64,000 bases of DNA from an uncultured Eubacteriales bacterium (GTDB taxonomy: Bacteria; Bacillota; Clostridia; Christensenellales; Aristaeellaceae): contig ONJM01000009.1 of NCBI GenBank assembly GCA_900318145.1, positions 1 through 64,000 on the forward strand. The letters are read 5' to 3'. Position numbers and translations under genes: made by a program. Numbering within the stretch: position 1 is the stretch's first letter; each line of letters begins with the position of its first letter. The notes under the pieces are model-generated. The model searched no databases. It was not told the origin of the DNA and saw only the letters and a program-made list of their open reading frames with translations. Below are positions 1 to 64,000 of this stretch, one piece after another.

Positions 1-28
1 CGGAAGCACTGAGAAGGAGGAAAAAAAC

Positions 29-694
29 ATGAATCTTGATCGCGTCATTGCTGTGCGCAACGCCAAGACCATCTATCGGGATGGGGACCAGTGCGTAAAA
101 GTATTCAACGAAAACTATTCCAAAGCAGACATTCTCAATGAGGCGCTGAATCAGGCGCGGATCGAGGGAATCGGGCTGCATGTTCCCAGGATCCTTGGCG
201 TTACAATGATCGAGGGCAAATGGGCCATTCTCTCCGAGTTCATCCAGGGGAAAACATTATCCCAGATGATGAAGGAAGATCCGGACAGCAAGTCGAAATA
301 CCTGAATATGTTTGTGGATCTGCAGATGGAAGTACAGAGTAAAACCTGTCCGATGCTGAACCGGCTCAAGGACAAAATGTCCCGGAAGATCAGCCAGGCC
401 GATCTTGACGCTACGACGCGTTATGACCTGCTTGCCCGTCTGGAAGGCATGCCCTCCCATAACAAAGTGTGCCATGGCGATTTCTGGCCCTCCAACGTGA
501 TCATCAGTGAGGACGGCACCCCCTACGTTATTGACTGGAGCCATGTGACCCAGGGCAACGCCTCCGCCGATGTGGCGAGAACGTATCTGCTGTTCTGGCT
601 GAACGGAGATATTGACGGGGCAAAGGAATACCTGAATCTTTTCTGTGAAAAGAGCGGCACTCCCATGCAGTATGTGCAGAAATGGCTGGGCTAA
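29..694 (+). CDS. APH-fold small-molecule kinase (phosphotransferase family)
   Basis: A 221-aa soluble protein with the aminoglycoside/choline kinase fold. The Brenner-type catalytic motif HGDFWPSN lies near residue 149 and the metal-binding IDW near residue 169. The N-terminal half is the short nucleotide lobe (a Lys in QCVKVF is the likely ATP-contacting residue). At 221 aa it is shorter than classical aminoglycoside kinases (about 260 aa) and closer to the Kdo/choline/lipopolysaccharide-kinase-like group. An AAGGAGG ribosome site sits 8-10 nt before the ATG. A weak hairpin with a T-run follows, so it is probably not in the hydrogenase operon downstream. Substrate unknown; I would not call it an antibiotic-resistance gene from sequence alone. 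Confidence 0.75.
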   Translation: MNLDRVIAVRNAKTIYRDGDQCVKVFNENYSKADILNEALNQARIEGIGLHVPRILGVTMIEGKWAILSEFIQGKTLSQMMKEDPDSKSKYLNMFVDLQMEVQSKTCPMLNRLKDKMSRKISQADLDATTRYDLLARLEGMPSHNKVCHGDFWPSNVIISEDGTPYVIDWSHVTQGNASADVARTYLLFWLNGDIDGAKEYLNLFCEKSGTPMQYVQKWLG

Positions 695-723
695 TGTAGT
701 GGAGTATCATTAATCTTTCCGCC

Positions 724-746
724 GGGGGAACATCGCTCCCCTTTTT
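724..746 (+). terminator. Short hairpin plus T-run after the kinase gene
   Basis: GGGGA (725-729) pairs with TCCCC (737-741) around a 7-nt loop, followed by five T. It lies 30 nt after the kinase stop and 39 nt before the hydrogenase operon start. It could terminate the kinase transcript or attenuate read-through; the stem is short. Confidence 0.45.
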
Positions 747-784
747 CCGGACAGGATGCAATAAAAAACGAGGAGATAAAGCGT

Positions 785-1024
785 ATGAAAGTTACAGTAT
801 GTATCGGTTCCTCCTGCCATATCAAAGGTTCCCGTTCCGTGGTGGAACAGCTGCAGGACCTGATTGCCAAAGAAAACCTGAACGACAAGATTGAACTGGG
901 CGGCACTTTCTGCATGGGTAAATGCCAGCAGGGCGTGTGCGTCACAGTGGACGGAGAATTCTTTTCCGTATCGCCCGAAACCGTTTCTTCTTTCTTTGAA
1001 AAAGAAATTAAAGCAAAGGTGTAA
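785..1024 (+). CDS. Thioredoxin-like [2Fe-2S] protein (NuoE/HymA-type), hydrogenase accessory
   Basis: A 79-aa protein with the four-Cys pattern of thioredoxin-like [2Fe-2S] ferredoxins: two Cys in CIGSSC near the N-terminus and a second pair in FCMGKC around residue 41. In NuoE/HoxE/HymA proteins such a domain carries one [2Fe-2S] cluster and passes electrons between a flavin subunit and a hydrogenase. Here only the minimal thioredoxin-like domain is present (NuoE is about 160 aa). It is the first gene of a tight operon; its stop is 3 nt before the next start. Position and size match the small first gene of hfsABCD-type operons. The preceding GAGGAGAT is a good ribosome site. Confidence 0.8.
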   Translation: MKVTVCIGSSCHIKGSRSVVEQLQDLIAKENLNDKIELGGTFCMGKCQQGVCVTVDGEFFSVSPETVSSFFEKEIKAKV

Positions 1025-1027
1025 GCA

Positions 1028-2704
1028 ATGCCGAACTGTCTGACGCTGAAAAAATCCAACTGCAAAAACTGCTATAAGTGCATCCGCAACTGCCCTGTGA
1101 AATCCATTCGCTTTTCCGGCAACCAGGCCCATATCATCGGCAACGAGTGCATCCTGTGCGGGCGCTGTTTTGTGGTCTGTCCGCAGAATGCCAAGGAGAT
1201 TGTGGATGAAACCGAAAAGGTGAAGGTGCTGATCCAGAGCGGCGACCCGGTGGTGGTTTCTCTGGCTCCGTCCTTTGTAGCCAACTATGAAGGCGTGGGT
1301 ATCGAAGCCATGCGGGAAGCGCTGAAAAAGCTCGGCTTTTATGATGCGGAGGAAACCGCCCTGGGAGCCACACTGGTCAAACGGGAATACGACCGCATTC
1401 TGTCGCAGGAGGATCGGGATGTAGTCATTTCTTCCTGCTGCCATTCCGTGAATCTGCTGATCCAGAAGTATTTCCCCAAGGTGCTTCCGTACCTGGCGGA
1501 CGTACTGTCGCCCATGCAGGCCCACTGTGTGGATATAAAACGCCGCCTCCCCAATGCGAAAACGGTGTTCATCGGTCCCTGCGTGGCAAAGAAGGATGAA
1601 GCGGAGTATTATGAAGGCATTGTGGATGCGGTGCTGACGTTTGAAGAACTGACCAGCTGGATGAAAAAAGAAGGCGTGGAAATAAAACAGGAAAAGCGCC
1701 CGGATGAAAACAGCCTGGCCAGGTTTTTCCCTACGACGGGCGGCATCCTGAAAACCATGGCACAGGATGCGCCCGGATTTACCTATCTGGCGCTGGACGG
1801 CGTGGAAAACTGTATTGCGGCCTTAAAGGAAATCGAACAGGGAAATATCCATCATTGCTTCATCGAAATGAGCGCCTGCGCGGGCAGCTGCGCCGGCGGT
1901 CCGGTCATGGAGAAGTACGGCCACAGTCCGCTGAAGGACTATCTGGCAATATCCGGGTACGCAGGAGACAGGGATTTCAATATTGAACAGCCGGAAATCC
2001 GGCAGCTGCGCAAACACTTCGAACCCATTGACCAGCGCGCCGCCATGCCCGGCGAAGATGAAATCCGGAATATCCTGCGGGAGATGGGCAAGTTCAAACC
2101 CAGCCAGGAACTGAACTGCGGCTCCTGCGGGTATAATTCCTGCCGGGAAAAAGCCATTGCCATTTATCAGGGCAAAGCAGAAATATCCATGTGCCTGCCC
2201 TATCTGATGGAAAAGGCGGAAAACGTCAGCGATACCATTGCCCGTAACAGCCCCAACGGCATCATCATGCTGAACGATCAGCTTGAGGTGCAGCAGATTA
2301 ACCCTGCCGCCCTTAAAATCCTGAACCTGCGTTCCGAGAATGACGTGCTGGGAGATCAGGTGGTTCGTATTCTGGATCCCGCGCCGTTTATCAAGGTGCA
2401 GAGCACAGGCCGCGGTATTTTCCACCAGAGAAGCTACCTGGCAGAGTATGGCTGCACTATCCAGCAGACTATCGTCCCTGCCGAAGAAGGACGGATGCTG
2501 CTGTGCATTATGCGTGACGTGAGCGAAGAAGAGGAGTCCCGTCGGCAGCGGGAGGAAATCAGCCGCCAGACGGTTGAAGTGGCTGACAAGGTGGTGGATA
2601 AGCAAATGCGCATTGTGCAGGAAATTGCCAGCCTGCTGGGTGAAACCGCTGCCGAAACCAAAATTGCCTTGTCCAAGCTGAAGGAGTCCATTACCAATGA
2701 ATGA
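1028..2704 (+). CDS. hfsB: Sensory-type [FeFe]-hydrogenase with PAS domain (HfsB/HydS-like)
   Basis: 558 aa. Order: two N-terminal [4Fe-4S] ferredoxin motifs (first at C12-C15-C18-C22); the H-cluster domain, roughly 70-345, with the three signatures SSCCHSVN, PCVAKKDE and MSACAGSCAGG; a small CGSCGYNSC four-Cys cluster near 362 (as in RnfB); a PAS domain about 395-500; and a C-terminal coiled coil. The usual P1 signature TSCCP is changed to SSCCH, but both Cys are kept. PAS-fused group C hydrogenases are thought to sense H2 and signal rather than to run bulk turnover. The gene overlaps the phosphatase gene downstream by 8 nt, so hydrogenase state is probably passed to that phosphatase. The role is inferred from architecture. 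Confidence 0.85.
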   Translation: MPNCLTLKKSNCKNCYKCIRNCPVKSIRFSGNQAHIIGNECILCGRCFVVCPQNAKEIVDETEKVKVLIQSGDPVVVSLAPSFVANYEGVGIEAMREALKKLGFYDAEETALGATLVKREYDRILSQEDRDVVISSCCHSVNLLIQKYFPKVLPYLADVLSPMQAHCVDIKRRLPNAKTVFIGPCVAKKDEAEYYEGIVDAVLTFEELTSWMKKEGVEIKQEKRPDENSLARFFPTTGGILKTMAQDAPGFTYLALDGVENCIAALKEIEQGNIHHCFIEMSACAGSCAGGPVMEKYGHSPLKDYLAISGYAGDRDFNIEQPEIRQLRKHFEPIDQRAAMPGEDEIRNILREMGKFKPSQELNCGSCGYNSCREKAIAIYQGKAEISMCLPYLMEKAENVSDTIARNSPNGIIMLNDQLEVQQINPAALKILNLRSENDVLGDQVVRILDPAPFIKVQSTGRGIFHQRSYLAEYGCTIQQTIVPAEEGRMLLCIMRDVSEEEESRRQREEISRQTVEVADKVVDKQMRIVQEIASLLGETAAETKIALSKLKESITNE

Positions 2705-3866
2705 TCTGACTTGCGATATCGGCTATAAAAGCATCAATCACGCAGGCGAACAGCTTTGCGGAGACCATGTGGAGGTCGTGGAGCAAGAAGACGGTTCCAC
2801 AGTCATCGTGCTGGCGGACGGGCTGGGCAGCGGGGTGAAAGCCAGTATTCTGTCCACGCTGACCAGTAAAATCATTTCCACCATGCTGGCTGCCGGGCTG
2901 TCCATTGAGGAATGCGTGGAAACCATCGCCGCCACGCTGCCGGTGTGTTCCGTGCGCGGCGTGGCTTATTCCACCTTTACCATTATCCGGCTGATCCGCA
3001 ACCAGACCGCGGAGCTGATCCAGTACGACAATCCACAGGTGATTGTGCTGCGCAACGGTGAAAACTGGGAATATCCGCGTACGGAGACCACCATCGGCGG
3101 AAAGCAGATCTTCCGCTCCCTGATCCGGCTTCAGGAGGACGACGTGTTTATTGCCATGAGCGACGGCTGTCCGCATGCCGGCATCGGCATGGCTTATAAC
3201 TTCGGCTGGAAACGGGAAGATATCATCAAGTTTATGGAAGCCATGAGCCTGTGCGGATACACGGCCAAGAACCTGTCCACCCTGCTGGTGGATGAGTGCA
3301 ACAAGCTTTACGGCGGGGAGCCCGGTGACGACGCTACCTCCTGCGTGGTGCGCGTCCGCAGGCGTATACCCATGAATATGCTTTTCGGCCCGCCCAGCAA
3401 CCGGGACGACGGCGACCGGATGATGAGCCTGTTCTTTGCCAAGGAAGGCAAGCATATCATCTGCGGCGGCACCACTTCCTCCATCGCGGCAAAATGGCTG
3501 AACAAACCGCTGCGCGCTTCGCTGGATTTCACAGGAGATATCCCGCCTATTGCCTATCTGGAAGGGGTTGATCTGGTGACCGAGGGCGTAATTACCGTCA
3601 ACCGGGTAGTTGAATATGCCAAAGACTATATCGGTGAGAATAAACACTATGAAGACTGGAGTTTCGGGAAGGACGGTGCCTCCCTCATCAGCCGTCTGTT
3701 GTTTGAAGAAGCAACCGATATCAATTTCTATGTAGGCAAAGCCATCAATCCGGCCCACCAGAATCCCGACCTTCCCATCAATTTCAATATCAAGATGAAT
3801 CTGGTGCAGGAATTGTCGGAAGCTTTGAAAAAGATGGGGAAACGCATTAAAGTCAGTTATTTTTAA
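2697..3866 (+). CDS. hfsC: SpoIIE/PP2C-type serine phosphatase, hydrogenase-associated (HfsC-like)
   Basis: 389 aa. Residues about 1-225 form a SpoIIE-like PP2C domain: the metal-binding Asp is in LADGLGSG, MSDG lies near residue 152, and GDDATS comes close to the domain end. Residues 230-389 form a second region rich in Gly and mixed charge that I do not recognise outside such operons. The start codon lies inside the 3' end of the PAS-hydrogenase gene (8-nt overlap), implying coupled translation. Phosphatases of this type sit beside sensory [FeFe]-hydrogenases in clostridia and are thought to relay the redox/H2 signal by dephosphorylating a protein target. No kinase or anti-sigma partner is visible in the window. 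Confidence 0.8.
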   Translation: MNDLTCDIGYKSINHAGEQLCGDHVEVVEQEDGSTVIVLADGLGSGVKASILSTLTSKIISTMLAAGLSIEECVETIAATLPVCSVRGVAYSTFTIIRLIRNQTAELIQYDNPQVIVLRNGENWEYPRTETTIGGKQIFRSLIRLQEDDVFIAMSDGCPHAGIGMAYNFGWKREDIIKFMEAMSLCGYTAKNLSTLLVDECNKLYGGEPGDDATSCVVRVRRRIPMNMLFGPPSNRDDGDRMMSLFFAKEGKHIICGGTTSSIAAKWLNKPLRASLDFTGDIPPIAYLEGVDLVTEGVITVNRVVEYAKDYIGENKHYEDWSFGKDGASLISRLLFEEATDINFYVGKAINPAHQNPDLPINFNIKMNLVQELSEALKKMGKRIKVSYF

Positions 3867-3875
3867 GGAGTCATT

Positions 3876-5297
3876 ATGCGGAAGTTTGATACCAAGGTAC
3901 AGCATCTGAAATACAAGGTGCTCCGGGAGGTAGCCCGACAGGCCTGGAATGATACCCTGCTGGAAAACGTGCTGGACATTCCCAAAATGATTGTACCCGG
4001 CAAAGTCCCCACCATGCGTTGCTGCGTTTACAAGGAAAGGGCTATCCTGGCCGAGCGCGTCAAACTGGCGATGGGCGGAGGAAACAGTGGTAATATTATT
4101 CAGGTAATTGATATTGCCTGTGATGACTGCCCTGCCATAGGCTATCAGGTCACAGATTCCTGTCGGGGCTGCCTGGCTCACCGGTGTGAGGACGTTTGCA
4201 AACGCGGCGCGATTTCTTTTGATTATAAACACGAGGCGCATATCGACAAAACCAAATGTGTGGAATGCGGCCAGTGCGCCAAAGTCTGTCCCTACAGTGC
4301 TATTGTGAACCGCAAGCGCCCCTGCCAGAATGCCTGCAAAATCAAGGCCATTTCTATCAACGAGGAGAATGCCGCCTGTATCGATGATGAAAAGTGCATC
4401 CAATGCGGCGCATGCGTATATCAGTGCCCCTTCGGCGCGATTTCAGACCGGTCCTTTATCATCAACGTGATCGATATGCTGAAAAAAAGCCAGGGGAATA
4501 CCCGTTACAAGGTCTATGCCCTGGTTGCGCCTGCCATCGGCAGCCAGCTCAATTATGCCAAACTGGGACAGGTGATTACCGGTATCAAGCAGCTGGGCTT
4601 TTACACCGTGGTGGAGGCCGCCCTTGGCGCGGATATGGTAGCCCAGGCAGAATCAAAGGAACTGACTGAAAAGGGATTCCTGACATCCTCCTGCTGCCCG
4701 GCGTTCGTACGTTATGTCAAAACCGCTTTCCCGGCACTTGTCCCTTATATTTCGCACAATCTGTCACCCATGGCCACGATTGCGAGATACATCAAGGAAC
4801 ATGAAGAAAACGTCAAAATCGTTTTTATCGGGCCCTGCACTGCGAAAAAGGCTGAAGTTCAGCTGGAAGATGTGAAGCCCTATGTGGATGCCGCCATCAC
4901 CTTTGAAGAGCTGCAGGCGCTCCTGGACAGCAGGGATATCGACATCACATCCCTTCCGGAAGATGTACTGGACAACGCCAGTTATTTTGGCCGCATCTTT
5001 GCCCGCAGCGGGGGCCTGTCCGATGCTGTGGCCGAAGGACTGAAAGAACAGCACCTGGACGATTTTGAGCTGAAGGCCTGTGCCTGCGACGGAATCGAGG
5101 AATGCCGAATAGCCTTGCTGAAAAAGAGCAAAAAAGCACTGGATGCCAATTTCATTGAGGGCATGGCCTGTGTAAACGGCTGTATCGGAGGTGCCGGAAA
5201 CCTGACCCATGGAGAAAAAAACAAGGCAGCTATGGACAGCTATGGCCGGGAGGCATTGGAAAAAACCATATTGGATGCGATCGCGCCGCTCCGATAA
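3876..5297 (+). CDS. hfsD: Catalytic [FeFe]-hydrogenase, monomeric, ferredoxin-type (HfsD-like)
   Basis: 473 aa. A long N-terminal region has a Cys-rich segment (about 87-115), then [4Fe-4S] motifs, including CVECGQCAKVCP and CIQCGACVYQCP. The H-cluster domain follows with TSSCCPAF, PCTAKKAE and GMACVNGCIGGAG, so all residues that hold the H-cluster and the proton-relay Cys are present. The third signature reads CIGGAG rather than the usual CxGGGG, as in group B/D enzymes. It would reduce protons with ferredoxin electrons in the cytoplasm. It starts 9 nt after the phosphatase gene with AAGGAG ahead of the ATG, and it closes the four-gene operon. No maturases (HydE/F/G) are in the window. Confidence 0.85.
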   Translation: MRKFDTKVQHLKYKVLREVARQAWNDTLLENVLDIPKMIVPGKVPTMRCCVYKERAILAERVKLAMGGGNSGNIIQVIDIACDDCPAIGYQVTDSCRGCLAHRCEDVCKRGAISFDYKHEAHIDKTKCVECGQCAKVCPYSAIVNRKRPCQNACKIKAISINEENAACIDDEKCIQCGACVYQCPFGAISDRSFIINVIDMLKKSQGNTRYKVYALVAPAIGSQLNYAKLGQVITGIKQLGFYTVVEAALGADMVAQAESKELTEKGFLTSSCCPAFVRYVKTAFPALVPYISHNLSPMATIARYIKEHEENVKIVFIGPCTAKKAEVQLEDVKPYVDAAITFEELQALLDSRDIDITSLPEDVLDNASYFGRIFARSGGLSDAVAEGLKEQHLDDFELKACACDGIEECRIALLKKSKKALDANFIEGMACVNGCIGGAGNLTHGEKNKAAMDSYGREALEKTILDAIAPLR

Positions 5298-5404
5298 TAA
5301 AATGGAGTATGTTCAGATAAATCTGCCCTGATCCCAGCCGTATCTTCACAAAACAAACCAATCGAACCCCTCTCCAATGCGTCGCATTGTCTTAAAACGA
5401 GCAT

Positions 5405-5440
5405 GAAAAAACCTTGCAGGCTTTGATCTGCAAGGTTTTC
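5405..5440 (-). terminator. Rho-independent terminator of the tRNA-Ala transcript
   Basis: On the minus strand a near-perfect 10-bp stem (AACCTTGCAG / CTGCAAGGTT, 5410-5437) is followed by a T-run. It begins directly after the encoded CCA end of the tRNA. Confidence 0.85.
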
Positions 5441-5516
5441 TGGTGGAGCATAGGGGAGTCGAACCCCTGACCTCGACAATGCGAATGTCGCGCGCTACCA
5501 TCTGTGCTAATGCCCC
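5441..5516 (-). tRNA. tRNA-Ala (anticodon CGC)
   Basis: A 76-nt cloverleaf with encoded CCA. The acceptor GGGGCAT pairs with ATGCTCC and contains the G3-U70 wobble that specifies alanine. The anticodon stem is CGACA/TGTCG with loop TTCGCAT, giving anticodon CGC. The T arm is AGGGG-TTCGACT-CCCCT. The D stem (GCAC/GCGC) has one mismatch. It would read GCG codons, which fits the GC-rich genome. It is transcribed from the promoter at 5722-5750 after a ~200-nt leader that holds a second, truncated tRNA-like sequence. Confidence 0.93.
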
Positions 5517-5595
5517 GAATTTGGTAACAATTCCGACCAGATTTTCCATCAGCTCCTATGGTCGGCTTTCGGAACTGATCCTGGTGTGGGGTGTA

Positions 5596-5634
5596 AGTAC
5601 GGAAGGTTCGTTCTACCAACTGTGCTAATGCCCC
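5596..5634 (-). pseudogene. Truncated tRNA-Ala-like copy (5' half only)
   Basis: The 22 nt at 5613-5634 match the first 22 nt of tRNA-Ala at 5495-5516 in 21 positions (acceptor 5' strand and D arm), and the preceding flank is also similar. Beyond that there is no complementary anticodon stem, T arm or 3' acceptor strand. It lies in the leader of the real tRNA, 96 nt before it. It could be a decayed duplicate or a structured leader element. Confidence 0.6.
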
Positions 5635-5721
5635 GTATATGGTTCCCGGAGTGCTCCGGGGGATTCCCCTCGACTTTAACGTCCGGAGGTGTGGGACCCG
5701 CGGTTTTCAGCCGCAAGCGGA

Positions 5722-5750
5722 AGTATAACACAGCCAAAAGGAAAAGGCAA
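5722..5750 (-). promoter_or_regulatory. Promoter for the tRNA-Ala transcript
   Basis: On the minus strand TTGCCT (5745-5750), 17-nt spacer, TATACT (5722-5727). The predicted start is about 200 nt before the tRNA. Strong GC-rich hairpins (for example CCCGGAG/CTCCGGG at 5645-5660) fold in the leader. Confidence 0.75.
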
Positions 5751-5774
5751 GCTTTTTTTGCCTGCCTTTCAGGG

Positions 5775-6899
5775 TCATTTTTCCATTTCCTCCCTGCATT
5801 TTTTCAGCAGGGAAATGATCGGAAGATGCTGCGGGCAGACCATCTCGCACTGACCGCATTGAATACAGTCCGCCGCGTTTCCCCGGTCCGTCGTTACGAT
5901 GGTGTATTCCCGTACGGTCCGGAAATGGGGACTTCCCTCCCGCCGGTTATATACGGTGAAAATCTCCGGGATCGGAATCTGCGCCGGGCAGCCCTTCGTG
6001 CAGTAATGGCATGCGGTGCAGGGAATATCCTTCGCGGCGTCCAGGGCCTTCTGCGCCCTGGCGATCAGCTGCATTTCCTTTTCATCCAGCGGAACAAACG
6101 GCCGCATATGGCTCAGGTTGTCATCCATCTGGGCCAGGCTGCTCATGCCGCTGAGAACGGCCAGAATATTATCCAGCCCCGCCGCGAAGCGCAGCGCCCA
6201 GCTGGCATAGGACGCGCCGCTGCCCGCGCTGTCCAGGATTTCCCGCACTTTCGGGATAGGATCGGCCAGGATGCCGCCCTTTACCGGTTCCATAATCACC
6301 ACCGGCTTGCCGTACGCCCGGCACAGTTCCCAGTTGCGCCTGGAGGCGACGCCCGGGTTGTCCCAGTCCGCGTAATTGATCTGCAGCTGGACAAAATCGA
6401 TCTCCGGATGCTCCTTCAGCAGCTGCTCCAGCAGCACCGGATCCGCGTGGAAGGAGAAACCGTAATGGCGTACCAGGCCTTTCGCCTTCTGTTCCGCGAT
6501 ATAATCCCAGATATGGTACTCGTTGTATTTCTGCACGGTGCTGCGCTGCAGCGCGTGCAGCAGATAATAGTCGAAATATCCCGCGCCGGTGCGCTCCAGA
6601 CTGGTCTTGAACTGCTGTTTGGCACTGGCCTCATCCGTGCACTGCATGGCCGCGTGCAGCTTTGTGCAAACCGTGTAGGCTTCCCGGGGATACCGGTCCG
6701 CCACCGCGGCTTTGAACGCAGCTTCGCTCCCGCCGTTGTCATAGACAAAGGCCGTGTCGAAATACGTGCCGCCGGCAGCAATAAAATGATCCGCCATTTC
6801 GCAGACCTGCGGTATATCGATGGTGCCGTCCGGGTTCTTCGGAAGGCGCATCAGCCCGAATCCGAGCCTGAAAGGATTCAGTACGCGAACATCCTCCAT
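5775..6899 (-). CDS. Aldo/keto reductase with C-terminal ferredoxin-like Fe-S domain
   Basis: 374 aa. Residues about 10-270 form the aldo/keto reductase TIM barrel (LGFGLMRLP, FDTAFVYDNGGSE with the catalytic Asp/Tyr, then the NADP-binding end). The C-terminus holds two four-Cys motifs, CTACHYCTKGCP and CIQCGQCEMVCP, typical of the Fe-S-containing reductase subfamily common in clostridia. The Fe-S clusters probably let it exchange electrons with ferredoxin. The natural substrate is unknown. The start is supported by AAGGAGGT upstream. It follows the AI-2E-family permease gene on the same strand with a large hairpin between them. Confidence 0.85.
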   Translation of the reverse strand: MEDVRVLNPFRLGFGLMRLPKNPDGTIDIPQVCEMADHFIAAGGTYFDTAFVYDNGGSEAAFKAAVADRYPREAYTVCTKLHAAMQCTDEASAKQQFKTSLERTGAGYFDYYLLHALQRSTVQKYNEYHIWDYIAEQKAKGLVRHYGFSFHADPVLLEQLLKEHPEIDFVQLQINYADWDNPGVASRRNWELCRAYGKPVVIMEPVKGGILADPIPKVREILDSAGSGASYASWALRFAAGLDNILAVLSGMSSLAQMDDNLSHMRPFVPLDEKEMQLIARAQKALDAAKDIPCTACHYCTKGCPAQIPIPEIFTVYNRREGSPHFRTVREYTIVTTDRGNAADCIQCGQCEMVCPQHLPIISLLKKCREEMEK

Positions 6900-6933
6900 G
6901 CGGGGAGACCTCCTTGTCCGTCTGAGCTGTCTG

Positions 6934-6985
6934 CTTCAGGCGGAACGCTCCGTCCGCGTCCCGCCGCGGATCCTTCCGCCTGAAG
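6934..6985 (-). promoter_or_regulatory. Intercistronic nested hairpin between permease and reductase genes
   Basis: A 12-bp inverted repeat (CTTCAGGCGGAA at 6934-6945, TTCCGCCTGAAG at 6974-6985) encloses a second 6-bp stem (TCCGCG/CGCGGA). No T-run follows, so it looks more like an mRNA stability or processing element than a terminator. Confidence 0.55.
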
Positions 6986-7013
6986 CTGCTCCCGTTTTCT
7001 GTTTTTAAGCGTT

Positions 7014-8285
7014 TTACTGTTTTTCCGGACCGTGAGGAATTTCGCTTTCTTCCTTCCCGGCTTCCGTTTCATTTTCCGTTTCGCCGTTCTCCGGGTTTTC
7101 CGCTGTTTCCTCCGCTTCGTCCGTCTCCGGAGGCAGCTCAAGTATTACCGTTTCCGGGGTCTTCGCCCAGCGGCGCCTGAACCACTGCACAAGCAGATAC
7201 ATATCGTCGTTTACGCTCTTGAAGATGTCTCCCCTGAAAGCGCCCACCAGGACCGCCATGGCCACGGGGCCGCCGATCAGGCCGATGATTCCGCCGAACC
7301 GCATGCCCACAAACATGCCGATCAGGCTCAGCAGCGGGGAAATTCCGATCCGGTTGGACATCAGCTTCGGTTCCAGGATTCTGCGCAGCAGCTGCAGGAA
7401 ACCGGTAAGCGCCAGCACCTGGATGCCCGCGGTTGTGTTCCCCGTCAGGAAGTATACGACGCCCATCAGGATATACAGCAGGCCGCTGCCGACCATGGGG
7501 ATCATTTCCATCACGCCGGCCACCATGGAAATGACGCCGACATAATTGAAGCCGAAAATGCTCAGGGCGATCAGGCTGACGACAAGAACCATCAGCGCGA
7601 AGGTGCCCTGCACGCGCAGATAACCCACCAGGCTCCGAAGGGCGGAATTCGTCAGCTGCGTAGTGTTGCTGTCCTGCCGCCTGCGCTTGCCGCCGGGCAG
7701 GTAACTGCGGATCTCCTTATACTGAATCGTAATGAAATACAGCGCCATCGCCAGGAAGCTGAGATAGATCACGCTGTACGGCAGGCTGGAAATCAGCGAC
7801 ACGGTAAAGCTGACCACATCCGCCGCGGCCTCCGTCCCCCAGTAGCTGATACGGATCAGCGCGTCGTTCAGGGCGCCGCGGATCATTTCCTGAACCTGCG
7901 GGCTGAAATTGGCGGAAGCCTGATTCAGCAGATCCTCCATTGTGTGCTGCAGCGTGTTGATTGCGTCCGTAACCATACTGACGGTGTAACCCACAACGCC
8001 CGGCGCCTGCTCCGTAATGATCCGGATCGCCCAGTAGGTCAGGCCGATCAGGATCCCCAGCAGGAGCAGGACGCAGATCAGCACGGTGATGCCGCGCTTG
8101 ATTTTCAGTTTTTCCTGGGCAAAGGATACCACCGGCTGAAGCATCGCGGCCAGCGGGACCGCAATAATGAACGGGGAAAGCTTGTCCCACAGCTGCGGAA
8201 TTGCCCAGAAGGCAAATACAAGCAGAATGACTGCGCCGAATCCTTTCGCAGCCAGCCGCTCCGCAGCCTTTCTCTCTTCGCTCAT
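7014..8285 (-). CDS. AI-2E family (PerM/YtvI-type) membrane transporter
   Basis: 423 aa from the ATG at 8285. About eight membrane segments: two near the N-terminus (FGAVILLVFAFWAIP and the ITVLICVLLLLGIL segment), a soluble middle region, and a C-terminal group with the family's GxxxGxxxxxIP-like loop (VMEMIPMVGSGLL) and PVAMAVLVGAF. The tail is acidic (many Glu/Thr). The family exports or imports small molecules; the AI-2 role holds for few members. An ATG 12 codons upstream (8321) also exists, but the promoter at 8333-8361 would start RNA only a few bases before it, so 8285 (GGGAAG upstream) is preferred. Confidence 0.82.
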   Translation of the reverse strand: MSEERKAAERLAAKGFGAVILLVFAFWAIPQLWDKLSPFIIAVPLAAMLQPVVSFAQEKLKIKRGITVLICVLLLLGILIGLTYWAIRIITEQAPGVVGYTVSMVTDAINTLQHTMEDLLNQASANFSPQVQEMIRGALNDALIRISYWGTEAAADVVSFTVSLISSLPYSVIYLSFLAMALYFITIQYKEIRSYLPGGKRRRQDSNTTQLTNSALRSLVGYLRVQGTFALMVLVVSLIALSIFGFNYVGVISMVAGVMEMIPMVGSGLLYILMGVVYFLTGNTTAGIQVLALTGFLQLLRRILEPKLMSNRIGISPLLSLIGMFVGMRFGGIIGLIGGPVAMAVLVGAFRGDIFKSVNDDMYLLVQWFRRRWAKTPETVILELPPETDEAEETAENPENGETENETEAGKEESEIPHGPEKQ

Positions 8286-8332
8286 ACGCTTCCCTGCCCG
8301 TTTCCTTTTTCTGTCTGTCATTCGGTTCTGTT

Positions 8333-8361
8333 ATTCTACTCCCTTTTTTTTCTATTTTCAA
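8333..8361 (-). promoter_or_regulatory. Promoter for the AI-2E-family permease gene
   Basis: On the minus strand TTGAAA (8356-8361), 17-nt A-rich spacer, TAGAAT (8333-8338). It diverges from the plus-strand promoter at 8417-8445. Confidence 0.7.
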
Positions 8362-8416
8362 CTCTTCTGTTCCGGTTTGCCTGCCGCCGGCGCTGCCGTT
8401 TTTTTCGCCGCCTTCC

Positions 8417-8445
8417 TTGCAAATTCTCCGGCTACCCCGTATAAT
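8417..8445 (+). promoter_or_regulatory. Promoter for the HI0933 flavoprotein operon
   Basis: TTGCAA (8417-8422), 17-nt spacer, TATAAT (8440-8445), about 100 nt before the first start codon. Confidence 0.75.
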
Positions 8446-8544
8446 CTGTCGGGATAAATAACAGGAAGGACATCCTCAGCGGGCGCTTCCGCCGGCCGGA
8501 GGAAACCCGGCAATCCTGCCGTATCTGTCTGGAGGGGAACCGCC

Positions 8545-9810
8545 ATGCCTGAAGTTGTGGTAATCGGAGGCGGCGCAGCGGGAATGGCCGCCGCGCTTTT
8601 TGCAGCCCGGGGCGGAGCGGACGTCACGCTCCTGGAACAGAATGAAAAGCTTGGGAAAAAGGTATACATTACCGGCAAAGGCCGCTGCAATCTGACCAAC
8701 GACTGCGACCGGGACACTTTCCTGTCGCAGGTACCCCGGAATCCCCGCTTTCTTTACGCCGCCCTGAATTTCTTTTCCCCGCAGGATATGATGTCCCTGC
8801 TGGAAAGCGCGGGATGTCCGGTAACCGTGCAGCGCGGGCGCCGGGTTTTCCCTTCCTCGGAGAAGGCCAGCGACGTGACCCGCGCGCTGGCTTCCCTGTT
8901 GCGGGAAGCAGGCGTGAAGGTGCGGCTGACTACCGCGGTCCGCTCCCTGGAGACGAAGGACGGCCGGATCACCGCGGTCCGGACGGACGGCGGAGAACGG
9001 ATTCCCGCCGGAGCCGTGATCCTGTGCACCGGCGGATGCAGCTATCCCGCCACCGGTTCCACCGGCGACGGATACCGGCTGGCCGCGGAAGCGGGGCATA
9101 CCCTGACGCCGCCCTCACCGGTGCTCGTGGGTCTGGAAACCGCGGAGGACTGGCCGCGCTCCCTGCAGGGGCTGAGCCTACGGAACGTGACCCTGACCCT
9201 TTGCCGGGGCAAAAAAACGCTCTATACGGAGCTGGGCGAAATGCTCTTCACCCACTTCGGCGTCTCCGGTCCGCTGGTGCTGGAAGCAAGCTGCCACCTG
9301 CCGGACAGCCTCTCCGGCGTTTCGCTCCGGATCGACCTGAAGCCCGGACTTACACCGGAGCAGCTGGACGCGCGCCTGCTGCGTGATTTTGCCGCATCCG
9401 GCAAAAAGCAGCTGCGGAATGAACTGACTTCCCTGCTTCCCGTCCGCCTCGCGGATATCTTCCCTGCCCTGTGCGGCCTGCCGGACGATCTCCGCTGCAG
9501 CCAGATCACCGGGGAGCAGCGGCGCCGCCTGGCGGAAACGCTGAAATCCCTGCCGGTCACGGTCCGCGCTCCCCGGCCCGTCGCCGAAGCCATTGTCACC
9601 CGGGGAGGAGTCAGCGTCCGGGAGGTGGATCCCGCCGCCATGCGCAGCCGGATCCTGCCGAATCTGTACTTTGCCGGGGAACTGCTGGACGTGGACGCCC
9701 ATACCGGCGGCTACAATCTGCAGATCGCCTGGTCCACCGGGGCGCTCAGCGGGGCTTCCGCCGCCGCGGCCGTCGCCGCCGAAAAACCATTGTATCCGGA
9801 GGAACTATGA
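8545..9810 (+). CDS. HI0933/YhiN family NAD(P)/FAD-dependent oxidoreductase
   Basis: 421 aa. The N-terminal Rossmann FAD motif GGGAAGMAAALFAAR is followed by the family signature TGKGRCNLTN (about residues 45-54). GCSYPATGSTGDGY and the C-terminal FAGELLDVDAHTGGYNLQ segment that closes the FAD site are both present. Members (HI0933, YhiN, BaiN) are soluble flavoproteins of mostly unknown substrate; BaiN was linked to bile-acid reduction, but this is not diagnosable here. GGAGGGG precedes the ATG. The stop overlaps the exonuclease start (ATGA), so the two are translationally coupled. Confidence 0.88.
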   Translation: MPEVVVIGGGAAGMAAALFAARGGADVTLLEQNEKLGKKVYITGKGRCNLTNDCDRDTFLSQVPRNPRFLYAALNFFSPQDMMSLLESAGCPVTVQRGRRVFPSSEKASDVTRALASLLREAGVKVRLTTAVRSLETKDGRITAVRTDGGERIPAGAVILCTGGCSYPATGSTGDGYRLAAEAGHTLTPPSPVLVGLETAEDWPRSLQGLSLRNVTLTLCRGKKTLYTELGEMLFTHFGVSGPLVLEASCHLPDSLSGVSLRIDLKPGLTPEQLDARLLRDFAASGKKQLRNELTSLLPVRLADIFPALCGLPDDLRCSQITGEQRRRLAETLKSLPVTVRAPRPVAEAIVTRGGVSVREVDPAAMRSRILPNLYFAGELLDVDAHTGGYNLQIAWSTGALSGASAAAAVAAEKPLYPEEL

Positions 9811-10808
9811 CCTATATCGTATTGGACCTGGAGTGGAACCAGCCCATCTCCTACCAGAGCCGCCCCTACCGGGATGTCGGCGATAAACTGATTTTTGAAA
9901 TGATCCAGATCGGCGCCGTGCGCCTCGGTCCGGACCTGAACCCCGCAGAAGCGATTTCCATTCCCATCGCGCCTACCCACTATCTCCGGATCCATCCGCG
10001 CATCCGGCGCATGACGGGACTTGATTCCGAGAAACTGGCCGGTGCCCCGAACTTCCGGGAAGCGCTTCTGCAGTTCACCGCCTGGTGCGGAGAGGACTAT
10101 ACCCTCCTGACCTGGGGATGCGACGATATCAGCGTGCTGTACCAGAACATCAATTTCTTCCATTGCGAGGATATTCCGATAGCGCCGCTGTGCGATATCC
10201 AGAAGCTGTTCAGCGACGTGCACCATCTCAAGGACCGCTCCGGGCTGAAAGCGGCGATGGAGATGACGGGCATCCGTCCGGATGAATCCATGTCCTTCCA
10301 CAACGCGCTGTATGACGCGTGGTATACCTCCCTTGTTTTCAAAACCCTGCCGGATCCGTCGGCCGTACTCGGGTACCCCCAGCAGCCGCGCCAGCTGATA
10401 CGCGCCCGCAAAGGCGCCCGGGAAAAGACCTCCGGAGAGGTTTTCGACTCCGTGAAGGACGCGCTGCAGAGCGATACAGCAATTCATCCCGTTTGTCCCC
10501 GCTGCGGAAGGGTTCTCGCGCTGGACGGCGAATATATTAGACAGAGTGCCGACAAGTATATCGCTGTGGCCAAGTGTAAAAATCACGGCCGGATCCTGAT
10601 CCGCCTGCGTTTCCGGATCGATGAGGACGGAAAAAAGGTCCTGACCCGTTCCACAGCCCCCGCCACGGGTGCCAACGTGGCTTATGTGCATACCAAACAG
10701 CTTCAAATGCGCGAGCGGCAGGCCCGCTGGCTTGAGGAGCACGGCGCTCTGCCCGATCCGGATGAAGAGCTGCTGAACGCCGAACCGTCCAGCATGCCCT
10801 TCGACTAA
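9807..10808 (+). CDS. DEDDh 3'-5' exonuclease with C-terminal zinc-finger-like tail
   Basis: 333 aa starting at the ATG that overlaps the preceding stop. The open frame extends further upstream, but only as antisense-like sequence inside the flavoprotein gene. Catalytic residues of the RNase T/PolC-epsilon fold: D7 and E9 (LDLEWN), D106/D107 (WGCDDIS), H165 and D170 (HNALYD). It resembles KapD-type stand-alone exonucleases. Residues about 230-260 contain C230-C233 and C257-H260, a likely zinc site not required by the exonuclease fold. It may trim RNA or single-stranded DNA; the substrate is unknown. Confidence 0.85.
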   Translation: MTYIVLDLEWNQPISYQSRPYRDVGDKLIFEMIQIGAVRLGPDLNPAEAISIPIAPTHYLRIHPRIRRMTGLDSEKLAGAPNFREALLQFTAWCGEDYTLLTWGCDDISVLYQNINFFHCEDIPIAPLCDIQKLFSDVHHLKDRSGLKAAMEMTGIRPDESMSFHNALYDAWYTSLVFKTLPDPSAVLGYPQQPRQLIRARKGAREKTSGEVFDSVKDALQSDTAIHPVCPRCGRVLALDGEYIRQSADKYIAVAKCKNHGRILIRLRFRIDEDGKKVLTRSTAPATGANVAYVHTKQLQMRERQARWLEEHGALPDPDEELLNAEPSSMPFD

Positions 10809-10827
10809 ACCCGAAGGAGGACGTCCC

Positions 10828-12477
10828 ATGATTATCCGTTCGATGAACAACCAGAAAGAATTTCCCGAAGGGACCACCGTCCGGAACTGCCTGATAGGGC
10901 TGGATGCTTTTCCCCGCGGCACGCTGGCGGCGCTCACCGGCGGGATCGTCTGCGAGCTGAACGATCCCCTCCGGCGGGACTGCTCGCTGCTTCCCCTGAC
11001 GCTGGAGCACGAGGAAGGCCGCCGCGTCTATGAACGGTCGCTGCGCTTTGTCATGCTGCTGGCGCTGCGCCATCTCTATCCCTATCAGCAGGTACGGATT
11101 GAATATTCCGTCGGCTACGGCGTCTTCGTCCGTCTGCCCGGTATTGAGCTGCACCGGCAGGATATCGTCCGCCTGGAGAACGAGATGCGCCGGATCGTGG
11201 ACCTGGATCTGGTCTTTATCCGCAAGGTATGGAGCCGGGAGGACGCGATCCGCTATTTCGAGGAAGAGCGCCAGCCGGACAAGGTGGAGCTCCTCCGCCG
11301 CCGGCCCGTCCCCACCATCACCATGTACTCCATCGATGGCATGTGGGAATACTTCTACGGCGCCATGACGGTTTCCACCGGCTATGTTCCGGTGTTCACC
11401 CTTTTCGAGCTCCGGGGCGGTTTCGTCCTGCAGCTGCCCGCCGGGTCGGACTTTGACCACGCCGCTCCCTACATCTACCGCCCCAAGCACCTGGAGATAT
11501 TCCACCAGAGCGCTCACTGGTGCGAGATCCTCGGCGTCACCAACGTCACCGATGTCAGCATCATGATCGAGAACAACAACCTCCGGAATTTCATCCGGGT
11601 CAACGAGGCCCTGCATGAGGCGGCGATCGACGAAATCGCCCGGAAGATTCACGACGGCAACAAGCATATCGCCCTGATCGCCGGCCCTTCCGCCAGCGGA
11701 AAAACTACCTTCGCCGCCCGGCTTGCCGTCCACCTGCAGATGTACGGGCATCCCTCCCGCCGGATCTCCATGGACGATTTCTTCATCAACCGGGAGGACC
11801 TGCCGGTGCAGCTGGACGGAACCCGGGATTTTGAGACCATCGAGGCGCTGGATGTGAAGCTGCTTTCCGACACGCTCACCGGCCTCCTCAACGGCGAGGA
11901 AGTCTTCATGCCCAATTTCGATTTCGAATCCGGCGAAAAGGATTACCTGACCCCGCCCACCTCCCTCGAGCCGGGAGAGGTCATTATTCTGGAAGGCATC
12001 CACGGCCTGAATCCCCGGATTGTGGAGCAGCTGCCCGCGGACGAAATCTACAAGATCTTCGCCAGCGCCCTTACCTGCCTGAACCTGGACGACCACAACC
12101 GCATCCGCACCACGGACGTCCGGCTGCTGCGCCGCATCGTCCGGGATCAGCAGTTCCGTTCCTATCCGCCGGAAAAGACCCTTTCCCTCTGGCCCAACGT
12201 CCGCCGCGGAGAGGAAAAATACATCTTCGCCTACCAGGAAAACGCGGACAGCATGTTCAACACGGCGCTGCATTACGAGCTTCCCATTCTGAAGCTTTAT
12301 GCGTATAATCTTCTGAAGGATGTTCCGGCGGATTCCCCGAATTATCTGCTGGCCCGCCGGCTGATCAAGGCGCTGAACTATCTGCCGGATGTGGATCCTT
12401 CCCTGCTGGATGAGATTCCGCCGCTGTCCCTGCTGCGGGAATTCATCGGCGGCTGCACATTGGATCATGATGAATAA
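10828..12477 (+). CDS. Nucleoside (uridine-type) kinase with TGS/ThrRS-like N-terminus
   Basis: 549 aa. The N-terminal ~60 residues look like a TGS-type beta-grasp domain and the next region resembles the threonyl-tRNA-synthetase second additional domain. The C-terminal half, from about 270, is a phosphoribulokinase/uridine kinase domain with the P-loop GPSASGKT near 285. It would phosphorylate a nucleoside with ATP. Such ThrRS-like kinase fusions are common in Firmicutes and Thermotogae. Operon position: 19 nt after the exonuclease, with AAGGAGG before the ATG. Confidence 0.83.
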   Translation: MIIRSMNNQKEFPEGTTVRNCLIGLDAFPRGTLAALTGGIVCELNDPLRRDCSLLPLTLEHEEGRRVYERSLRFVMLLALRHLYPYQQVRIEYSVGYGVFVRLPGIELHRQDIVRLENEMRRIVDLDLVFIRKVWSREDAIRYFEEERQPDKVELLRRRPVPTITMYSIDGMWEYFYGAMTVSTGYVPVFTLFELRGGFVLQLPAGSDFDHAAPYIYRPKHLEIFHQSAHWCEILGVTNVTDVSIMIENNNLRNFIRVNEALHEAAIDEIARKIHDGNKHIALIAGPSASGKTTFAARLAVHLQMYGHPSRRISMDDFFINREDLPVQLDGTRDFETIEALDVKLLSDTLTGLLNGEEVFMPNFDFESGEKDYLTPPTSLEPGEVIILEGIHGLNPRIVEQLPADEIYKIFASALTCLNLDDHNRIRTTDVRLLRRIVRDQQFRSYPPEKTLSLWPNVRRGEEKYIFAYQENADSMFNTALHYELPILKLYAYNLLKDVPADSPNYLLARRLIKALNYLPDVDPSLLDEIPPLSLLREFIGGCTLDHDE

Positions 12478-12491
12478 CGAGGTGAAAGAAA

Positions 12492-13301
12492 TTGAAATGT
12501 CCCCATTGCCAGGCTGAAAACGAAAACACCGCCAAATTCTGCACATCCTGCGGCGCCCAGCTGTCGCCGGAAACGAAAACTGCCCTGAAAGCCATTACTT
12601 CCGGCGGCACGGTTCTGGGCGGAGCCGCCCGGCAGGCACGCCTGAAGGAAGCCGTGGATCCCTCCGCCATCGTCGATGACCGGGTCTATAACGGCGCGAT
12701 CGGCGCCATGCTGCTGTGGGGGTTCCTGACCAATTACCTGCTCTGCCTGAAGGTCGGATCCTTCACCCACCTGTTCCCGACCATGAGCCCCGTGGTTTTC
12801 CTGATCGGTTACTTTGTCGTGGCGATCGTCGGCGTCATGGTCACCAACAAGGCGCAGAACCCACTGATCGCTTTCCTGGGCTATAACCTGACCGTCCTTC
12901 CCTTCGGCCTGGTGATTTCCACCGCCGTGGAAGCCTACGGCGGCATCAGCTCCAACGCGGTCACCCAGGCGTTCCTGTACACGATGATTATCGCCGTCGC
13001 CATGGGCGCTACGGCCATCGTCTTCCCGCAGTTTTTTGAGAAGATCGGTACAGCCCTCGGAGCGGTGCTGATCGCGCTCATCCTGTGCGAGGTGATTCTG
13101 CTGATCTTCCGGGTGAACCAGATCGTCACCAGCTGGATTGCGGCGGGCCTCTTCAGCTGCTACCTGGGCTACGATATCTACCGTTCGCAGCAGTTCCCGA
13201 AAACCGTCACAAACGCGATCCGCGCTTCGCTGGATATCTATATGGACCTGGCCAACCTGTTCCTCCGCCTGCTGGAGATTTTCGGCCGGAAGGACGACTG
13301 A
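12492..13301 (+). CDS. Zinc-ribbon Bax inhibitor-1-like (YbhL/YccA) membrane protein
   Basis: 269 aa beginning at a TTG codon (AGGTGA upstream). Residues 3-20 form a zinc ribbon (C3, C6, C17, C20). A linker of about 50 residues and then seven hydrophobic segments (about 75-245) follow. The C-terminal DIYMDLANLFLRLLEIFG is characteristic of the Bax-inhibitor-1/TMBIM family, whose bacterial members (BsYetJ) are pH-sensitive Ca2+ leak channels. The zinc-ribbon fusion is less common. It is the last gene before a strong terminator, so it ends the 8.5-13.3 kb operon. Confidence 0.75.
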   Translation: MKCPHCQAENENTAKFCTSCGAQLSPETKTALKAITSGGTVLGGAARQARLKEAVDPSAIVDDRVYNGAIGAMLLWGFLTNYLLCLKVGSFTHLFPTMSPVVFLIGYFVVAIVGVMVTNKAQNPLIAFLGYNLTVLPFGLVISTAVEAYGGISSNAVTQAFLYTMIIAVAMGATAIVFPQFFEKIGTALGAVLIALILCEVILLIFRVNQIVTSWIAAGLFSCYLGYDIYRSQQFPKTVTNAIRASLDIYMDLANLFLRLLEIFGRKDD

Positions 13302-13342
13302 TCCGATCACCCGCGCCCGCCGCTTCCGGCGGTTGACAGAAA

Positions 13343-13381
13343 AGAATCCGGGTTTTACAATAACCCCGGATTCTTTTTTTT
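13343..13381 (+). terminator. Rho-independent terminator
   Basis: An AAGAATCCGGG / CCCCGGATTCTT stem is followed by eight T, just after the zinc-ribbon protein gene and directly before the MATE gene. Confidence 0.88.
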
Positions 13382-13402
13382 CGTGCTTTTCAGGAGTTGT
13401 GT

Positions 13403-14776
13403 ATGACAGCCAGAAACAAGGAACTGATCCGCGACCTGACCACGGGCAGCGTTCCGGGAACGCTGCTCCGCTTCGCGATGCCGCTCTTCCTCTCCGGCCT
13501 GCTGCAGATGGTCTACAACATGGTGGATATGATCGTCGTGGGCCAGATGGTTGGCACCAGCGGCCTTTCCGCCGTATCCATCGGCGGCGAGATGATGATG
13601 CTCATCACCTTCATCGCCATGGGTTTCTCCAACGCCGGCCAGATCCTGATTTCCCGCTATGTGGGTGAGAAGCGCCACGACCTGATCGGGGAAATGGTCA
13701 GCACGCTCTTCACGCTGCTCATGTCCGCGGCCGTGATCATCATGATCGTCTTCCTGCTCACCTACCAGGATATCATGGCCTGGCTGAACACCCCGGACAC
13801 TATCTGGGAATACACCCGGCAGTACAGCATCACCTGCATTCTCGGGACCGTGTTCATCTACGGCTACAATCTTGTCTCCGCCATCCTGCGCGGCATGGGC
13901 GACTCAAAGCACCCCTTCATGTTCATCGCCATCGCATCCGTCCTGAACCTGATCCTGGACCTGCTGTTCGTCGGCCCGATGGGCATGGGTCCGCAGGGCG
14001 CCGCGCTGGCCACGGTCATCGGCCAGGCCGTCAGCTTCCTTTTCGCGCTGACCCTGCTTTACCGCCACCGGGAGCAGATTCATTTCGATTTCAAACCGTC
14101 CCATTTCCGGATCTCCCGGAACGTGATCCGGCCGCTGCTGTCCCTGGGGATCCCCATGGTCATCCAGTCCGCGGCCATCACCTTCTCGATGCTTTTCGTC
14201 AATTCCTATATCAACCGGTACGGGGAAGTGCACATCGCCGTCACAGGCATCGCCCGGAAGCTGGAAAACATGATCAGCATCGTCGCCCAGGCGATCTCCG
14301 CCGCCGGCGGCGCCATGATTTCCCAGGCCCTGGGCGCGAGGAAAACCGAGCGTGTTCCGAAGATCGTTTTCCACGCCCTCTGGATCGTCGCGATCCCTTC
14401 GGCCATCTTCGCGGTCATCACGCTCCTGAAGCCGGAATGGCTCTTCGGGATTTTCTCCCAGGACCCGGCGGTGCTGCAGGTAGTGTTGGAGCTGTACATC
14501 CCCGTCGCGATGATTCAGTACCTGGGATGCACCCTGCGGCCCCCGTCCTTCGCCCTGATCAACGGCTCCGGCAACTCAAAGCTGAACCTGGCCGTCGCCC
14601 TGCTCGACGGCGTCGCCTGCCGGATCGGCCTGTCCATCCTGCTGGGCGTCACCTTCAACTGGGGCATCACCGGCTTCTGGTACGGCAACGCCATTTCCGG
14701 CTGCGTCCCCTTCCTGGTCGGTTTTACCTTCCTGCTCTCCGGCCGCTGGAAAAACGTCCGGAAAAGCAGCCGGTGA
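13403..14776 (+). CDS. MATE family multidrug/organic cation efflux transporter
   Basis: 457 aa from the ATG at 13403; CAGGAG lies 6 nt before it, whereas a TTG two codons earlier would overlap the ribosome site. Twelve predicted membrane helices in two six-helix halves, with the MatE start pattern (PGTLLRFAMPLFLSGLLQMVYNMVD) and the MIVVGQMVG loop. MATE proteins export cationic drugs or metabolites with H+ or Na+ influx. It stands alone between two terminators. Substrate not predictable. Confidence 0.9.
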   Translation: MTARNKELIRDLTTGSVPGTLLRFAMPLFLSGLLQMVYNMVDMIVVGQMVGTSGLSAVSIGGEMMMLITFIAMGFSNAGQILISRYVGEKRHDLIGEMVSTLFTLLMSAAVIIMIVFLLTYQDIMAWLNTPDTIWEYTRQYSITCILGTVFIYGYNLVSAILRGMGDSKHPFMFIAIASVLNLILDLLFVGPMGMGPQGAALATVIGQAVSFLFALTLLYRHREQIHFDFKPSHFRISRNVIRPLLSLGIPMVIQSAAITFSMLFVNSYINRYGEVHIAVTGIARKLENMISIVAQAISAAGGAMISQALGARKTERVPKIVFHALWIVAIPSAIFAVITLLKPEWLFGIFSQDPAVLQVVLELYIPVAMIQYLGCTLRPPSFALINGSGNSKLNLAVALLDGVACRIGLSILLGVTFNWGITGFWYGNAISGCVPFLVGFTFLLSGRWKNVRKSSR

Positions 14777-14797
14777 CAGATTTGTTTCAGCCGTCAG

Positions 14798-14834
14798 CAA
14801 CGGCCGGGGTAAAAACCCCGGCCGCTTTTTTTCA
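14798..14834 (+). terminator. Strong terminator after the MATE gene
   Basis: CGGCCGGGGT / ACCCCGGCCG with an AAAA loop, then CTTTTTTT. It separates the MATE gene from the convergent rqcH gene. Confidence 0.9.
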
Positions 14835-14859
14835 GCCGCCGGCCGCCTGCCGCCGGCTG

Positions 14860-16599
14860 TTAATCCCCTGCCAGTGAAATCTTCCGGATCTCTTCCTCCT
14901 CCGCCGTCACGTACGCCGTCTTCTGGTGGGTGTAAATCACCTTCCCCGGCACGGCGCCGGCGGGTTTTTTGACATATTTCCGCAGCGTATAGTCCACGGG
15001 AACCGTGGAGCTGTTCTTTCCCTTGCTGTACCAGGCGGCCAGCAGCGCCGCCTGCCGGAGAGTGGCCAGGGGAATCTCCCCTTCCTTCCGGATAATCACA
15101 TGGCTGCCCGGCATATCCTTGGCGTGCAGCCACATCTCGTTCGCGCCGGCGCTCTGGGTCAGCCGGTCGTTCTGCAGGGAGTTCCGTCCCACAAAAATCT
15201 CAATTCCGTCCGCGGAAACATAGCGGTACGGCCGGCTTTCCGGCAGCTGACGCTGCTGTTTCCGGCTGGTGACCCGCTTCATGTATCCGGTGCGCACCAG
15301 CTCCCGGCGGATTTCCTCCAGTTCGCTCTCCCCGGTGCAGTTCTCCGCGTCCATCAGCATGTTTTCCAGGTACTCGAGCTCTTCCAGCGTTTTGTCCCGC
15401 TGAACGGCGGCGGTTTCCCGCGCCGCGCGGGCTTTCTGGTATTTTTTGAAGTATTTCTGCGCGTTCTGCACAGGCGTCAGCCGGATATCCAGGGGCACCG
15501 TGATCGTCCCGCCTTCCGGATCGGACCAGTCCGGGAGCTCCGCTTCCGCCATTCCCTTTTTCAGCTGATACAGATTGGCCTGGACAGCCTCCCCCATTCT
15601 CCGGTATTCCTCCATCCGTTCGGCGGACGCCAGTTCCTCCTCCTGGATGGCAAGCTTCCGGTTGCAGCGTTCCGCATGCCCCTTCAGCGTCCGGATCATG
15701 GAAGCGCTCTTCTGGTTCAGCCGGTCCTTCGCGTCCCGGGCAGCAAAATAATTGTCCAGCGCGGCGCTCAGCGTCCGGAAGGGTTCCTCCCGGCCGGTGT
15801 CCTGGCTCAGGTACGGGAAGGGGAAGACATCCTCCGCTTCCCCGCCTTCTCCCCGAAGCACGCAGGGGGCCGCCATTTCCGGCAGGCGGCGGAGCAGATC
15901 CTCCAGTTTCCCGCAGGCTTCCCGCAGATCCTCCGGCCATGTTTCGCCCCGTTCCGTCACCCGGAACGCGAGCTCTTCGGCGCTCACCCGGCTCAGCCCG
16001 GTAATCTCCTCCGCCAGCGCCCTGCTGAAGCTTCCGCTCCGTTTCCGCAGCCGCTCTTCCAGTTCCCCGCTTCGCAGCGCCGCGGGATTCAGCCTGTCCT
16101 GGGACGGCGGCGCCTGATAGGCCATTCCCGGCTGAATCTGGCGCACCCGGCTCATCTCCGCGTTCACGTGGCGGGCCGCCTCCAGGATCCGGCCGTCCCC
16201 GTCCAGCAGCATCAGGTTGGAATGCCGGCCCATGATCTCCAGCACCAGCCTGCGCAGCACATGGTCTCCCATCTCGTTCACGGCGTCCAGGTCGATCTGC
16301 ACGATCCGGTCGCCCTCCGCCTGGCGGATCTCCGAAATCCGGGCGCCGGTCAGCTGCTTGCGCATCAGCATGCACAGCGCCGGCGGCTCCAGCGGGTTGG
16401 ACAGGGAAACGTTCGTCAGGTGGCATCTGGCGTTGTTCGGCGAAGCGCACAGCAGCAGCCTGTGATTCTCGCTTCCCGCGCGGATCACCATCACCACCGC
16501 GTCCCGTTCCGGCTGGGTAATCCGGTCCACCCGGCCGCCCTTCAGCGTCCGGTCCAGTTCCCGGGCGATAAACCCGACCGTCAGTCCGTCCATCGGCAT
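14860..16599 (-). CDS. rqcH: NFACT family ribosome-quality-control protein RqcH (Rqc2 homolog)
   Basis: 579 aa. An NFACT-N domain (about 1-200, with the conserved EIMGRHSN near 120-130), then a coiled-coil middle (about 290-430: AKDRLNQKSASM and long Glu/Arg-rich helices), then an NFACT-R domain (about 450-560: YVSADGIEIFVGRNSLQND, WLHAKDMPGSHVII). In Bacillus, RqcH binds stalled 50S subunits and recruits tRNA-Ala to add C-terminal Ala tails that mark the nascent chain for decay. The older name is fibronectin-binding protein. The stop of upstream ribU lies 6 nt before the start, and GAGGTAA serves as the ribosome site. Confidence 0.9.
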   Translation of the reverse strand: MPMDGLTVGFIARELDRTLKGGRVDRITQPERDAVVMVIRAGSENHRLLLCASPNNARCHLTNVSLSNPLEPPALCMLMRKQLTGARISEIRQAEGDRIVQIDLDAVNEMGDHVLRRLVLEIMGRHSNLMLLDGDGRILEAARHVNAEMSRVRQIQPGMAYQAPPSQDRLNPAALRSGELEERLRKRSGSFSRALAEEITGLSRVSAEELAFRVTERGETWPEDLREACGKLEDLLRRLPEMAAPCVLRGEGGEAEDVFPFPYLSQDTGREEPFRTLSAALDNYFAARDAKDRLNQKSASMIRTLKGHAERCNRKLAIQEEELASAERMEEYRRMGEAVQANLYQLKKGMAEAELPDWSDPEGGTITVPLDIRLTPVQNAQKYFKKYQKARAARETAAVQRDKTLEELEYLENMLMDAENCTGESELEEIRRELVRTGYMKRVTSRKQQRQLPESRPYRYVSADGIEIFVGRNSLQNDRLTQSAGANEMWLHAKDMPGSHVIIRKEGEIPLATLRQAALLAAWYSKGKNSSTVPVDYTLRKYVKKPAGAVPGKVIYTHQKTAYVTAEEEEIRKISLAGD

Positions 16600-16605
16600 A
16601 ATCGG

Positions 16606-17202
16606 TTACCTCAGTTTCGCGTGTAAAATCGGAGAAAGCGGTTTGTAGATCAGGAAGGTAACGACGCTCAGCACAGCGCCCTTGAGCAGGTTAAAGGGAC
16701 CGGTAATCAGCAGCAGCAGCTTCCATTCGGAATCCACGAAGCTCACCTTCGCTGCTGCGATGATTCCGTTCATATCCATATGGAACGCGCCCATATAGAA
16801 GGGCAGCATGATCCACTTGTTCACCAGCACCCCTACCACCGCTGTGCAGAGCGTACCGGCCACCATGCCGGTCAGCGCGTTCCGCCGGGTCTTCTTTCTG
16901 TGGTAGATCAGGCTGGCCGGAATCAGCAGCGCCGCGCCCATGATAAAATCCGCCAGTTCGCCGACGCCCGCACTGGAAGAATGCAGCAGACCGATGAGGC
17001 TCTTGAGCCCCAGAATGATCAGTCCCGGTACCGTACCCATGGAGAAAGCTCCCAGCATCACCGGAATGTTCGAAAGATCCAGCTTGTAGAAAGCGACGAC
17101 CGGTATTTCCAGCAGGAAAAGGATGGACGCCGCGGCCGCCAGAATGGCGATGCGGGTCATTACGCTGACCGATAGCAGGGACTTGTTTGCTGAGCTTGTC
17201 AT
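16606..17202 (-). CDS. ribU: ECF transporter S component, riboflavin type (RibU)
   Basis: 198 aa from the ATG at 17202 (GGGAGG ribosome site). The open frame continues upstream, but that part is the FMN riboswitch and promoter. Six hydrophobic segments; the LDLSNIPVMLGAFSMGTVPG segment near residues 40-60 is the RibU signature loop region. It binds riboflavin and pairs with a general ECF module (EcfA-A'-T) encoded elsewhere. The FMN riboswitch in its leader supports the riboflavin assignment strongly. It is co-directional with, and nearly abuts, rqcH. Confidence 0.93.
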   Translation of the reverse strand: MTSSANKSLLSVSVMTRIAILAAAASILFLLEIPVVAFYKLDLSNIPVMLGAFSMGTVPGLIILGLKSLIGLLHSSSAGVGELADFIMGAALLIPASLIYHRKKTRRNALTGMVAGTLCTAVVGVLVNKWIMLPFYMGAFHMDMNGIIAAAKVSFVDSEWKLLLLITGPFNLLKGAVLSVVTFLIYKPLSPILHAKLR

Positions 17203-17204
17203 AA

Positions 17205-17258
17205 TAAAACCTCCCGTCAATATAATACGCCTCCCAAAGCAGCTTCGCTGAGGGAGGC
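17205..17258 (-). promoter_or_regulatory. Expression platform: ribosome-site sequestering hairpin
   Basis: On the minus strand GCCTCCC (17252-17258) can pair with GGGAGGC (17229-17235), or with the ribU ribosome site GGGAGG (17210-17215). There is no T-run after the first hairpin, so ligand-dependent hiding of the ribosome site (translation control) is more likely than termination. Confidence 0.6.
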
Positions 17259-17297
17259 GGGAAGTTTCATATGCGTGGCGCACAGGGACCCCGGCCG

Positions 17298-17415
17298 TTT
17301 CTTCTCTCATCCAGACTTTACTGTCGGCTCCGGAATCGTCACCGGATCGGCTGAGCGGCTGCTCAGTTCGCGGGCTGTACCGCCGGTAGGGAATTTCACC
17401 CATCCCCGAAGAAGC
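17298..17415 (-). promoter_or_regulatory. FMN riboswitch (RFN element)
   Basis: The minus strand carries the conserved RFN blocks in order: GGGTGAAATTCCCTACCGGC, the AGCCCGCGA block, GATCCGGTGA-ATTCCGG, GCCGACAGT and AGTCTGGATGAGAGAAGA. A closing stem pairs TTCTTC with GAAGAA. It lies between a consensus promoter and ribU. FMN binding should shut down ribU expression. Confidence 0.96.
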
Positions 17416-17437
17416 TTCAAGTGGCTTGTTCGCACAT

Positions 17438-17466
17438 ATTATAGAGGGTTCCCCTTTGTTCGTCAA
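17438..17466 (-). promoter_or_regulatory. Promoter for the ribU-rqcH transcript
   Basis: On the minus strand TTGACG (17461-17466), 17-nt spacer, TATAAT (17438-17443). The -35 box overlaps the stop codon of the upstream esterase gene. Confidence 0.88.
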
Positions 17467-18248
17467 TCCCCGTCCGCTTCCCGGGCGAAGATCAGTTCGA
17501 TAAAGGCCTTGATCTGCGCGTCCCAGAAGCCCCATTCGTGCACGGCGTCCGGCTCCTCGTGGCTCATCACGTCCCATCCGTTCTTCCGCAGGGCCGGAAC
17601 GAACGTTCTGTGCTGGTCGAAAAGGAAATCCTTCGTGCCGCAGCTGACATACAGCCAGGGCTTACGCGCGGCCTTCGCGTTCTTTTCCATTAAGTAATAG
17701 GTATCGTATTCCGTACCCTTGAGCTCCTTCAGGTCGCCGAACACCCGGTCGGTCTCCCCGCCGCGGTGCCGCTCATAGAAGGTGCTCGCCAGGTCCACCG
17801 CGCCGCTGAAGGACGCCGCGCCGGCAAAGTGTTCCGGATAGGTCAGCGCCAGCCGCATGGCGCCGTAGCCGCCCATGCTCAGCCCGGCCACGTACGTATC
17901 TTCCGGCCTGCTGCTCAGCCGCAGGAAGCGGTGCATCGTCCCCGGCAGTTCGTCGCTCACGTAATCCCAGTACTTCTCGCCGTAGACCTCGTTGCAGTAA
18001 AAGCTGTGATTGACCGCCGGCATGATCACGGCCAGGTTATGGTCCGCCGCGTAGCGCTCCACAGAGGTCCGCCGCATCCAGATGGACTGGTCGTCGCTGT
18101 ATCCGTGCAGCAGGTACAGCACCTTCGGCGGCCGCTCATCCCTGGACGCGCCCATGCCGATCCCCTGGTTCGCCTCAGGCAGAATCACGTTGACGGTGGA
18201 TGCCACGTTCAGCGCCGCGGAGAAAAACTGAATCTGTAAGAAAGCCAT
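17463..18248 (-). CDS. Alpha/beta-hydrolase esterase (FrmB/tributyrin-esterase type)
   Basis: 261 aa, no signal peptide. The oxyanion-hole motif LLHGYSDDQ (about 46-54), the nucleophile elbow GLSMGG with S124, an Asp in CGTKDFLFD and a His in VHEWGFW near the C-terminus complete the triad. The family (esterase D / S-formylglutathione hydrolase / acetyl esterase) hydrolyses short acyl esters. In a polysaccharide-degrading anaerobe a role in removing acetyl groups from imported oligosaccharides is plausible but unproven. AGGAGAG lies upstream of the ATG. Confidence 0.85.
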   Translation of the reverse strand: MAFLQIQFFSAALNVASTVNVILPEANQGIGMGASRDERPPKVLYLLHGYSDDQSIWMRRTSVERYAADHNLAVIMPAVNHSFYCNEVYGEKYWDYVSDELPGTMHRFLRLSSRPEDTYVAGLSMGGYGAMRLALTYPEHFAGAASFSGAVDLASTFYERHRGGETDRVFGDLKELKGTEYDTYYLMEKNAKAARKPWLYVSCGTKDFLFDQHRTFVPALRKNGWDVMSHEEPDAVHEWGFWDAQIKAFIELIFAREADGD

Positions 18249-18407
18249 TTGATACTCTCCTTTCTGTCATGAAGCACTTACACCTTTCAAGGATCAGGAG
18301 CATTCCTCGTTATAATTCAACCAGAAATGCGGGATTCATCTGTTATCGGAGAATTATTGCGCTATCCAGATTGTTAAGAATAATAAACATAAGTCAGGCG
18401 GCAGAGA

Positions 18408-21400
18408 TCATTTTGATTTCAAGTATATACTGTCAATTATATTTGTGCTGATGGTTTCTGCTTTGCTTGTACTGTAAACAAACGTAAAGTATACCAGTTT
18501 GTTATTCGAGATAAAATACCAGGTTGTTGTTGTGCTGCTTGACGAATCCTCTATTGTAAAGATAATCCTGACACCATTGTCATTGGTGAATTCAGCATAT
18601 TCATCCCGACTGTATCTCGATTGAATCAGATTCAGTAATCCTTCGTAGTCGGAAACAATGGCATTTTGCTGAATGTCCATTATGATATCCGACTCCGTAT
18701 CCATATAATATGTTTTTCCGGATGAAACAGTTGACGGATAAAAAGAATTTGGCACAGAACAGATAACATTATTGAAGAATGTCATCGATGTGAAAGAAGG
18801 AGTTGGTGTAGGTGTTGGATCAGAAGCTGATGCTTTTATACTGTTCAGACACTCTGCACTCATCTGGCCTTCGGAATCATTCGTAAACAGGAATGTGACA
18901 AGTAGCGCCTGGTTGTTAACCATAAATGCAACGCCTGAAATAGTATAAGTAGAATAAACCTCTGCAATTCCTATCATATTGATTCCATTCAAAGTTATTT
19001 CCGATACTGAGCCATAAGCTGACTGCAATGCTGACTTCAATGATGAATAACTGGAAAAATTTAGTTTCCCGTATGTCAGAGTCAAGCTGGATGTGGTATC
19101 TCTGTAAGTTATGTTCTGACTGGTTGTTTCATATAGGTAGAAAGTAGCAGGTACGCTGATTTTAGCGTAATTATACATAGAGATCGTCTGTTTTGTAGCA
19201 GGAGTCGGTGTTGGCGTAGGAATTGGCTGTGAATAGTCACGGTAGTCTATAATAGCATTCGGGCATTCGGAGAAAGTATCTTCTTCAAAATGACATCCAT
19301 AGGGAATTCGGACATAAACCAGGTTGCTGCACCTGGCAAAGGCCATTTTCTCGATCGAAATGCATCCTTGCGGAAGAATCACTGCTTGGCATGCTGAGTT
19401 CATAAATGCTTCAGCATCTATACTTTTTAATCCATCCGGCAGCCAAAGGACATCCAGGTCGTTCAGAGCCGGAATACTTCCGGATTTACTCTGGATACTG
19501 AAGGCTGGGTTTTCAAAAGAATCTGACACATAAGAATATGAACCGGATGTTGTTTCTGTCGGAGAAAGCAACTCAAAGCTGACAGATACTGTTTCGGTTT
19601 CAACATGTTTCGCATCATTGCCGCACACCCGTTTTGCGATAATTGTATCGGTAGCAGACCAGTTGTATTCCACATCAGACCAAGTATGGCCTGTAGCCGG
19701 AACGATCGTCCGGGGACTGATTTCCTCAAGGCATTCCGGACAATACGATCCCCCGGTATGTCCTTCCTCTGTACATGTGGCCAACATCTCCGGATAAGCT
19801 TCTGCATGATGATTAGGACATATGATAGAAACATGAGCTGTTGCAACCAACGAATCCGTAACGTATGCGGTAATGGTCGCTTCGCCGATTTCTTCACCAC
19901 TGATATTTCCGTTTTTGTCTATAATGAATATTCCTTCATCTGAACTGAAGAAACTAACCATTTTGTTCTGATAAGTAGTCCCGTCACTGGTTGTCACGGT
20001 GACAATCACAGAAGACGTTTCGCCCCTCTTCACGAAATATGTTTCCGCGTCAAATTCCACTGATACGATTGGATTGCACACTGTAACATTGCATTCACGG
20101 CAGATTCCGTTCTGGCTGGTTGCTGTTATAACAGCCGAACCGGGGCGCCTGGCTGATATCACACCGTCTTCACTGATAATCGCAATGGCTGTATTGGAAC
20201 TGGACCATTCTATCTCCATGTCTGAACCGGTTGGCTCAACTTGAATAACAGAAAGCGATCCTGTCGTGCGGGTTGCAAGGACCAACTCTGTTTCAGACAG
20301 TTCGAAACTGTCAGGAGGACCGTATCCTGTAACTTCCACAGAAGCCGAAACGCCTCCAGCTTGAAGAACAATAGTTGCTGTCCCAGGCAGTAGTGCGGTA
20401 ACCATCCCGTTTTCAACTCTGATTATGTCTGGCGAGGAACTGTTCCATATAATCGGTGTATCATTTAGTAAAGGCCATATGGAATAATTAAGCACAGCAG
20501 AATCATTTCTTAACAATCTGAAATTGTTTTGAAGTTCTATCAGATAGAAATCCCCACCTGAAACATTGTTTGTGTAGATCGTCTGATAACCTGTTTCCTC
20601 TGCCCAGTAATCCGCTTCAGAATATTCTTCGCAATACACAATGATTTTCGACGTGAATGCCTGGGAACTAATCTGATCGATTGTTGAAGGAATATATACC
20701 CGCTCGGGACAGTTTGCTGAATCAAATGCATTTTCAGCGATAGCGTTTACCGTATGCCCATAAATAGTGGACGGCACAATTACTTTTTGATCTGTACCGG
20801 TGTATTTTTGAATTGTAACAATATCATTGTTTACTTCATACGTCCAATAAGACCAGGCACATGGTACAACCTCCTGTGGCACAAGGATTGTTCCGCATAC
20901 AGAGCAATGGCTTCCTTCCGTAAGTCCAGGCTCTTCGTCTGTTGCTGCTACCGCCTCATCGATTACAATAGTGTGAGCAAGTTTTGGTATCGTCACGTGT
21001 CCGGAAATAATATCCCCGCATATGCTGCAATGGAATCCGTCCGTCAATCCAGTAGAAGTGCATGTGGCGGGAATCTCTTCATCGTAAACAGATTCATGAG
21101 GCTGATCCAGAACGATTAGGGATGATAACTGATTATCGTCCCTGCAATACTCATAGGCATATGACCCGCAGGAGGGAATATGTATTTCCGTCAGTTTGTA
21201 ACATTGGCTAAAAATCTGACCATCGGCAGATTGAACTGATGACGGCAGGTTAATGCTTAATAAATTACCACAGCGATAGAATGCAAGCGATTCAATTGTT
21301 GATAACCCTTCCTGTATAATGATATTTTCAAGATTGCTGCAATTACTAAAGGCCCATGAACGGAGTGTTACCATACTTTGGGGCAGCGATACAGTTTTGA

Positions 21401-23609
21401 GCTGATTGTTGTTATCAAAGCTGAAACTTTGTATTTCGGTTACACCTTCTGGAACCTCCAGCGATTCCAGTTCAGTCGGAATATCAGTCATCACAAGGCC
21501 TGCGATTGCTTCACCATCAAAAATATATTTTACATTACATTGAGTTCCTCCGATACGGAATCCTGCGCCACTTATTTTGCTTAAGGAAACAGCAGTTATA
21601 CTGTCCGGATTCACATAACGAATTGCAGCACATTTATATAGTGCATATTGATATATATAGTTTATATTGTCCGGAAAATAGATTATTTGCAGATTGTTTG
21701 ATGTATTGATAGAGTCTATCTCAATTCTTGTCACATAATCCGGAATGGTCAGAACAGTAAGGTCGTTCGGTACATCAGCTATGGTTATTCCCAGATTTTC
21801 TTCACCGTCAAATACATATCTGAAATTACAATCAGCGTCTTCTACGTGAAAACTGATTCCCGCTTTACTGAGAGCCATCGCTGTATCAGTGTTTAAAGCA
21901 GCGTTTCTGACCGCATTACAATTGTAAAATGTATAATAATTTATCGTTTTGATTCTGTCAGGTAAATTTATTTCAGTCAGACTCACACAGTTTTCGAAAG
22001 CGAATGATTTGATCTCAGTAAGGCTGTCCGGTAGAGAAATTGTTTTCAGATTACGGCATCCGGAAAAAGCACTGAATCCAATTGTCGTTATGCCTTCTTC
22101 GACAATTACATCCGTACATCCTGTATCATAGAATAAGGAACTTCCTCCATTCTCCAATTTTCCGCTTCCTTCAATAATCAGGCAATAATCATCGTCCATT
22201 GTCCATGATATATTTGAATCAAATGTGCCGCTTGAAATGATCTTTCTGATAATGATATATGAATATTGATTGTTGACCGCATATGTCAGCGCAGCAGAAT
22301 TCTTATAACAGACAATCTGGATTATCTCGTTCACAGGCAGTGCATTTGTTCCGATTTCTGTGATATGATCCCGAATAATGATCTGATCAATAAAGTCGCA
22401 GCCTTCGAAAGCTCCGGAAGCAATTTTGTAAACCTGATATCCGCCCAGTCTTTTCGGAATATCAACGATCGTCTCATTTCCAATATACCCTGTTATTACT
22501 GCCTGTTGGTTTACTACTTCATATTCATATTCTTTGATAGTCTCATGATTCAGTCCGTTTTGTATCACATAATCTTCTGCATATGTACCTTCCGGCACTT
22601 TGATAACCAGGCTTTCTGAGCAATTCTGAAATATATCGGTACCGATAAATGAAAGTCCTTTGGGAAAAGTAATGCTGATAAGATTCCAGTTGTGTTCAAA
22701 GGCGTTATTGCCTATGCTTTTAACGCTTTCCGGAATAATAAGTTCTGTAAAGTTGTTCCCGTAGAATGCTGATTCGCCAATGCTCTCAATTCCCTCTGAC
22801 CAAACAATCTCATTCAGTTCGGCACAGTAAAACGCATTTCGTTCTATGCTTTTAATACTTGAAGGAAGTAAAATTCGGGACAATTTACTGCAGAAATTAA
22901 ACGCATTGGAAGGTATTACCTCGATTGTATCGGGAAGATTAATGCTTTCAAGATTTGAACAGCCGGAAAAAGCATTACTGCCAATGTTCGTGATTCCTTC
23001 ATTCAATACAATATTTGTTAATCCTCTGCAAAAATAAAAAGCTGAATCACTGATCGTAGTCACATTTGCGGGAACAATTATTTCTGTGTTTGCTGTCATC
23101 GCCGGACAGCAAATCAGATTCTTAACTTGTTTGTCGTATAATACTCCATCAATAGATGTATATTCCGTGTTTGCTTCAGAAACAATGATCTCTGTAAGAT
23201 GCATGCATCCCATAAAAACTTTTTCGCCTATATACGTAACACTTTCAGGAATGAAGACATTTGTTAAGCCGCATCCTTCAAATGCAGAAATGTCTATGCT
23301 CACAACTGTATCAGGAATCGTGATACTTTTAATCTCATAGTTTTCATAATAGTAAAAAGACATTGTACCAATTCTGGTTATTCCGCTATCAATTATTACA
23401 TTTTTAGGATTGTATCCCTGGTCTTTCCATGGATGTTGATAGTCTGGTATCTCACCGTATCCTGAAATGGTCAATATTCCGTCATCACTGTATTTCCAGG
23501 AAACTCCGTTACCATAGGTTCCGCTGGCAACAATACCGGCATTTGCTGTCAACGGCAGTATCACCAGCAACAATCCAATAATTGCTATAAAGATTATGCT
23601 TTTTTTCAT
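18408..23609 (-). CDS. Giant secreted BspA-like leucine-rich-repeat surface protein
   Basis: 1733 aa with an N-terminal signal peptide (KK then a hydrophobic run, cleavage near ANA-GI). Most of residues 30-870 are LRR_5 (BspA/Treponema-type) repeats with the pattern ITxIGxxAFxxCxxLxxIxLP. Cys-rich HCSxCG segments (about 880-960), Big-2-like immunoglobulin folds (about 1080-1290) and another CTEEGHTGGSYCPEC segment follow. The end has PTPTPTP linkers and two similar ~110-residue domains. No LPXTG sorting signal is seen. Such proteins bind host, plant or partner-cell surfaces. Codon use and base composition are much AT-richer than the neighbours, which suggests transfer. The convergent and adjacent strands hold no competing gene. 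Confidence 0.85.
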   Translation of the reverse strand: MKKSIIFIAIIGLLLVILPLTANAGIVASGTYGNGVSWKYSDDGILTISGYGEIPDYQHPWKDQGYNPKNVIIDSGITRIGTMSFYYYENYEIKSITIPDTVVSIDISAFEGCGLTNVFIPESVTYIGEKVFMGCMHLTEIIVSEANTEYTSIDGVLYDKQVKNLICCPAMTANTEIIVPANVTTISDSAFYFCRGLTNIVLNEGITNIGSNAFSGCSNLESINLPDTIEVIPSNAFNFCSKLSRILLPSSIKSIERNAFYCAELNEIVWSEGIESIGESAFYGNNFTELIIPESVKSIGNNAFEHNWNLISITFPKGLSFIGTDIFQNCSESLVIKVPEGTYAEDYVIQNGLNHETIKEYEYEVVNQQAVITGYIGNETIVDIPKRLGGYQVYKIASGAFEGCDFIDQIIIRDHITEIGTNALPVNEIIQIVCYKNSAALTYAVNNQYSYIIIRKIISSGTFDSNISWTMDDDYCLIIEGSGKLENGGSSLFYDTGCTDVIVEEGITTIGFSAFSGCRNLKTISLPDSLTEIKSFAFENCVSLTEINLPDRIKTINYYTFYNCNAVRNAALNTDTAMALSKAGISFHVEDADCNFRYVFDGEENLGITIADVPNDLTVLTIPDYVTRIEIDSINTSNNLQIIYFPDNINYIYQYALYKCAAIRYVNPDSITAVSLSKISGAGFRIGGTQCNVKYIFDGEAIAGLVMTDIPTELESLEVPEGVTEIQSFSFDNNNQLKTVSLPQSMVTLRSWAFSNCSNLENIIIQEGLSTIESLAFYRCGNLLSINLPSSVQSADGQIFSQCYKLTEIHIPSCGSYAYEYCRDDNQLSSLIVLDQPHESVYDEEIPATCTSTGLTDGFHCSICGDIISGHVTIPKLAHTIVIDEAVAATDEEPGLTEGSHCSVCGTILVPQEVVPCAWSYWTYEVNNDIVTIQKYTGTDQKVIVPSTIYGHTVNAIAENAFDSANCPERVYIPSTIDQISSQAFTSKIIVYCEEYSEADYWAEETGYQTIYTNNVSGGDFYLIELQNNFRLLRNDSAVLNYSIWPLLNDTPIIWNSSSPDIIRVENGMVTALLPGTATIVLQAGGVSASVEVTGYGPPDSFELSETELVLATRTTGSLSVIQVEPTGSDMEIEWSSSNTAIAIISEDGVISARRPGSAVITATSQNGICRECNVTVCNPIVSVEFDAETYFVKRGETSSVIVTVTTSDGTTYQNKMVSFFSSDEGIFIIDKNGNISGEEIGEATITAYVTDSLVATAHVSIICPNHHAEAYPEMLATCTEEGHTGGSYCPECLEEISPRTIVPATGHTWSDVEYNWSATDTIIAKRVCGNDAKHVETETVSVSFELLSPTETTSGSYSYVSDSFENPAFSIQSKSGSIPALNDLDVLWLPDGLKSIDAEAFMNSACQAVILPQGCISIEKMAFARCSNLVYVRIPYGCHFEEDTFSECPNAIIDYRDYSQPIPTPTPTPATKQTISMYNYAKISVPATFYLYETTSQNITYRDTTSSLTLTYGKLNFSSYSSLKSALQSAYGSVSEITLNGINMIGIAEVYSTYTISGVAFMVNNQALLVTFLFTNDSEGQMSAECLNSIKASASDPTPTPTPSFTSMTFFNNVICSVPNSFYPSTVSSGKTYYMDTESDIIMDIQQNAIVSDYEGLLNLIQSRYSRDEYAEFTNDNGVRIIFTIEDSSSSTTTTWYFISNNKLVYFTFVYSTSKAETISTNIIDSIYLKSK

Positions 23610-23928
23610 TTTATTGTTCTCCCTCTATCAATAATCATATCTTTTATTTTGTTGTGCATATTTTATCATGTTTTCTTATTTTCAACAAGTTATCAATAAC
23701 TGTCGTCCGTATCAAACAGCATCCCCGTTCGATCAATATACTTTGGCAGTTCATAAAATGATTTCGGTATTTGTAACAACGTGGATCTTTTCTTATATGA
23801 ATATACAAAATCACACTAATTACATTTCCGGATGAACTGAATAAAAACATCTGTCTCCCTGTCCAAAGTACTCTTTTTCATTTTAGGCAAGCATATACTC
23901 AGCTCTTGAATACGCTTGTATTCTGGCC
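23610..23928. other. AT-rich intergenic region upstream of the LRR gene
   Basis: About 320 bases between the LRR gene and the insertion element. It contains the likely LRR-gene promoter (23660-23688) and a small perfect hairpin (GAATAC-GCTT-GTATTC, 23908-23923). A 68-codon minus-strand frame at 23644-23850 has no recognisable homology or codon signature and is not called as a gene. Confidence 0.5.
23660..23688 (-). promoter_or_regulatory. Candidate promoter for the LRR surface protein gene
   Basis: On the minus strand TTGTTG (23683-23688), 17-nt spacer, TAAAAT (23660-23665), about 50 nt before the start codon. Confidence 0.55.
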
Positions 23929-23954
23929 CTTCCGGCCCTTTTTCGTCAAAAGCC
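23929..23954 (+). repeat. Left 26-bp direct repeat flanking the IS element
   Basis: Identical over 26 bp to 25005-25030, and ends exactly where the element's TGTAGG terminus begins. Confidence 0.9.
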
Positions 23955-25004
23955 TGTAGGTTTGTCAAATATGTTGGACAGTGAAAGAATTCAAGGTTTC
24001 TTTGGGAGACAGCCAGTGAAGAGGGCGCATCGGTAGGGAGTTGCTTCTTCTTTGGTGAACAGCTAGCTGTTCACCAAAGTCGGCGAGGGAATAGAAGGAG
24101 TGGGTATTGTAGAAACGTTTTTGGTCTTCTCTATGGCTTCTTTCAACCTTGCCATTATGCCTGGGAGTATAAGGGCGAATCAGCTTGTGACGGATATTGA
24201 GAAGACTTAATGCTTCTTCGAACATGTTTAATGTTTAGCCTCATTGTAGGCCAAACGGTTCGTGAACTCGAAACCATTGTCAGTTTGAACGCATTCCACC
24301 ATAAAGCCTTTTCTTTTGAATTCGTCAACAACCTTGAGTAAGAACAGGTAAGAAGAATAAGTGTTTTGTTCCGGATAAGCACCGAGGATCCGGTAACGGG
24401 AATACTCGTCAATAGCAGTGTACTGGAACAGTTTGAGTTGCAGATCAGCAATGCATTTGCGAGGGACTACCTTCACATCGATCTGAACTCTTTCTCCGGG
24501 ATGAGTTATCTGCTGGTAAGGTTTTGGCTTATAAGGATCTTTCTCTTTGACTGCTATGAGCCCTTCGCGTTTCAGTACCCGCCAGAGGGATTCAAGGCAT
24601 CTGGAATATCCTCGCTTTCGCAGCCTGCACCAGAGCTCGACCATTCCTAGTTTAGGGTTTCGTCGCCTTATGTCATGAATGAGCTTCAATTCTTCCGGCG
24701 TATGTTCATTCGGATGGTGGTGAGGTCGTCTTGATTCTGGACGAAGTGATTCAATGCTGCCGTTCCAGCGCTTCAGCCAGAAATAGATGTATGACCTGGT
24801 CCTGTTGTACTTACGGCTGGCCTTGCTCACGCCGTGAGCAGCCGCATATTTCATTAGGGATTGCTTGTACTTCATGTCTTGTGTTATAGTTGCCACGCAA
24901 GGTAAGCTCCTTTCGTAAGTTTTGTGTAGCAACTCAACTATAACCGATTGTCGCTTGCCTTGCATTCTTTTTTTCACTTGTCCAAGATGTATTGTATTCC
25001 TACA
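23955..25004 (-). mobile_element. IS481-like insertion sequence, about 1050 bp
   Basis: Termini TGTAGG (23955) and CCTACA (ending 25004) form imperfect inverted repeats that share TTGGACA and GTGAAA blocks over about 35 bp. The element holds one DDE transposase gene on the minus strand, broken by a frameshift. It is bounded exactly by 26-bp direct repeats. It sits between the AT-rich LRR gene and gpmI, only about 30 bp upstream of the gpmI -35 box. Confidence 0.85.
23965..24896 (-). pseudogene. IS481-like DDE transposase, frameshifted
   Basis: Two frames make up one protein. The first (GTG at 24896 with AAGGAG upstream, or ATG at 24875) runs through an HTH region, the first catalytic Asp in VQIDVKV and the second in VQTDNGFEF, then stops at 24228. 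The rest restarts in another frame at 24225 and holds RPYTPRHNGKVERSHRED with the catalytic Glu. The break falls in the sequence GCTAAACATTAAACATG on the minus strand. All DDE residues exist but not in one frame, so the copy is probably dead unless frameshifting restores it. Confidence 0.8.
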
Positions 25005-25030
25005 CTTCCGGCCCTTTTTCGTCAAAAGCC
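25005..25030 (+). repeat. Right 26-bp direct repeat flanking the IS element
   Basis: Identical to 23929-23954. It begins at the first base after the element's CCTACA end and stops 4 bp before the gpmI -35 box. Confidence 0.9.
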
Positions 25031-25034
25031 GTCA

Positions 25035-25063
25035 TTGACTTTTTCCGCCGTTTCCTGTATCGT
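25035..25063 (+). promoter_or_regulatory. Candidate promoter for gpmI
   Basis: TTGACT (25035-25040), 17-nt spacer, TATCGT (25058-25063). A GC-rich leader hairpin (CCCTTCCGG / TCCGGAAAAGGG, about 25082-25107) follows before the AGGAGGA ribosome site. Confidence 0.6.
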
Positions 25064-25138
25064 TTATTAGGTTGGACATTTCCCTTCCGGCCTGTCCGGA
25101 AAAGGGTTCCAAATAGAATGTATAGGAGGATTCCGAGT

Positions 25139-26719
25139 ATGAAAAAACCCGTTGTACTGGTTGTGATGGACGGCGTGGGAGAAACCCCTTCCGAACTGGG
25201 GAACATGGTGAAGCAGGCCACCACGCCCACCCTCGATACCCTGAAGGCCAACGATCCCTTCCGGATCATCAAGGCGCACGGCACAGCCGTCGGCCTTCCC
25301 TCCGATGACGATATGGGCAACAGCGAAGTCGGCCACAACGCGCTGGGCTGCGGACAGATCTATTCCCAGGGCGCCAAGCTGGTCAACGAATCCATCGAAT
25401 CCGGCAGCATCTACGCTTCCGAAACCTGGAAGAAGCTTGTTGACGGCGTCAAGGCTTCCGGCGGCGCGCTGCACTTCATCGGCCTGCTGTCCGACGGCAA
25501 TGTCCACAGCAATATCAGCCACCTGCTCGCCATGCTGAAGGAAGCCAAAGCTGAAGGCGTCGGCAAAGCCCGGGTACATATCCTGCTGGACGGCCGCGAC
25601 GTGCCCGCCACCTCCGCCCTGGACTATGTGGACCAGCTGGAGGAAACGCTTGCTTCCCTGAACGATGCCTCCTTCGACGGCCGTATCGCTTCCGGCGGCG
25701 GCCGCATGCAGATCACCATGGACCGCTACCAGGCCAACTGGGGCATGGTGGAAAAGGGCTGGAACATCCATGTGCACGGTGAAGGCCACGCCTTCGCCTC
25801 CGCGCGGGAAGCCATCGAGACTTTCCGCAATGAGCAGCCCGGCGTCATCGACCAGGATCTGCCCGGCTTCGTCATCGCGAAGGACAGCGCTCCCGTCGGC
25901 CCCATGAAGGACGGCGACAGCGTAATTCTCTTCAACTTCCGGGGCGACCGCGCCCTGGAGCTCTCCATGGCCTTCGACGGCGACGCGTCCTTTGACAAGT
26001 TTGACCGCGGCGTGATGCCGAAGGTGCTCTACGCCGGCATGCTGGAGTACGACGGCGACCTGCATATCCCGCACAAATACCTGGTGAACCCGCCGCAGAT
26101 CCGCCATACGCTGACCGAGCTGCTGGTGGAGAACGGCATCAACGAGTACGCCTGCTCCGAAACCCAGAAGTACGGCCACGTGACGTATTTCTGGAACGGC
26201 AACCGCAGCGAGAAGTTCAGCGAGGAGCTGGAAACCTGGCAGGAAGTTCCTTCCGACGTCCGTTCCTTTGACGAATGCCCCTGGATGAAGGGCACCGAGA
26301 TCGCGGACCTGGTCATCGCGGCCATCGAGTCCGGCAAATACGGCTTCATCCGCTGCAACTTCCCCAACGGCGACATGGTCGGCCATACCGGCAACCTGTA
26401 CGCCACCGAGATCGCCGTTGAAACCGTGGACCTGTGCCTCACCCGCATCCTGAAGGCCTGCGACGAGCACGGCTGCATCCTGGTTGTCACCGCCGACCAC
26501 GGCAATTCCGACCAGATGCTTGAAAAGAACAAGAAGGGCGTTGTCTCCGTGCGCACCGCCCACAGCCTGAACCCCGTTCCCTTCATCATCCACGACAAGG
26601 ACGCCCGCCACGAAATGGACACCGAAAGTCCCTTCGGCCTGGCCAACGTCGCCCCCACCGTGGTGGAGCTGCTCGGCATCAAACCCTATGACTGCTGGGA
26701 AAAGTCCATGCTGAAATAA
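25139..26719 (+). CDS. gpmI: 2,3-bisphosphoglycerate-independent phosphoglycerate mutase
   Basis: 526 aa from the ATG at 25139 (AGGAGGA upstream); the open frame runs further upstream only through promoter and repeat DNA. It converts 3-phosphoglycerate and 2-phosphoglycerate in glycolysis using two Mn2+. The alkaline-phosphatase-superfamily motifs are present: the first metal Asp in VVMDGVGE, the phosphoserine loop DDMGNSEVGHNALG, RGDRALE, and a C-terminal TADHGN with metal ligands. It ends in a monocistronic unit with a strong terminator. Confidence 0.95.
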   Translation: MKKPVVLVVMDGVGETPSELGNMVKQATTPTLDTLKANDPFRIIKAHGTAVGLPSDDDMGNSEVGHNALGCGQIYSQGAKLVNESIESGSIYASETWKKLVDGVKASGGALHFIGLLSDGNVHSNISHLLAMLKEAKAEGVGKARVHILLDGRDVPATSALDYVDQLEETLASLNDASFDGRIASGGGRMQITMDRYQANWGMVEKGWNIHVHGEGHAFASAREAIETFRNEQPGVIDQDLPGFVIAKDSAPVGPMKDGDSVILFNFRGDRALELSMAFDGDASFDKFDRGVMPKVLYAGMLEYDGDLHIPHKYLVNPPQIRHTLTELLVENGINEYACSETQKYGHVTYFWNGNRSEKFSEELETWQEVPSDVRSFDECPWMKGTEIADLVIAAIESGKYGFIRCNFPNGDMVGHTGNLYATEIAVETVDLCLTRILKACDEHGCILVVTADHGNSDQMLEKNKKGVVSVRTAHSLNPVPFIIHDKDARHEMDTESPFGLANVAPTVVELLGIKPYDCWEKSMLK

Positions 26720-26726
26720 CTGTTTT

Positions 26727-26758
26727 CCCGGCCGGGTCCCGCGGGACCCGGCCTTTGT
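26727..26758 (+). terminator. Terminator after gpmI
   Basis: GGCCGGGTCCC / GGGACCCGGCC perfect stem followed by TTTGTTAT. Confidence 0.85.
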
Positions 26759-26786
26759 TATCTTTACGTTTTCATGGAGGTTCACT

Positions 26787-27845
26787 ATGCTGACAATTCC
26801 CGTAACCTTCGGCGATCCCCGCCTGCGCCTGCTGGGCCGGATGGATCCGGACCAGGCGCCGCCCGCGCTGGACTGGACCGGCAGCGGCCTGGAATGCGCC
26901 TTTCACGGATCCGACCTGTGGGCGGAGCTGGAAGCTCCCGCCTTCGCGCCCGTCATGTGGGTGATCGTCCTGTCGGACGGAGCGCCGGTCGCCCGTTTCC
27001 CCGTGGAACCCGGCGTCCGTTTCTATCCCCTGGTGCTTGGCATGTCCCCGGAAAACACGCGGGTGATCACCCTCCTGAAGGAAACGCAGTGCATGCCGGA
27101 TACGCCCGAAGCCACCGTGCTGCTGCGTACGCTCCGGATGAACGGAACCCTGGAGGCGCTCCCCGCCCGGGATCTGAAAATCGAATTCATCGGCGACAGC
27201 CTCACCTCCGGCGAAGGTTCCCTGGCGCCCCGGGGCAACGACGAATGGATCACGCCCTGGTTTTCCGCCCGGGGCAATTACGCCTGGTACGCCTGCGGCG
27301 AGCTGAACGCGGAATGCAGGATCCTGTCCCAGAGCGGCTGGGGCGTCTGCTGGGACTGGGAGCACAACCCGGACCATACGCTTACCGCCCACTATACGGA
27401 AATCTGCGGCGTTCTCCGCGGCGCCGCCGCGGAAAAGCGCGGCTGCACGAAGCCTTATGATTTCACCGCCTGGCGGCCGGATATCGTCTGTATCCGCCTG
27501 CTGACCAACGACTGCGGCGGCATGAACATGCGGAACAGCTTTGACCGGGACCGGGATACCGCCGTGCGGGGCGCCGTTTCCCTGCTCCGCCTGGTGCGCG
27601 CGAACAATCCGGCCGCGAAGATCGTCTGGATCCTTCCCGCCTCCGACTGCCATCCCGAGCTTGCGGAAGAAGCCGCCGCGGCGGCGCGGAAGGAAGGCCT
27701 TTCCGGCCTGTTCACCTTCGCTCTGCCGGACTACCATGAGGAGGACATGGGCGCCCGCTCCCACCCCAACGCGGCATACAACCGCAGGGCCGGCCTGCTC
27801 CTGGCGGATTTCCTGCGCGGGGAAGTTCTTTCCGCCGGATCGTAA
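26787..27845 (+). CDS. SGNH/GDSL esterase with N-terminal beta-sandwich (CE2-like)
   Basis: 352 aa with no signal peptide. Residues about 1-125 form a beta-rich N-terminal domain as in carbohydrate esterase family 2. The SGNH domain then begins with GDSLTSGEG (catalytic Ser near 136), has LTNDCGG (block III Asn) and ends with the catalytic Asp/His pair around SHPNAAYN. CE2 enzymes remove acetyl groups from xylan or mannan oligosaccharides; without a signal peptide it would act on imported sugars. ATGGAGG precedes the start. Confidence 0.82.
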   Translation: MLTIPVTFGDPRLRLLGRMDPDQAPPALDWTGSGLECAFHGSDLWAELEAPAFAPVMWVIVLSDGAPVARFPVEPGVRFYPLVLGMSPENTRVITLLKETQCMPDTPEATVLLRTLRMNGTLEALPARDLKIEFIGDSLTSGEGSLAPRGNDEWITPWFSARGNYAWYACGELNAECRILSQSGWGVCWDWEHNPDHTLTAHYTEICGVLRGAAAEKRGCTKPYDFTAWRPDIVCIRLLTNDCGGMNMRNSFDRDRDTAVRGAVSLLRLVRANNPAAKIVWILPASDCHPELAEEAAAAARKEGLSGLFTFALPDYHEEDMGARSHPNAAYNRRAGLLLADFLRGEVLSAGS

Positions 27846-27864
27846 GGCAAACCTGCCCCCTGCC

Positions 27865-27898
27865 GCCGTTCAGCGGCCGCTGAACGGCCTGTTCTTTT
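27865..27898 (+). terminator. Palindromic terminator after the SGNH esterase gene
   Basis: A perfect 24-bp palindrome (27865-27888, half-site GCCGTTCAGCGG) followed by a T-rich stretch. Confidence 0.7.
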
Positions 27899-27932
27899 CC
27901 TGCCTTTCCTGCTTCCGCGAAGGTTCCCGTTA

Positions 27933-27961
27933 TTGACGGGGAATCGCGAAGTCCCTATAAT
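27933..27961 (+). promoter_or_regulatory. Promoter of the 2-oxoacid:ferredoxin oxidoreductase operon
   Basis: TTGACG (27933-27938), 17-nt spacer, TATAAT (27956-27961), 35 nt before the first start codon. Confidence 0.88.
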
Positions 27962-27996
27962 GCATTTAATTCCATTTTGTAAGGAGGCGGAACGCC

Positions 27997-28200
27997 ATGG
28001 CCAAACTGACCATTGACCGGGAGACCTGCAAGGGCTGCGGTCTGTGCGCCGACGTTTGTCCCAAACATCTGCTGGCCCTCAGCCGGGAGATTAACGCCAA
28101 AGGATATCATCCCATCGGTATCGAGCAGCAGGATCAGTGCATCGGCTGCGCTTTCTGCGCACGGATGTGCCCCGACGCTGTCATTAAGGTTGAAAAGTAA
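27997..28200 (+). CDS. 2-oxoacid:ferredoxin oxidoreductase delta subunit (2x[4Fe-4S])
   Basis: 67 aa. It is nearly all ferredoxin: CKGCGLCADVCP at the N-terminal end and CIGCAFCARMCP near the C-terminus bind two [4Fe-4S] clusters that carry electrons from the TPP site to external ferredoxin. It is the first gene of a four-gene operon (delta, alpha, beta, gamma) with AAGGAGG before the ATG. This gene order is typical for the KorDABC/Vor type in clostridia. Confidence 0.9.
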   Translation: MAKLTIDRETCKGCGLCADVCPKHLLALSREINAKGYHPIGIEQQDQCIGCAFCARMCPDAVIKVEK

Positions 28201-28215
28201 GGAGGAAGCGTATCC

Positions 28216-29292
<1,077 letters not shown>

Positions 29293-29294
29293 GC

Positions 29295-30032
<738 letters not shown>

Positions 30033-30035
30033 TCC

Positions 30036-30572
30036 ATGGAAGCTCAATTCCTGATTGCAGGTTTCGGCGGGCAGGGCGTACTGCTGATCGGCCAGCTGCT
30101 GGCCAAGGCTGCCATGCACGAGGGCATGAACGTATCCTGGATGCCTTCCTACGGCCCGGAAATGCGCGGCGGTGAAGCCAACTGCGCCGTGGTGATCTCC
30201 GACGAGCCCATCGGTTCCCCGCTGGTCACGGAGATCCCGATCGCCGTCATCATGAACAAGCCCAGCATGATCAAGTTCACGCCCGCGATGGAAAAGGGCG
30301 GCATCATGCTCTACAACTCCTCCCTCATCGATATCAAGCCCGACCGGGATGACATCACCGCCATTCCTGTGGACTGCAACGGTATCGCCGAGGCGCTGGG
30401 CAACGCCCGCACGGCCAACATGGTCATGCTCGGCGCCATCCTGAAGAAGACCGGCGTGGTCTCCATCGATTCCGCCATGGAAGCGCTGAAAGCCACCTTC
30501 GGTCCCAAAAAAGAGCACCTGCTTCCCATCAACCGCCAGGCCATGGAAAAAGGACAGGAAGCTGTCGGTTAA
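30036..30572 (+). CDS. 2-oxoacid:ferredoxin oxidoreductase gamma subunit
   Basis: 178 aa of the POR/IOR gamma fold: GFGGQGVLLIGQLLAKAA at the N-terminus and YGPEMRGGEANC are signature segments, and the domain binds the CoA end of the substrate. It completes the four-subunit enzyme. It is followed by a clear terminator. A second, unrelated gamma-like protein (IorB) occurs at 57.7 kb. Confidence 0.9.
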   Translation: MEAQFLIAGFGGQGVLLIGQLLAKAAMHEGMNVSWMPSYGPEMRGGEANCAVVISDEPIGSPLVTEIPIAVIMNKPSMIKFTPAMEKGGIMLYNSSLIDIKPDRDDITAIPVDCNGIAEALGNARTANMVMLGAILKKTGVVSIDSAMEALKATFGPKKEHLLPINRQAMEKGQEAVG

Positions 30573-30587
30573 CCGCGCCTGAATCTC

Positions 30588-30620
30588 ATCCCCCGGATTG
30601 CCCGCAGTCCGGGGGTTTAT
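30588..30620 (+). terminator. Terminator of the 2-oxoacid oxidoreductase operon
   Basis: CCCCCGGATT / AGTCCGGGGG stem, then TTTATCC. Confidence 0.75.
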
Positions 30621-30656
30621 CCTTTACGCAGCTTTCTGAGAAAGGAGAAAAACGCC

Positions 30657-31109
30657 ATGAACAGTCTTCTGCTGGCGGATCAGGCCGGGGAACTGCTCCG
30701 GGAAGAGCCCTGGTACGTTTCCGCGTTCAGCAACATTTCCTCCCTGATCATGACCTCCCTGCCGGACCTGAACTGGGCCGGTTTTTACCTGATGCGCGGG
30801 GGAATGCTGTGCGTCGGCCCCTTCCAGGGAAATCCGGCATGCATCCACATTCTGCCCGGCAAGGGCGTCTGCGGCACGGCCGTGGTCCGGGATGAAACGG
30901 TGGTCGTTCCGGACGTCCACCTGTTTCCGGGGCATATTGCCTGCGACAGCGCCTCCGCGTCGGAAATCGTGATCCCGGTGCATGAAAACGGCCGGGTCCG
31001 CGCCGTCCTGGATATCGACAGTCCGCTGAAGGACCGGTTCGGCGCCGCCGAGCGGGAATGCCTGGAAGCGCTGGTGCGCGAAATTGAAAAGCAGGCGCGC
31101 TGGGACTGA
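30657..31109 (+). CDS. msrC: Free methionine-(R)-sulfoxide reductase (GAF type, fRMsr)
   Basis: 150 aa, a single GAF domain. The family-specific segments GPFQGNPAC, GKGVCGTAV and PGHIACDSASASEIV hold the three Cys used for catalysis and resolution. It reduces free Met-R-sulfoxide with thioredoxin electrons in the cytoplasm. AAGGAG precedes the ATG. It is a single gene bounded by terminators, useful for oxygen-stress repair in an anaerobe. Confidence 0.9.
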   Translation: MNSLLLADQAGELLREEPWYVSAFSNISSLIMTSLPDLNWAGFYLMRGGMLCVGPFQGNPACIHILPGKGVCGTAVVRDETVVVPDVHLFPGHIACDSASASEIVIPVHENGRVRAVLDIDSPLKDRFGAAERECLEALVREIEKQARWD

Positions 31110-31150
31110 GGAGGATAAGCCCCGCCGCCGGAACACCGTAAAACGGGAGA

Positions 31151-31185
31151 AGGCCGCTGACAGCTGTCAGCGGCCTTCCGTATTT
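31151..31185 (+). terminator. Terminator after msrC, possibly bidirectional
   Basis: A perfect stem AAGGCCGCTGACA / TGTCAGCGGCCTT lies between the converging msrC and flavoreductase genes. The T-content after the stem is modest on both strands. Confidence 0.7.
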
Positions 31186-31198
31186 CAGGGATCTTCTG

Positions 31199-32959
31199 TT
31201 ATTTGATATATTCCAGCGCGCTTTCCGCCGCGATCCGCCCGAAAATCACGATGTCGGCCACAGCGTTGCCGCCCAGGCGGTTGCCGCCGTGTACGCCGCC
31301 GGTCACCTCGCCCGCCGCGAACAGCCCGGGAATGGCTTTCCCTTCCGTATTGATCACCTGCGCCGCGGTGTTGATCTTCACGCCGCCCATCGTATGATGG
31401 ATGCCGGGAGCGATCTTAATCGCGTAATACGGCGCGGCGGTCAGGTCCGCGTCCATGCCGGTGGTCCGCCCGAAGTCAGGATCCCGCTGGTCCTTGACAT
31501 ATCCGTTCCAGTCGTTCAGCGTCTTCGCCAGCGTCGCGGGATCGATCCCCAGCTGTTCCGCCAGGCCTTCGATGGTGTCCGCCTGCACGGTGATTCCGGA
31601 CTTCACGTACTTTTCAATGGCCTTCAGGTGGTCCCGCAGGTTCTGGTCAAAGATGATGTAGGCATACTGCCCTTCCTGCTCCAGCTCCGCGGCGGATACC
31701 GCGTCGCGGGTCAGCAGCTCGTTGGTAAAGCGCACGCCGCCCTGGTTCACCAGGATCGCGCCGTCGCCGCGCACGGATTCCGTGATCAGGATAGAGGTTG
31801 TCTGTTCCACCGTGGGATGCAGCTGGATCTGCTCGATGTCCACAAGATCCGCGCCGAGAGCCTGCGCCATGACGATGCCGTCCCCCGTCGCGCCGGGAGC
31901 GTTGGTCGTCACCGTTCCCTTCAGATCCGGGCGGTACTGGGTGTACATTTCCTCGTTCGCGCCGAAGCCGCCCGTCGCCAGGATAACCGCCCTGCAGTTG
32001 AAGGTGTAACTGGCGTCTTCGCCTTCCGCCTTCACGCCGCAGATTTTCCCTTCGCCGTCCGTAATCAGCTCCGTGGCCGTCGTGTTGTACAGGATCTCCA
32101 CACCCAGCTCGTTCAGCTTGGCGGAGAAATGATCCACCAGATAGCCGCCCACGCCGGAGCCGTCCTCCGGCGCGTGGATCCGGTTCACGGAAGCGCCGCC
32201 GGAATAGGAAATCTTCGGCAGGGACGCGTCGATGGTGTCCAGCCAGTCGATCGCCTCCGCGGATTTGTTCGCCATCACGGCTACCAGCGCCGGATCGTTC
32301 AGCGCGTGGCCGCCCTTCATGGTGTCCGCCGCGAACAGGGCCGTGGAGTCCTCAATTCCCTGCTCCTTCTGATAATGGGTTTCCGCGGCGTTCATGCCGC
32401 CGGTCGCCTTGGTAGTATTGCCGCCGGCGTAGGGCATTTTCTCCAGCAGGACAAAATCCTTCCCCGCCTGGTGCAGCATGATGGCGGCCGTCATTCCGGC
32501 GCCGCCCGCGCCGATAATCACGATCTCCGTATCAACCGTTTTTTCTCCCTTCGGGACATCCTCCCCGCCCTTGTCCCAGCGGTTCGCGTCCAGCGCGCCG
32601 ATATCCGCGCCGGCCGCTTTCAGCGCTTCCGTGGCCGCCTGGATGATCGCGTTGCTGGTAATTGTCGCGCCGCTGATGGCGTCCACATTCGGCGTCTGCG
32701 CCTGCAGAATGGCCGCGGACAGCTTGCCGGCTGCCATGCCGCCCAGTTCGGGCGTCTCGCCGGACGGATCGATGATCACGCTTGTGATCCGGTTCCCGCT
32801 GACCGTGATCTGCACCTTCACGGGCGAGAAAATTCCCTGCGCCTCGGCGGTATAGGTGCCCGGAGTGAACATTGTCTCCGCCGGAGCGGTTTCCGCAAGG
32901 GCAGCGGCGCTGAAAAGCGCCAGCGTAATGGCAAGGAACAGGCAAATCAGTTTTTTCAT
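31199..32959 (-). CDS. Secreted flavoreductase: FMN_bind domain fused to fumarate-reductase-like FAD domain
   Basis: 586 aa from the ATG at 32959 (AGGAGG upstream); the longer frame starts inside the promoter. A signal peptide (about 1-22, ends ALA). Residues 30-112 are an FMN_bind domain with the attachment motif SGATITS (T99 would carry FMN through ApbE). From about 146 the fumarate reductase/urocanate reductase-type FAD domain starts with EIVIIGAGGAGMTAA and continues with the capping domain. The C-terminal HHTMGGVKI and GGNRLGGNAV are family-typical. No haem motif. It likely receives electrons from flavin/Rnf routes and reduces an unknown extracytosolic acceptor (fumarate, urocanate or other enoate). 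It has its own promoter. Confidence 0.87.
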   Translation of the reverse strand: MKKLICLFLAITLALFSAAALAETAPAETMFTPGTYTAEAQGIFSPVKVQITVSGNRITSVIIDPSGETPELGGMAAGKLSAAILQAQTPNVDAISGATITSNAIIQAATEALKAAGADIGALDANRWDKGGEDVPKGEKTVDTEIVIIGAGGAGMTAAIMLHQAGKDFVLLEKMPYAGGNTTKATGGMNAAETHYQKEQGIEDSTALFAADTMKGGHALNDPALVAVMANKSAEAIDWLDTIDASLPKISYSGGASVNRIHAPEDGSGVGGYLVDHFSAKLNELGVEILYNTTATELITDGEGKICGVKAEGEDASYTFNCRAVILATGGFGANEEMYTQYRPDLKGTVTTNAPGATGDGIVMAQALGADLVDIEQIQLHPTVEQTTSILITESVRGDGAILVNQGGVRFTNELLTRDAVSAAELEQEGQYAYIIFDQNLRDHLKAIEKYVKSGITVQADTIEGLAEQLGIDPATLAKTLNDWNGYVKDQRDPDFGRTTGMDADLTAAPYYAIKIAPGIHHTMGGVKINTAAQVINTEGKAIPGLFAAGEVTGGVHGGNRLGGNAVADIVIFGRIAAESALEYIK

Positions 32960-33011
32960 GGGGTCCTCCTGTCTGTCGTATCGTTTCGTATGGGGTTGTC
33001 CTTCTGTTACC

Positions 33012-33040
33012 ATTATATCCCAGTTTCAGACCTCGCGCAA
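33012..33040 (-). promoter_or_regulatory. Promoter for the flavoreductase gene
   Basis: On the minus strand TTGCGC (33035-33040), 17-nt spacer, TATAAT (33012-33017). It separates this gene from the rnf-nrf-res transcript. Confidence 0.8.
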
Positions 33041-33079
33041 CCGTTTCCTTCCGTTATTTCACGGCAGTTTTCCTGCCCG

Positions 33080-33895
33080 TCAGGCGTAGCTGTGTATGCC
33101 GGGCAGGAAGGTATTCACGCCGATATAAGTGAAAATCACGCAGACGAAACCCGCTACGGCAAAGATTGCCGCCGCGCGTCCCTTCCACCCCCTGCGCAGC
33201 CGCAGATGCAGGTATACCGCGTAGATAATCCATGTCACCAGCGACCAGGTTTCCTTCGGATCCCAGCTCCAGTAGCTTCCCCAGGCGCGTTCCGCCCAGA
33301 TCGCCCCCGTCAGGATCGTCAGCGTCAGAAACAGCAGTCCCAGGCATACGCTGCGGTAGGAGATAACGTCCAGCTTGCTTTCCTCCGGAATATGCTGATC
33401 CAGGAATCCGCCTTCCTTCACCTTTCTCCGCAGCAGGAAAATCGCTCCAAGCGCCGCGCTTACCCCGAAGGAACCGTAGGCAATGATCGCTGTGGAAACA
33501 TGAAACGCCAGCCATCCGCTCTGCAGCGCGGGCATCAGCGGCCGGATATCCCGGTTCTGCATTGCCGCGTATCCCATAATCAGGAAAACAATCGGCATCG
33601 CGAACACGCCCAGCACCGGAAAGCGGTATTTCCGGATGAAAACCAGGCTGACGCCCGCCAGCGCCCACGCGAAGCACGTGGCAAACTCGTACTGGTTCGT
33701 CATGGGCAGCCGTTCCGCCGCGATTCCGCGCAGCACCAGCGCCGCGGTATGCAGGAGCAGGGCCGCGGCCTGCAGAATTTCCCCGGCTTTTTCCATCCGG
33801 TTCTTTTTCAGCGCGACAAAGAGAAAATAGCATGCCATTGACAGGAAGTATCCGATCATCGTGACTGTAAAAAGAATGTTCTCAGCGTTCTGCAT
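33080..33895 (-). CDS. ccsA: Cytochrome c synthase subunit CcsA/ResC (System II)
   Basis: 271 aa with about eight membrane helices. The haem-handling WWD motif is present as AWGSYWSWDPKETWS near residues 207-221, and flanking His residues (HTAALVL, FHVSTAII, HLRLR) fit the haem-ligand positions. With ResB it moves haem across the membrane and attaches it to CXXCH/CXXCK sites. It overlaps resB by 14 nt. The only client in the window is the pentaheme protein encoded just upstream, which makes a dedicated assembly role likely. Confidence 0.92.
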   Translation of the reverse strand: MQNAENILFTVTMIGYFLSMACYFLFVALKKNRMEKAGEILQAAALLLHTAALVLRGIAAERLPMTNQYEFATCFAWALAGVSLVFIRKYRFPVLGVFAMPIVFLIMGYAAMQNRDIRPLMPALQSGWLAFHVSTAIIAYGSFGVSAALGAIFLLRRKVKEGGFLDQHIPEESKLDVISYRSVCLGLLFLTLTILTGAIWAERAWGSYWSWDPKETWSLVTWIIYAVYLHLRLRRGWKGRAAAIFAVAGFVCVIFTYIGVNTFLPGIHSYA

Positions 33896-35147
33896 TGTGT
33901 TCCCCCTTTTCCGCTGCTTCCGCCGCTTCCGTCAGCTGTTCCTTCATCAGTGCCTGCCCCTTCCGGCAGCGGCCCCGGAGAATCCATTTCCCGTCCGCTC
34001 CCCGCACCGCCCAGAGCGCCTTCGGCTGCAGCAGGAACGCCAGCGCCAGTCCGCAAAGCGTGATCATTCCGCCCGCCAGCGCCAGCGGCGCGAACCGGTC
34101 CCGCCGCGCCACCAGCAGCGTGAACGCCGCCGGCGTCATCTCCACCGTATCCTCACCCAGATCCATGGAGCCTTCCCCGAGGAAATAGAAGCTCCGCTCC
34201 GGCTCTCTGTTCCGGTACAGGTCAAAGTAGTAAATATTTTCCGCGTCTTCCCCCTGCGCCCGCTGAATTCCCGCGAAATAGAAGGCGTATTCCGGCTGGC
34301 TTTCCAGTCCCATCACACTGTCCATGCCCTGCTGCGGCAGCAACGTCTTCCGCTGCAGTGTCTTTCCGTCCCGGATCACCGCGACGGAAACCGCGGTGCC
34401 CGTATTGTTCTGGTACAGGCGGAATCCGCCGGCGTCCGCCGGATTGTTCACGCTGACCTCTTTTTTTTCCGTCTTCCCCGTTTCCGGATCCCGGATCGTG
34501 ATCTCTGTCACATACTGGGCGATACTCGTGTCTTCCCGCGTTTCCGTCCGGAAATCCTCCACCGTGATTTCCAGCCCGGTTTCCGGCATAATCCGGGTAT
34601 CTCCCGGAATTCCCCAGATCACGGTTTCCCGCAGGGTAGCCTGCCCCAGCGCGAAGCCTGCGATCAGCAGCAGCACACCCACATGGCAGACCCAGGCGCC
34701 CCAGTGGCCGATCCGGTTCCGGCTGGCGTACAGCGCCTCGGCGCCGTCCTCCGCCGCGCATTTTTCCGGTGTCATGCCCAGCGCGGCAAAAACCGCTTCC
34801 GGATGCTCCGTCTCCGTTTCCCCCAGATCACCCGCCGTCCGGATTGCGGCCGCCGCGTCTTTTTCCTGCCTGTACCGGTGCAGGAAGGCCGGAAAGCGGA
34901 TGACGCTGCACAGGATCAGGTTCAGGCACAGAAAACCGCTCAGCGCGATAAACCAGACGCTGTGGTAGGCGTCATTCACCTGCAGCGCCATGATCAGGGA
35001 TGCGGCGCCTTCCCCGTAGCGGGCGGTATACGCCTCCCGGGACAAGCCCTGTTCCACCAGCGAACTCAGCGCGCAGGCCGCCGCCAGCAGCACCAGCAGC
35101 GCCACCGCGAACCCCATGGAGGAGAGAAATCTCCAGACTTTCTTCAT
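33882..35147 (-). CDS. resB: Cytochrome c biogenesis protein ResB (System II)
   Basis: 421 aa. Three N-terminal hydrophobic segments (SSMGFAVALLVLLAAACALSS and neighbours), a large extracytosolic domain (about 170-345) and a last helix near 355-380 (APLALAGGMITLCGLALAFLL). This is the ResB/Ccs1 pattern. It works with CcsA to keep haem and apocytochrome Cys reduced and to ligate them. It follows the pentaheme gene with an 80-nt gap that holds a hairpin, and it overlaps ccsA. Confidence 0.9.
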   Translation of the reverse strand: MKKVWRFLSSMGFAVALLVLLAAACALSSLVEQGLSREAYTARYGEGAASLIMALQVNDAYHSVWFIALSGFLCLNLILCSVIRFPAFLHRYRQEKDAAAAIRTAGDLGETETEHPEAVFAALGMTPEKCAAEDGAEALYASRNRIGHWGAWVCHVGVLLLIAGFALGQATLRETVIWGIPGDTRIMPETGLEITVEDFRTETREDTSIAQYVTEITIRDPETGKTEKKEVSVNNPADAGGFRLYQNNTGTAVSVAVIRDGKTLQRKTLLPQQGMDSVMGLESQPEYAFYFAGIQRAQGEDAENIYYFDLYRNREPERSFYFLGEGSMDLGEDTVEMTPAAFTLLVARRDRFAPLALAGGMITLCGLALAFLLQPKALWAVRGADGKWILRGRCRKGQALMKEQLTEAAEAAEKGEHNAER

Positions 35148-35175
35148 TTTCCCGGAATCCCTTTCCTGAAAGAGA

Positions 35176-35202
35176 AGACCGCCGCGAAAGGCAGCGGTCT
35201 TC
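35176..35202 (-). terminator. Hairpin between the nrfA-FMN gene and resB
   Basis: On the minus strand GAAGACCGC / GCGGTCTTC with an ~11-nt loop, then TCTTTC. A weak terminator or RNA stability element; some read-through into resB-ccsA is expected. Confidence 0.5.
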
Positions 35203-35227
35203 CCATAATGATTTTCCGTAAAACTGC

Positions 35228-38185
35228 TTATTTGCCGACCTTCTCCAGAATTTCCACAACGGCTTCCTTCACGGCGTCCGTGGAAATCGTCGCCCTGGCC
35301 ACCGCGTCAATCTCAGCGCTCTGATTTGCCACGACTGCCTTTGCCCAGGCTGTTTCGTTTTCATCCGTCACGAGATCCGTCTGCCCCTCCTTCGCTTCGC
35401 AGAGGATTTTGCAGTCCGTGATCTTTCCGTCCTTCGCCGCGGCAATCACCCGGATCACGCTGAAGGGCGTTTCCCGTCTGGCCAGGTAGCCTCCGTAAAC
35501 CGTTCCGCCCTGTTCCGCTTTTTCTTCCGCCTTCGCGGGCTCCTCCGCGGATTTTTCCTCCGCGGCGGGTTCGCCGCCGATCTTCTCCAGAATCTCCGCG
35601 ACGGCTTCCTTCACGGCGTCCGTGGAAATCGTCGCCCCGGCCACCGCGTCAATCTCAGCGCTCTGATTTGCCACGACTGCCGTTGCCCAGGCCGCTTCGT
35701 TTTCATCCGTCACGAGATCGGTCTGCCCTTCCTTCGCTTCGCAGAGGATTTTGCAGTCCGTGATCTTTCCGTCCTTCGCCGCGGCGATCACCCGGATCAC
35801 GCTGAAGGGTGTTTCCCGTCTGGCTAGGTAGCCCCCGTAAACCGTTCCGCCCTGTTCCGCTTTTTCTTCCGCCTTCGCGGACTCCTCCGCGGGTTTTTCC
35901 TCCGCGGCGGGTTCTTCCGGAGCGGGCTGCTCCGCCATGGCCGTTTCGCCGCTGATCTGCCGCAGGATGTCCGCCACGGCTTCCTGTACGGCGCCGGCGG
36001 AATACTTCAGCGTCGCACCGGTGATGGCATCGGTATCCGCCGTCTGGTTTTCCACGATGGCTTTCGCCCACGCCGTCCGGATTTCCTCTGTCAGGTAATC
36101 GTTCTCCCCCTCGGATGTAATCCGGCAGTCCGTGATTTTCCCGTCCTTTGTGCCGGCGAACACCCGGATCACGCTGAAGTCCGTTTCCTTCTCAGCCAGA
36201 TAGCTTCCGTAAACCGTTCCGCCCTGTTCCGCTTTTTCTTCAGTCTTCGCGGGCTCCTCCGCGGGTTTTTCTTCCGCCGCGGGTTCTTCCGCCGCGGGCT
36301 CCGCGCCGCCGATCTGCCGCAGGATCTCCGCCACGGCTTCCTGCACGGCGCCGGCGGAGTACTGCAGCGTCGCGCCGGTAATGGCATCGGTATCCGCCGT
36401 CTGGTTTTCCACGATGGCTTTCGCCCACGCCGTCCGGATTTCCTCTGTCAGATAGTCGTTCTCCCCCTCGGATGTAATCCGGCAGTCCGTGATTTTCCCG
36501 TCCTTTGTGCCGGCGAACACCCGGATCACGCTGAAGTTCGTTTCCTTCTCTGCCAGATAGCTTCCGTAAACCGTTCCGCCCTGTTCCGCTTTATCTTCGG
36601 TCTTCGCGGGCTCCTCCGCGGGTTTTTCCTCCTCGGAGGGTTCTTCCGCGGGTTTTTCTTCCGCCGCGGGCTCCGCGCCGCCGAGCAGTCCGTTCACCGC
36701 CTTCAGCACAGCGTTGGAGGTAACCGTCGCGCCGCTCAGCGCGTCGATTCCGTTTTCACCGTAGGTGAAAGGCCCGGCCTTTCCGACAAACTGGTCCGTA
36801 AACGCCGCTTCGGAAGCCCGCTGGCCCAGTCCGACCGTTTCGTCCGGCGTTTCAACCGCCAGGGTCTGTACCGTTCCGTCTTCGTTCAGCGTAAGCTTTA
36901 CTGTCACCGCGCCGCCGAATCCCTGCTCAGCCGCGGTCAGGACTCCTTCCGCTTCCGGTTCCGGTTCCGTGCTTTCGGGAGCTTCCCCGGTCAGCAGCGC
37001 CATCGCTTCGGCAATCTTTTCATCCGCGGTGTCCAGGCAGCGGAGCGAAAGTTTCGAATTGTGGGCGCCTTCGGAATTCTCCACATAGCAGAAATCAAAG
37101 AACCACTGGGCTTCCCGGTGCAGCTTGCGCAGCGCGTCCAGCTCCTCTTCCGTGAGGTTCCCTTCCGAAACCGCCGCTGTCAGCGCGTCCTTCAGTCCGC
37201 TCAGCCGGTTGCCGGTTTCGGTTTCCCGGGCAGTTACCTTTTCCTGCGTCGAGGTCACCAGCGTCCTTGCCGCGTCAGCGCTGCCGTGGCAGGCCGCGCA
37301 GGTCGCCATCAGCGTTTCGCTCTGCAGCGGGCTCACCAGGTAATGGCTGTGGTAGGTGCTCCCGTCTTCCGCGGTTTCCTCTGCCATATGGCAGCTGGCA
37401 CAGTTCAGACCCATGTTCGCGTGGGCGCTGTAGAGGAAGGTTTCCATCTCGGGATGCTGTGCCTTCAGCATGGGCGTCCCCGTTCCGGGCTGTTCCCAGT
37501 CTTTGAAGCCCATTTCGTCATAGTACGCCAGGATGGCTTCCGGCGTCATTTCTTCCCTGCTGCTGTACGGCATCATGGTTTCGCCGTCTTCCGGCGTAAA
37601 GTAATACTCGATATGGCACTGGCCGCAGTTCAGCACCTTCGGATCGATGGCGGAAGCGTTCTCTCCCAGCGCTTTTTCCACATAGCTGTGGGTGATCACG
37701 ATCTGGCCGTTGTTCCCTTTGTCGTCCCCGTGGCAGCTGTAGCAGGAAATCGCCTGCGTCATCTGCTCCATGACTTCATCAAAGGGCCGGGTATAGACCT
37801 CCACGCCTTCCTTGTTCACCATCTTGGTGAAGTCCGGCGTCTTGCAGGTAATGCACTGGGCCTTCGCGTGGGGCCGCTCCGTCTTGGAGACGTCCTCCAG
37901 CGTAAAGGAGTGGCCTCTCGCCGCCTTGTAATCCTTGGCGAATCCGTATCCCTCGTAGATGTTCACCAGATATGGATCCTGCTTCAGGTAATCCTCCGCC
38001 GCGCTGTTTTCCGCGTTCTGCCCCATGGTCACCGTGATGCCTTCCATCATGGGGGTCAGCGGTTCCTTCACCTGATAGGTCATGGGCTTGCTGCCGATAA
38101 CGCCCGTCAGGAACAGCACCGCGATGATCAGCGCGATCAGGCTCAGGCCGATCCGGGTCCACTGCTTTCTCTTGAACTCGTTCAT
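35228..38185 (-). CDS. NrfA-type pentaheme nitrite reductase fused to five FMN-binding domains
   Basis: 985 aa from the ATG at 38185 (GAGGGGAG upstream; a GTG six codons earlier is less likely). One N-terminal membrane anchor (about 11-31) with no clear cleavage site. Residues 50-400 are NrfA: haem sites CITCK (111-115, the Lys-ligated active haem), CYSCH (148-152), CGQCH (187-191), CASCH (262-266) and CAACH (296-300), plus RGHSF, IEYYF (catalytic Tyr, Ca site) and KAQHPE (catalytic His). Residues 414-503 are an FMN_bind domain (SGAT at 484-487). Four further FMN_bind-like repeats follow at about 539-627, 658-746, 782-870 and 896-985 with TGAT, TGAT, AGAT and a broken ARAT, joined by Pro/Glu/Ala linkers. 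Likely a self-contained extracytosolic flavin-to-nitrite electron path. No NrfH partner is seen. Confidence 0.92.
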   Translation of the reverse strand: MNEFKRKQWTRIGLSLIALIIAVLFLTGVIGSKPMTYQVKEPLTPMMEGITVTMGQNAENSAAEDYLKQDPYLVNIYEGYGFAKDYKAARGHSFTLEDVSKTERPHAKAQCITCKTPDFTKMVNKEGVEVYTRPFDEVMEQMTQAISCYSCHGDDKGNNGQIVITHSYVEKALGENASAIDPKVLNCGQCHIEYYFTPEDGETMMPYSSREEMTPEAILAYYDEMGFKDWEQPGTGTPMLKAQHPEMETFLYSAHANMGLNCASCHMAEETAEDGSTYHSHYLVSPLQSETLMATCAACHGSADAARTLVTSTQEKVTARETETGNRLSGLKDALTAAVSEGNLTEEELDALRKLHREAQWFFDFCYVENSEGAHNSKLSLRCLDTADEKIAEAMALLTGEAPESTEPEPEAEGVLTAAEQGFGGAVTVKLTLNEDGTVQTLAVETPDETVGLGQRASEAAFTDQFVGKAGPFTYGENGIDALSGATVTSNAVLKAVNGLLGGAEPAAEEKPAEEPSEEEKPAEEPAKTEDKAEQGGTVYGSYLAEKETNFSVIRVFAGTKDGKITDCRITSEGENDYLTEEIRTAWAKAIVENQTADTDAITGATLQYSAGAVQEAVAEILRQIGGAEPAAEEPAAEEKPAEEPAKTEEKAEQGGTVYGSYLAEKETDFSVIRVFAGTKDGKITDCRITSEGENDYLTEEIRTAWAKAIVENQTADTDAITGATLKYSAGAVQEAVADILRQISGETAMAEQPAPEEPAAEEKPAEESAKAEEKAEQGGTVYGGYLARRETPFSVIRVIAAAKDGKITDCKILCEAKEGQTDLVTDENEAAWATAVVANQSAEIDAVAGATISTDAVKEAVAEILEKIGGEPAAEEKSAEEPAKAEEKAEQGGTVYGGYLARRETPFSVIRVIAAAKDGKITDCKILCEAKEGQTDLVTDENETAWAKAVVANQSAEIDAVARATISTDAVKEAVVEILEKVGK
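35231..36571 (-). repeat. Tandem coding repeats: four FMN-domain-plus-linker units
   Basis: Units 2 and 3 of the fusion protein (about 36571-36305 and 36214-35948) are almost identical at both DNA and protein level with a 357-nt period. Units 4 and 5 (about 35842-35576 and 35500-35231) are almost identical with a 342-nt period. The two pairs differ clearly from each other, which implies an old duplication followed by two recent ones. Confidence 0.9.
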
Positions 38186-38204
38186 TTTGTTAACTCCCCT
38201 CACT

Positions 38205-38996
38205 TCATCCTGCCGGGGTAATGACTTTCACCGGGCACTTGGCCGCGCACTTGCCGCACAGCGTGCACTTTTCGGGATTCACCCGGGCCAGCGTCCCGTC
38301 AAACTCGATGGCTTCAGACTCGCACTGCTTCGCGCACAGGCCGCAGCCGATGCAGCCCGCCGCGCAGACCTTCTTTACCTGCGGGCCCCGATCCCTGTTG
38401 GAGCACTGCACCCGTACGATCCGGCTTTCCGGGATCAGGGAGATCAGTCCCCGCGGGCATACTTTCGCGCACAGGCCGCAGCTCACGCACCGGTTCCGGT
38501 TCACAACCGCGACGCCGTTCTGAATGCTGATCGCCTGTTCCGGACAGACCTCGGCGCAGCTGCCGAAGCCCAGGCATCCGTAATTGCAGTCCGTCACATT
38601 CATGCCGGAGAGCACCGCGGCGCGGCAGTCCTTCACACCGATGTAGTTTCCCTGGTTCTTCGTTACTTCGCAGGTACCCTTGCAGGCCACGAACGCCGTC
38701 TTCCGCTCCAGGGCGCCGGCGGTGGTTCCCATAATGTCACCAATGGCCTGCGCCACAGGCGCGCCGCCTACCGGGCAGGCGTTCACCGGGGCTTCCCCCC
38801 GGGAAATGGCACCGGCCAGCGCGTCGCACCCGGCGTATCCGCAGGCGCCGCAGTTATTTCCGGGCAGCTTCTCGCGGACCGCGACTTCCCTTTCGTCCAC
38901 TTCCACGGCAAATTTCTTTCCCATGAAAACCAGTCCCGCCGCCACCACGACGCCGATCACGGCAATTACCAGGGTCGTAATCCAGATAATATCCAT
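38205..38996 (-). CDS. rnfB: Rnf complex subunit B (ferredoxin-interacting Fe-S subunit)
   Basis: 263 aa. An N-terminal membrane helix (about 4-24), then the CGACGYAGC four-Cys cluster near 48-56, and four ferredoxin-like motifs (CLGFGSCAEVCP, CVSCGLCAKVCP, CIGCGLCAKQCE, CTLCGKCAAKCP). It takes electrons from reduced ferredoxin at the start of Rnf. It follows rnfA by 13 nt and is 19 nt before the nrfA-FMN start, so the cytochrome fusion is in the same operon. Confidence 0.95.
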   Translation of the reverse strand: MDIIWITTLVIAVIGVVVAAGLVFMGKKFAVEVDEREVAVREKLPGNNCGACGYAGCDALAGAISRGEAPVNACPVGGAPVAQAIGDIMGTTAGALERKTAFVACKGTCEVTKNQGNYIGVKDCRAAVLSGMNVTDCNYGCLGFGSCAEVCPEQAISIQNGVAVVNRNRCVSCGLCAKVCPRGLISLIPESRIVRVQCSNRDRGPQVKKVCAAGCIGCGLCAKQCESEAIEFDGTLARVNPEKCTLCGKCAAKCPVKVITPAG

Positions 38997-39009
38997 TCGC
39001 GGCCCCTCC

Positions 39010-39588
39010 TTACAGCGTCAGCCCGCCGAAGCCCATGAAAGCGATGGACATCAGCGCGGCGGCGATCATCACGATGGGGGCTCCCCGCAGGGGCGCCGGA
39101 AGATCCTTTTCGTTGATCCGGCTGCGGATCCCTGCCAGCAGGACGATGGCGATGGTATAGCCCACGGCGGTTCCGAAGCCGCTGGCCACGCACTGGATAA
39201 AGTTGTAGCCGTCCTGCACGTTGTTCAGCGCCACGCCCAGCACCGCGCAGTTGGTGGTGATCAGCGGCAGGTAGATGCCCAGCGCGTTGTACACGGCCGG
39301 GGATTTTTTCTTCAGGAACATCTCGACGATCTGCACCAGCGCCGCGATAACCAGAATGAAGATAATCGTTTTCATGAAATCCATTCCCAGGGGCTGCAGC
39401 ACATAATCGTACAGCAGGCTGGCCACCGCCGAGGCGATGGTGATAACGAAGATCACCGCGCCGCCCAGGCTGATGGAAGCCTTCATCTGTTTGCTCACGC
39501 CCAGGAAGGAGCAGATGCCCAGGAACTGGTTCAGCACCACGTTGTTGATCAGCGCCCCGGCGATGATAATCATAATCAGGCTTTTCAC
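39010..39588 (-). CDS. rnfA: Rnf complex subunit A (integral membrane)
   Basis: 192 aa with six membrane helices. It is typical RnfA: VLNQFLGICSFLG near the N-terminus and CAVLGVALNN after the third helix, each with the conserved Cys thought to share a membrane [2Fe-2S] with RnfE. It overlaps rnfE by 4 nt. Confidence 0.95.
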   Translation of the reverse strand: MKSLIMIIIAGALINNVVLNQFLGICSFLGVSKQMKASISLGGAVIFVITIASAVASLLYDYVLQPLGMDFMKTIIFILVIAALVQIVEMFLKKKSPAVYNALGIYLPLITTNCAVLGVALNNVQDGYNFIQCVASGFGTAVGYTIAIVLLAGIRSRINEKDLPAPLRGAPIVMIAAALMSIAFMGFGGLTL

Positions 39589-40319
39589 TTCTGCGCTCCT
39601 CCCTTCTCCTCAGCCTTCGCCGCCGGTTCGGCCTTCACGGCTTTTTCCGCCGGCTTCGTTCCGCAGTCCGCAGCGGTGGCGCACAGCGCGCAGTTCCCGT
39701 CGCAGCCGCTCTCCACCAGCTTCCGCTGGCGCGTCTTGATGCCGACAGCGTTCAGGATCGCGATCATCAGCGCGAACACCAGGAACGCTCCCGGAGGCTG
39801 GATGAAAATCGTCATTCCGAAGCCTTCCGGCAGCAGCTGCGCGCCGAAAACCTTGCCCGTTCCGAGAATTTCCCGGATCGCGCCGGCCAGGGTCAGTGCC
39901 GCCGTGAATCCCAGGCCCATTCCGATTCCGTCCATCACGGACAGCATCGGCGTATGCTTGTTGGCGTAGGCTTCCGCCCGGCCCAGGATGATGCAGTTCA
40001 CAACAATCAGGGGAATATAGATGCCCAGCTCCTCATACAGGGCAGGCAGGTATGCCTTGATCAGCAGCTCCGTCACCGTCACCAGGCTCGCCACGATCAC
40101 GATGTAGGCGGGCAGGCGGACCTGATCCGGAATCACTTTCCGCAGGCAGCTGATGACCAGGTTGCTCAGCACCAGCACCGCCAGCGTACTCAGGCCCATG
40201 CCGATGCCGTTGGCCGCCTGGGTGGAGACCGCCAGCGCCGGGCACATGCCCAGCATCAGCACCAGCACCGGGTTTTCTTTCACCAGTCCGTTCCAGAGGC
40301 GTTCCAGATAACCTTTCAT
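39585..40319 (-). CDS. rnfE: Rnf complex subunit E with Cys-rich C-terminal extension
   Basis: 244 aa with six helices. NPVLVLMLGMCPALAV and VVNCIILGRAEA are RnfE signatures. After the last helix, a ~50-residue tail contains C206, C210, C213 and C219 (pattern CxxxCxxCxxxxxC) and then an Ala/Glu/Lys-rich stretch. The tail would lie on the cytoplasmic or membrane-surface side and might bind a metal or Fe-S cluster. It overlaps rnfA and precedes it. Confidence 0.94.
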   Translation of the reverse strand: MKGYLERLWNGLVKENPVLVLMLGMCPALAVSTQAANGIGMGLSTLAVLVLSNLVISCLRKVIPDQVRLPAYIVIVASLVTVTELLIKAYLPALYEELGIYIPLIVVNCIILGRAEAYANKHTPMLSVMDGIGMGLGFTAALTLAGAIREILGTGKVFGAQLLPEGFGMTIFIQPPGAFLVFALMIAILNAVGIKTRQRKLVESGCDGNCALCATAADCGTKPAEKAVKAEPAAKAEEKGGAQK

Positions 40320-40320
40320 G

Positions 40321-41859
40321 TCAGTTGCCTCCTTTCAGCACCGTCTCATAGAGATCCAGGCCGGCGTTCACCGCGCTGATCACGGCGTTGGAGGTCACGG
40401 ACGCGCCTGTGATGGCGCTGATCTCCTGCTCTCCGGAGGCGGCTCCCTTTACCAGCGTCAGCTGTCCGCTCTTTCCGGCGAACTGATCCCTGAAGGCCGG
40501 CTCCGCCGCCTTCATTCCAAGTCCTGCGGTCTCGTTCAGTTCCGTAAAGGAAATGCCGGTAATCTGTCCTTCCTTCGTCAGCCCCAGCGCCAGCGTCACA
40601 TCTCCGCCGAATCCCTTGGAGGAGATATTCAGGGCATATCCGATCGTGTTCCCGGCCTTGTCTTTCGCGATGTATGCCTCGTTGACACGGGTCGTCTTTC
40701 CTTCCCCTGCCTTTATGGTTTCCGCCGCTTCCTCCGCCGCGGCAAAGGAATCCGCGTCCGCGCATACGGCCTTGTAGGCTTCCGTCTTCTTGGCCAGCTC
40801 CTGCGCGTCGATGGCTTCCTTCGTCACGGAGAAAACGCCGCTCAGCGCCAGTCCGGCCAGCGCGGCGATCAGCGTCAGCGCGATCACCGGCTTCGGGATC
40901 CGGAAAGGCTCCCGTTTCACGCGGCGGGTCTTTCCGATCTTCCGGTATGCCAGCGGCTTCTGCACAATGTAGGTATCGATCAGGGGCGTGCACACGTTGC
41001 CGATGATGATGGCATAGCTGAAGGAGTCCGCCGTGTTGCCCCACAGCCGGAAGATTCCGCCCAGCACGCCGATCAGGCAGCCGTAGATGAACTGTCCCAG
41101 CCGGCTCACCGGGCTGGTCACATAGTCCGTCGCCATGAAGAAAGCGCCCATCACCACGCCGCCGCCGCACAGGTGCGCCAGCAGGAAGCGGGGTTCAAAG
41201 CCCTGTCCGCCGAACAGGCCGATCAGCAGCGTGAAGCCGATCAGCACGCTGAAGCAGATCTGCCCGTGGATGATATCCAGGCTCCACAGCAGCAGCCCGC
41301 CGGCCAGCAGCGCCAGGATGGATCCGCCGATGACGCCGTCCGCCGTGCCCAGGAACATCTTCGTGATATCCACCTGTTCGAAGGCCTTCAGGGCGCCCAC
41401 CGGCGTGGCGGACGCCACCGCGTCCACCGCCGGCTTGATCGCCATCGCGTTCGCAAAGGAGATCAGCAGGAAGCATCTCGCCGCCAGGGCGGGATTGATG
41501 AAGTTCTTGCCCAACCCGCCGAAGCAGCCCTTGCAAACCACAATGGCGAACACGGAGCCGATGACGGGAAGATACAGGGGCGTCCGCGGCCCCAGGGAAA
41601 GCGCCAGCAGCAGACCGGTGATGGCCGCGCTGCCGTCCCAGATGGTGTCCGGTTTATGGCAGATTTTGTTGAACGCCCATTCGCTGGCCACCGCGCTTAC
41701 CACGCCCAGCGCCACGATGCCGAAGGCCTGCCATCCGTTCACCAGGATGCCGACCGCCGTCGCCGGCAGGAGGCTCAGCAGCACCATCCGCATGATGTAT
41801 GGAGTCGTCCATCTGTCCCGCGTATGGGGGGCAGAAGAAAGGTTCAGTACGCCGTTCAT
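40321..41859 (-). CDS. rnfDG: Fused RnfD-RnfG protein
   Basis: 512 aa. Residues 1-320 are RnfD, with its membrane helices and the covalent-FMN segment DAVASATPVG (T152). A basic linker and one helix (about 328-348, ALTLIAALAGLALSG) lead into RnfG: the FMN_bind domain ends with ITGASVTSN (T484-S487). In most bacteria RnfD and RnfG are separate genes. RnfG's acceptor here would be Ser487 rather than Thr. It overlaps rnfC by 4 nt and abuts rnfE. Fusion supported by one uninterrupted frame. Confidence 0.92.
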   Translation of the reverse strand: MNGVLNLSSAPHTRDRWTTPYIMRMVLLSLLPATAVGILVNGWQAFGIVALGVVSAVASEWAFNKICHKPDTIWDGSAAITGLLLALSLGPRTPLYLPVIGSVFAIVVCKGCFGGLGKNFINPALAARCFLLISFANAMAIKPAVDAVASATPVGALKAFEQVDITKMFLGTADGVIGGSILALLAGGLLLWSLDIIHGQICFSVLIGFTLLIGLFGGQGFEPRFLLAHLCGGGVVMGAFFMATDYVTSPVSRLGQFIYGCLIGVLGGIFRLWGNTADSFSYAIIIGNVCTPLIDTYIVQKPLAYRKIGKTRRVKREPFRIPKPVIALTLIAALAGLALSGVFSVTKEAIDAQELAKKTEAYKAVCADADSFAAAEEAAETIKAGEGKTTRVNEAYIAKDKAGNTIGYALNISSKGFGGDVTLALGLTKEGQITGISFTELNETAGLGMKAAEPAFRDQFAGKSGQLTLVKGAASGEQEISAITGASVTSNAVISAVNAGLDLYETVLKGGN

Positions 41860-43205
41860 TTCTGGCCGCCTCCTTCACGCTTTTTCTTTTCCAGGATTTC
41901 GGCCTTCGCCTGCTTGAACGTCTGCATCAGCGGGCGCTTCGCGGGGCAGGCCACCGTGCAGCTGCCGCACTGGATGCATTCCAGGCCGTAGAGTTTCTTT
42001 TCATACCGGGTCAGATCCCCGGCGATCGCGGCGTCCGCCATCAGCTGGGGCATCAGCCCCACGGGGCAGACCGTTGTGCACCGGCCGCAGTGCAGGCACG
42101 CGGTCAGCAGCTTCTCCGCCTGTTCAACAGGGTCCTCCGCCAGCAGCGTCAGCCCGTTGTTCTGCTTCTGCACCGGCACGTCCAGGCTGCCCATCGCGAC
42201 GCCCATCATCGGTCCGCCGGCCAGCGCCTTCACCGCTGTCATGCCTTCCTTCACGCCGCCGCAGGCTTCCAGCAGCTCGGCGTAGCTCGTGCCCACCCGC
42301 ACAAAGAAGTTCGCGGGTTCCTTTACCGCCTCGCCCGTCAGGGTGAAGCACTGGCTGAACAGCGGCTCGTGGTACAGAACCGCCCGCTGCACCGCGTACA
42401 GGGTTCCGACGTTCTGCACGATGCATCCCACGTCCGCCGGCAGCTTGCTGATCGGGAAATCGATTCCGGTCACCGCCTGGATCAGGCTGCGCTCGCCGCC
42501 CTGGGGATACTTGGTGATCATCGTATGTACGCTGATCCGCGGCTTTCCGCTCGCGGCGATCTCCATCGCGTGAATGGCTTCAGGCTTGTTGTCCTCGATG
42601 CAGACGATGCCTTCCGCGTTCGGGAAAAGCTTCAGCACCAGCTCCAGCCCTTCAATGATGGCCGGCGCGTGGGTGCGCATCAGCTGGTCGTTGCAGGTCA
42701 GGTACGGCTCGCATTCCGCGCCGTTGGCGATCACGTATTCAATCGCGTCCGGATCCTTCGGCTTCAGCTTCACATGGGTGGGGAACCCGGCGCCGCCCAA
42801 TCCGACAACGCCCGCGTCCTGTACCCGCTGGAGGATTTCGTTCGCGGACAGATCCCCCGAGTTGTCGCGCACCGAGTAATCCGCCGCCGGTGTAAACTGG
42901 CCGTCGTTGTCAATCACGATGCATTCCGCCATTCCGCCGCCCAGCACCCGCCGCTTCTCAATGGCCTTTACCGTGCCGGAGCAGCTGCTGGTGATATGCG
43001 CGGAAACGAAGCCGTCCGCCTCTGCGATCCGCTGGCCGGCCAGAACCGTATCCCCCTTCCGGACGATCGGTTTCGCGGGCTTTCCGATATGCTGCTGCAG
43101 GGGAAACACCATTTCCCCCTTTGGATCGTACAGGCGCAGCCGCACGTCCCGGCTCAGATCCTTATGCTCTGCCGGATGAACGCCGCCGCGAAAAGTGTTT
43201 CTCAC
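41856..43205 (-). CDS. rnfC: Rnf complex subunit C (NADH-binding)
   Basis: 449 aa. An N-terminal barrel-sandwich domain (PIVRKGDTVLAGQRI), then an NADH/FMN-binding NuoF-like domain with GLGGAGFPTHVKL (about 135-147), an SLBB segment and two C-terminal [4Fe-4S] motifs (CLHCGRCTTVCP and CIQCGSCTVACP). It reduces NAD+ with electrons from the membrane part (or the reverse) and is first in the operon. AAAGGAGT lies upstream of the ATG. Confidence 0.95.
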   Translation of the reverse strand: MRNTFRGGVHPAEHKDLSRDVRLRLYDPKGEMVFPLQQHIGKPAKPIVRKGDTVLAGQRIAEADGFVSAHITSSCSGTVKAIEKRRVLGGGMAECIVIDNDGQFTPAADYSVRDNSGDLSANEILQRVQDAGVVGLGGAGFPTHVKLKPKDPDAIEYVIANGAECEPYLTCNDQLMRTHAPAIIEGLELVLKLFPNAEGIVCIEDNKPEAIHAMEIAASGKPRISVHTMITKYPQGGERSLIQAVTGIDFPISKLPADVGCIVQNVGTLYAVQRAVLYHEPLFSQCFTLTGEAVKEPANFFVRVGTSYAELLEACGGVKEGMTAVKALAGGPMMGVAMGSLDVPVQKQNNGLTLLAEDPVEQAEKLLTACLHCGRCTTVCPVGLMPQLMADAAIAGDLTRYEKKLYGLECIQCGSCTVACPAKRPLMQTFKQAKAEILEKKKREGGGQK

Positions 43206-43292
43206 AGTCTTCCCGACTCCTTTCCCGTTCCTGCCGCGCTGCGGCCGTATTTCTGATTGTACCTGCGGTTTCCGCAGACTATTCCTTCATAT

Positions 43293-43321
43293 ATTCTATC
43301 AGACAATAATTGGAAAGTAAA
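43293..43321 (-). promoter_or_regulatory. Probable rnf operon promoter
   Basis: On the minus strand TTTACT (43316-43321), 17-nt spacer, TAGAAT (43293-43298), about 85 nt before rnfC. A second, more distant candidate (TTTGCG-N17-TATAAT, 43484-43512) could give a ~270-nt leader. Confidence 0.65.
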
Positions 43322-43562
43322 GCTTCCTCCGCGCCGGAAGTCACCTGAAAGTTCACTGAACTCAGCTTGTCATAAACCCGTGCCGCGCGGCCGCGCGCCA
43401 GGCTTTCCCGTGGCCCGGCCGGCCGCATCCGTTTTCCCCCGTTTCTGTTCGGTTCCTTCATGAACGCGGAAGTGTTTTTCTGTATTATACCATTCCCTGT
43501 CTGCCGCGCAAATCTGTTTCTGTTTTTTCCCCGGCCTTTATCCGGTGGAAAATCGGAAAGCC

Positions 43563-43595
43563 ATAAAAAACCGCCCGGACGTTTCGTCCGGGCGG
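43563..43595 (-). terminator. Terminator of the SIMPL-domain gene
   Basis: On the minus strand CCGCCCGGACG / CGTCCGGGCGG perfect stem, followed by six T. Confidence 0.9.
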
Positions 43596-43616
43596 AAAGC
43601 CTGACGGCTGTGCTTT

Positions 43617-44333
43617 TTATTCCGCGATGAACCGGATGCTCACCGTGGCGGAAACGATAATCTTCGCGGCCTGCACCACAGTGCCGTAGCCCGCCGCTTC
43701 CTCAGCGCCCCGGTCCATCGATTTTGCGGAGAAATTACCTACCATGTTGTCAAAGCTGTACACGCTGCCTTCGCTGATCTCCTCGATGCCTGTGATCTTC
43801 ATTCCGGCGGCTTCCGCCAGCACTTCGGCCTTGGCCCTCGCGTCCGCCACCGCGTCCCGCAGCGACTGCTCCCTGGCTTCCTTCGTATCCGAAGCGGAAA
43901 AAGAGATTCCGTTCAGCGTATTGGCGCCGGCTGCAAAGGCTTCGTCGATCACTTTCCCCACAAGCTCCATATCCGTTACCTTTACCGCCAGGGTGGAGCT
44001 GGCGCTGTATGCCTGCACCTGCTCCACATCGCCTTCATAGTCATAGATCGCGTAGATGTTCATGTAGTCCGTATTGATGTTTTCTTCCGGAATGCCGCTG
44101 CCGGTCAGCTTCTCCCGGATTGCCGCGATCACTTCATTCACCTTCTGCTGCGCCTTCAGCACATCCTTGTCCCGTGCGCTGACCCCCAGGGTAACCACCG
44201 CCGTATCCGCGCTGACCTGGGTTTCCCCCGTCCCGCTCACTGTAATCTTCGTCGAATCCGCCAGCGCCGCGGAGACACCCAGCAGCATGATGGCCGTCAG
44301 CACCGCAAGTATTTTCCGTACCGTAATCTTCAT
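43617..44333 (-). CDS. SIMPL (DUF541) domain secreted protein
   Basis: 238 aa. An N-terminal signal peptide (about 1-25, cleavage near ALA-DS). The rest is one SIMPL/DUF541 domain: ITVSGTGETQVSADTAVVTLGV at the start and internal segments such as NTLNGISFSASD. The family (E. coli YggE, clostridial homologs) is linked to oxidative stress and outer-surface functions but has no known enzyme activity. It is monocistronic: terminators lie on both sides. Confidence 0.87.
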   Translation of the reverse strand: MKITVRKILAVLTAIMLLGVSAALADSTKITVSGTGETQVSADTAVVTLGVSARDKDVLKAQQKVNEVIAAIREKLTGSGIPEENINTDYMNIYAIYDYEGDVEQVQAYSASSTLAVKVTDMELVGKVIDEAFAAGANTLNGISFSASDTKEAREQSLRDAVADARAKAEVLAEAAGMKITGIEEISEGSVYSFDNMVGNFSAKSMDRGAEEAAGYGTVVQAAKIIVSATVSIRFIAE

Positions 44334-44442
44334 GGGTCAAACCTCCTTTTTCCGGTCCCTTTTCCGGGCTCCATTATATCAGACGCCGGCCGCGTTGAAA
44401 AGTTCCCACCGTTTTTTGTTTTTTCCGGTCCGCTTCCGCGCG

Positions 44443-44475
44443 GACGGAAAACGGGCCGGAAGCATTGGCTTCCGG
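44443..44475 (-). terminator. Terminator of the GH5 gene
   Basis: On the minus strand CGGGCCGGAAGC / GCTTCCGGCCCG stem (4-nt loop), then TTTTCC. Confidence 0.85.
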
Positions 44476-44491
44476 CCCGCAATGTCTTGTT

Positions 44492-46276
44492 TTATTTTCG
44501 CGGTTCGTAGCGGAAGGTAACCTCCAACGTTCTGATCTTCTGCATTTCCTCCGCTCCCTGATCCAGCAGCGTGGCGGAAATGCCCGTCAGGTCTCCCACG
44601 AGCACCCGCGCGCCGTCCCGGGCGGATTTCATATCCACCCATTCGTTGTACAGGTTGGTCCGGGTGCAGTGCCCGTCATCCGCGCACGTGTAGTTCCTGC
44701 CCTTCAGCTTCACGGCGGTTCCGTTCACCTTCAGTTCGGTGATCAGGATGCAGTATCCCGGATATTTATCCTCCCCGTTGGAAATGCCGACGGCGCTGAA
44801 AGCGGTGTTGTTCGCGTACCCGGCTTCCGTTCCGGTGAAGTCCAGCGCCACCGTGTAGGTTCCCGGGCCGGTGATCTCCGCGTCCGTCGGAACAACTCCT
44901 GGCGTGATGGAATCCGGCGTATAGACATCTCCCACGCTGTAGCTGACAGCCCAGTCTCCGGCGCTGAACATGATCCATGCCACGCAGCTGTCCGCGGAAA
45001 CGTTCAGCCGGTTCTCCACCAGCGATTCCGGCGCCGCCGCCTCCGCCGCGTCAAAAGCGGCCTTCCCGGCGGCTGCGATCTCCGCGTAGTCCTTCCCGGC
45101 TTCGCTTTCCGCGTTCCGTCCGGCGTAGACTTCCGCCATCTCCGCTTCGGTGATCTTCAGCTCCCGGCGGACAAAGAAACCGCTGCAGTCCCACAGGCAG
45201 GAAGTGTAGTCCAGCGCGTCGCAGCAGTCCAGGAACGCCCGGTGATACGCCGGGGCGTTTTCCTTCATGATCCCGTCGCTGCCCGGCAGCGCGCCGTATT
45301 CACCGATGACCACGCCGTATCCCGCCGCCGTGAACTTCTTCATTTTGCTCAGCGTGGCATACATCTGCCCGTAATCCTTCTGTTTTCCCCAGGGCGTCGC
45401 GCCCTTCGCGGTCGAAGCGCCGCAGTAGCTCCACGGATCGTAGTAATGCACGGAAACCATCAGCTTCTTTTCGGCGGAATCCTTCGGCATATGGAAGCGG
45501 GAATCAAAGGTCTGGTCAATGTTGGTGCCGAATCCGGCGATCAGCAGGAAGCGCCGCGCGTTGTTTCCGCCGAGCGCCCGGACCGTATCCACGAACGCCT
45601 GGTTCACCCGGTTGGTCAGGGCATACCGTTCGCCGTCCGGCAGGCGGCTCACCAGGGAATCCTGGCAGTACAGCGCCGAGTTTTCATCGAACCGCGCCCC
45701 GAGTTCCTCGTTCGCGCTCTCGAAAATCAGCCGGCTGTCATATTTCCCGAAGCGCTCCCCGATCTGCTTCCACATCCCGGTATACGCTTCCATGGCCAGA
45801 TTCCGGGTTGCTTCCGTTTCGGAGCCGAACATGCCCCACCATCCGCCGTCCCAGTGGTCGTTAAGAATCACGAACATCCCGGCGTCCAGGGCGTAATTCA
45901 CAATTTCCTCCACCCGGTCCAGGTAGGCGGGGGCGATTGTATAGTCCCCGTCCTTCAGGTGCGTCGCGTTGGTCATCCAGGCCACCGGAATCCGGATCGT
46001 GTCAAATCCGGCCGCTTTCATGCCCTGAAGCATCTCCGGAGTCGTGACCGGCTGCCCCCACAGCGTCTCATAATGCCCGGGGTTGTCCGTTGTATTGCCG
46101 CCCCGGTTGCTGGCGTCGCAGGATTCCATGGTATTTCCCAGGTTGATGCCGTTCCCCATAAGCCGGGTCATTTCAATGGCAGTCAGGTCCTCCGGCAGTG
46201 CCGCCCTTTCCGCCGCTGCCGGCAGGACTGCCAGCAGAAACGCCGCTGTCAGTAGCATACTGATGAATACTCTCAT
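44492..46276 (-). CDS. Secreted glycoside hydrolase family 5 with C-terminal accessory domain
   Basis: 594 aa. A signal peptide (about 1-22). GH5 catalytic domain about 30-380: NLGNTMESCD, RIPVAWM, the acid/base Glu190 in SANEELG (NEE where NEP is usual), VHYYDPW (H277) and the nucleophile Glu326 in IGEYGAL. Typical activities are endo-beta-1,4-glucanase, mannanase or xyloglucanase. Residues about 432-592 are a separate beta-rich domain shared with the protein at 50751-52289 (DWAVSY, GxGTYTVALDF, LKVNGTAVKL, LYNEWV), probably carbohydrate-binding. It lies downstream of the binding-protein gene after a partial terminator. Confidence 0.88.
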   Translation of the reverse strand: MRVFISMLLTAAFLLAVLPAAAERAALPEDLTAIEMTRLMGNGINLGNTMESCDASNRGGNTTDNPGHYETLWGQPVTTPEMLQGMKAAGFDTIRIPVAWMTNATHLKDGDYTIAPAYLDRVEEIVNYALDAGMFVILNDHWDGGWWGMFGSETEATRNLAMEAYTGMWKQIGERFGKYDSRLIFESANEELGARFDENSALYCQDSLVSRLPDGERYALTNRVNQAFVDTVRALGGNNARRFLLIAGFGTNIDQTFDSRFHMPKDSAEKKLMVSVHYYDPWSYCGASTAKGATPWGKQKDYGQMYATLSKMKKFTAAGYGVVIGEYGALPGSDGIMKENAPAYHRAFLDCCDALDYTSCLWDCSGFFVRRELKITEAEMAEVYAGRNAESEAGKDYAEIAAAGKAAFDAAEAAAPESLVENRLNVSADSCVAWIMFSAGDWAVSYSVGDVYTPDSITPGVVPTDAEITGPGTYTVALDFTGTEAGYANNTAFSAVGISNGEDKYPGYCILITELKVNGTAVKLKGRNYTCADDGHCTRTNLYNEWVDMKSARDGARVLVGDLTGISATLLDQGAEEMQKIRTLEVTFRYEPRK

Positions 46277-46296
46277 ACCGTTTTCCCTCCTGACGG

Positions 46297-46324
46297 AAAA
46301 CCCCCTCCCCGAACGGGAAGGGGG
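46297..46324 (-). terminator. Partial terminator between binding-protein and GH5 genes
   Basis: CCCCCT(tcccgttcggg)GAGGGGG-type stem followed by TTTT on the minus strand. It would set GH5 levels lower than the binding protein. Confidence 0.55.
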
Positions 46325-46331
46325 CTCTTTT

Positions 46332-48098
46332 TTACTTGCTCAACGCAGCCTGTTCCTGCTGAGCTGCCCAGCACTTTGCCGCTTCCTCTTCGCACCATTT
46401 CACATAGTCGTCGTAGCGGTTGGCTTTGCACTCATTGATCATGGTGGTAACATGGAAGTTGAACTCTCCGTCATTCTTGGCGTAAATTGCCCGCCAGCTG
46501 TAGGTCTTTACCGAAGTCATGATCATTTTGCTCTTGGCCTTCAGTTCTGAATCCATGTCGCCCGGCGCGTAGTTGCCTCTGGAGAGCATCAGCTTGTAGG
46601 GATGCGCGTCCAGGTACTGCTGCAGCGTATCAAATCCGGACCAGGCACACCAGTCCTGCTGGATGGGAGTCAGGGATCCGTTCACAATGCTGACCCAACC
46701 CTCTTTATCCAGTGTTTCCTGTTTTTTGCTGTCCGGATTCAGCTGGCTGGCAGTCAGGGTTGTGTTGTTTATCTGCAGGGCACCGTCATTGTAGGTGCCG
46801 GACTGCGGATAAGCTTTTCCGGTCCGCGGCCCGGTCAGGGTCACGCCGGTCATGTCGTGCTTCGGGTCCTTGTTGGTCAGCTCGCCCAGCTCTGTAAAGC
46901 ACGCGCCGCCTTCCTCATCATAATCCCAGGTCAGTCCCTTCGGGCCGTACCACATGGTCAGGCTTCCTTCCGGTGTCGCCAGGTAATCAATAATCGCCAG
47001 GCACAGCTCCGGATATTCCGCGTCCGCGCCAATGGTCCACAGGCGGTTGCCGCCGGCAGTGGATACGCCGTAGCAGATGGGCGTGCCGTCGTCCGGCACC
47101 ATGGTGCCCATGAATTTGCCTTCCGCCATGTGCTCCGCGGTGTTGAAGATGGAGGAGCCCGCGAAATTGAAGATGCTCCAGAAGGTTCCGCCGGCTTTCA
47201 CCTTTTCGCTCATCTTGTCAAAGGTGTTGCTGGAGGAGTCCGGATCCAGCAGGCCTTCCCGGTACAGGGTGTTGAAGAACTTCAGCATCCGGATATACAT
47301 TCCGTCCGGTTCCAGACAGCCCTGGAACTCTCCGGTTTCCGTGCTGATCAGTCCCTGCTCGAATTCATCCCATCCGTAATATGCTGTCGCCAGGGATTTG
47401 ACGTACATCACCATGTTTCCGTCCCAGTCCGGCCAGAGGGAAACCGCGTAGGTGGGGTTGCCGTTCGCGTCCGTGGGGCAGATTTCCTTCATTTTTTTGA
47501 ACAGTTCAACCAGTCCGTCCAGGTCCTTTACCTGGGGATAGCCGAGTTCCTTGTACAGGTCCCAGCGCAGATCCCAGGTGTAGAAGAAATTTTCATGGCT
47601 CCCGGCGTTCAGCGCCACATTGTGGCCGAAGCCGTGGATTTTGCCGTCCCCGCTCTTGGCCCGGTTTGAATTCAGGGCCGTCTGGTAATGCTCCCAGATG
47701 TACGGAGCGTATTCCTCGCACAGGCCGTCTTCCTCCCAGTCCAGCAGCAGGCCCTGCTTGACAGCGTCCTTATAGTTGTCTCCGTCCGCACCCCAGACCA
47801 CGATATCCCCCAGGTTCTTGCTTTCCATCCGGGTAGCGTAGGTGCCGTCGGAATCCGGGATAATGTTGATTTTAACATTGAACATGTCCAGCAGCAGGTC
47901 CGCGCTCCAGTGGCCCTGCAGGCCGCTGTAGTTGGCCAGCTGGCTGTACACGTTGATGGTGATCGGTTCTCCGTCGTATACGCCGATCTCCGCCAGTTTG
48001 TCATAGATGGTTTTGTCCTCTGCTGCCGCTGCGGATAATCCCGTCAGCATTGTCAGCGCCATCACGGCTGCCAGGAATGTAGCCAGAATCTTTTTCAT
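46332..48098 (-). CDS. Extracellular solute-binding protein, LplA-type sugar ABC transporter
   Basis: 588 aa, long for the family. A signal peptide (about 1-26, AAAA-ED) with no lipobox Cys, so it is not a standard lipoprotein; it would be released or bound otherwise. The mature part has the LplA/YtcQ pattern (early ITINVYSQLANYSG; IIPDSDGTYATR; a DIVVWGADGD segment; LTMWYGPKGLTWDYDEEGG late). It binds oligosaccharides for the two permeases upstream. No ATPase is encoded nearby; a shared MsmX-type ATPase elsewhere is expected. Confidence 0.88.
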   Translation of the reverse strand: MKKILATFLAAVMALTMLTGLSAAAAEDKTIYDKLAEIGVYDGEPITINVYSQLANYSGLQGHWSADLLLDMFNVKINIIPDSDGTYATRMESKNLGDIVVWGADGDNYKDAVKQGLLLDWEEDGLCEEYAPYIWEHYQTALNSNRAKSGDGKIHGFGHNVALNAGSHENFFYTWDLRWDLYKELGYPQVKDLDGLVELFKKMKEICPTDANGNPTYAVSLWPDWDGNMVMYVKSLATAYYGWDEFEQGLISTETGEFQGCLEPDGMYIRMLKFFNTLYREGLLDPDSSSNTFDKMSEKVKAGGTFWSIFNFAGSSIFNTAEHMAEGKFMGTMVPDDGTPICYGVSTAGGNRLWTIGADAEYPELCLAIIDYLATPEGSLTMWYGPKGLTWDYDEEGGACFTELGELTNKDPKHDMTGVTLTGPRTGKAYPQSGTYNDGALQINNTTLTASQLNPDSKKQETLDKEGWVSIVNGSLTPIQQDWCAWSGFDTLQQYLDAHPYKLMLSRGNYAPGDMDSELKAKSKMIMTSVKTYSWRAIYAKNDGEFNFHVTTMINECKANRYDDYVKWCEEEAAKCWAAQQEQAALSK

Positions 48099-48173
48099 GG
48101 TGTTTCCCCTTTCATATATAAATTATAAATATTTCCTTTCAGCTGCCTGTCCGGCCGCTGTGCGGTACGGTCC

Positions 48174-49130
48174 TTATCCCTTCACGGCACCGAGCATGAT
48201 ACCCTTGACAAAGTAGCGCTGCATGAACGGATATACCAGGAGGATCGGAATAATGCTGACCATGGAAACCGTATACTGGATCACCCGCTGGTTCAGCATG
48301 CTCTGAGCTGCCTGTTCGCTGATGGTGCCGCCCTGACTCATCATGGCGCCCAGATTGCTGGACGAATTCAGGTAGATATACAGCCTGTGCTGCAGGGTAT
48401 AGAGATCCGGACGGTTGTTCATCAGCAGCAGGGAATCCTGGAAGGAGTTCCAGTTTCCCACGGCGCCGAAGATCGCGATGGTCGCCAGAATCGGAATCGA
48501 AAGCGGCAGGATAATTTTGCGCCATACGGTAACCGTGGAGGCTCCGTCAATGACAGCACTTTCCTCCAGGGAAGCCGGAATGGATTCGATGTAGGTCTTC
48601 ACCAGGATAATGTTGTAGGGAGCCACCAGTCCCGGAATAATATAGGCCAGGAAGTTGTCCGTGAGGCCCATCATCAGCATATTCATGTACCACGGAACAA
48701 GGCCGGCGTTGAAATACATGGTTACCACCAGGAACCGGTACCAGAAGGAACGTTTCCACATTTTCTGCTTGGTCACCAGGTACCCTGCCCACGCGGAAAC
48801 AAGCACCATCAGCGCCGTACCGATCAGTGTGCGGGAAACGGTGACGATTACGCTGCTGCCAAGGTCCTGCACGTTCCGCAGCGCCGTATAATTGCTGAAG
48901 TGCGCACCGAACACTGCTTCCCCGCCGGTGCTCTTAACCAGCGGATAAAAGTTCACACGCCCGCTGGTCACAAGGTCATTGTCGGAAATTGTGTTGATCA
49001 GCAGGTAATAGAACGGGAAAATGCAGATGAAGGTAAACAGGCAGAAGAATACGATCAGAGCGATGTCAAAAACCCAGTCCCCCTTGCTCCGCCTGATGTG
49101 GAGGGCTTCAGCTTTTTCTTTCTTTTTCAC
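48174..49130 (-). CDS. Carbohydrate ABC transporter permease, LplC/YtcP type
   Basis: 318 aa with six membrane helices and the cytoplasmic EAA loop ESAVIDGASTVTVWRKIILPLS (about residues 195-216), where the ATPase docks. It pairs with the LplB-type permease encoded 13 nt upstream. The N-terminal charged segment (MKKKEKAEALHIRRSKGDW) is cytoplasmic. Confidence 0.92.
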   Translation of the reverse strand: MKKKEKAEALHIRRSKGDWVFDIALIVFFCLFTFICIFPFYYLLINTISDNDLVTSGRVNFYPLVKSTGGEAVFGAHFSNYTALRNVQDLGSSVIVTVSRTLIGTALMVLVSAWAGYLVTKQKMWKRSFWYRFLVVTMYFNAGLVPWYMNMLMMGLTDNFLAYIIPGLVAPYNIILVKTYIESIPASLEESAVIDGASTVTVWRKIILPLSIPILATIAIFGAVGNWNSFQDSLLLMNNRPDLYTLQHRLYIYLNSSSNLGAMMSQGGTISEQAAQSMLNQRVIQYTVSMVSIIPILLVYPFMQRYFVKGIMLGAVKG

Positions 49131-49143
49131 TGTGCTCCCCTCC

Positions 49144-50613
49144 TTATATGATGCTTTCGCCGCGGATGGCTTTGGATATGCCGTTGGCGGTAAAGAGCAG
49201 GATAATGCCGATCAGCGATTTGGAAACGCCGACCACTGTACTCAGGGAAATCTGGTTCTGGCCGATACCGATGTTGTACACATACAGATCCAGCACCTCA
49301 ATCACATCTTTGTTCATGGCGTTGGAGAACACCAGGTACTGTTCCATGCCGTTGCTGAGAATGCCGCCGATGCTCATCAGGAGCATGACCATGTAGGTCG
49401 GCATCAGCCCGGGGATCGTGATATGCCAGATGCAGCGGAAGCGGTTCGCGCCGTCCACCCGTGCCGCCTCGTACAGCTGCTGGTCAATGCCCGCGATGCC
49501 GGCGATGTATACGATCGCGCTCCAGCCGATTCCTTTCCAGGTGCCCCACAGCAGCATTTTCAGCCAGGTATGGTCCGCAATCTGCAGATAGTTCGTGTTC
49601 GCGCCTGTCTGGTGAAGCACGTTCGTCAGGAAGCTGTTGATAAACCCGTCCGTGGAAAAGATACAGATCGCGATCGCGTATACTAGCACCCACGAAATGA
49701 AGTTCGGAATCGTGGTGAAGGTTTGCACGAAGCGCTGGAATTTTGTGCTGCGCACTTCCGCCAGCAGTACCGCGAAGGCAATCGGCAGCCAGGAGGTCGC
49801 AATGCCGAGGCCGCTCATCACCAGGGTGTTGCGCAGTACGCGCACCAGGTCCCGCGCGTTTGCCGGGTCGTTGAACAGGAAATTAAACCACTTGAAACCG
49901 ACGTAGTTCTCAGGACCCACGTTTCCGCCGGGGGTGTAGTCAAAGAACGCGAACCGCCAGCCCCAGATGGGCAGGTAGCAGAAGACAAAAGCCAGCAGAA
50001 GCACCGGAAGCATCATCAGGAACAGGCGGTACTTCTCGTCCATTTCCATCCTTGCTTCCGGATTCGTTTCCTTTTCTGTCATCAGGAAAGCAAGCAGCGC
50101 GGACGCGAGCAGAATACCGGCAAACACACAGAAGACGGTAAAACCGCCCGGAAGGATGATTTTAATGGTATCCAGCTTGCCCGTTTCCCCGCCATGCGCC
50201 ATCATAGCCGTATAGGTCCTGTGAATCAGGTATAAACCGGCACCCATTACCGGTGCGCCGATCAGCGGCAGCACCAGCCCTCTGCGGCACATTTTCCGGT
50301 TTCCCAGGCTCATGCATGCGCCTGTCGCGCACAGGATGATGCCTGCCATCACAACGCAGCACGCAACCATCAGCATGGTTATATCGCTGTTCCGGATCCA
50401 CTGGGAACGCAGGATCCGGCCCATGCTGTTTGTGATCGTACCGTAACTGATACCGGTTGTGAACAGGCTGGCGGATTCATTGATTTTTTCACTGATCCGC
50501 CCCGGATTGGCCGGCGGGAAAAACATGGCCATGATCACAACCAGCGCAGCGATCCGGAAAAGCCACAGCGGCACCCGTGCCGCCTGCTTTTTTTGCTGCC
50601 TGCTGCCTTCCAC
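49144..50613 (-). CDS. Carbohydrate ABC transporter permease, LplB/YteP type, with N-terminal extension
   Basis: About 489 aa from the GTG at 50613 (AGAGGAG upstream; the open frame reaches 50712 through a hairpin). Residues about 210-489 form the usual LplB permease (the start near EKYRLFLMMLPVLLLAFVF, EAA loop EAARVDGANRFRCIWHITIPG). The first ~200 residues are an additional membrane region with about four helices (LWLFRIAALVVIMAMFF, ITMLMVACCVVMAGIIL, LVLPLIGAPVMGAGLYL, FTVFCVFAGILLASALL) not found in standard LplB. The start is uncertain; the frame and family are not. Confidence 0.85.
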   Translation of the reverse strand: MEGSRQQKKQAARVPLWLFRIAALVVIMAMFFPPANPGRISEKINESASLFTTGISYGTITNSMGRILRSQWIRNSDITMLMVACCVVMAGIILCATGACMSLGNRKMCRRGLVLPLIGAPVMGAGLYLIHRTYTAMMAHGGETGKLDTIKIILPGGFTVFCVFAGILLASALLAFLMTEKETNPEARMEMDEKYRLFLMMLPVLLLAFVFCYLPIWGWRFAFFDYTPGGNVGPENYVGFKWFNFLFNDPANARDLVRVLRNTLVMSGLGIATSWLPIAFAVLLAEVRSTKFQRFVQTFTTIPNFISWVLVYAIAICIFSTDGFINSFLTNVLHQTGANTNYLQIADHTWLKMLLWGTWKGIGWSAIVYIAGIAGIDQQLYEAARVDGANRFRCIWHITIPGLMPTYMVMLLMSIGGILSNGMEQYLVFSNAMNKDVIEVLDLYVYNIGIGQNQISLSTVVGVSKSLIGIILLFTANGISKAIRGESII

Positions 50614-50643
50614 TTGATCTTCACACTCCTCTGCTGATGCTGC

Positions 50644-50692
50644 GGGACACAGGGACAGCCTCCCGCACTGCCGGCGGCTGTCCCTGTGTCCC
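50644..50692 (-). promoter_or_regulatory. Long intercistronic hairpin in the glycan operon
   Basis: A perfect 17-bp inverted repeat (50644-50660 and 50676-50692; arms begin GGGACACAGGGACAG) with a 15-nt loop that itself can pair. No T-run follows. It lies between the secreted-protein gene and the permease gene, the classic place for a 3'-end-protecting stem that raises the level of the upstream product. Confidence 0.8.
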
Positions 50693-50750
50693 CGGGAAAA
50701 GTCGAGGAGCACCCGCTTCAGGGCGCTCCCCGGCTTGCCAGAAAATTGAA

Positions 50751-52289
50751 TTACCAGCCGCTGACGGTAAAGGTAATTTCAATCGTTTCATTCGCGCCGG
50801 GCACAGTGTATCCGAAGGGATCCTCGCTCTGCGCGTAGGTGTTGATCACATCGATGCGGGCATAGTCGCCTTCCTCGATATTGACATTGGCGCCGTCCTG
50901 AGTGGAGCCGCTGCCGATCTTGGTCTTCACGTCACTGATGGTCAGGAATCCGCCCTTCATCAGCTTATTCGGAATGTCGGTGGATACGAACAGCAGGTTG
51001 AAGGCTTCAGTGGTTCCGAAGCCCATATCGCCCGTCGTCAGGGATACGGTGTAGGTGCCGTCACCCTTAATCTCGACATCCTGGAAGGTTCCGCCGTAAT
51101 CCACGGCGTTATTGTCAGCATCCCAGCCGGTCAGGCGGTTGAAGAAGGGGTTTTCTTCATCGTTCAGACCGTAGTTATCGTTCCAGGCATTACGGAACAC
51201 ATAGGTGTCCTTGCCCTGCACGCCGATATAGGCATGGAATCCGGCTTCCTTCGCGGCCGCGGCTTCTTCCTCTGTCATCGTCTCGGCTTCTTCCACCGGC
51301 GGTTCGCCGTAGATGAAATCAAAGGTGGCTTCGATGGACTGAATATTTTCAATCGTGTTGCTGATGATCACGGGAGAGGCGCCTTCCAGGTCTCCGTCCG
51401 CCCGGCGGGCGTCGGCAGGCAGTTCGCTGACCCATTCATTGTACAGGTTGTAGCGCATTTCAACCTTGTCGTCGCTGGAGGTATAGCCCTTCCCCAGTTC
51501 GACGGCTTCCCCGTTCACCTTGACTTCCTTCACATCAATAAAGTATCCGGGATACGCCACGTTGCCGTTGTTGATCTTCACAGCCGCGAAGGCCAGGCCG
51601 CTGAAGGCTTCCGGGAATTCAAGGCCGACCGTGTAGGTGCCTTCGCCCTTGATATCGGCGTTTTTCGCCGTCGCAACGGTTTCGCCGCCGTCGTTCCAGT
51701 AGGAAACAGCCCAGTCCGCGCTGGCCATCACGATGGCCGCGCTGAGGTCCAGGGGCTTCACCTCAAAGTCCACTTCCATGGTCTTCACGCCGGTGAACAC
51801 GCTCTTTTCCACCATGATGGCAGAAGCGTCGGAGGTGTCTCCGTCCCAGGAACGGGCGTCGGCCGGCACGCCGGTAACCCATTCGTTGTAGATGTTCATG
51901 CGGGTCGCGCCGTCTTCATCGTTGGTGTAGCCCTTCTTGAATTCCACAGCTTCGCCGTTGATGCGGATCGCGGTGATATTCAGGCACATCTTGGGGAACG
52001 CTTCGATGGCGCCCTTGACGCCCAGCGCGGTGAACGCGGTGTCCACGCCGTCCTCAGCCGCCGCAGTGAAGTCCAGCGATGCGGTATAGCTGCCTTCGCC
52101 GGTAATCACGGGGTTCATCGCCGCAACTTTGGTCTCGTCGCCGTTGTTCCAGTACTGGATGCTCCAGTCGCTGTTCGCGTACATAATATACGCTTCTACG
52201 GGAGCCGCTTCTTCCGCAGCGGCGGGAAGGATGCCCAGCAGGCTGACTGCCAGCGCCAGGCACAGGATGATTGCCAGGGTCTTTTTCAT
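50751..52289 (-). CDS. Secreted three-domain protein of unknown function, glycan operon
   Basis: 512 aa. A signal peptide (about 1-25, AAA-EE). Three beta-rich domains: about 32-178, 183-326 and 352-511. The first two share DWS/DWAVSYW, GxGxYTxxLxF, a VNGEAVE(F/L)xKGYT segment and YNEWV, and match the C-terminal domain of the GH5 enzyme at 44492. The third is diverged. An Ala/Glu/Thr-rich linker lies at about 329-350. No catalytic motif is recognised. Its place between the LacI gene and the ABC permeases suggests glycan binding outside the cell. Function unproven. Confidence 0.75.
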   Translation of the reverse strand: MKKTLAIILCLALAVSLLGILPAAAEEAAPVEAYIMYANSDWSIQYWNNGDETKVAAMNPVITGEGSYTASLDFTAAAEDGVDTAFTALGVKGAIEAFPKMCLNITAIRINGEAVEFKKGYTNDEDGATRMNIYNEWVTGVPADARSWDGDTSDASAIMVEKSVFTGVKTMEVDFEVKPLDLSAAIVMASADWAVSYWNDGGETVATAKNADIKGEGTYTVGLEFPEAFSGLAFAAVKINNGNVAYPGYFIDVKEVKVNGEAVELGKGYTSSDDKVEMRYNLYNEWVSELPADARRADGDLEGASPVIISNTIENIQSIEATFDFIYGEPPVEEAETMTEEEAAAAKEAGFHAYIGVQGKDTYVFRNAWNDNYGLNDEENPFFNRLTGWDADNNAVDYGGTFQDVEIKGDGTYTVSLTTGDMGFGTTEAFNLLFVSTDIPNKLMKGGFLTISDVKTKIGSGSTQDGANVNIEEGDYARIDVINTYAQSEDPFGYTVPGANETIEITFTVSGW

Positions 52290-52348
52290 GGTTCTTCCTC
52301 CTTGTTTTTATGTTTCTTCCATTGAAACCTTTTTATCGCTTCCGCTTT

Positions 52349-53350
52349 TCAGCGGGAAAGCTCTTTCAGGGTATCCCCCTCCAGCAGCGTTCCTTCCACC
52401 GTGATCTGGCGGGGAATATGCTCCTCGGGGTTCTCAATCGCTTCCACCAGCAGCTGGATGGCTTCCCGGGCGATGGCTTCCGCGTTCTGCCGGTAGGTCG
52501 TCAGCATCGGCTGGATCATCCGCGTCATCCGGATTCCGTCGTACCCTACCAGACTCACTTCCTCCGGAATCGCCACGCCGTCCGCTTTCAGATCCCACAG
52601 GGCGCCCAGGCAGCTGTAATCGTCCGGGCAGAGAACGCAGGTCGGTTTTTCCGAGCCTGCCATCATTTCCCGCACAATCACGGCGCAGCCTTCCGGATCG
52701 TGGAACTTCCCTTCCCGCACAAAGCCTTCCGGCACCCGGATGCCCAGTTCCGCGCAGATCTTGTAGTATCCGGCCAGCCGCTCCCGGCTCACGGCGCCGG
52801 GCTGCCCCGTAATGCAGGCGATCATCCGGTGGCCGCGCTCCCAGGCATAGCGGACAATCCGCTCCATGCTGGCCCGGTTGTCGCTGCTGACGCAGTCGCA
52901 CCCTTCATAGATGTGGTCGATCACCACGGAGGGCATGTCGCTGCTGGCCAGCCGGATCACATTGGCGGAATCGAAATCCGCCTGGATGACCACCACGCCG
53001 TCCAGATTCCTGCGCCGCGCGTGGTCGTAGTAGCTTTCACCGCCCTGCCCGTTGTTTTTTCCGATCAGCGTCAGGTCGTAACCGCTTTTCTCCGCCGCGG
53101 AGCGCAGCTCATCCAGCAGGGAACTGAAATACTCGTGGTTCATCCGGTCTTCATACAGGATCCCGATATTGCTGGACCGGCTGGTCTTCAGCGTCCGTGC
53201 CGCCGCGTTCGGATAATAACCCATCTCCCGCGCGATCTGGCAGATGTATGCGGTCCGCTCCTTATTCTCATTGGTCAGCCCGTTCAGCGCCCGGGATACC
53301 GTTGCCACCGATACGCCGCAGGCTTCCGCAATATCCTTGAGCCTGACCAT
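52349..53350 (-). CDS. LacI family transcriptional regulator
   Basis: 333 aa. An N-terminal LacI HTH (LKDIAEACGVSVATVSRALNG, residues 4-24) with the hinge near 50-57, then a periplasmic-binding-protein-like effector domain (about 60-330). It precedes the glycan operon by 59 nt in the same orientation and is probably cotranscribed. A palindrome covers its own -10 box, implying autoregulation by an oligosaccharide-responsive repressor. Confidence 0.92.
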   Translation of the reverse strand: MVRLKDIAEACGVSVATVSRALNGLTNENKERTAYICQIAREMGYYPNAAARTLKTSRSSNIGILYEDRMNHEYFSSLLDELRSAAEKSGYDLTLIGKNNGQGGESYYDHARRRNLDGVVVIQADFDSANVIRLASSDMPSVVIDHIYEGCDCVSSDNRASMERIVRYAWERGHRMIACITGQPGAVSRERLAGYYKICAELGIRVPEGFVREGKFHDPEGCAVIVREMMAGSEKPTCVLCPDDYSCLGALWDLKADGVAIPEEVSLVGYDGIRMTRMIQPMLTTYRQNAEAIAREAIQLLVEAIENPEEHIPRQITVEGTLLEGDTLKELSR

Positions 53351-53395
53351 GCCATCACTCCTGAAAAAACTTTTTGTGCAATTTCTGTAATCGTT

Positions 53396-53415
53396 TGCGT
53401 TTTTATCTTAACGCA
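53396..53415 (-). promoter_or_regulatory. Candidate LacI operator over the -10 box
   Basis: TGCGTT (53396-53401) and AACGCA (53410-53415) form an inverted repeat with an 8-nt spacer, overlapping the predicted -10 box of the lacI-type gene. Confidence 0.55.
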
Positions 53416-53433
53416 GCGATTTGTATTTGTCAA
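53405..53433 (-). promoter_or_regulatory. Promoter of the LacI-led glycan operon
   Basis: On the minus strand TTGACA (53428-53433), 17-nt spacer, TAAGAT (53405-53410), about 50 nt before the start codon. Confidence 0.85.
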
Positions 53434-53523
53434 CATGTTCAACCAAACTCTTTTTATCTTTTTTTTTGCTGTAAACCTGCCAATTTCTGCCGTTTTTTTT
53501 CGCCGGCAGCCCGCGGACGCTGA

Positions 53524-53553
53524 AAAAACGGCGGTTTTCAGCCGCCGTTTTTT
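53524..53553 (-). terminator. Terminator of tex, palindromic
   Basis: A CGGCGG / CCGCCG stem with a 7-nt loop and T-runs on both strands, just after the tex stop. Confidence 0.8.
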
Positions 53554-53584
53554 CTGATTGCAAACCTTTGCATTTTTGCTGTTT

Positions 53585-55735
53585 TTACATTTTCCCCTTG
53601 ACCATGGTCAGGGCAATCCGCTTCTTTTTCTCGTCGACGCTGACCACCCAGACCTTTACCACGTCCCCGACCTTCACGACCTCCGCGGGATGGCGGATGA
53701 ATTTATCCGCCATCCGGGAGATATGCACCAGCCCGTCCTGGTGCACGCCGATATCCACAAAGGCGCCGAAATCGATCACGTTCCGCACGGTGCCTGTCAG
53801 CTCCATGCCCGGCGTCAGGTCCTTTATATCCAGCACGTCCGTGCGCAGCACCGGCTGCGGCAGCTCGTCCCGGGGATCCCGGCCCGGCTTCTGCAGTTCG
53901 GCGATCATATCCTTCAGGGTCGGCAGGCCGATGCCCAGCTCTCCGGCCAGCTTCTCCTCCCCGTAGGCTTTCGCCTTCAGGGGAATCTCCGGCAGTCCGC
54001 CCCGCTTCAGGCTTTTCAGGTCATATCCCAGCTTTTCCAGCAGTTTTCCGGCCGCCTCGTAGCTTTCCGGATGCACACCGGTCGCGTCCAGCGGGTTTTT
54101 GCTGTCCGCGACCCGCAGGAATCCGGCGCACTGCTCAAACGCCCGCGGCCCCAGCTTGGGCACCTTCTTCAGCGCCTGCCGGGTGGGAATCCCGTTCTCC
54201 TCCCGGTATGCTACGATGTTTTTCGCCAGCGCCGGGCCGATCCCCGCCACGTGGCTCAGCAGCTCCGCGCTTGCGGTGGAAACCTCCACCCCCACCTGGT
54301 TCACGCACTGTTCCACGACCCCGTCCAGGGCGTCGGTCAGCTCGTTCTGCTTCAGGTCGTGCTGGTACTGCCCCACTCCGATCGCTTTCGGATCGATTTT
54401 CACCAGCTCCGCCAGGGGATCCTGCATCCGGCGGGCAATGGAAACCGCGCTGCGCAGCGTCACATCGTAATCCGGAAACTCCGCCGCCGCCAGCTTGCTG
54501 GCGGAATAGACGGAAGCGCCGGCTTCGCTGACGATCATATAGGCCGTTCCCGGCAGCTCCGGCAGCAGGGAAACGATGAACTGCTCGCTTTCCCGGCTGG
54601 CGGTTCCGTTCCCGATGGCGATGGCCGTCACGCCGTATTTCCGCACAAATTCCCTGATCAGCCGGGCCGCGGCGGCCTTGCCGGCTTCATTCCCGGGCAG
54701 TGTGAAGTATCCGACGCCCGTATCCAGCACCTTTCCGTTCGCGTCGATCACCGCCAGCTTGCAGCCGGTGCGGAATCCGGGATCCACGCCCAGCGTCACC
54801 TTGCCCTTGATGGGCGGCTGCATCAGCAGCTGGTGCAGATTCTGGCTGAAGACGCGGATGGCGGACACGTTGGCCCGGTCCGTCAGATCGCTGCGGATCT
54901 CGCGTTCCAGGGACGGAAAAATCAGCCGGCTCCATGCGTCGTCGCAGGCTTCCGCCACCTGCGCCGAAGCGGCGCTTTCACCGCGCACGCGGCTTCCGCG
55001 CACCTCCGCCAGCGCCTTTTCCTCCGGCACCTCCAGCGTCACCTTCAGGAATTCTTCCCTTTCTCCCCGGTTCACGGCCAGAATCCGGTGGGCCGCCATG
55101 CTCCGCACCGGTTCCCGGAAATCGTAGTACATGCTGTAGACGCTGTCCTCGTCCTTCACGGCCTTCACCGCCAGGACGCCCTCCCGGCTGATCATTTCCC
55201 GCAGGGCTTTGCGCACGTCCGCGTCGTCGCTGATGTCCTCCGCCAGGATATCCCGGGCGCCTGCCAGGGCGCTTTCCGCGTCCGGCACCTCTTTCTCAGG
55301 GTTGATATATTTCTCCGCTTCCTTCACCGGATCGCCCCGGGGATCCTGGATCGTCAGCCAGAGCGCCAGCGGCTCCAGGCCCCGCTCCCGGGCGATGGTC
55401 GCGCGGGTTCGCCGTTTCGGCCGGAAGGGCCGGTACAGATCCTCCAGTTCGCTCAGGGTTTTCGCTTCCTCCAGCCGCTGCTCCAGCTCCTCCGTCAGCA
55501 CATCCTGCTCCGTCAGGCTTTTGCGGATTTCATCCCGGCGCTTGTCCAGGTTCCGGAGATATTCCAGGCGCTCCGACAGTTCCCGGAGCACCTGGTCGTC
55601 CAGGGAGCCGGTGGCTTCCTTTCTGTAGCGCGCGATAAAGGGAATCGTGTTGCCCGCGTCCAGCAGCTCCACCGCCGCCGAAACCTGCTGCGGCCGCAGG
55701 GAAAGCTCCGCGGCCAGTATGCCCGTATAATCCAT
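53585..55735 (-). CDS. tex: RNA-binding transcription accessory protein Tex
   Basis: 716 aa, full length. Tex N-terminal HTH-like domain, YqgF/RNase H-like region (about 260-390, with the DPGFRTGCKLAVID segment), helix-hairpin-helix region (about 480-560, LLSHVAGIGPALAKNIV) and a C-terminal S1 RNA-binding domain (about 640-708, GMELTGTVRNVIDFGAFVDIG). Tex binds nucleic acids and affects transcription and stress tolerance. It has a single start site. It diverges from iorA. Confidence 0.95.
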   Translation of the reverse strand: MDYTGILAAELSLRPQQVSAAVELLDAGNTIPFIARYRKEATGSLDDQVLRELSERLEYLRNLDKRRDEIRKSLTEQDVLTEELEQRLEEAKTLSELEDLYRPFRPKRRTRATIARERGLEPLALWLTIQDPRGDPVKEAEKYINPEKEVPDAESALAGARDILAEDISDDADVRKALREMISREGVLAVKAVKDEDSVYSMYYDFREPVRSMAAHRILAVNRGEREEFLKVTLEVPEEKALAEVRGSRVRGESAASAQVAEACDDAWSRLIFPSLEREIRSDLTDRANVSAIRVFSQNLHQLLMQPPIKGKVTLGVDPGFRTGCKLAVIDANGKVLDTGVGYFTLPGNEAGKAAAARLIREFVRKYGVTAIAIGNGTASRESEQFIVSLLPELPGTAYMIVSEAGASVYSASKLAAAEFPDYDVTLRSAVSIARRMQDPLAELVKIDPKAIGVGQYQHDLKQNELTDALDGVVEQCVNQVGVEVSTASAELLSHVAGIGPALAKNIVAYREENGIPTRQALKKVPKLGPRAFEQCAGFLRVADSKNPLDATGVHPESYEAAGKLLEKLGYDLKSLKRGGLPEIPLKAKAYGEEKLAGELGIGLPTLKDMIAELQKPGRDPRDELPQPVLRTDVLDIKDLTPGMELTGTVRNVIDFGAFVDIGVHQDGLVHISRMADKFIRHPAEVVKVGDVVKVWVVSVDEKKKRIALTMVKGKM

Positions 55736-55910
55736 GTTTCATCCTCCATCGGCAGGGACGTGCTCCGCCCCGCCGCGTGTTGTGGTCCGCTGCCTATTCT
55801 ATGCCCTCCGGCCCGCTTCCGTCAAACTTGTTTTTTCGGAGGTTTTTTCTGGCGCCATGCCATGATTTATGGTATAGTTGCTCACAGTACAGCGGTAAGG
55901 AAGTGACCGT

Positions 55911-57728
55911 ATGCATGATGAATTTGTAATGGGCAACGAGGCAATCGCCCTCGGTGCCCTGGCCGCGGGTGTCAACCTTGTCTGCGGCTATCCCGGCACG
56001 CCTTCCACCGAGGTGCTGGAAACCGTAGCGAAGCGCCGCGGGGAAAGCACCTATGTGGAGTGGTCCGTCAACGAAAAAGTGGCGATGGAGCTTGCCGGCG
56101 GCGCCGCCTACGCGGGCGCCCGCGCCCTCGTCACGATGAAGCAGATGGGCCTGAACGTGGCCTCCGATCCGCTCATGTGCCTGGAATATATCGGCGTGAA
56201 GGGCGGGCTGGTGGTGCTGGTGGCGGACGATCCCGGCCCCATCTCCTCCCAGACGGAGCAGGATACCCGCTCCTTCGCCGCCTTCTCCAGGGTTCCCCTG
56301 CTGGATCCTTCCTCTGCGGAAGAAGCGTACCGCATGGTGCAGGAAGCCTTTGAGCTCTCGGAAAAGTATCAGACGCCGGTTTTCCTCCGGCCCACCACGC
56401 GCGTGTCCCACGGCTACGCCTCCATCCGGGTTAAGGATCCGGAGGAATACGTTGTTCATCAGGCCGAAGGCTTTGTGAAGGACAGCGGCCGCTGGGTGAT
56501 TTTCCCGCGGCTTTCCTTCGCGAATCACCGGAAAATCGAGGAGCGGAACGCGCTGCTGCGGGACGTGTTCTCCGATTTCCCCCTGAACCGGACCGAGCCG
56601 GAGGATCCTTCCCTGGCCGGCCTTCGCAAAGGCGTCGCCACCGGCGGGTTCAGCTGGACCTATGTGATGGAAGCCCGGAAAAATCTGGGCGCCCTGCGCA
56701 CGCTGAAAGTCTCCACCCCCTTTCCCTTCCCGGAAAAGCTGGCCGTTTCCTTCCTCTCCGGCCTGGACGAAGTGCTCTGCGTGGAGGAGCTGGATCCGTA
56801 CATTGAGCGGGAGCTCGTTTACGTCTGCGGCAAATACGGCCTGAAAACAAGAATTCTCGGGAAAACGACCGGCCATATGCCGCTCTCCGGTGAAAACAGC
56901 CGGGACAGCGTACAGGCCGCCCTCGCGGCTTTCATGGGGCTGCCCGTTCCCGCCGTGCCGGCGGACAATCCGCCGCCCCTGCCCGTCCGCCCGCCGGTGC
57001 TGTGCGCCGGCTGCCCGCACCGGGCGTCCTTCTACGCGGTCAAACAGGCCATGAAGGGACGGAAAACCGTCTTCTGCGGCGATATCGGCTGCTATACGCT
57101 CGGGAACGCCATGCCGCTGGACATGGTGGATACCTGCCTGTGCATGGGCGCCGGTCTCGGCATCGCCCAGAGCCTGAACCACCTGGAGAAGGACCGCTCC
57201 TGCTTCGCCTTCGTCGGGGATTCCACCTTCTTCGCTTCCGCGCTTCCCGGGGTGGTAAACGCAGTATACAACCAGGCGGAGTTCACCCTGATCGTGCTGG
57301 ACAACTCCACCACCGCCATGACCGGCCATCAGCCGCATCCGGGCACCGGACGCACCATGATGGGCAGCGTCGTGGAAAAGGTCAGTATAGAAAACATCCT
57401 CCGGGGCATCGGTGTTTCCGCCGTGGAAACCGTGGATCCCCTGAACCACGCCCTGGCGGTTGAAACCGTCCGGAAAACAGCGGATCTTCCGGGCGTCAAA
57501 GCCGTCATCTTCCGTTCTCCCTGCGTCGCGCTCTTCCGTTCCCCCGCGCGGGTATCCGTCGATCCGGCGGCCTGCGTCGGCTGCAAAAAATGCATCCGGG
57601 AGATCGGCTGCCCCGCCCTCAGCGTCCGGGACGGAAAGGCTGTTGTGGATTCCGCCCAGTGCAACGGCTGCACCCTTTGCATGCAGCTCTGTCCCGCCGG
57701 AGCAATCCGAAAGGAGGAAGCGCGATGA
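55911..57728 (+). CDS. iorA: Indolepyruvate:ferredoxin oxidoreductase alpha subunit
   Basis: 605 aa. An N-terminal pyrimidine domain (GNEAIALGALAAGVNLVCGYPGTPSTEV), a middle linker domain, then the TPP domain (CAGCPHRASFY, GDIGCYTLG, DNSTTAMTG at about 465-473), and C-terminal 2x[4Fe-4S] (CVGCKKCIREIGCP, CNGCTLCMQLCP). It interconverts aryl-pyruvates and aryl-acetyl-CoA with ferredoxin. It overlaps iorB by 4 nt and precedes paaK, giving a coherent aryl-acid module. Confidence 0.95.
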   Translation: MHDEFVMGNEAIALGALAAGVNLVCGYPGTPSTEVLETVAKRRGESTYVEWSVNEKVAMELAGGAAYAGARALVTMKQMGLNVASDPLMCLEYIGVKGGLVVLVADDPGPISSQTEQDTRSFAAFSRVPLLDPSSAEEAYRMVQEAFELSEKYQTPVFLRPTTRVSHGYASIRVKDPEEYVVHQAEGFVKDSGRWVIFPRLSFANHRKIEERNALLRDVFSDFPLNRTEPEDPSLAGLRKGVATGGFSWTYVMEARKNLGALRTLKVSTPFPFPEKLAVSFLSGLDEVLCVEELDPYIERELVYVCGKYGLKTRILGKTTGHMPLSGENSRDSVQAALAAFMGLPVPAVPADNPPPLPVRPPVLCAGCPHRASFYAVKQAMKGRKTVFCGDIGCYTLGNAMPLDMVDTCLCMGAGLGIAQSLNHLEKDRSCFAFVGDSTFFASALPGVVNAVYNQAEFTLIVLDNSTTAMTGHQPHPGTGRTMMGSVVEKVSIENILRGIGVSAVETVDPLNHALAVETVRKTADLPGVKAVIFRSPCVALFRSPARVSVDPAACVGCKKCIREIGCPALSVRDGKAVVDSAQCNGCTLCMQLCPAGAIRKEEAR

Positions 57729-58297
57729 ATAAAAATATTATCCTCTGCGGCGTCGGCGGCCAGGGAACCGTGCTGGCTTCCCGCCTGATCTCCGCCTCCG
57801 CCATGGCTCGGCAGATCCCGGTGCTTTCCGCCGAGACCATCGGCATGGCCCAGCGGGGCGGCAGCGTTTTCAGCCATGTACGGATGGGGGACGGGCTGTA
57901 CTCCCCCATGATCGCCCGCGGCGAGGCCGATCTGATCATCGGCTTTGAGCCCGGGGAAGCCGTCCGCCAGCTGCCTTTCCTGAAGCCGGACGGGCAGATG
58001 ATCGTTTCCTCCCGCCCCGTCATGCCCGTGACCGCCGCTCTTTCCGACACCGGATACCGGGCGGAGGCTATGCTGGAATACCTTTCCTCCCGCGTTTCCC
58101 GGCTGGTCGTCGTGGACGCGGAAAAGGCCCTGCGGGATGTCGGTTCCCCCAAGGTGCTGAACCTGATCCTGCTGGGCGCCGCGCTCCGCGCGGGCGCCCT
58201 GGGCCTGTCGGCGGAAGACCTGAAGGCTTCCGTCCGCCGGCTGATCCCGGAAAAGTTCCACGCGCTGAATTTCCGGGCCCTGGATTACGAACCCTGA
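57725..58297 (+). CDS. iorB: Indolepyruvate:ferredoxin oxidoreductase beta subunit
   Basis: 190 aa from the ATG at 57725 (AAAGGAGG upstream), inside the iorA stop (ATGA). A POR-gamma-like fold: GVGGQGTVLASRLIS and MAQRGGSVFSHVRMG are signature segments. It binds CoA/substrate for IorA. The frame is open upstream, but only across iorA. Confidence 0.95.
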   Translation: MNKNIILCGVGGQGTVLASRLISASAMARQIPVLSAETIGMAQRGGSVFSHVRMGDGLYSPMIARGEADLIIGFEPGEAVRQLPFLKPDGQMIVSSRPVMPVTAALSDTGYRAEAMLEYLSSRVSRLVVVDAEKALRDVGSPKVLNLILLGAALRAGALGLSAEDLKASVRRLIPEKFHALNFRALDYEP

Positions 58298-58306
58298 TCC
58301 CCGCTG

Positions 58307-58334
58307 TGTCATTCTGAGCGAAACGAAGAATCCT
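58307..58334 (+). repeat. Dispersed-repeat fragment (GTCATTCTGAGCG type)
   Basis: The sequence TGTCATTCTGAGCG...GAAGAATCCT matches a short repeat motif seen between genes in many unrelated bacteria; its reverse frame reads ILRFAQND. It lies between iorB and paaK. Confidence 0.6.
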
Positions 58335-58363
58335 AATATTATACAGAAAGAAGGTACTCACCC

Positions 58364-59599
58364 ATGCGCATTTCCGATTCCCAGATCCGGCTGGTCAACG
58401 GCCGGATCGAAGCCCTGCTCGCGGCGGACAATTTCTACGGCAAGAAGCTGAAGGAAGCCGGTATCACATCCGTTTCCACGCCCGAGGAATTCGAGGCGCT
58501 GCCCTTCTCTGAAAAGAGCGACCTCCGCGACGCCTATCCGCTGGGCCTGATGACCGCGCCCGAGGATCAGATCGTCCGGATCCATTCCTCCTCCGGCACC
58601 ACCGGCCTGCCCGTCATTATCCCCTACACGAAGAAGGACGTGGAAGACTGGGCCATCATGTTCGCCCGCTGTTTTGAGTACGCCGGCATCACCAATAAAG
58701 ACCGGATCCAGATCACGCCCGGCTACGGCCTGTGGACCGCGGGAATCGGCTTCCAGGCCGGATGCGAGCGCCTCGGCGCCATGGCGATTCCCATGGGCCC
58801 CGGCAACACCGAAAAGCAGCTGCAGATGATGCAGGATATGGAATCCACCGTGCTGTGCTCCACTTCCTCCTACGCGCTGCTCCTTTCCGAGGAGATCGAA
58901 AAACGCGGTATCAAAAATAAAATCAAACTGAAGAAGGGCGTCATCGGTTCCGAGCGCTGGAGCGAGAAGATGCGCACCCGCATCGCCGAATCCCTGGGCA
59001 TCGAGCTGTACGATATCTACGGCCTGACCGAAATCTACGGCCCCGGCATCGGCATCAACTGCAAATACAATACCGGCATGCACTGCTGGGATGACTATCT
59101 TTACATTGAAATCATCGATCCGAAAACGCTGAAGCCCGTCCCGGACGGTGAAATGGGAGAGATCGTCATTACCACCCTCGTCAAGGAGGGCGCGCCCCTG
59201 ATCCGTTACCGCACCCATGACCTGTCCCGGATCATCCCCGGCGAATGCCCCTGCGGCAGCAAACATCCCCGTCTCGACACCATCATGGGCCGGACGGACG
59301 ACATGATGAAGATCAAGGGCGTCAACGTATTCCCCAGCCAGATCGAGGAGATTCTGCAGGCCTTCCCGGAGGTCTCCAGCGAATACCAGATCCGCATCTC
59401 CCACCTCGACGGCAAGGACACCATGCGCATCTACGTGGAAACGAACGGCTCCGTCAACTTCCTGGAGCTGGCCGACCGGATCGCCGTCAAGGTCAAGAGC
59501 GCCATCGGCTTCACGCCCCTGGTCAAAGTGGTCGAAAACGGCCTCCTGCCCCGCAGCGAAAAGAAAACCAAACGCGTCATCGACGAACGGTACGACTGA
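58364..59599 (+). CDS. paaK: Phenylacetate-CoA ligase
   Basis: 411 aa, an adenylate-forming enzyme of the PaaK group. AMP-binding P-loop SSSGTTGLPVIIPY (about 76-89), the A5-like region YDIYGLTEIYGPG (about 221-233), and a C-terminal lid with GRTDDMMKIKGVNVFPSQIE. It activates aryl-acetates with ATP and CoA. With IorAB this permits reductive carboxylation of phenylacetate/indoleacetate to aryl-pyruvates for Phe/Trp synthesis, or oxidation in the opposite direction. AAGAAGGT before the ATG. Confidence 0.93.
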   Translation: MRISDSQIRLVNGRIEALLAADNFYGKKLKEAGITSVSTPEEFEALPFSEKSDLRDAYPLGLMTAPEDQIVRIHSSSGTTGLPVIIPYTKKDVEDWAIMFARCFEYAGITNKDRIQITPGYGLWTAGIGFQAGCERLGAMAIPMGPGNTEKQLQMMQDMESTVLCSTSSYALLLSEEIEKRGIKNKIKLKKGVIGSERWSEKMRTRIAESLGIELYDIYGLTEIYGPGIGINCKYNTGMHCWDDYLYIEIIDPKTLKPVPDGEMGEIVITTLVKEGAPLIRYRTHDLSRIIPGECPCGSKHPRLDTIMGRTDDMMKIKGVNVFPSQIEEILQAFPEVSSEYQIRISHLDGKDTMRIYVETNGSVNFLELADRIAVKVKSAIGFTPLVKVVENGLLPRSEKKTKRVIDERYD

Positions 59600-59618
59600 T
59601 TTCCGCCCCGGCAGCAAG

Positions 59619-59656
59619 GGAGCGCGGTTCCGCATCGGAACCGCGCTCCTTTTTAT
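59619..59656 (+). terminator. Terminator of the iorAB-paaK operon
   Basis: GGAGCGCGGTTCC / GGAACCGCGCTCC perfect stem followed by TTTTTAT. Confidence 0.9.
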
Positions 59657-59665
59657 ACCTGTGGG

Positions 59666-62218
59666 TTATTCCTTCTGTTCCGGCGCCTGTTCGCCGCCGT
59701 CTGTTTCAGCGGAAGCACCGGCTTCGCCTTCTGTTTCCGCCGCGGTTCCGGCCTCCGCCTCCGTTCCTTCCGGAGCTTCCGCCGGTTCCTCCTCTTCCTT
59801 CTCCGCGCGGCACACGCCGACCACGGAGCTGCCTTCCGCCAGGCGCATGATCCGCACGCCCTGCGTGGAACGGCCGCACAGGCGGATATCCGCCGCGCGG
59901 GTCCGGATAATCGTGCCGTCGTCGGTGATCAGCAGGATATCCTCGTCCTCATGCACAAAGAGCAGCGCAACCAGGTCGCCCGTCTTTTCCGTCAGCTGCA
60001 TGGCCTTGACGCCCATGCCGCCGCGGCCCTGCTCGCGGTATTCCTCCGGATCGGTCCGTTTGCCGTATCCCAGTTCAGTAATGGCCAGCACGGTGGTATC
60101 CGGCTCCAGGGCGGCGATATCGATCACCTCATCCCCCGGCATAATCCGCATGGAACGTACACCGATGGAGTTCCGGCCGACCGCGCGCACATGCTGCTCA
60201 TTGAAACGGATGCACTTGCCCTTGCGGGTGGATACCAGCATCTCGTCCGATCCCGTGCTCAGCCGCACACCGATCAGCTCGTCCCCCTCGCGCAGCGCGA
60301 TGGCAATCAGCCCGTTCTTCCGCAGGTTGCGGAACTCACCCAGGGAGGTCTTCTTGATCATGCCGTTGCGGGTTGCCATCACCAGGTTGTATTCCTGCTC
60401 CGCTTCCCGCGGCATCGGCAGCATTGTGGAGACCTTTTCACCGCCGGCGATCTGCAGCAGGTTGATGATCGCGGTGCCGCGCGCCTGCCGTCCCGCCTCG
60501 GGAATCTGATAGCACTTCAGGCTGTATACCCGGCCCAGGTTGGTGAAGAACATAATTTCCTGGTGCGTGCTGGTCACGAACATCTGGGTCGTGTAGTCCG
60601 TTTCCTTCACGTTCATGCCGGATACGCCGCGTCCGCCGCGGTGCTGCGCCCGGTAAACGGAGGAGGACACGCGCTTCACATAGCCGTCGTGCGTCATGGT
60701 TACGACCATGTTCTCTTCCTGGATCAGATCCTCGATATCAATATCGTCCTCGGCGATGGTCAGCTCACTGCGCCGGTCGTCGCCGTACTTGTCCCGGATC
60801 TCGCCGATCTCGGTTTTGATCACGTTCATGAGCAGCTGCTCGTCCGCAAGGATCGCGGTCAGCCGCGCGATCGTCTTTTCCAGCTCCTGATATTCCTCCT
60901 GCAGCTTTTCCCTTTCCAGTCCGGTCAGGCGGGCCAGGCGCATGTCCAGGATCGCCTGCGCCTGCCTGTCGGAAAACTCAAAGCGCAGCATCAGGGCTTC
61001 CTTCGCGGTGTTGGTGTCCTTGCTGGCGCGGATGATGGCCACAATCTCGTCAATGTGGTCCAGCGCCTTCAGCAGGCCTTCCAGGATATGAGCCCTGTTC
61101 TGGGCCTTGTTGAGTTCGAACCGGGTCCGCCGGGTCACCACGTCCTTCTGGTGCTCCAGATAATAGTAGATCATTTCCCGCAGGTTCAGCACCCGGGGCT
61201 TCCCGTTCACCAGGGCCAGCATGTTCGCGCCGAAGTTTTCCTGAAGGGGGGTATGCTTGTAGAGCATGTTCAGCACGACCTGCGGCTGGACGTCCTTCTT
61301 CAGTTCAATCACGATCCGCATGCCCTGCCGGTCGTTGGATTCATCCCGAATGTCGCTGATGCCCTCAACCTTTTTCTCGTGCACCAGATCCGCGATTTTC
61401 TTGACCAGGACCGATTTATTGACCTGGTAAGGAATCTCCGTTACAACGATGCGGCTGCGTCCGGAACCCATCTCCTCCACATTGGACTTGGCGCGGACGG
61501 TAATCCGGCCGTGGCCGGTGAGATAAGCCTCGCGGATTCCGCTGCGGCCCATGATCAGTCCGCCGGTCGGGAAATCCGGACCCTTGATGTGTTCCATCAG
61601 GTCTTCCACCGTGCATTCCGGATTGTCAATCATGCAGATAACGCCGTTGATGACTTCCCGCAGGTTGTGAGGCGGGATGTTTGTCGCCATACCGACCGCG
61701 ATACCGTTCGAACCGTTCACCAGCAGGTTCGGAAACCGGGCCGGCAGCACGGAGGGCTGCTGCAGCGTCTCGTCAAAGTTGGGATAGAAATCCACCGTAT
61801 CCTTGTCAATCCCGTCCAGCAGGTGCATCGCCAGCTTCTGCAGGCGGGCTTCCGTATACCGCATGGCGGCCGCACCGTCGCCGTCCACGGAGCCGAAGTT
61901 TCCCTGGCCCTCAATCAGCGGATAGCGGATATTGAAGGGCTGCGCCAGGCGGACCATGGCGTCGTACACGGAAGAATCCCCGTGCGGGTGGAATTTACCC
62001 AGAACGTCGCCCACCACACGGGCGCTTTTGCGGGTCGGTTTATCCGGCGTCATGCCCAGTTCCTCGGACATGTCGTACAGGATCCGCCGGTGCACCGGCT
62101 TCAGTCCGTCCCGTACGTCCGGCAGGGCCCGGTCCACAATCACCGCCATGGCGTAGGCGATGAAGCTCTTTTTCATTTCCTGTTCCAGGTTTACCGGGAT
62201 CAGTTTATCCTGAATCAT
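59666..62218 (-). CDS. gyrA: DNA gyrase subunit A
   Basis: 850 aa. The breakage-reunion domain has [19 protein letters not shown], the quinolone-region [14 protein letters not shown], and the active Tyr in [11 protein letters not shown] near 123. Six beta-pinwheel blades (about 500-810) wrap DNA, including the GyrA-box-like QRRGGRG variant [11 protein letters not shown] ~40-residue acidic Ala/Glu/Thr-rich tail follows. It starts 21 nt after gyrB with AGGAGA upstream and forms a gyrB-gyrA operon. Confidence 0.96.
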
Positions 62219-62239
62219 TTTTCTTCTCCTGTGATCGCT

Positions 62240-64000
<1,761 letters not shown>

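Follow-up and report, generated by a model that had tools for sequence, protein, structure and literature searches.

The window (the whole analysed stretch of 64,000 nucleotides, from an uncultured Eubacteriales bacterium, a relative of Clostridia of the ruminant gut, that figures as genome G000 in our family sample of 150 genomes) carries on its minus strand an Rnf operon, followed by one long gene in which a nitrite reductase-type haem domain is joined to an array of flavin-binding domains, by cytochrome c maturation genes and by a flavoprotein reductase. In the order of transcription, the features are:

41856..43205, minus strand: rnfC (TIGR01945 481 bits, cut-off 246)
40321..41859, minus strand: rnfD and rnfG in one fused frame (512 aa; TIGR01946 226 bits, over cut-off; PF03116 and PF04205 over cut-off)
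39585..40319, minus strand: rnfE (TIGR01948 over cut-off)
39010..39588, minus strand: rnfA (TIGR01943 over cut-off)
38205..38996, minus strand: rnfB (TIGR01944 88.9 bits, cut-off 68.7)
35228..38185, minus strand: fusion gene (985 aa), with an N-terminal membrane anchor, an NrfA pentahaem domain and five FMN_bind domains, Pro/Ala/Glu-rich linkers
36986..38011, minus strand: NrfA (Cytochrom_C552) domain of the fusion, residues 59-400, CXXCK at residues 111-115
36686..36922, minus strand: FMN_bind F1 (RnfG-like type), motif DALSGAT
36266..36553, minus strand: FMN_bind F2, motif DAITGAT, 93% identity to F3
35906..36196, minus strand: FMN_bind F3, motif DAITGAT
35573..35845, minus strand: FMN_bind F4, motif DAVAGAT, 93% identity to F5
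35231..35509, minus strand: FMN_bind F5, degenerate motif DAVARAT
33882..35147, minus strand: resB-like gene, cytochrome c maturation system II (PF05140 154.5 bits, over cut-off; no NCBIfam match at 1e-10)
33080..33895, minus strand: ccsA/ccsB-type gene, cytochrome c maturation system II (PF01578 over cut-off; TIGR03144 262 bits, over cut-off)
31199..33013, minus strand: FMN_bind plus FAD_binding_2 flavoprotein reductase (flavocytochrome c/fumarate-reductase type)

All six Rnf subunits (RnfABCDGE) are present at the locus, A to E passing their subfamily cut-offs and G being recognized by PF04205 (TIGR01947 gives 95.8 bits on the rnfG part, slightly below its cut-off of 102). The end of rnfB is separated by 19 bases from the ATG of the fusion gene (38185), whose frame runs to a stop at 35228 without internal stops, and the Pfam matches to Cytochrom_C552 and FMN_bind agree with the first-pass annotation, which had described a full NrfA joined in one frame to five FMN_bind domains. 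The same annotation had raised the objection that a sequencing error might have joined two genes, an explanation to which the state of the window genome (63 contigs, 88% completeness) lends some colour; against it stand NrfA-FMN fusions in three genomes of the same genus that are assembled in one or two contigs (G091, G132 and G500), a census of like fusions that returned 18 NrfA-FMN ORFs in several layouts, the nearest relative (L005) with the same order of NrfA followed by FMN domains, and purifying selection, so that an assembly or sequencing artefact can be dismissed for all practical purposes. A plasmid search matched 18 records, none covering >80% of the query (among the best 5 of the 18, four are annotated as nrfA of E. 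coli and one bears no annotation).

The haem part of the protein was recognized by Pfam Cytochrom_C552 (PF02335; 269 bits vs a cut-off of 24.1), with the NCBIfam NrfA models staying under their cut-offs (PRK11125 219/595 bits, TIGR03152 186/692 bits), and it contains one CXXCK and four CXXCH motifs (CITCK, CYSCH, CGQCH, CASCH and CAACH). Within an alignment of 35 rows (the window protein and 34 relatives), K115, Y194, K241, Q243 and H244 are invariant and R90 is nearly so (absent only from three Eggerthellaceae rows), while H244 aligns with the Asn of PDB 4wjy (entitled E. coli NrfA H264N). The roles of the second-sphere Arg, Tyr and His of the NrfA active site are treated in a 2025 review (PMC12285233), and by their place in the alignment R90, Y194 and H244 correspond to these residues (the Arg and Tyr being assigned by alignment alone). 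Motifs and alignment together uphold the earlier reading of five haem sites, the first of them CXXCK, with the catalytic Tyr and His kept. In a structure search with the predicted model, the closest fold matches of the NrfA part were nitrite reductases; OcwA (described in its PDB title as an outer cell wall cytochrome) was a weak structural match.

The FMN_bind identity of the C-terminal domains is supported by the Pfam profile (141 bits vs a cut-off of 22, in five stretches, each with an E up to 1), and the attachment motif D-x-x-[S/T]-G-A-[S/T] is canonical in three of the five, has Ala for Ser/Thr in F4 and is degenerate in F5, so that four are of the GAT type, as had been read from the sequence at first. 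Across the 18 fused NrfA proteins the FMN-accepting Ser/Thr is kept in 57 of 59 FMN domains, and the window genome encodes ApbE (C61, 279 bits vs a cut-off of 25.6). As predicted, the fold of a single FMN bead is similar to that of 8p2b (TM 0.71-0.72 on the target, E 0.3-0.5). The AlphaFold model of the whole fusion protein (mean pLDDT 67.5, pTM 0.49) is adequate as regards the folds of NrfA and of the beads, and of no use for placing the beads on NrfA. We rejected the possibility that the complex uses the fusion protein as its RnfG, given that RnfG models score far under their cut-offs on it (69.3/205 and 48.5/102 bits) and that an RnfG domain is already contained in RnfD-G. The motif of that RnfG domain lacks its Asp in 9/9 rows of the window's own group; L061 and L064 are among the rows that keep it (DTMSGATVT). 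An Asp to Ala change in the FMN-attachment motif has been reported to have a minor effect only. The missing Asp and the degenerate F5 count against the proposed flavin path.

In the window protein the array forms the free C-terminus, farther from the membrane anchor than NrfA, a position ill-suited to a simple Rnf-to-NrfA wire. Among the fused proteins it lies before NrfA, after it or on both sides, and this lack of a fixed place argues against a single fixed linear wire. The tree requires two changes to account for the FMN fusions; a single origin was not rejected by the AU test (p 0.454). Two relatives (L114 and L040) carry FMN_bind, a fumarate-reductase-like FAD flavoprotein and NrfA on one chain, and the FMN-FAD reductase neighbouring the window fusion shares 81% identity with the L114 homologue. 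In comparison with L005, the dN/dS of NrfA is ~0.07 and that of F1 is 0.3, with values of 0.2-0.3 for F2, 0.3-0.5 for F3 and 0.3-0.4 for F4 and F5 (the pairing of the F2-F5 copies with those of L005 is uncertain). The free end of the array, the weak match to OcwA and the proposal in the literature that multi-flavinylated proteins work like multihaem wires could all be accommodated by an outward conduit for extracellular electron transfer, in which NrfA or RnfG would pass electrons to the flavins and on to external acceptors, nitrite not being the main substrate. We regard this as improbable, since all 35 rows keep the CXXCK and the catalytic Tyr and His of nitrite reduction (and nearly all of them the Arg), NrfA has a lower dN/dS than the FMN domains, the top fold matches are nitrite reductases and most homologues of the clade have no array.

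The operon order rnfC-rnfDG-rnfE-rnfA-rnfB-nrfA-resB-ccsA was found in 59/61 loci of the window's NrfA clade and an Rnf operon beside nrfA in 0/14 loci of two other NrfA clades (all with >=6 kb upstream). A scripted count had placed rnf upstream in 57 of the 75 loci with >=6 kb upstream; its 18 misses include the 14 loci of the other clades and two (L013 and L053) in which rnfB is present, its frame overlapping or merged. In the window clade, L057 shows nrfA-resB-ccsA with no rnf in view. Within the 150 family genomes NrfA occurs in 33 (20 of the window type, 13 of another type), and these are exactly the genomes with ResB over cut-off. No rnf adjoins nrfA in the 8/8 loci of the other type with >=6 kb upstream; NrfA in this family is hence not always paired with Rnf. 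The RnfD-RnfG fusion (RnfD frame >=517 aa) is present in 20/20 carriers of the window NrfA type, on one contig with nrfA in 17 of them, and is the only RnfD found in G000, G066, G091, G112 and G132. It also occurs without nrfA in at least three of the other 130 genomes (a full operon in G098, a locus where the contig ends in G036, and a shorter RnfD plus FMN_bind frame in G002), a lower bound, as this search covered frames of >=480 aa; the long RnfD frames of G025, G084 and G013 were rejected as D-G fusions on inspection.

The NrfH/NapC family (PF03264 profile) was matched in 0/150 family genomes (E. coli being the only positive among 14 controls). Likewise, UbiA/MenA was absent from G000, G066, G091 and G132 (controls positive in 14/14) and present in two other members of the genus, including the NrfA carrier G112. 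Menaquinone markers passed their cut-offs in 19/150 (PF02621) and 1/150 (menD) genomes, and in G000 the menD match is sub-threshold (163.6 vs 244.2 bits); because such matches are mostly weak or sub-threshold, UbiA is the better quinone marker. A search for further multihaem cytochromes (PF14522) in G000, G091, G132 and G500 returned none besides NrfA, a weak test in which NrfA itself fell below cut-off and that of G500 was missed. Based on the conserved operon, the unmatched NrfH/NapC and UbiA families and the co-occurrence of ResB and RnfD-G with NrfA, Rnf is the likely electron feed of NrfA. The first-pass annotation had gone further in proposing that flavins replace NrfH, and this did not hold, as NrfA is free of FMN domains in 62 of the 84 rows of the Rnf-linked NrfA clade (against 18 fused rows and 4 left unclassed). 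Its path from Rnf over flavin to nitrite on one polypeptide stands as regards the Rnf source and the missing NrfH/NapC match, and falls as regards the array, which has no fixed place and is mostly absent. Since most NrfAs of the clade lack FMN domains, Rnf must usually suffice without them, and the array (an elaboration) is an add-on of varying place, probably serving as relay or reservoir.

G000 yielded no oxidoreductase of the molybdopterin family, and nitrite would therefore need an external source. Together with the confinement of NrfA to 33 of the 150 genomes, which fits an accessory function, and the existence of RnfD-G without nrfA, this would suit an NrfA end devoted to detoxification (of nitrite, hydroxylamine or NO), with Rnf electrons used incidentally and without energy conservation. 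Such a role appears unlikely, though less so than the conduit, considering that in five genomes of the genus nrfA lies within the operon of the sole RnfD detected, and that the special RnfD-G variant accompanies the window-type NrfA in all 20 of its carriers.

Taken together, the computed fold and motifs, operon, co-occurrence and lack of NrfH-family and UbiA matches lead us to propose (with a probability of roughly 0.6) that the fusion protein is a membrane-anchored, extracytosolic, ammonia-forming nitrite reductase of a dedicated Rnf variant, fed by Rnf, with the FMN array as a relay or reservoir that is optional. The inferred part (which cofactors are loaded, which way electrons flow, the substrate and ion pumping) would be as follows. 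Reduced ferredoxin would deliver electrons to RnfB, from which RnfA/E, with ion pumping, would move them through the membrane onto the FMN bound covalently in the RnfD-RnfG fusion protein, the electrons going outside instead of, or besides, passing over RnfC to NAD+. RnfG, directly or via the FMN beads that are fused to NrfA, would reduce the NrfA haem chain, and NrfA would convert nitrite with six electrons to ammonium; the haems would be attached by ResB and CcsA and the flavins by ApbE. The array on its flexible linkers, if loaded with about four flavins, could store eight electrons as compared to the six needed, and the adjoining FMN-FAD reductase may be a further terminal reductase supplied by the same route. 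This suggests a mode of nitrite respiration that would need neither quinones nor the customary partners. In a wider form, which we advance tentatively and hold at slightly under even odds, gut and rumen Clostridia would perform a quinone-independent, ferredoxin-driven nitrite respiration via the RnfD-G type of Rnf, one lineage having made of it a modular hub in which FMN beads store electrons and connect two kinds of reductase head, haem for nitrite and FAD of the fumarate type, with one ion pump, the heads in some cases sharing a polypeptide.

If true, feeding NrfA from ferredoxin through Rnf would tie the ammonification of nitrite directly to an ion pump in organisms where no quinone prenyltransferase was found, and would explain how cytochrome-poor gut and rumen Clostridia could employ nitrite as an electron sink, a matter of relevance to nitrate feeding and to methane in ruminants. 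Moreover, multi-flavin proteins, whose role has been described as enigmatic (PMC10339131), would gain a concrete partner and a measurable reaction, and any cultured strain among the three one- or two-contig fusion genomes would permit testing in culture.

With the NrfHA and NrfABCD systems the window protein shares the NrfA domain, the five haem motifs with CXXCK and the catalytic residues, and with NrfHA the system II maturation genes at the locus; it differs in that NrfA of this type lies in an Rnf operon, is fused to FMN_bind domains and has no NrfH/NapC-family donor in the 150 genomes. The redox partners named in the 2025 review (NrfH, CymA and NrfB) all draw on the quinol pool, and in the available part of its text the words Rnf and flavin do not appear (PMC12285233). 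Among the matches listed in our literature search, no title or abstract opening states an NrfA-FMN fusion or an Rnf-NrfA operon, the nearest being a sentence of a 2021 survey (PMC8238504, Fig. 6H legend, section 18) on Christensenellales 'RnfGs' that are multi-flavinylated and bear a multi-heme cytochrome domain. Like ours, these proteins combine several FMN_bind domains with a multihaem domain in an RNF cluster, but the accessible portion of the survey treats them as RnfG and never names NrfA, whereas here RnfG is a separate domain joined to RnfD, and the haem portion is a complete NrfA. Probably they have the same architecture as the NrfA fusions or are sisters to them; the architecture, which the first-pass annotation did not know as a characterised enzyme, was thus probably seen by the survey, though under another name than NrfA in the text at hand. 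The FMN_bind beads with ApbE motifs of CbFMN4 and SaFMN3 resemble the window array, a likeness to which the 8p2b fold match of a bead belongs, and, as far as described in the part available (PMC10339131), are without the haem domain that the window protein has. A precedent for a multihaem c cytochrome encoded in an Rnf operon is MmcA of Methanosarcina acetivorans, which accepts Rnf electrons outside the membrane and delivers them to methanophenazine or external acceptors (PMC11024163, as excerpted); it is, however, archaeal, heptahaem and related to tetrathionate reductase (OTR), FMN domains not being mentioned in the excerpt, and an MmcA-type identity of the window cytochrome was rejected on its five haem motifs and NrfA profile. 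Lastly, an FMN_bind domain wires the terminal reductase to the membrane in the fumarate and urocanate reductases of the flavocytochrome c family (PMC8238504, in the part seen), to which the 31199..33013 gene belongs; the catalytic head of the window fusion differs in being a haem NrfA, and the two relatives with the three-part chain bear both heads.

The window's NrfA and its five FMN_bind domains (F1-F5) share one frame of 985 aa, whose position and that of the other genes discussed here are listed below.

Features of the window
38185 to 35228, minus strand: NrfA-FMN_bind fusion
40321-41859: frame holding RnfG
31199-33013: FMN_bind-FAD reductase, the gene after ccsA
27997-30572, plus strand: ferredoxin and three core 2-oxoacid:ferredoxin oxidoreductase subunits, converging on the operon

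The protein has a hydrophobic helix at residues 2-28 (by its composition a putative membrane anchor) and an NrfA (Cytochrom_C552) domain at residues 59-400, followed by the five FMN_bind domains with Pro/Ala/Glu-rich linkers between them. The joining of NrfA to five FMN_bind domains, together with five haem sites of which the first is CXXCK, had been proposed by the first-pass annotation, and both are borne out by domain and motif evidence (CITCK, then CYSCH, CGQCH, CASCH and CAACH). By sequence, the closest solved relatives are NrfAs (3ubr, 1gu6 and 1fs7 included); in Foldseek, NrfA structures top the ranking of the AlphaFold model (2rdz, E 1.9e-16, TM 0.70 on target), and a predicted FMN bead resembles 8p2b (CbFMN4 domain 1; TM 0.71-0.72 on target, though E 0.3-0.5). 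Lys115, Tyr194, Lys241, Gln243 and His244 are invariant in the 35-row alignment of the window NrfA, and Arg90 almost so (absent from three Eggerthellaceae rows). Three FMN attachment motifs are canonical, one is DAVAGAT and one DAVARAT. Since F2 and F3, as well as F4 and F5, are 93% identical, we consider that recent duplication or conversion enlarged the array.

An error joining two genes, the hazard that the first-pass annotation had named, is ruled out by the presence of NrfA in open frames of 984-1153 aa in all six carriers found in the window's genus (G000, the window's own genome, G066, G091, G112, G132 and G500), three of which (G091, G132 and G500) are genomes of one or two contigs with NrfA on contigs of 3.26-3.41 Mb. 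Among the genomes of this genus that were searched, G026 and G149 had no NrfA match. The dN/dS ratios (Nei-Gojobori, own script) between the window and its nearest relative (locus L005) were ~0.07 for NrfA, 0.3 for F1, 0.2-0.3 for F2 and 0.3-0.5 for F3-F5, the copies of the latter not being strictly paired.

The search for the same fusion elsewhere, suggested as a check, recovered NrfA-FMN frames in several layouts (18/101 NrfA-matching ORFs; L045, a broken frame, left out). The 100 loci surveyed comprise the window, 79 of the loci that match peptide patterns of its protein (a non-random sample, with record titles mostly of ruminant-gut origin) and 20 further loci; two of the ORFs derive from a single broken gene (L083).

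Layouts of fused NrfA frames
NrfA then FMN: window, L005, L006 (contig-cut)
FMN on both sides of NrfA: L007, L009, L010, L011, L115
FMN before NrfA only: L014, L015, L117-L121 (L121 cut)
FMN_bind-FAD reductase-NrfA: L040, L114
Fused but cut: L075

Pfam confirmed the fusion in all seven submitted proteins (L114, L115, L011, L005, L117, L015 and L040), and G500 holds one additional case. Ser/Thr occupies the attachment place in 57 of the 59 FMN domains of fused NrfAs (one of the two exceptions sits at a contig end), with the canonical motif in 31/59. When 100 NrfA rows (18 fused, 78 plain, 4 undetermined) are placed on a maximum-likelihood tree, the fused rows fall into one 19-row group (SH-aLRT 94), which also includes undetermined L012 and L045, and L040, i.e. 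at least two changes; a single origin is not rejected (p-AU 0.454). We also observed a coiled-coil-like stretch and KYMRPRP-type repeats of varying number separating FMN domains from NrfA in L117:8330-11143, L118:8744-11305 and L120:8824-11049 (frames of 742 to 938 aa), and an 817-aa frame with two complete NrfA domains and ten haem motifs (L027:9746-12196), which may be a genuine tandem or may reflect duplication during metagenome assembly.

Within the clade that holds the window protein, NrfAs are mostly plain (~430 aa), yet still lie 3' of rnfB, usually directly (19 bases in the window), in the order rnfC-rnfDG-rnfE-rnfA-rnfB-nrfA-resB-ccsA. An insert or gap separates the two genes in L026, L034 (FMN-FAD reductase gene), L114 (four-FMN protein) and L122. 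Among the 75 loci whose upstream sequence spans 6 kb or more, a script found all five rnf genes upstream of nrfA in 57; of the 18 misses, L013 and L053 have rnfB after all (overlapping or merged frame), L124 carries rnf genes 3' of nrfA in the same orientation, L057 has no rnf gene in view around nrfA, and 14 fall in two other NrfA clades with no linked rnf (L125-L131 and L133; L076-L080 and L082). The linkage therefore amounts to 59/61 loci in the clade versus 0/14 outside. In L053:11567-13687, RnfB reads through into NrfA as a single frame of 707 aa, in which a stretch resembling a membrane anchor separates the two; this is either a natural fusion or the result of a lost stop. In L114:7693-8730 (G091), ResB is shorter (346 aa), matches as two overlapping stretches and may lack a loop or be defective. 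Loci L125-L133, a second clade from the same family, carry a three-gene unit (nrfA-resB-ccsA) without adjoining rnf, and no donor gene stood out among the neighbours in five of these nine loci. The ferredoxin and oxidoreductase genes of the window are a possible ferredoxin source; a short ferredoxin-like frame lies 3' of ccsA in L009, L010, L011, L075, L115 and L151.

Across 150 genomes drawn from the family, NrfA (E below 1e-90) was found in 33, and ResB exceeded its cut-off in the identical 33 (G010, without NrfA, had a sub-threshold ResB match), while the NrfH/NapC family (PF03264) was found in 0/150. Clade-type NrfA (identity ≥56%; next 48%) occurs in 20 of the 33 carriers, being FMN-fused in ten (G000, G016, G066, G086, G091, G108, G112, G128, G132 and G146), plain in nine (including G121, at L116, though its frame is long) and cut by a contig end in G018. 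The quinone marker UbiA/MenA, over cut-off in 8/150 genomes (G112 among them), had no match in G000, G066, G091 and G132 (control 14/14 positive). G000 had no MqnA-family or molybdopterin oxidoreductase match, a sub-threshold menD match and one ApbE; as it is 88% complete, single absences there are weak, and G091 and G132 weigh more for UbiA and PF03264.

In all 20 genomes with clade-type NrfA, RnfD is matched within a frame of at least 517 aa, which we took as an RnfD-G fusion (domains checked in a subset of loci); this frame and nrfA share a contig in 17 genomes and lie on separate contigs in G016, G018 and G062. The fused RnfD is the sole one found in G000, G066, G091, G112 and G132; RnfD is unfused in G026 and G149. 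At least three of the other 130 genomes have an RnfD-G or RnfD-FMN_bind frame (G036, G098 and the shorter G002), and since the operon of G098 (L147) lacks nrfA, resB and ccsA, this Rnf variant can stand alone. In the RnfG attachment motif, Ser, Asn or Glu replaces the usual Asp in 9/9 rows of the window's group (window, L005, L006, L007, L009, L010, L011, L114 and L115), the Asp being present in at least 51/62 rows outside it. G025 (L152:7881-10661) combines an unfused RnfD with a 927-aa RnfG frame bearing seven further FMN_bind matches, and its sequence places the flavin array on RnfG, not on NrfA. L153:4711-6609 (G084) and L154:5159-6625 (G013) have a long mid-RnfD insertion (two RnfD matches ~120-190 residues apart in one frame).

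In Rnf, electrons are described as passing from ferredoxin through RnfB and the RnfA/E [2Fe-2S] to the FMN of RnfG (PMC12174285). The simplest reading of this path and the operon is that the outward-facing FMN of RnfG would reduce NrfA, directly or via the FMN beads. The nitrite/ammonium couple lies at about +340 mV. One multi-FMN protein has a measured potential of -184 mV (PMC10339131), which falls between that couple and ferredoxin (-420 mV; PMC12174285). Within NrfA, electron storage has been attributed to haems 4 and 5 (PMC12285233), a capacity to which the flavin array would add. Because the place of the array varies and most relatives lack it, we favour a flexible relay or reservoir over a fixed wire; of the path proposed earlier, the operon supports Rnf as a likely source, but the flavin domains do not act as the stand-in for NrfH. 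Moreover, the reductase after ccsA (NCBIfam flavocytochrome c model, 592.5 vs cut-off 542) is 81% identical (475 of 587 residues) to the NrfA-fused protein of G091, and L040, elsewhere on the NrfA tree, has the same three-part fusion, which ties this second reductase to the electron feed of NrfA (Rosetta stone).

The known redox partners of NrfA listed in a review are NrfH, CymA and NrfB (PMC12285233). In the open literature, nrfA has been reported from the rumen (PMC12918512, PMC10811737), and the accessible parts of these papers draw no link to Rnf. The 2021 survey of multi-flavinylated proteins (PMC8238504) describes RnfGs of Christensenellales that combine several flavinylation sites with a multi-heme cytochrome domain. 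It does not name NrfA, NrfH or c552 in its accessible text, where 'nitrite' occurs twice, the passages shown concerning NirS in NapH-like clusters. The architecture, which the earlier remark did not know as a characterised enzyme, is probably the same as one already present in that survey.
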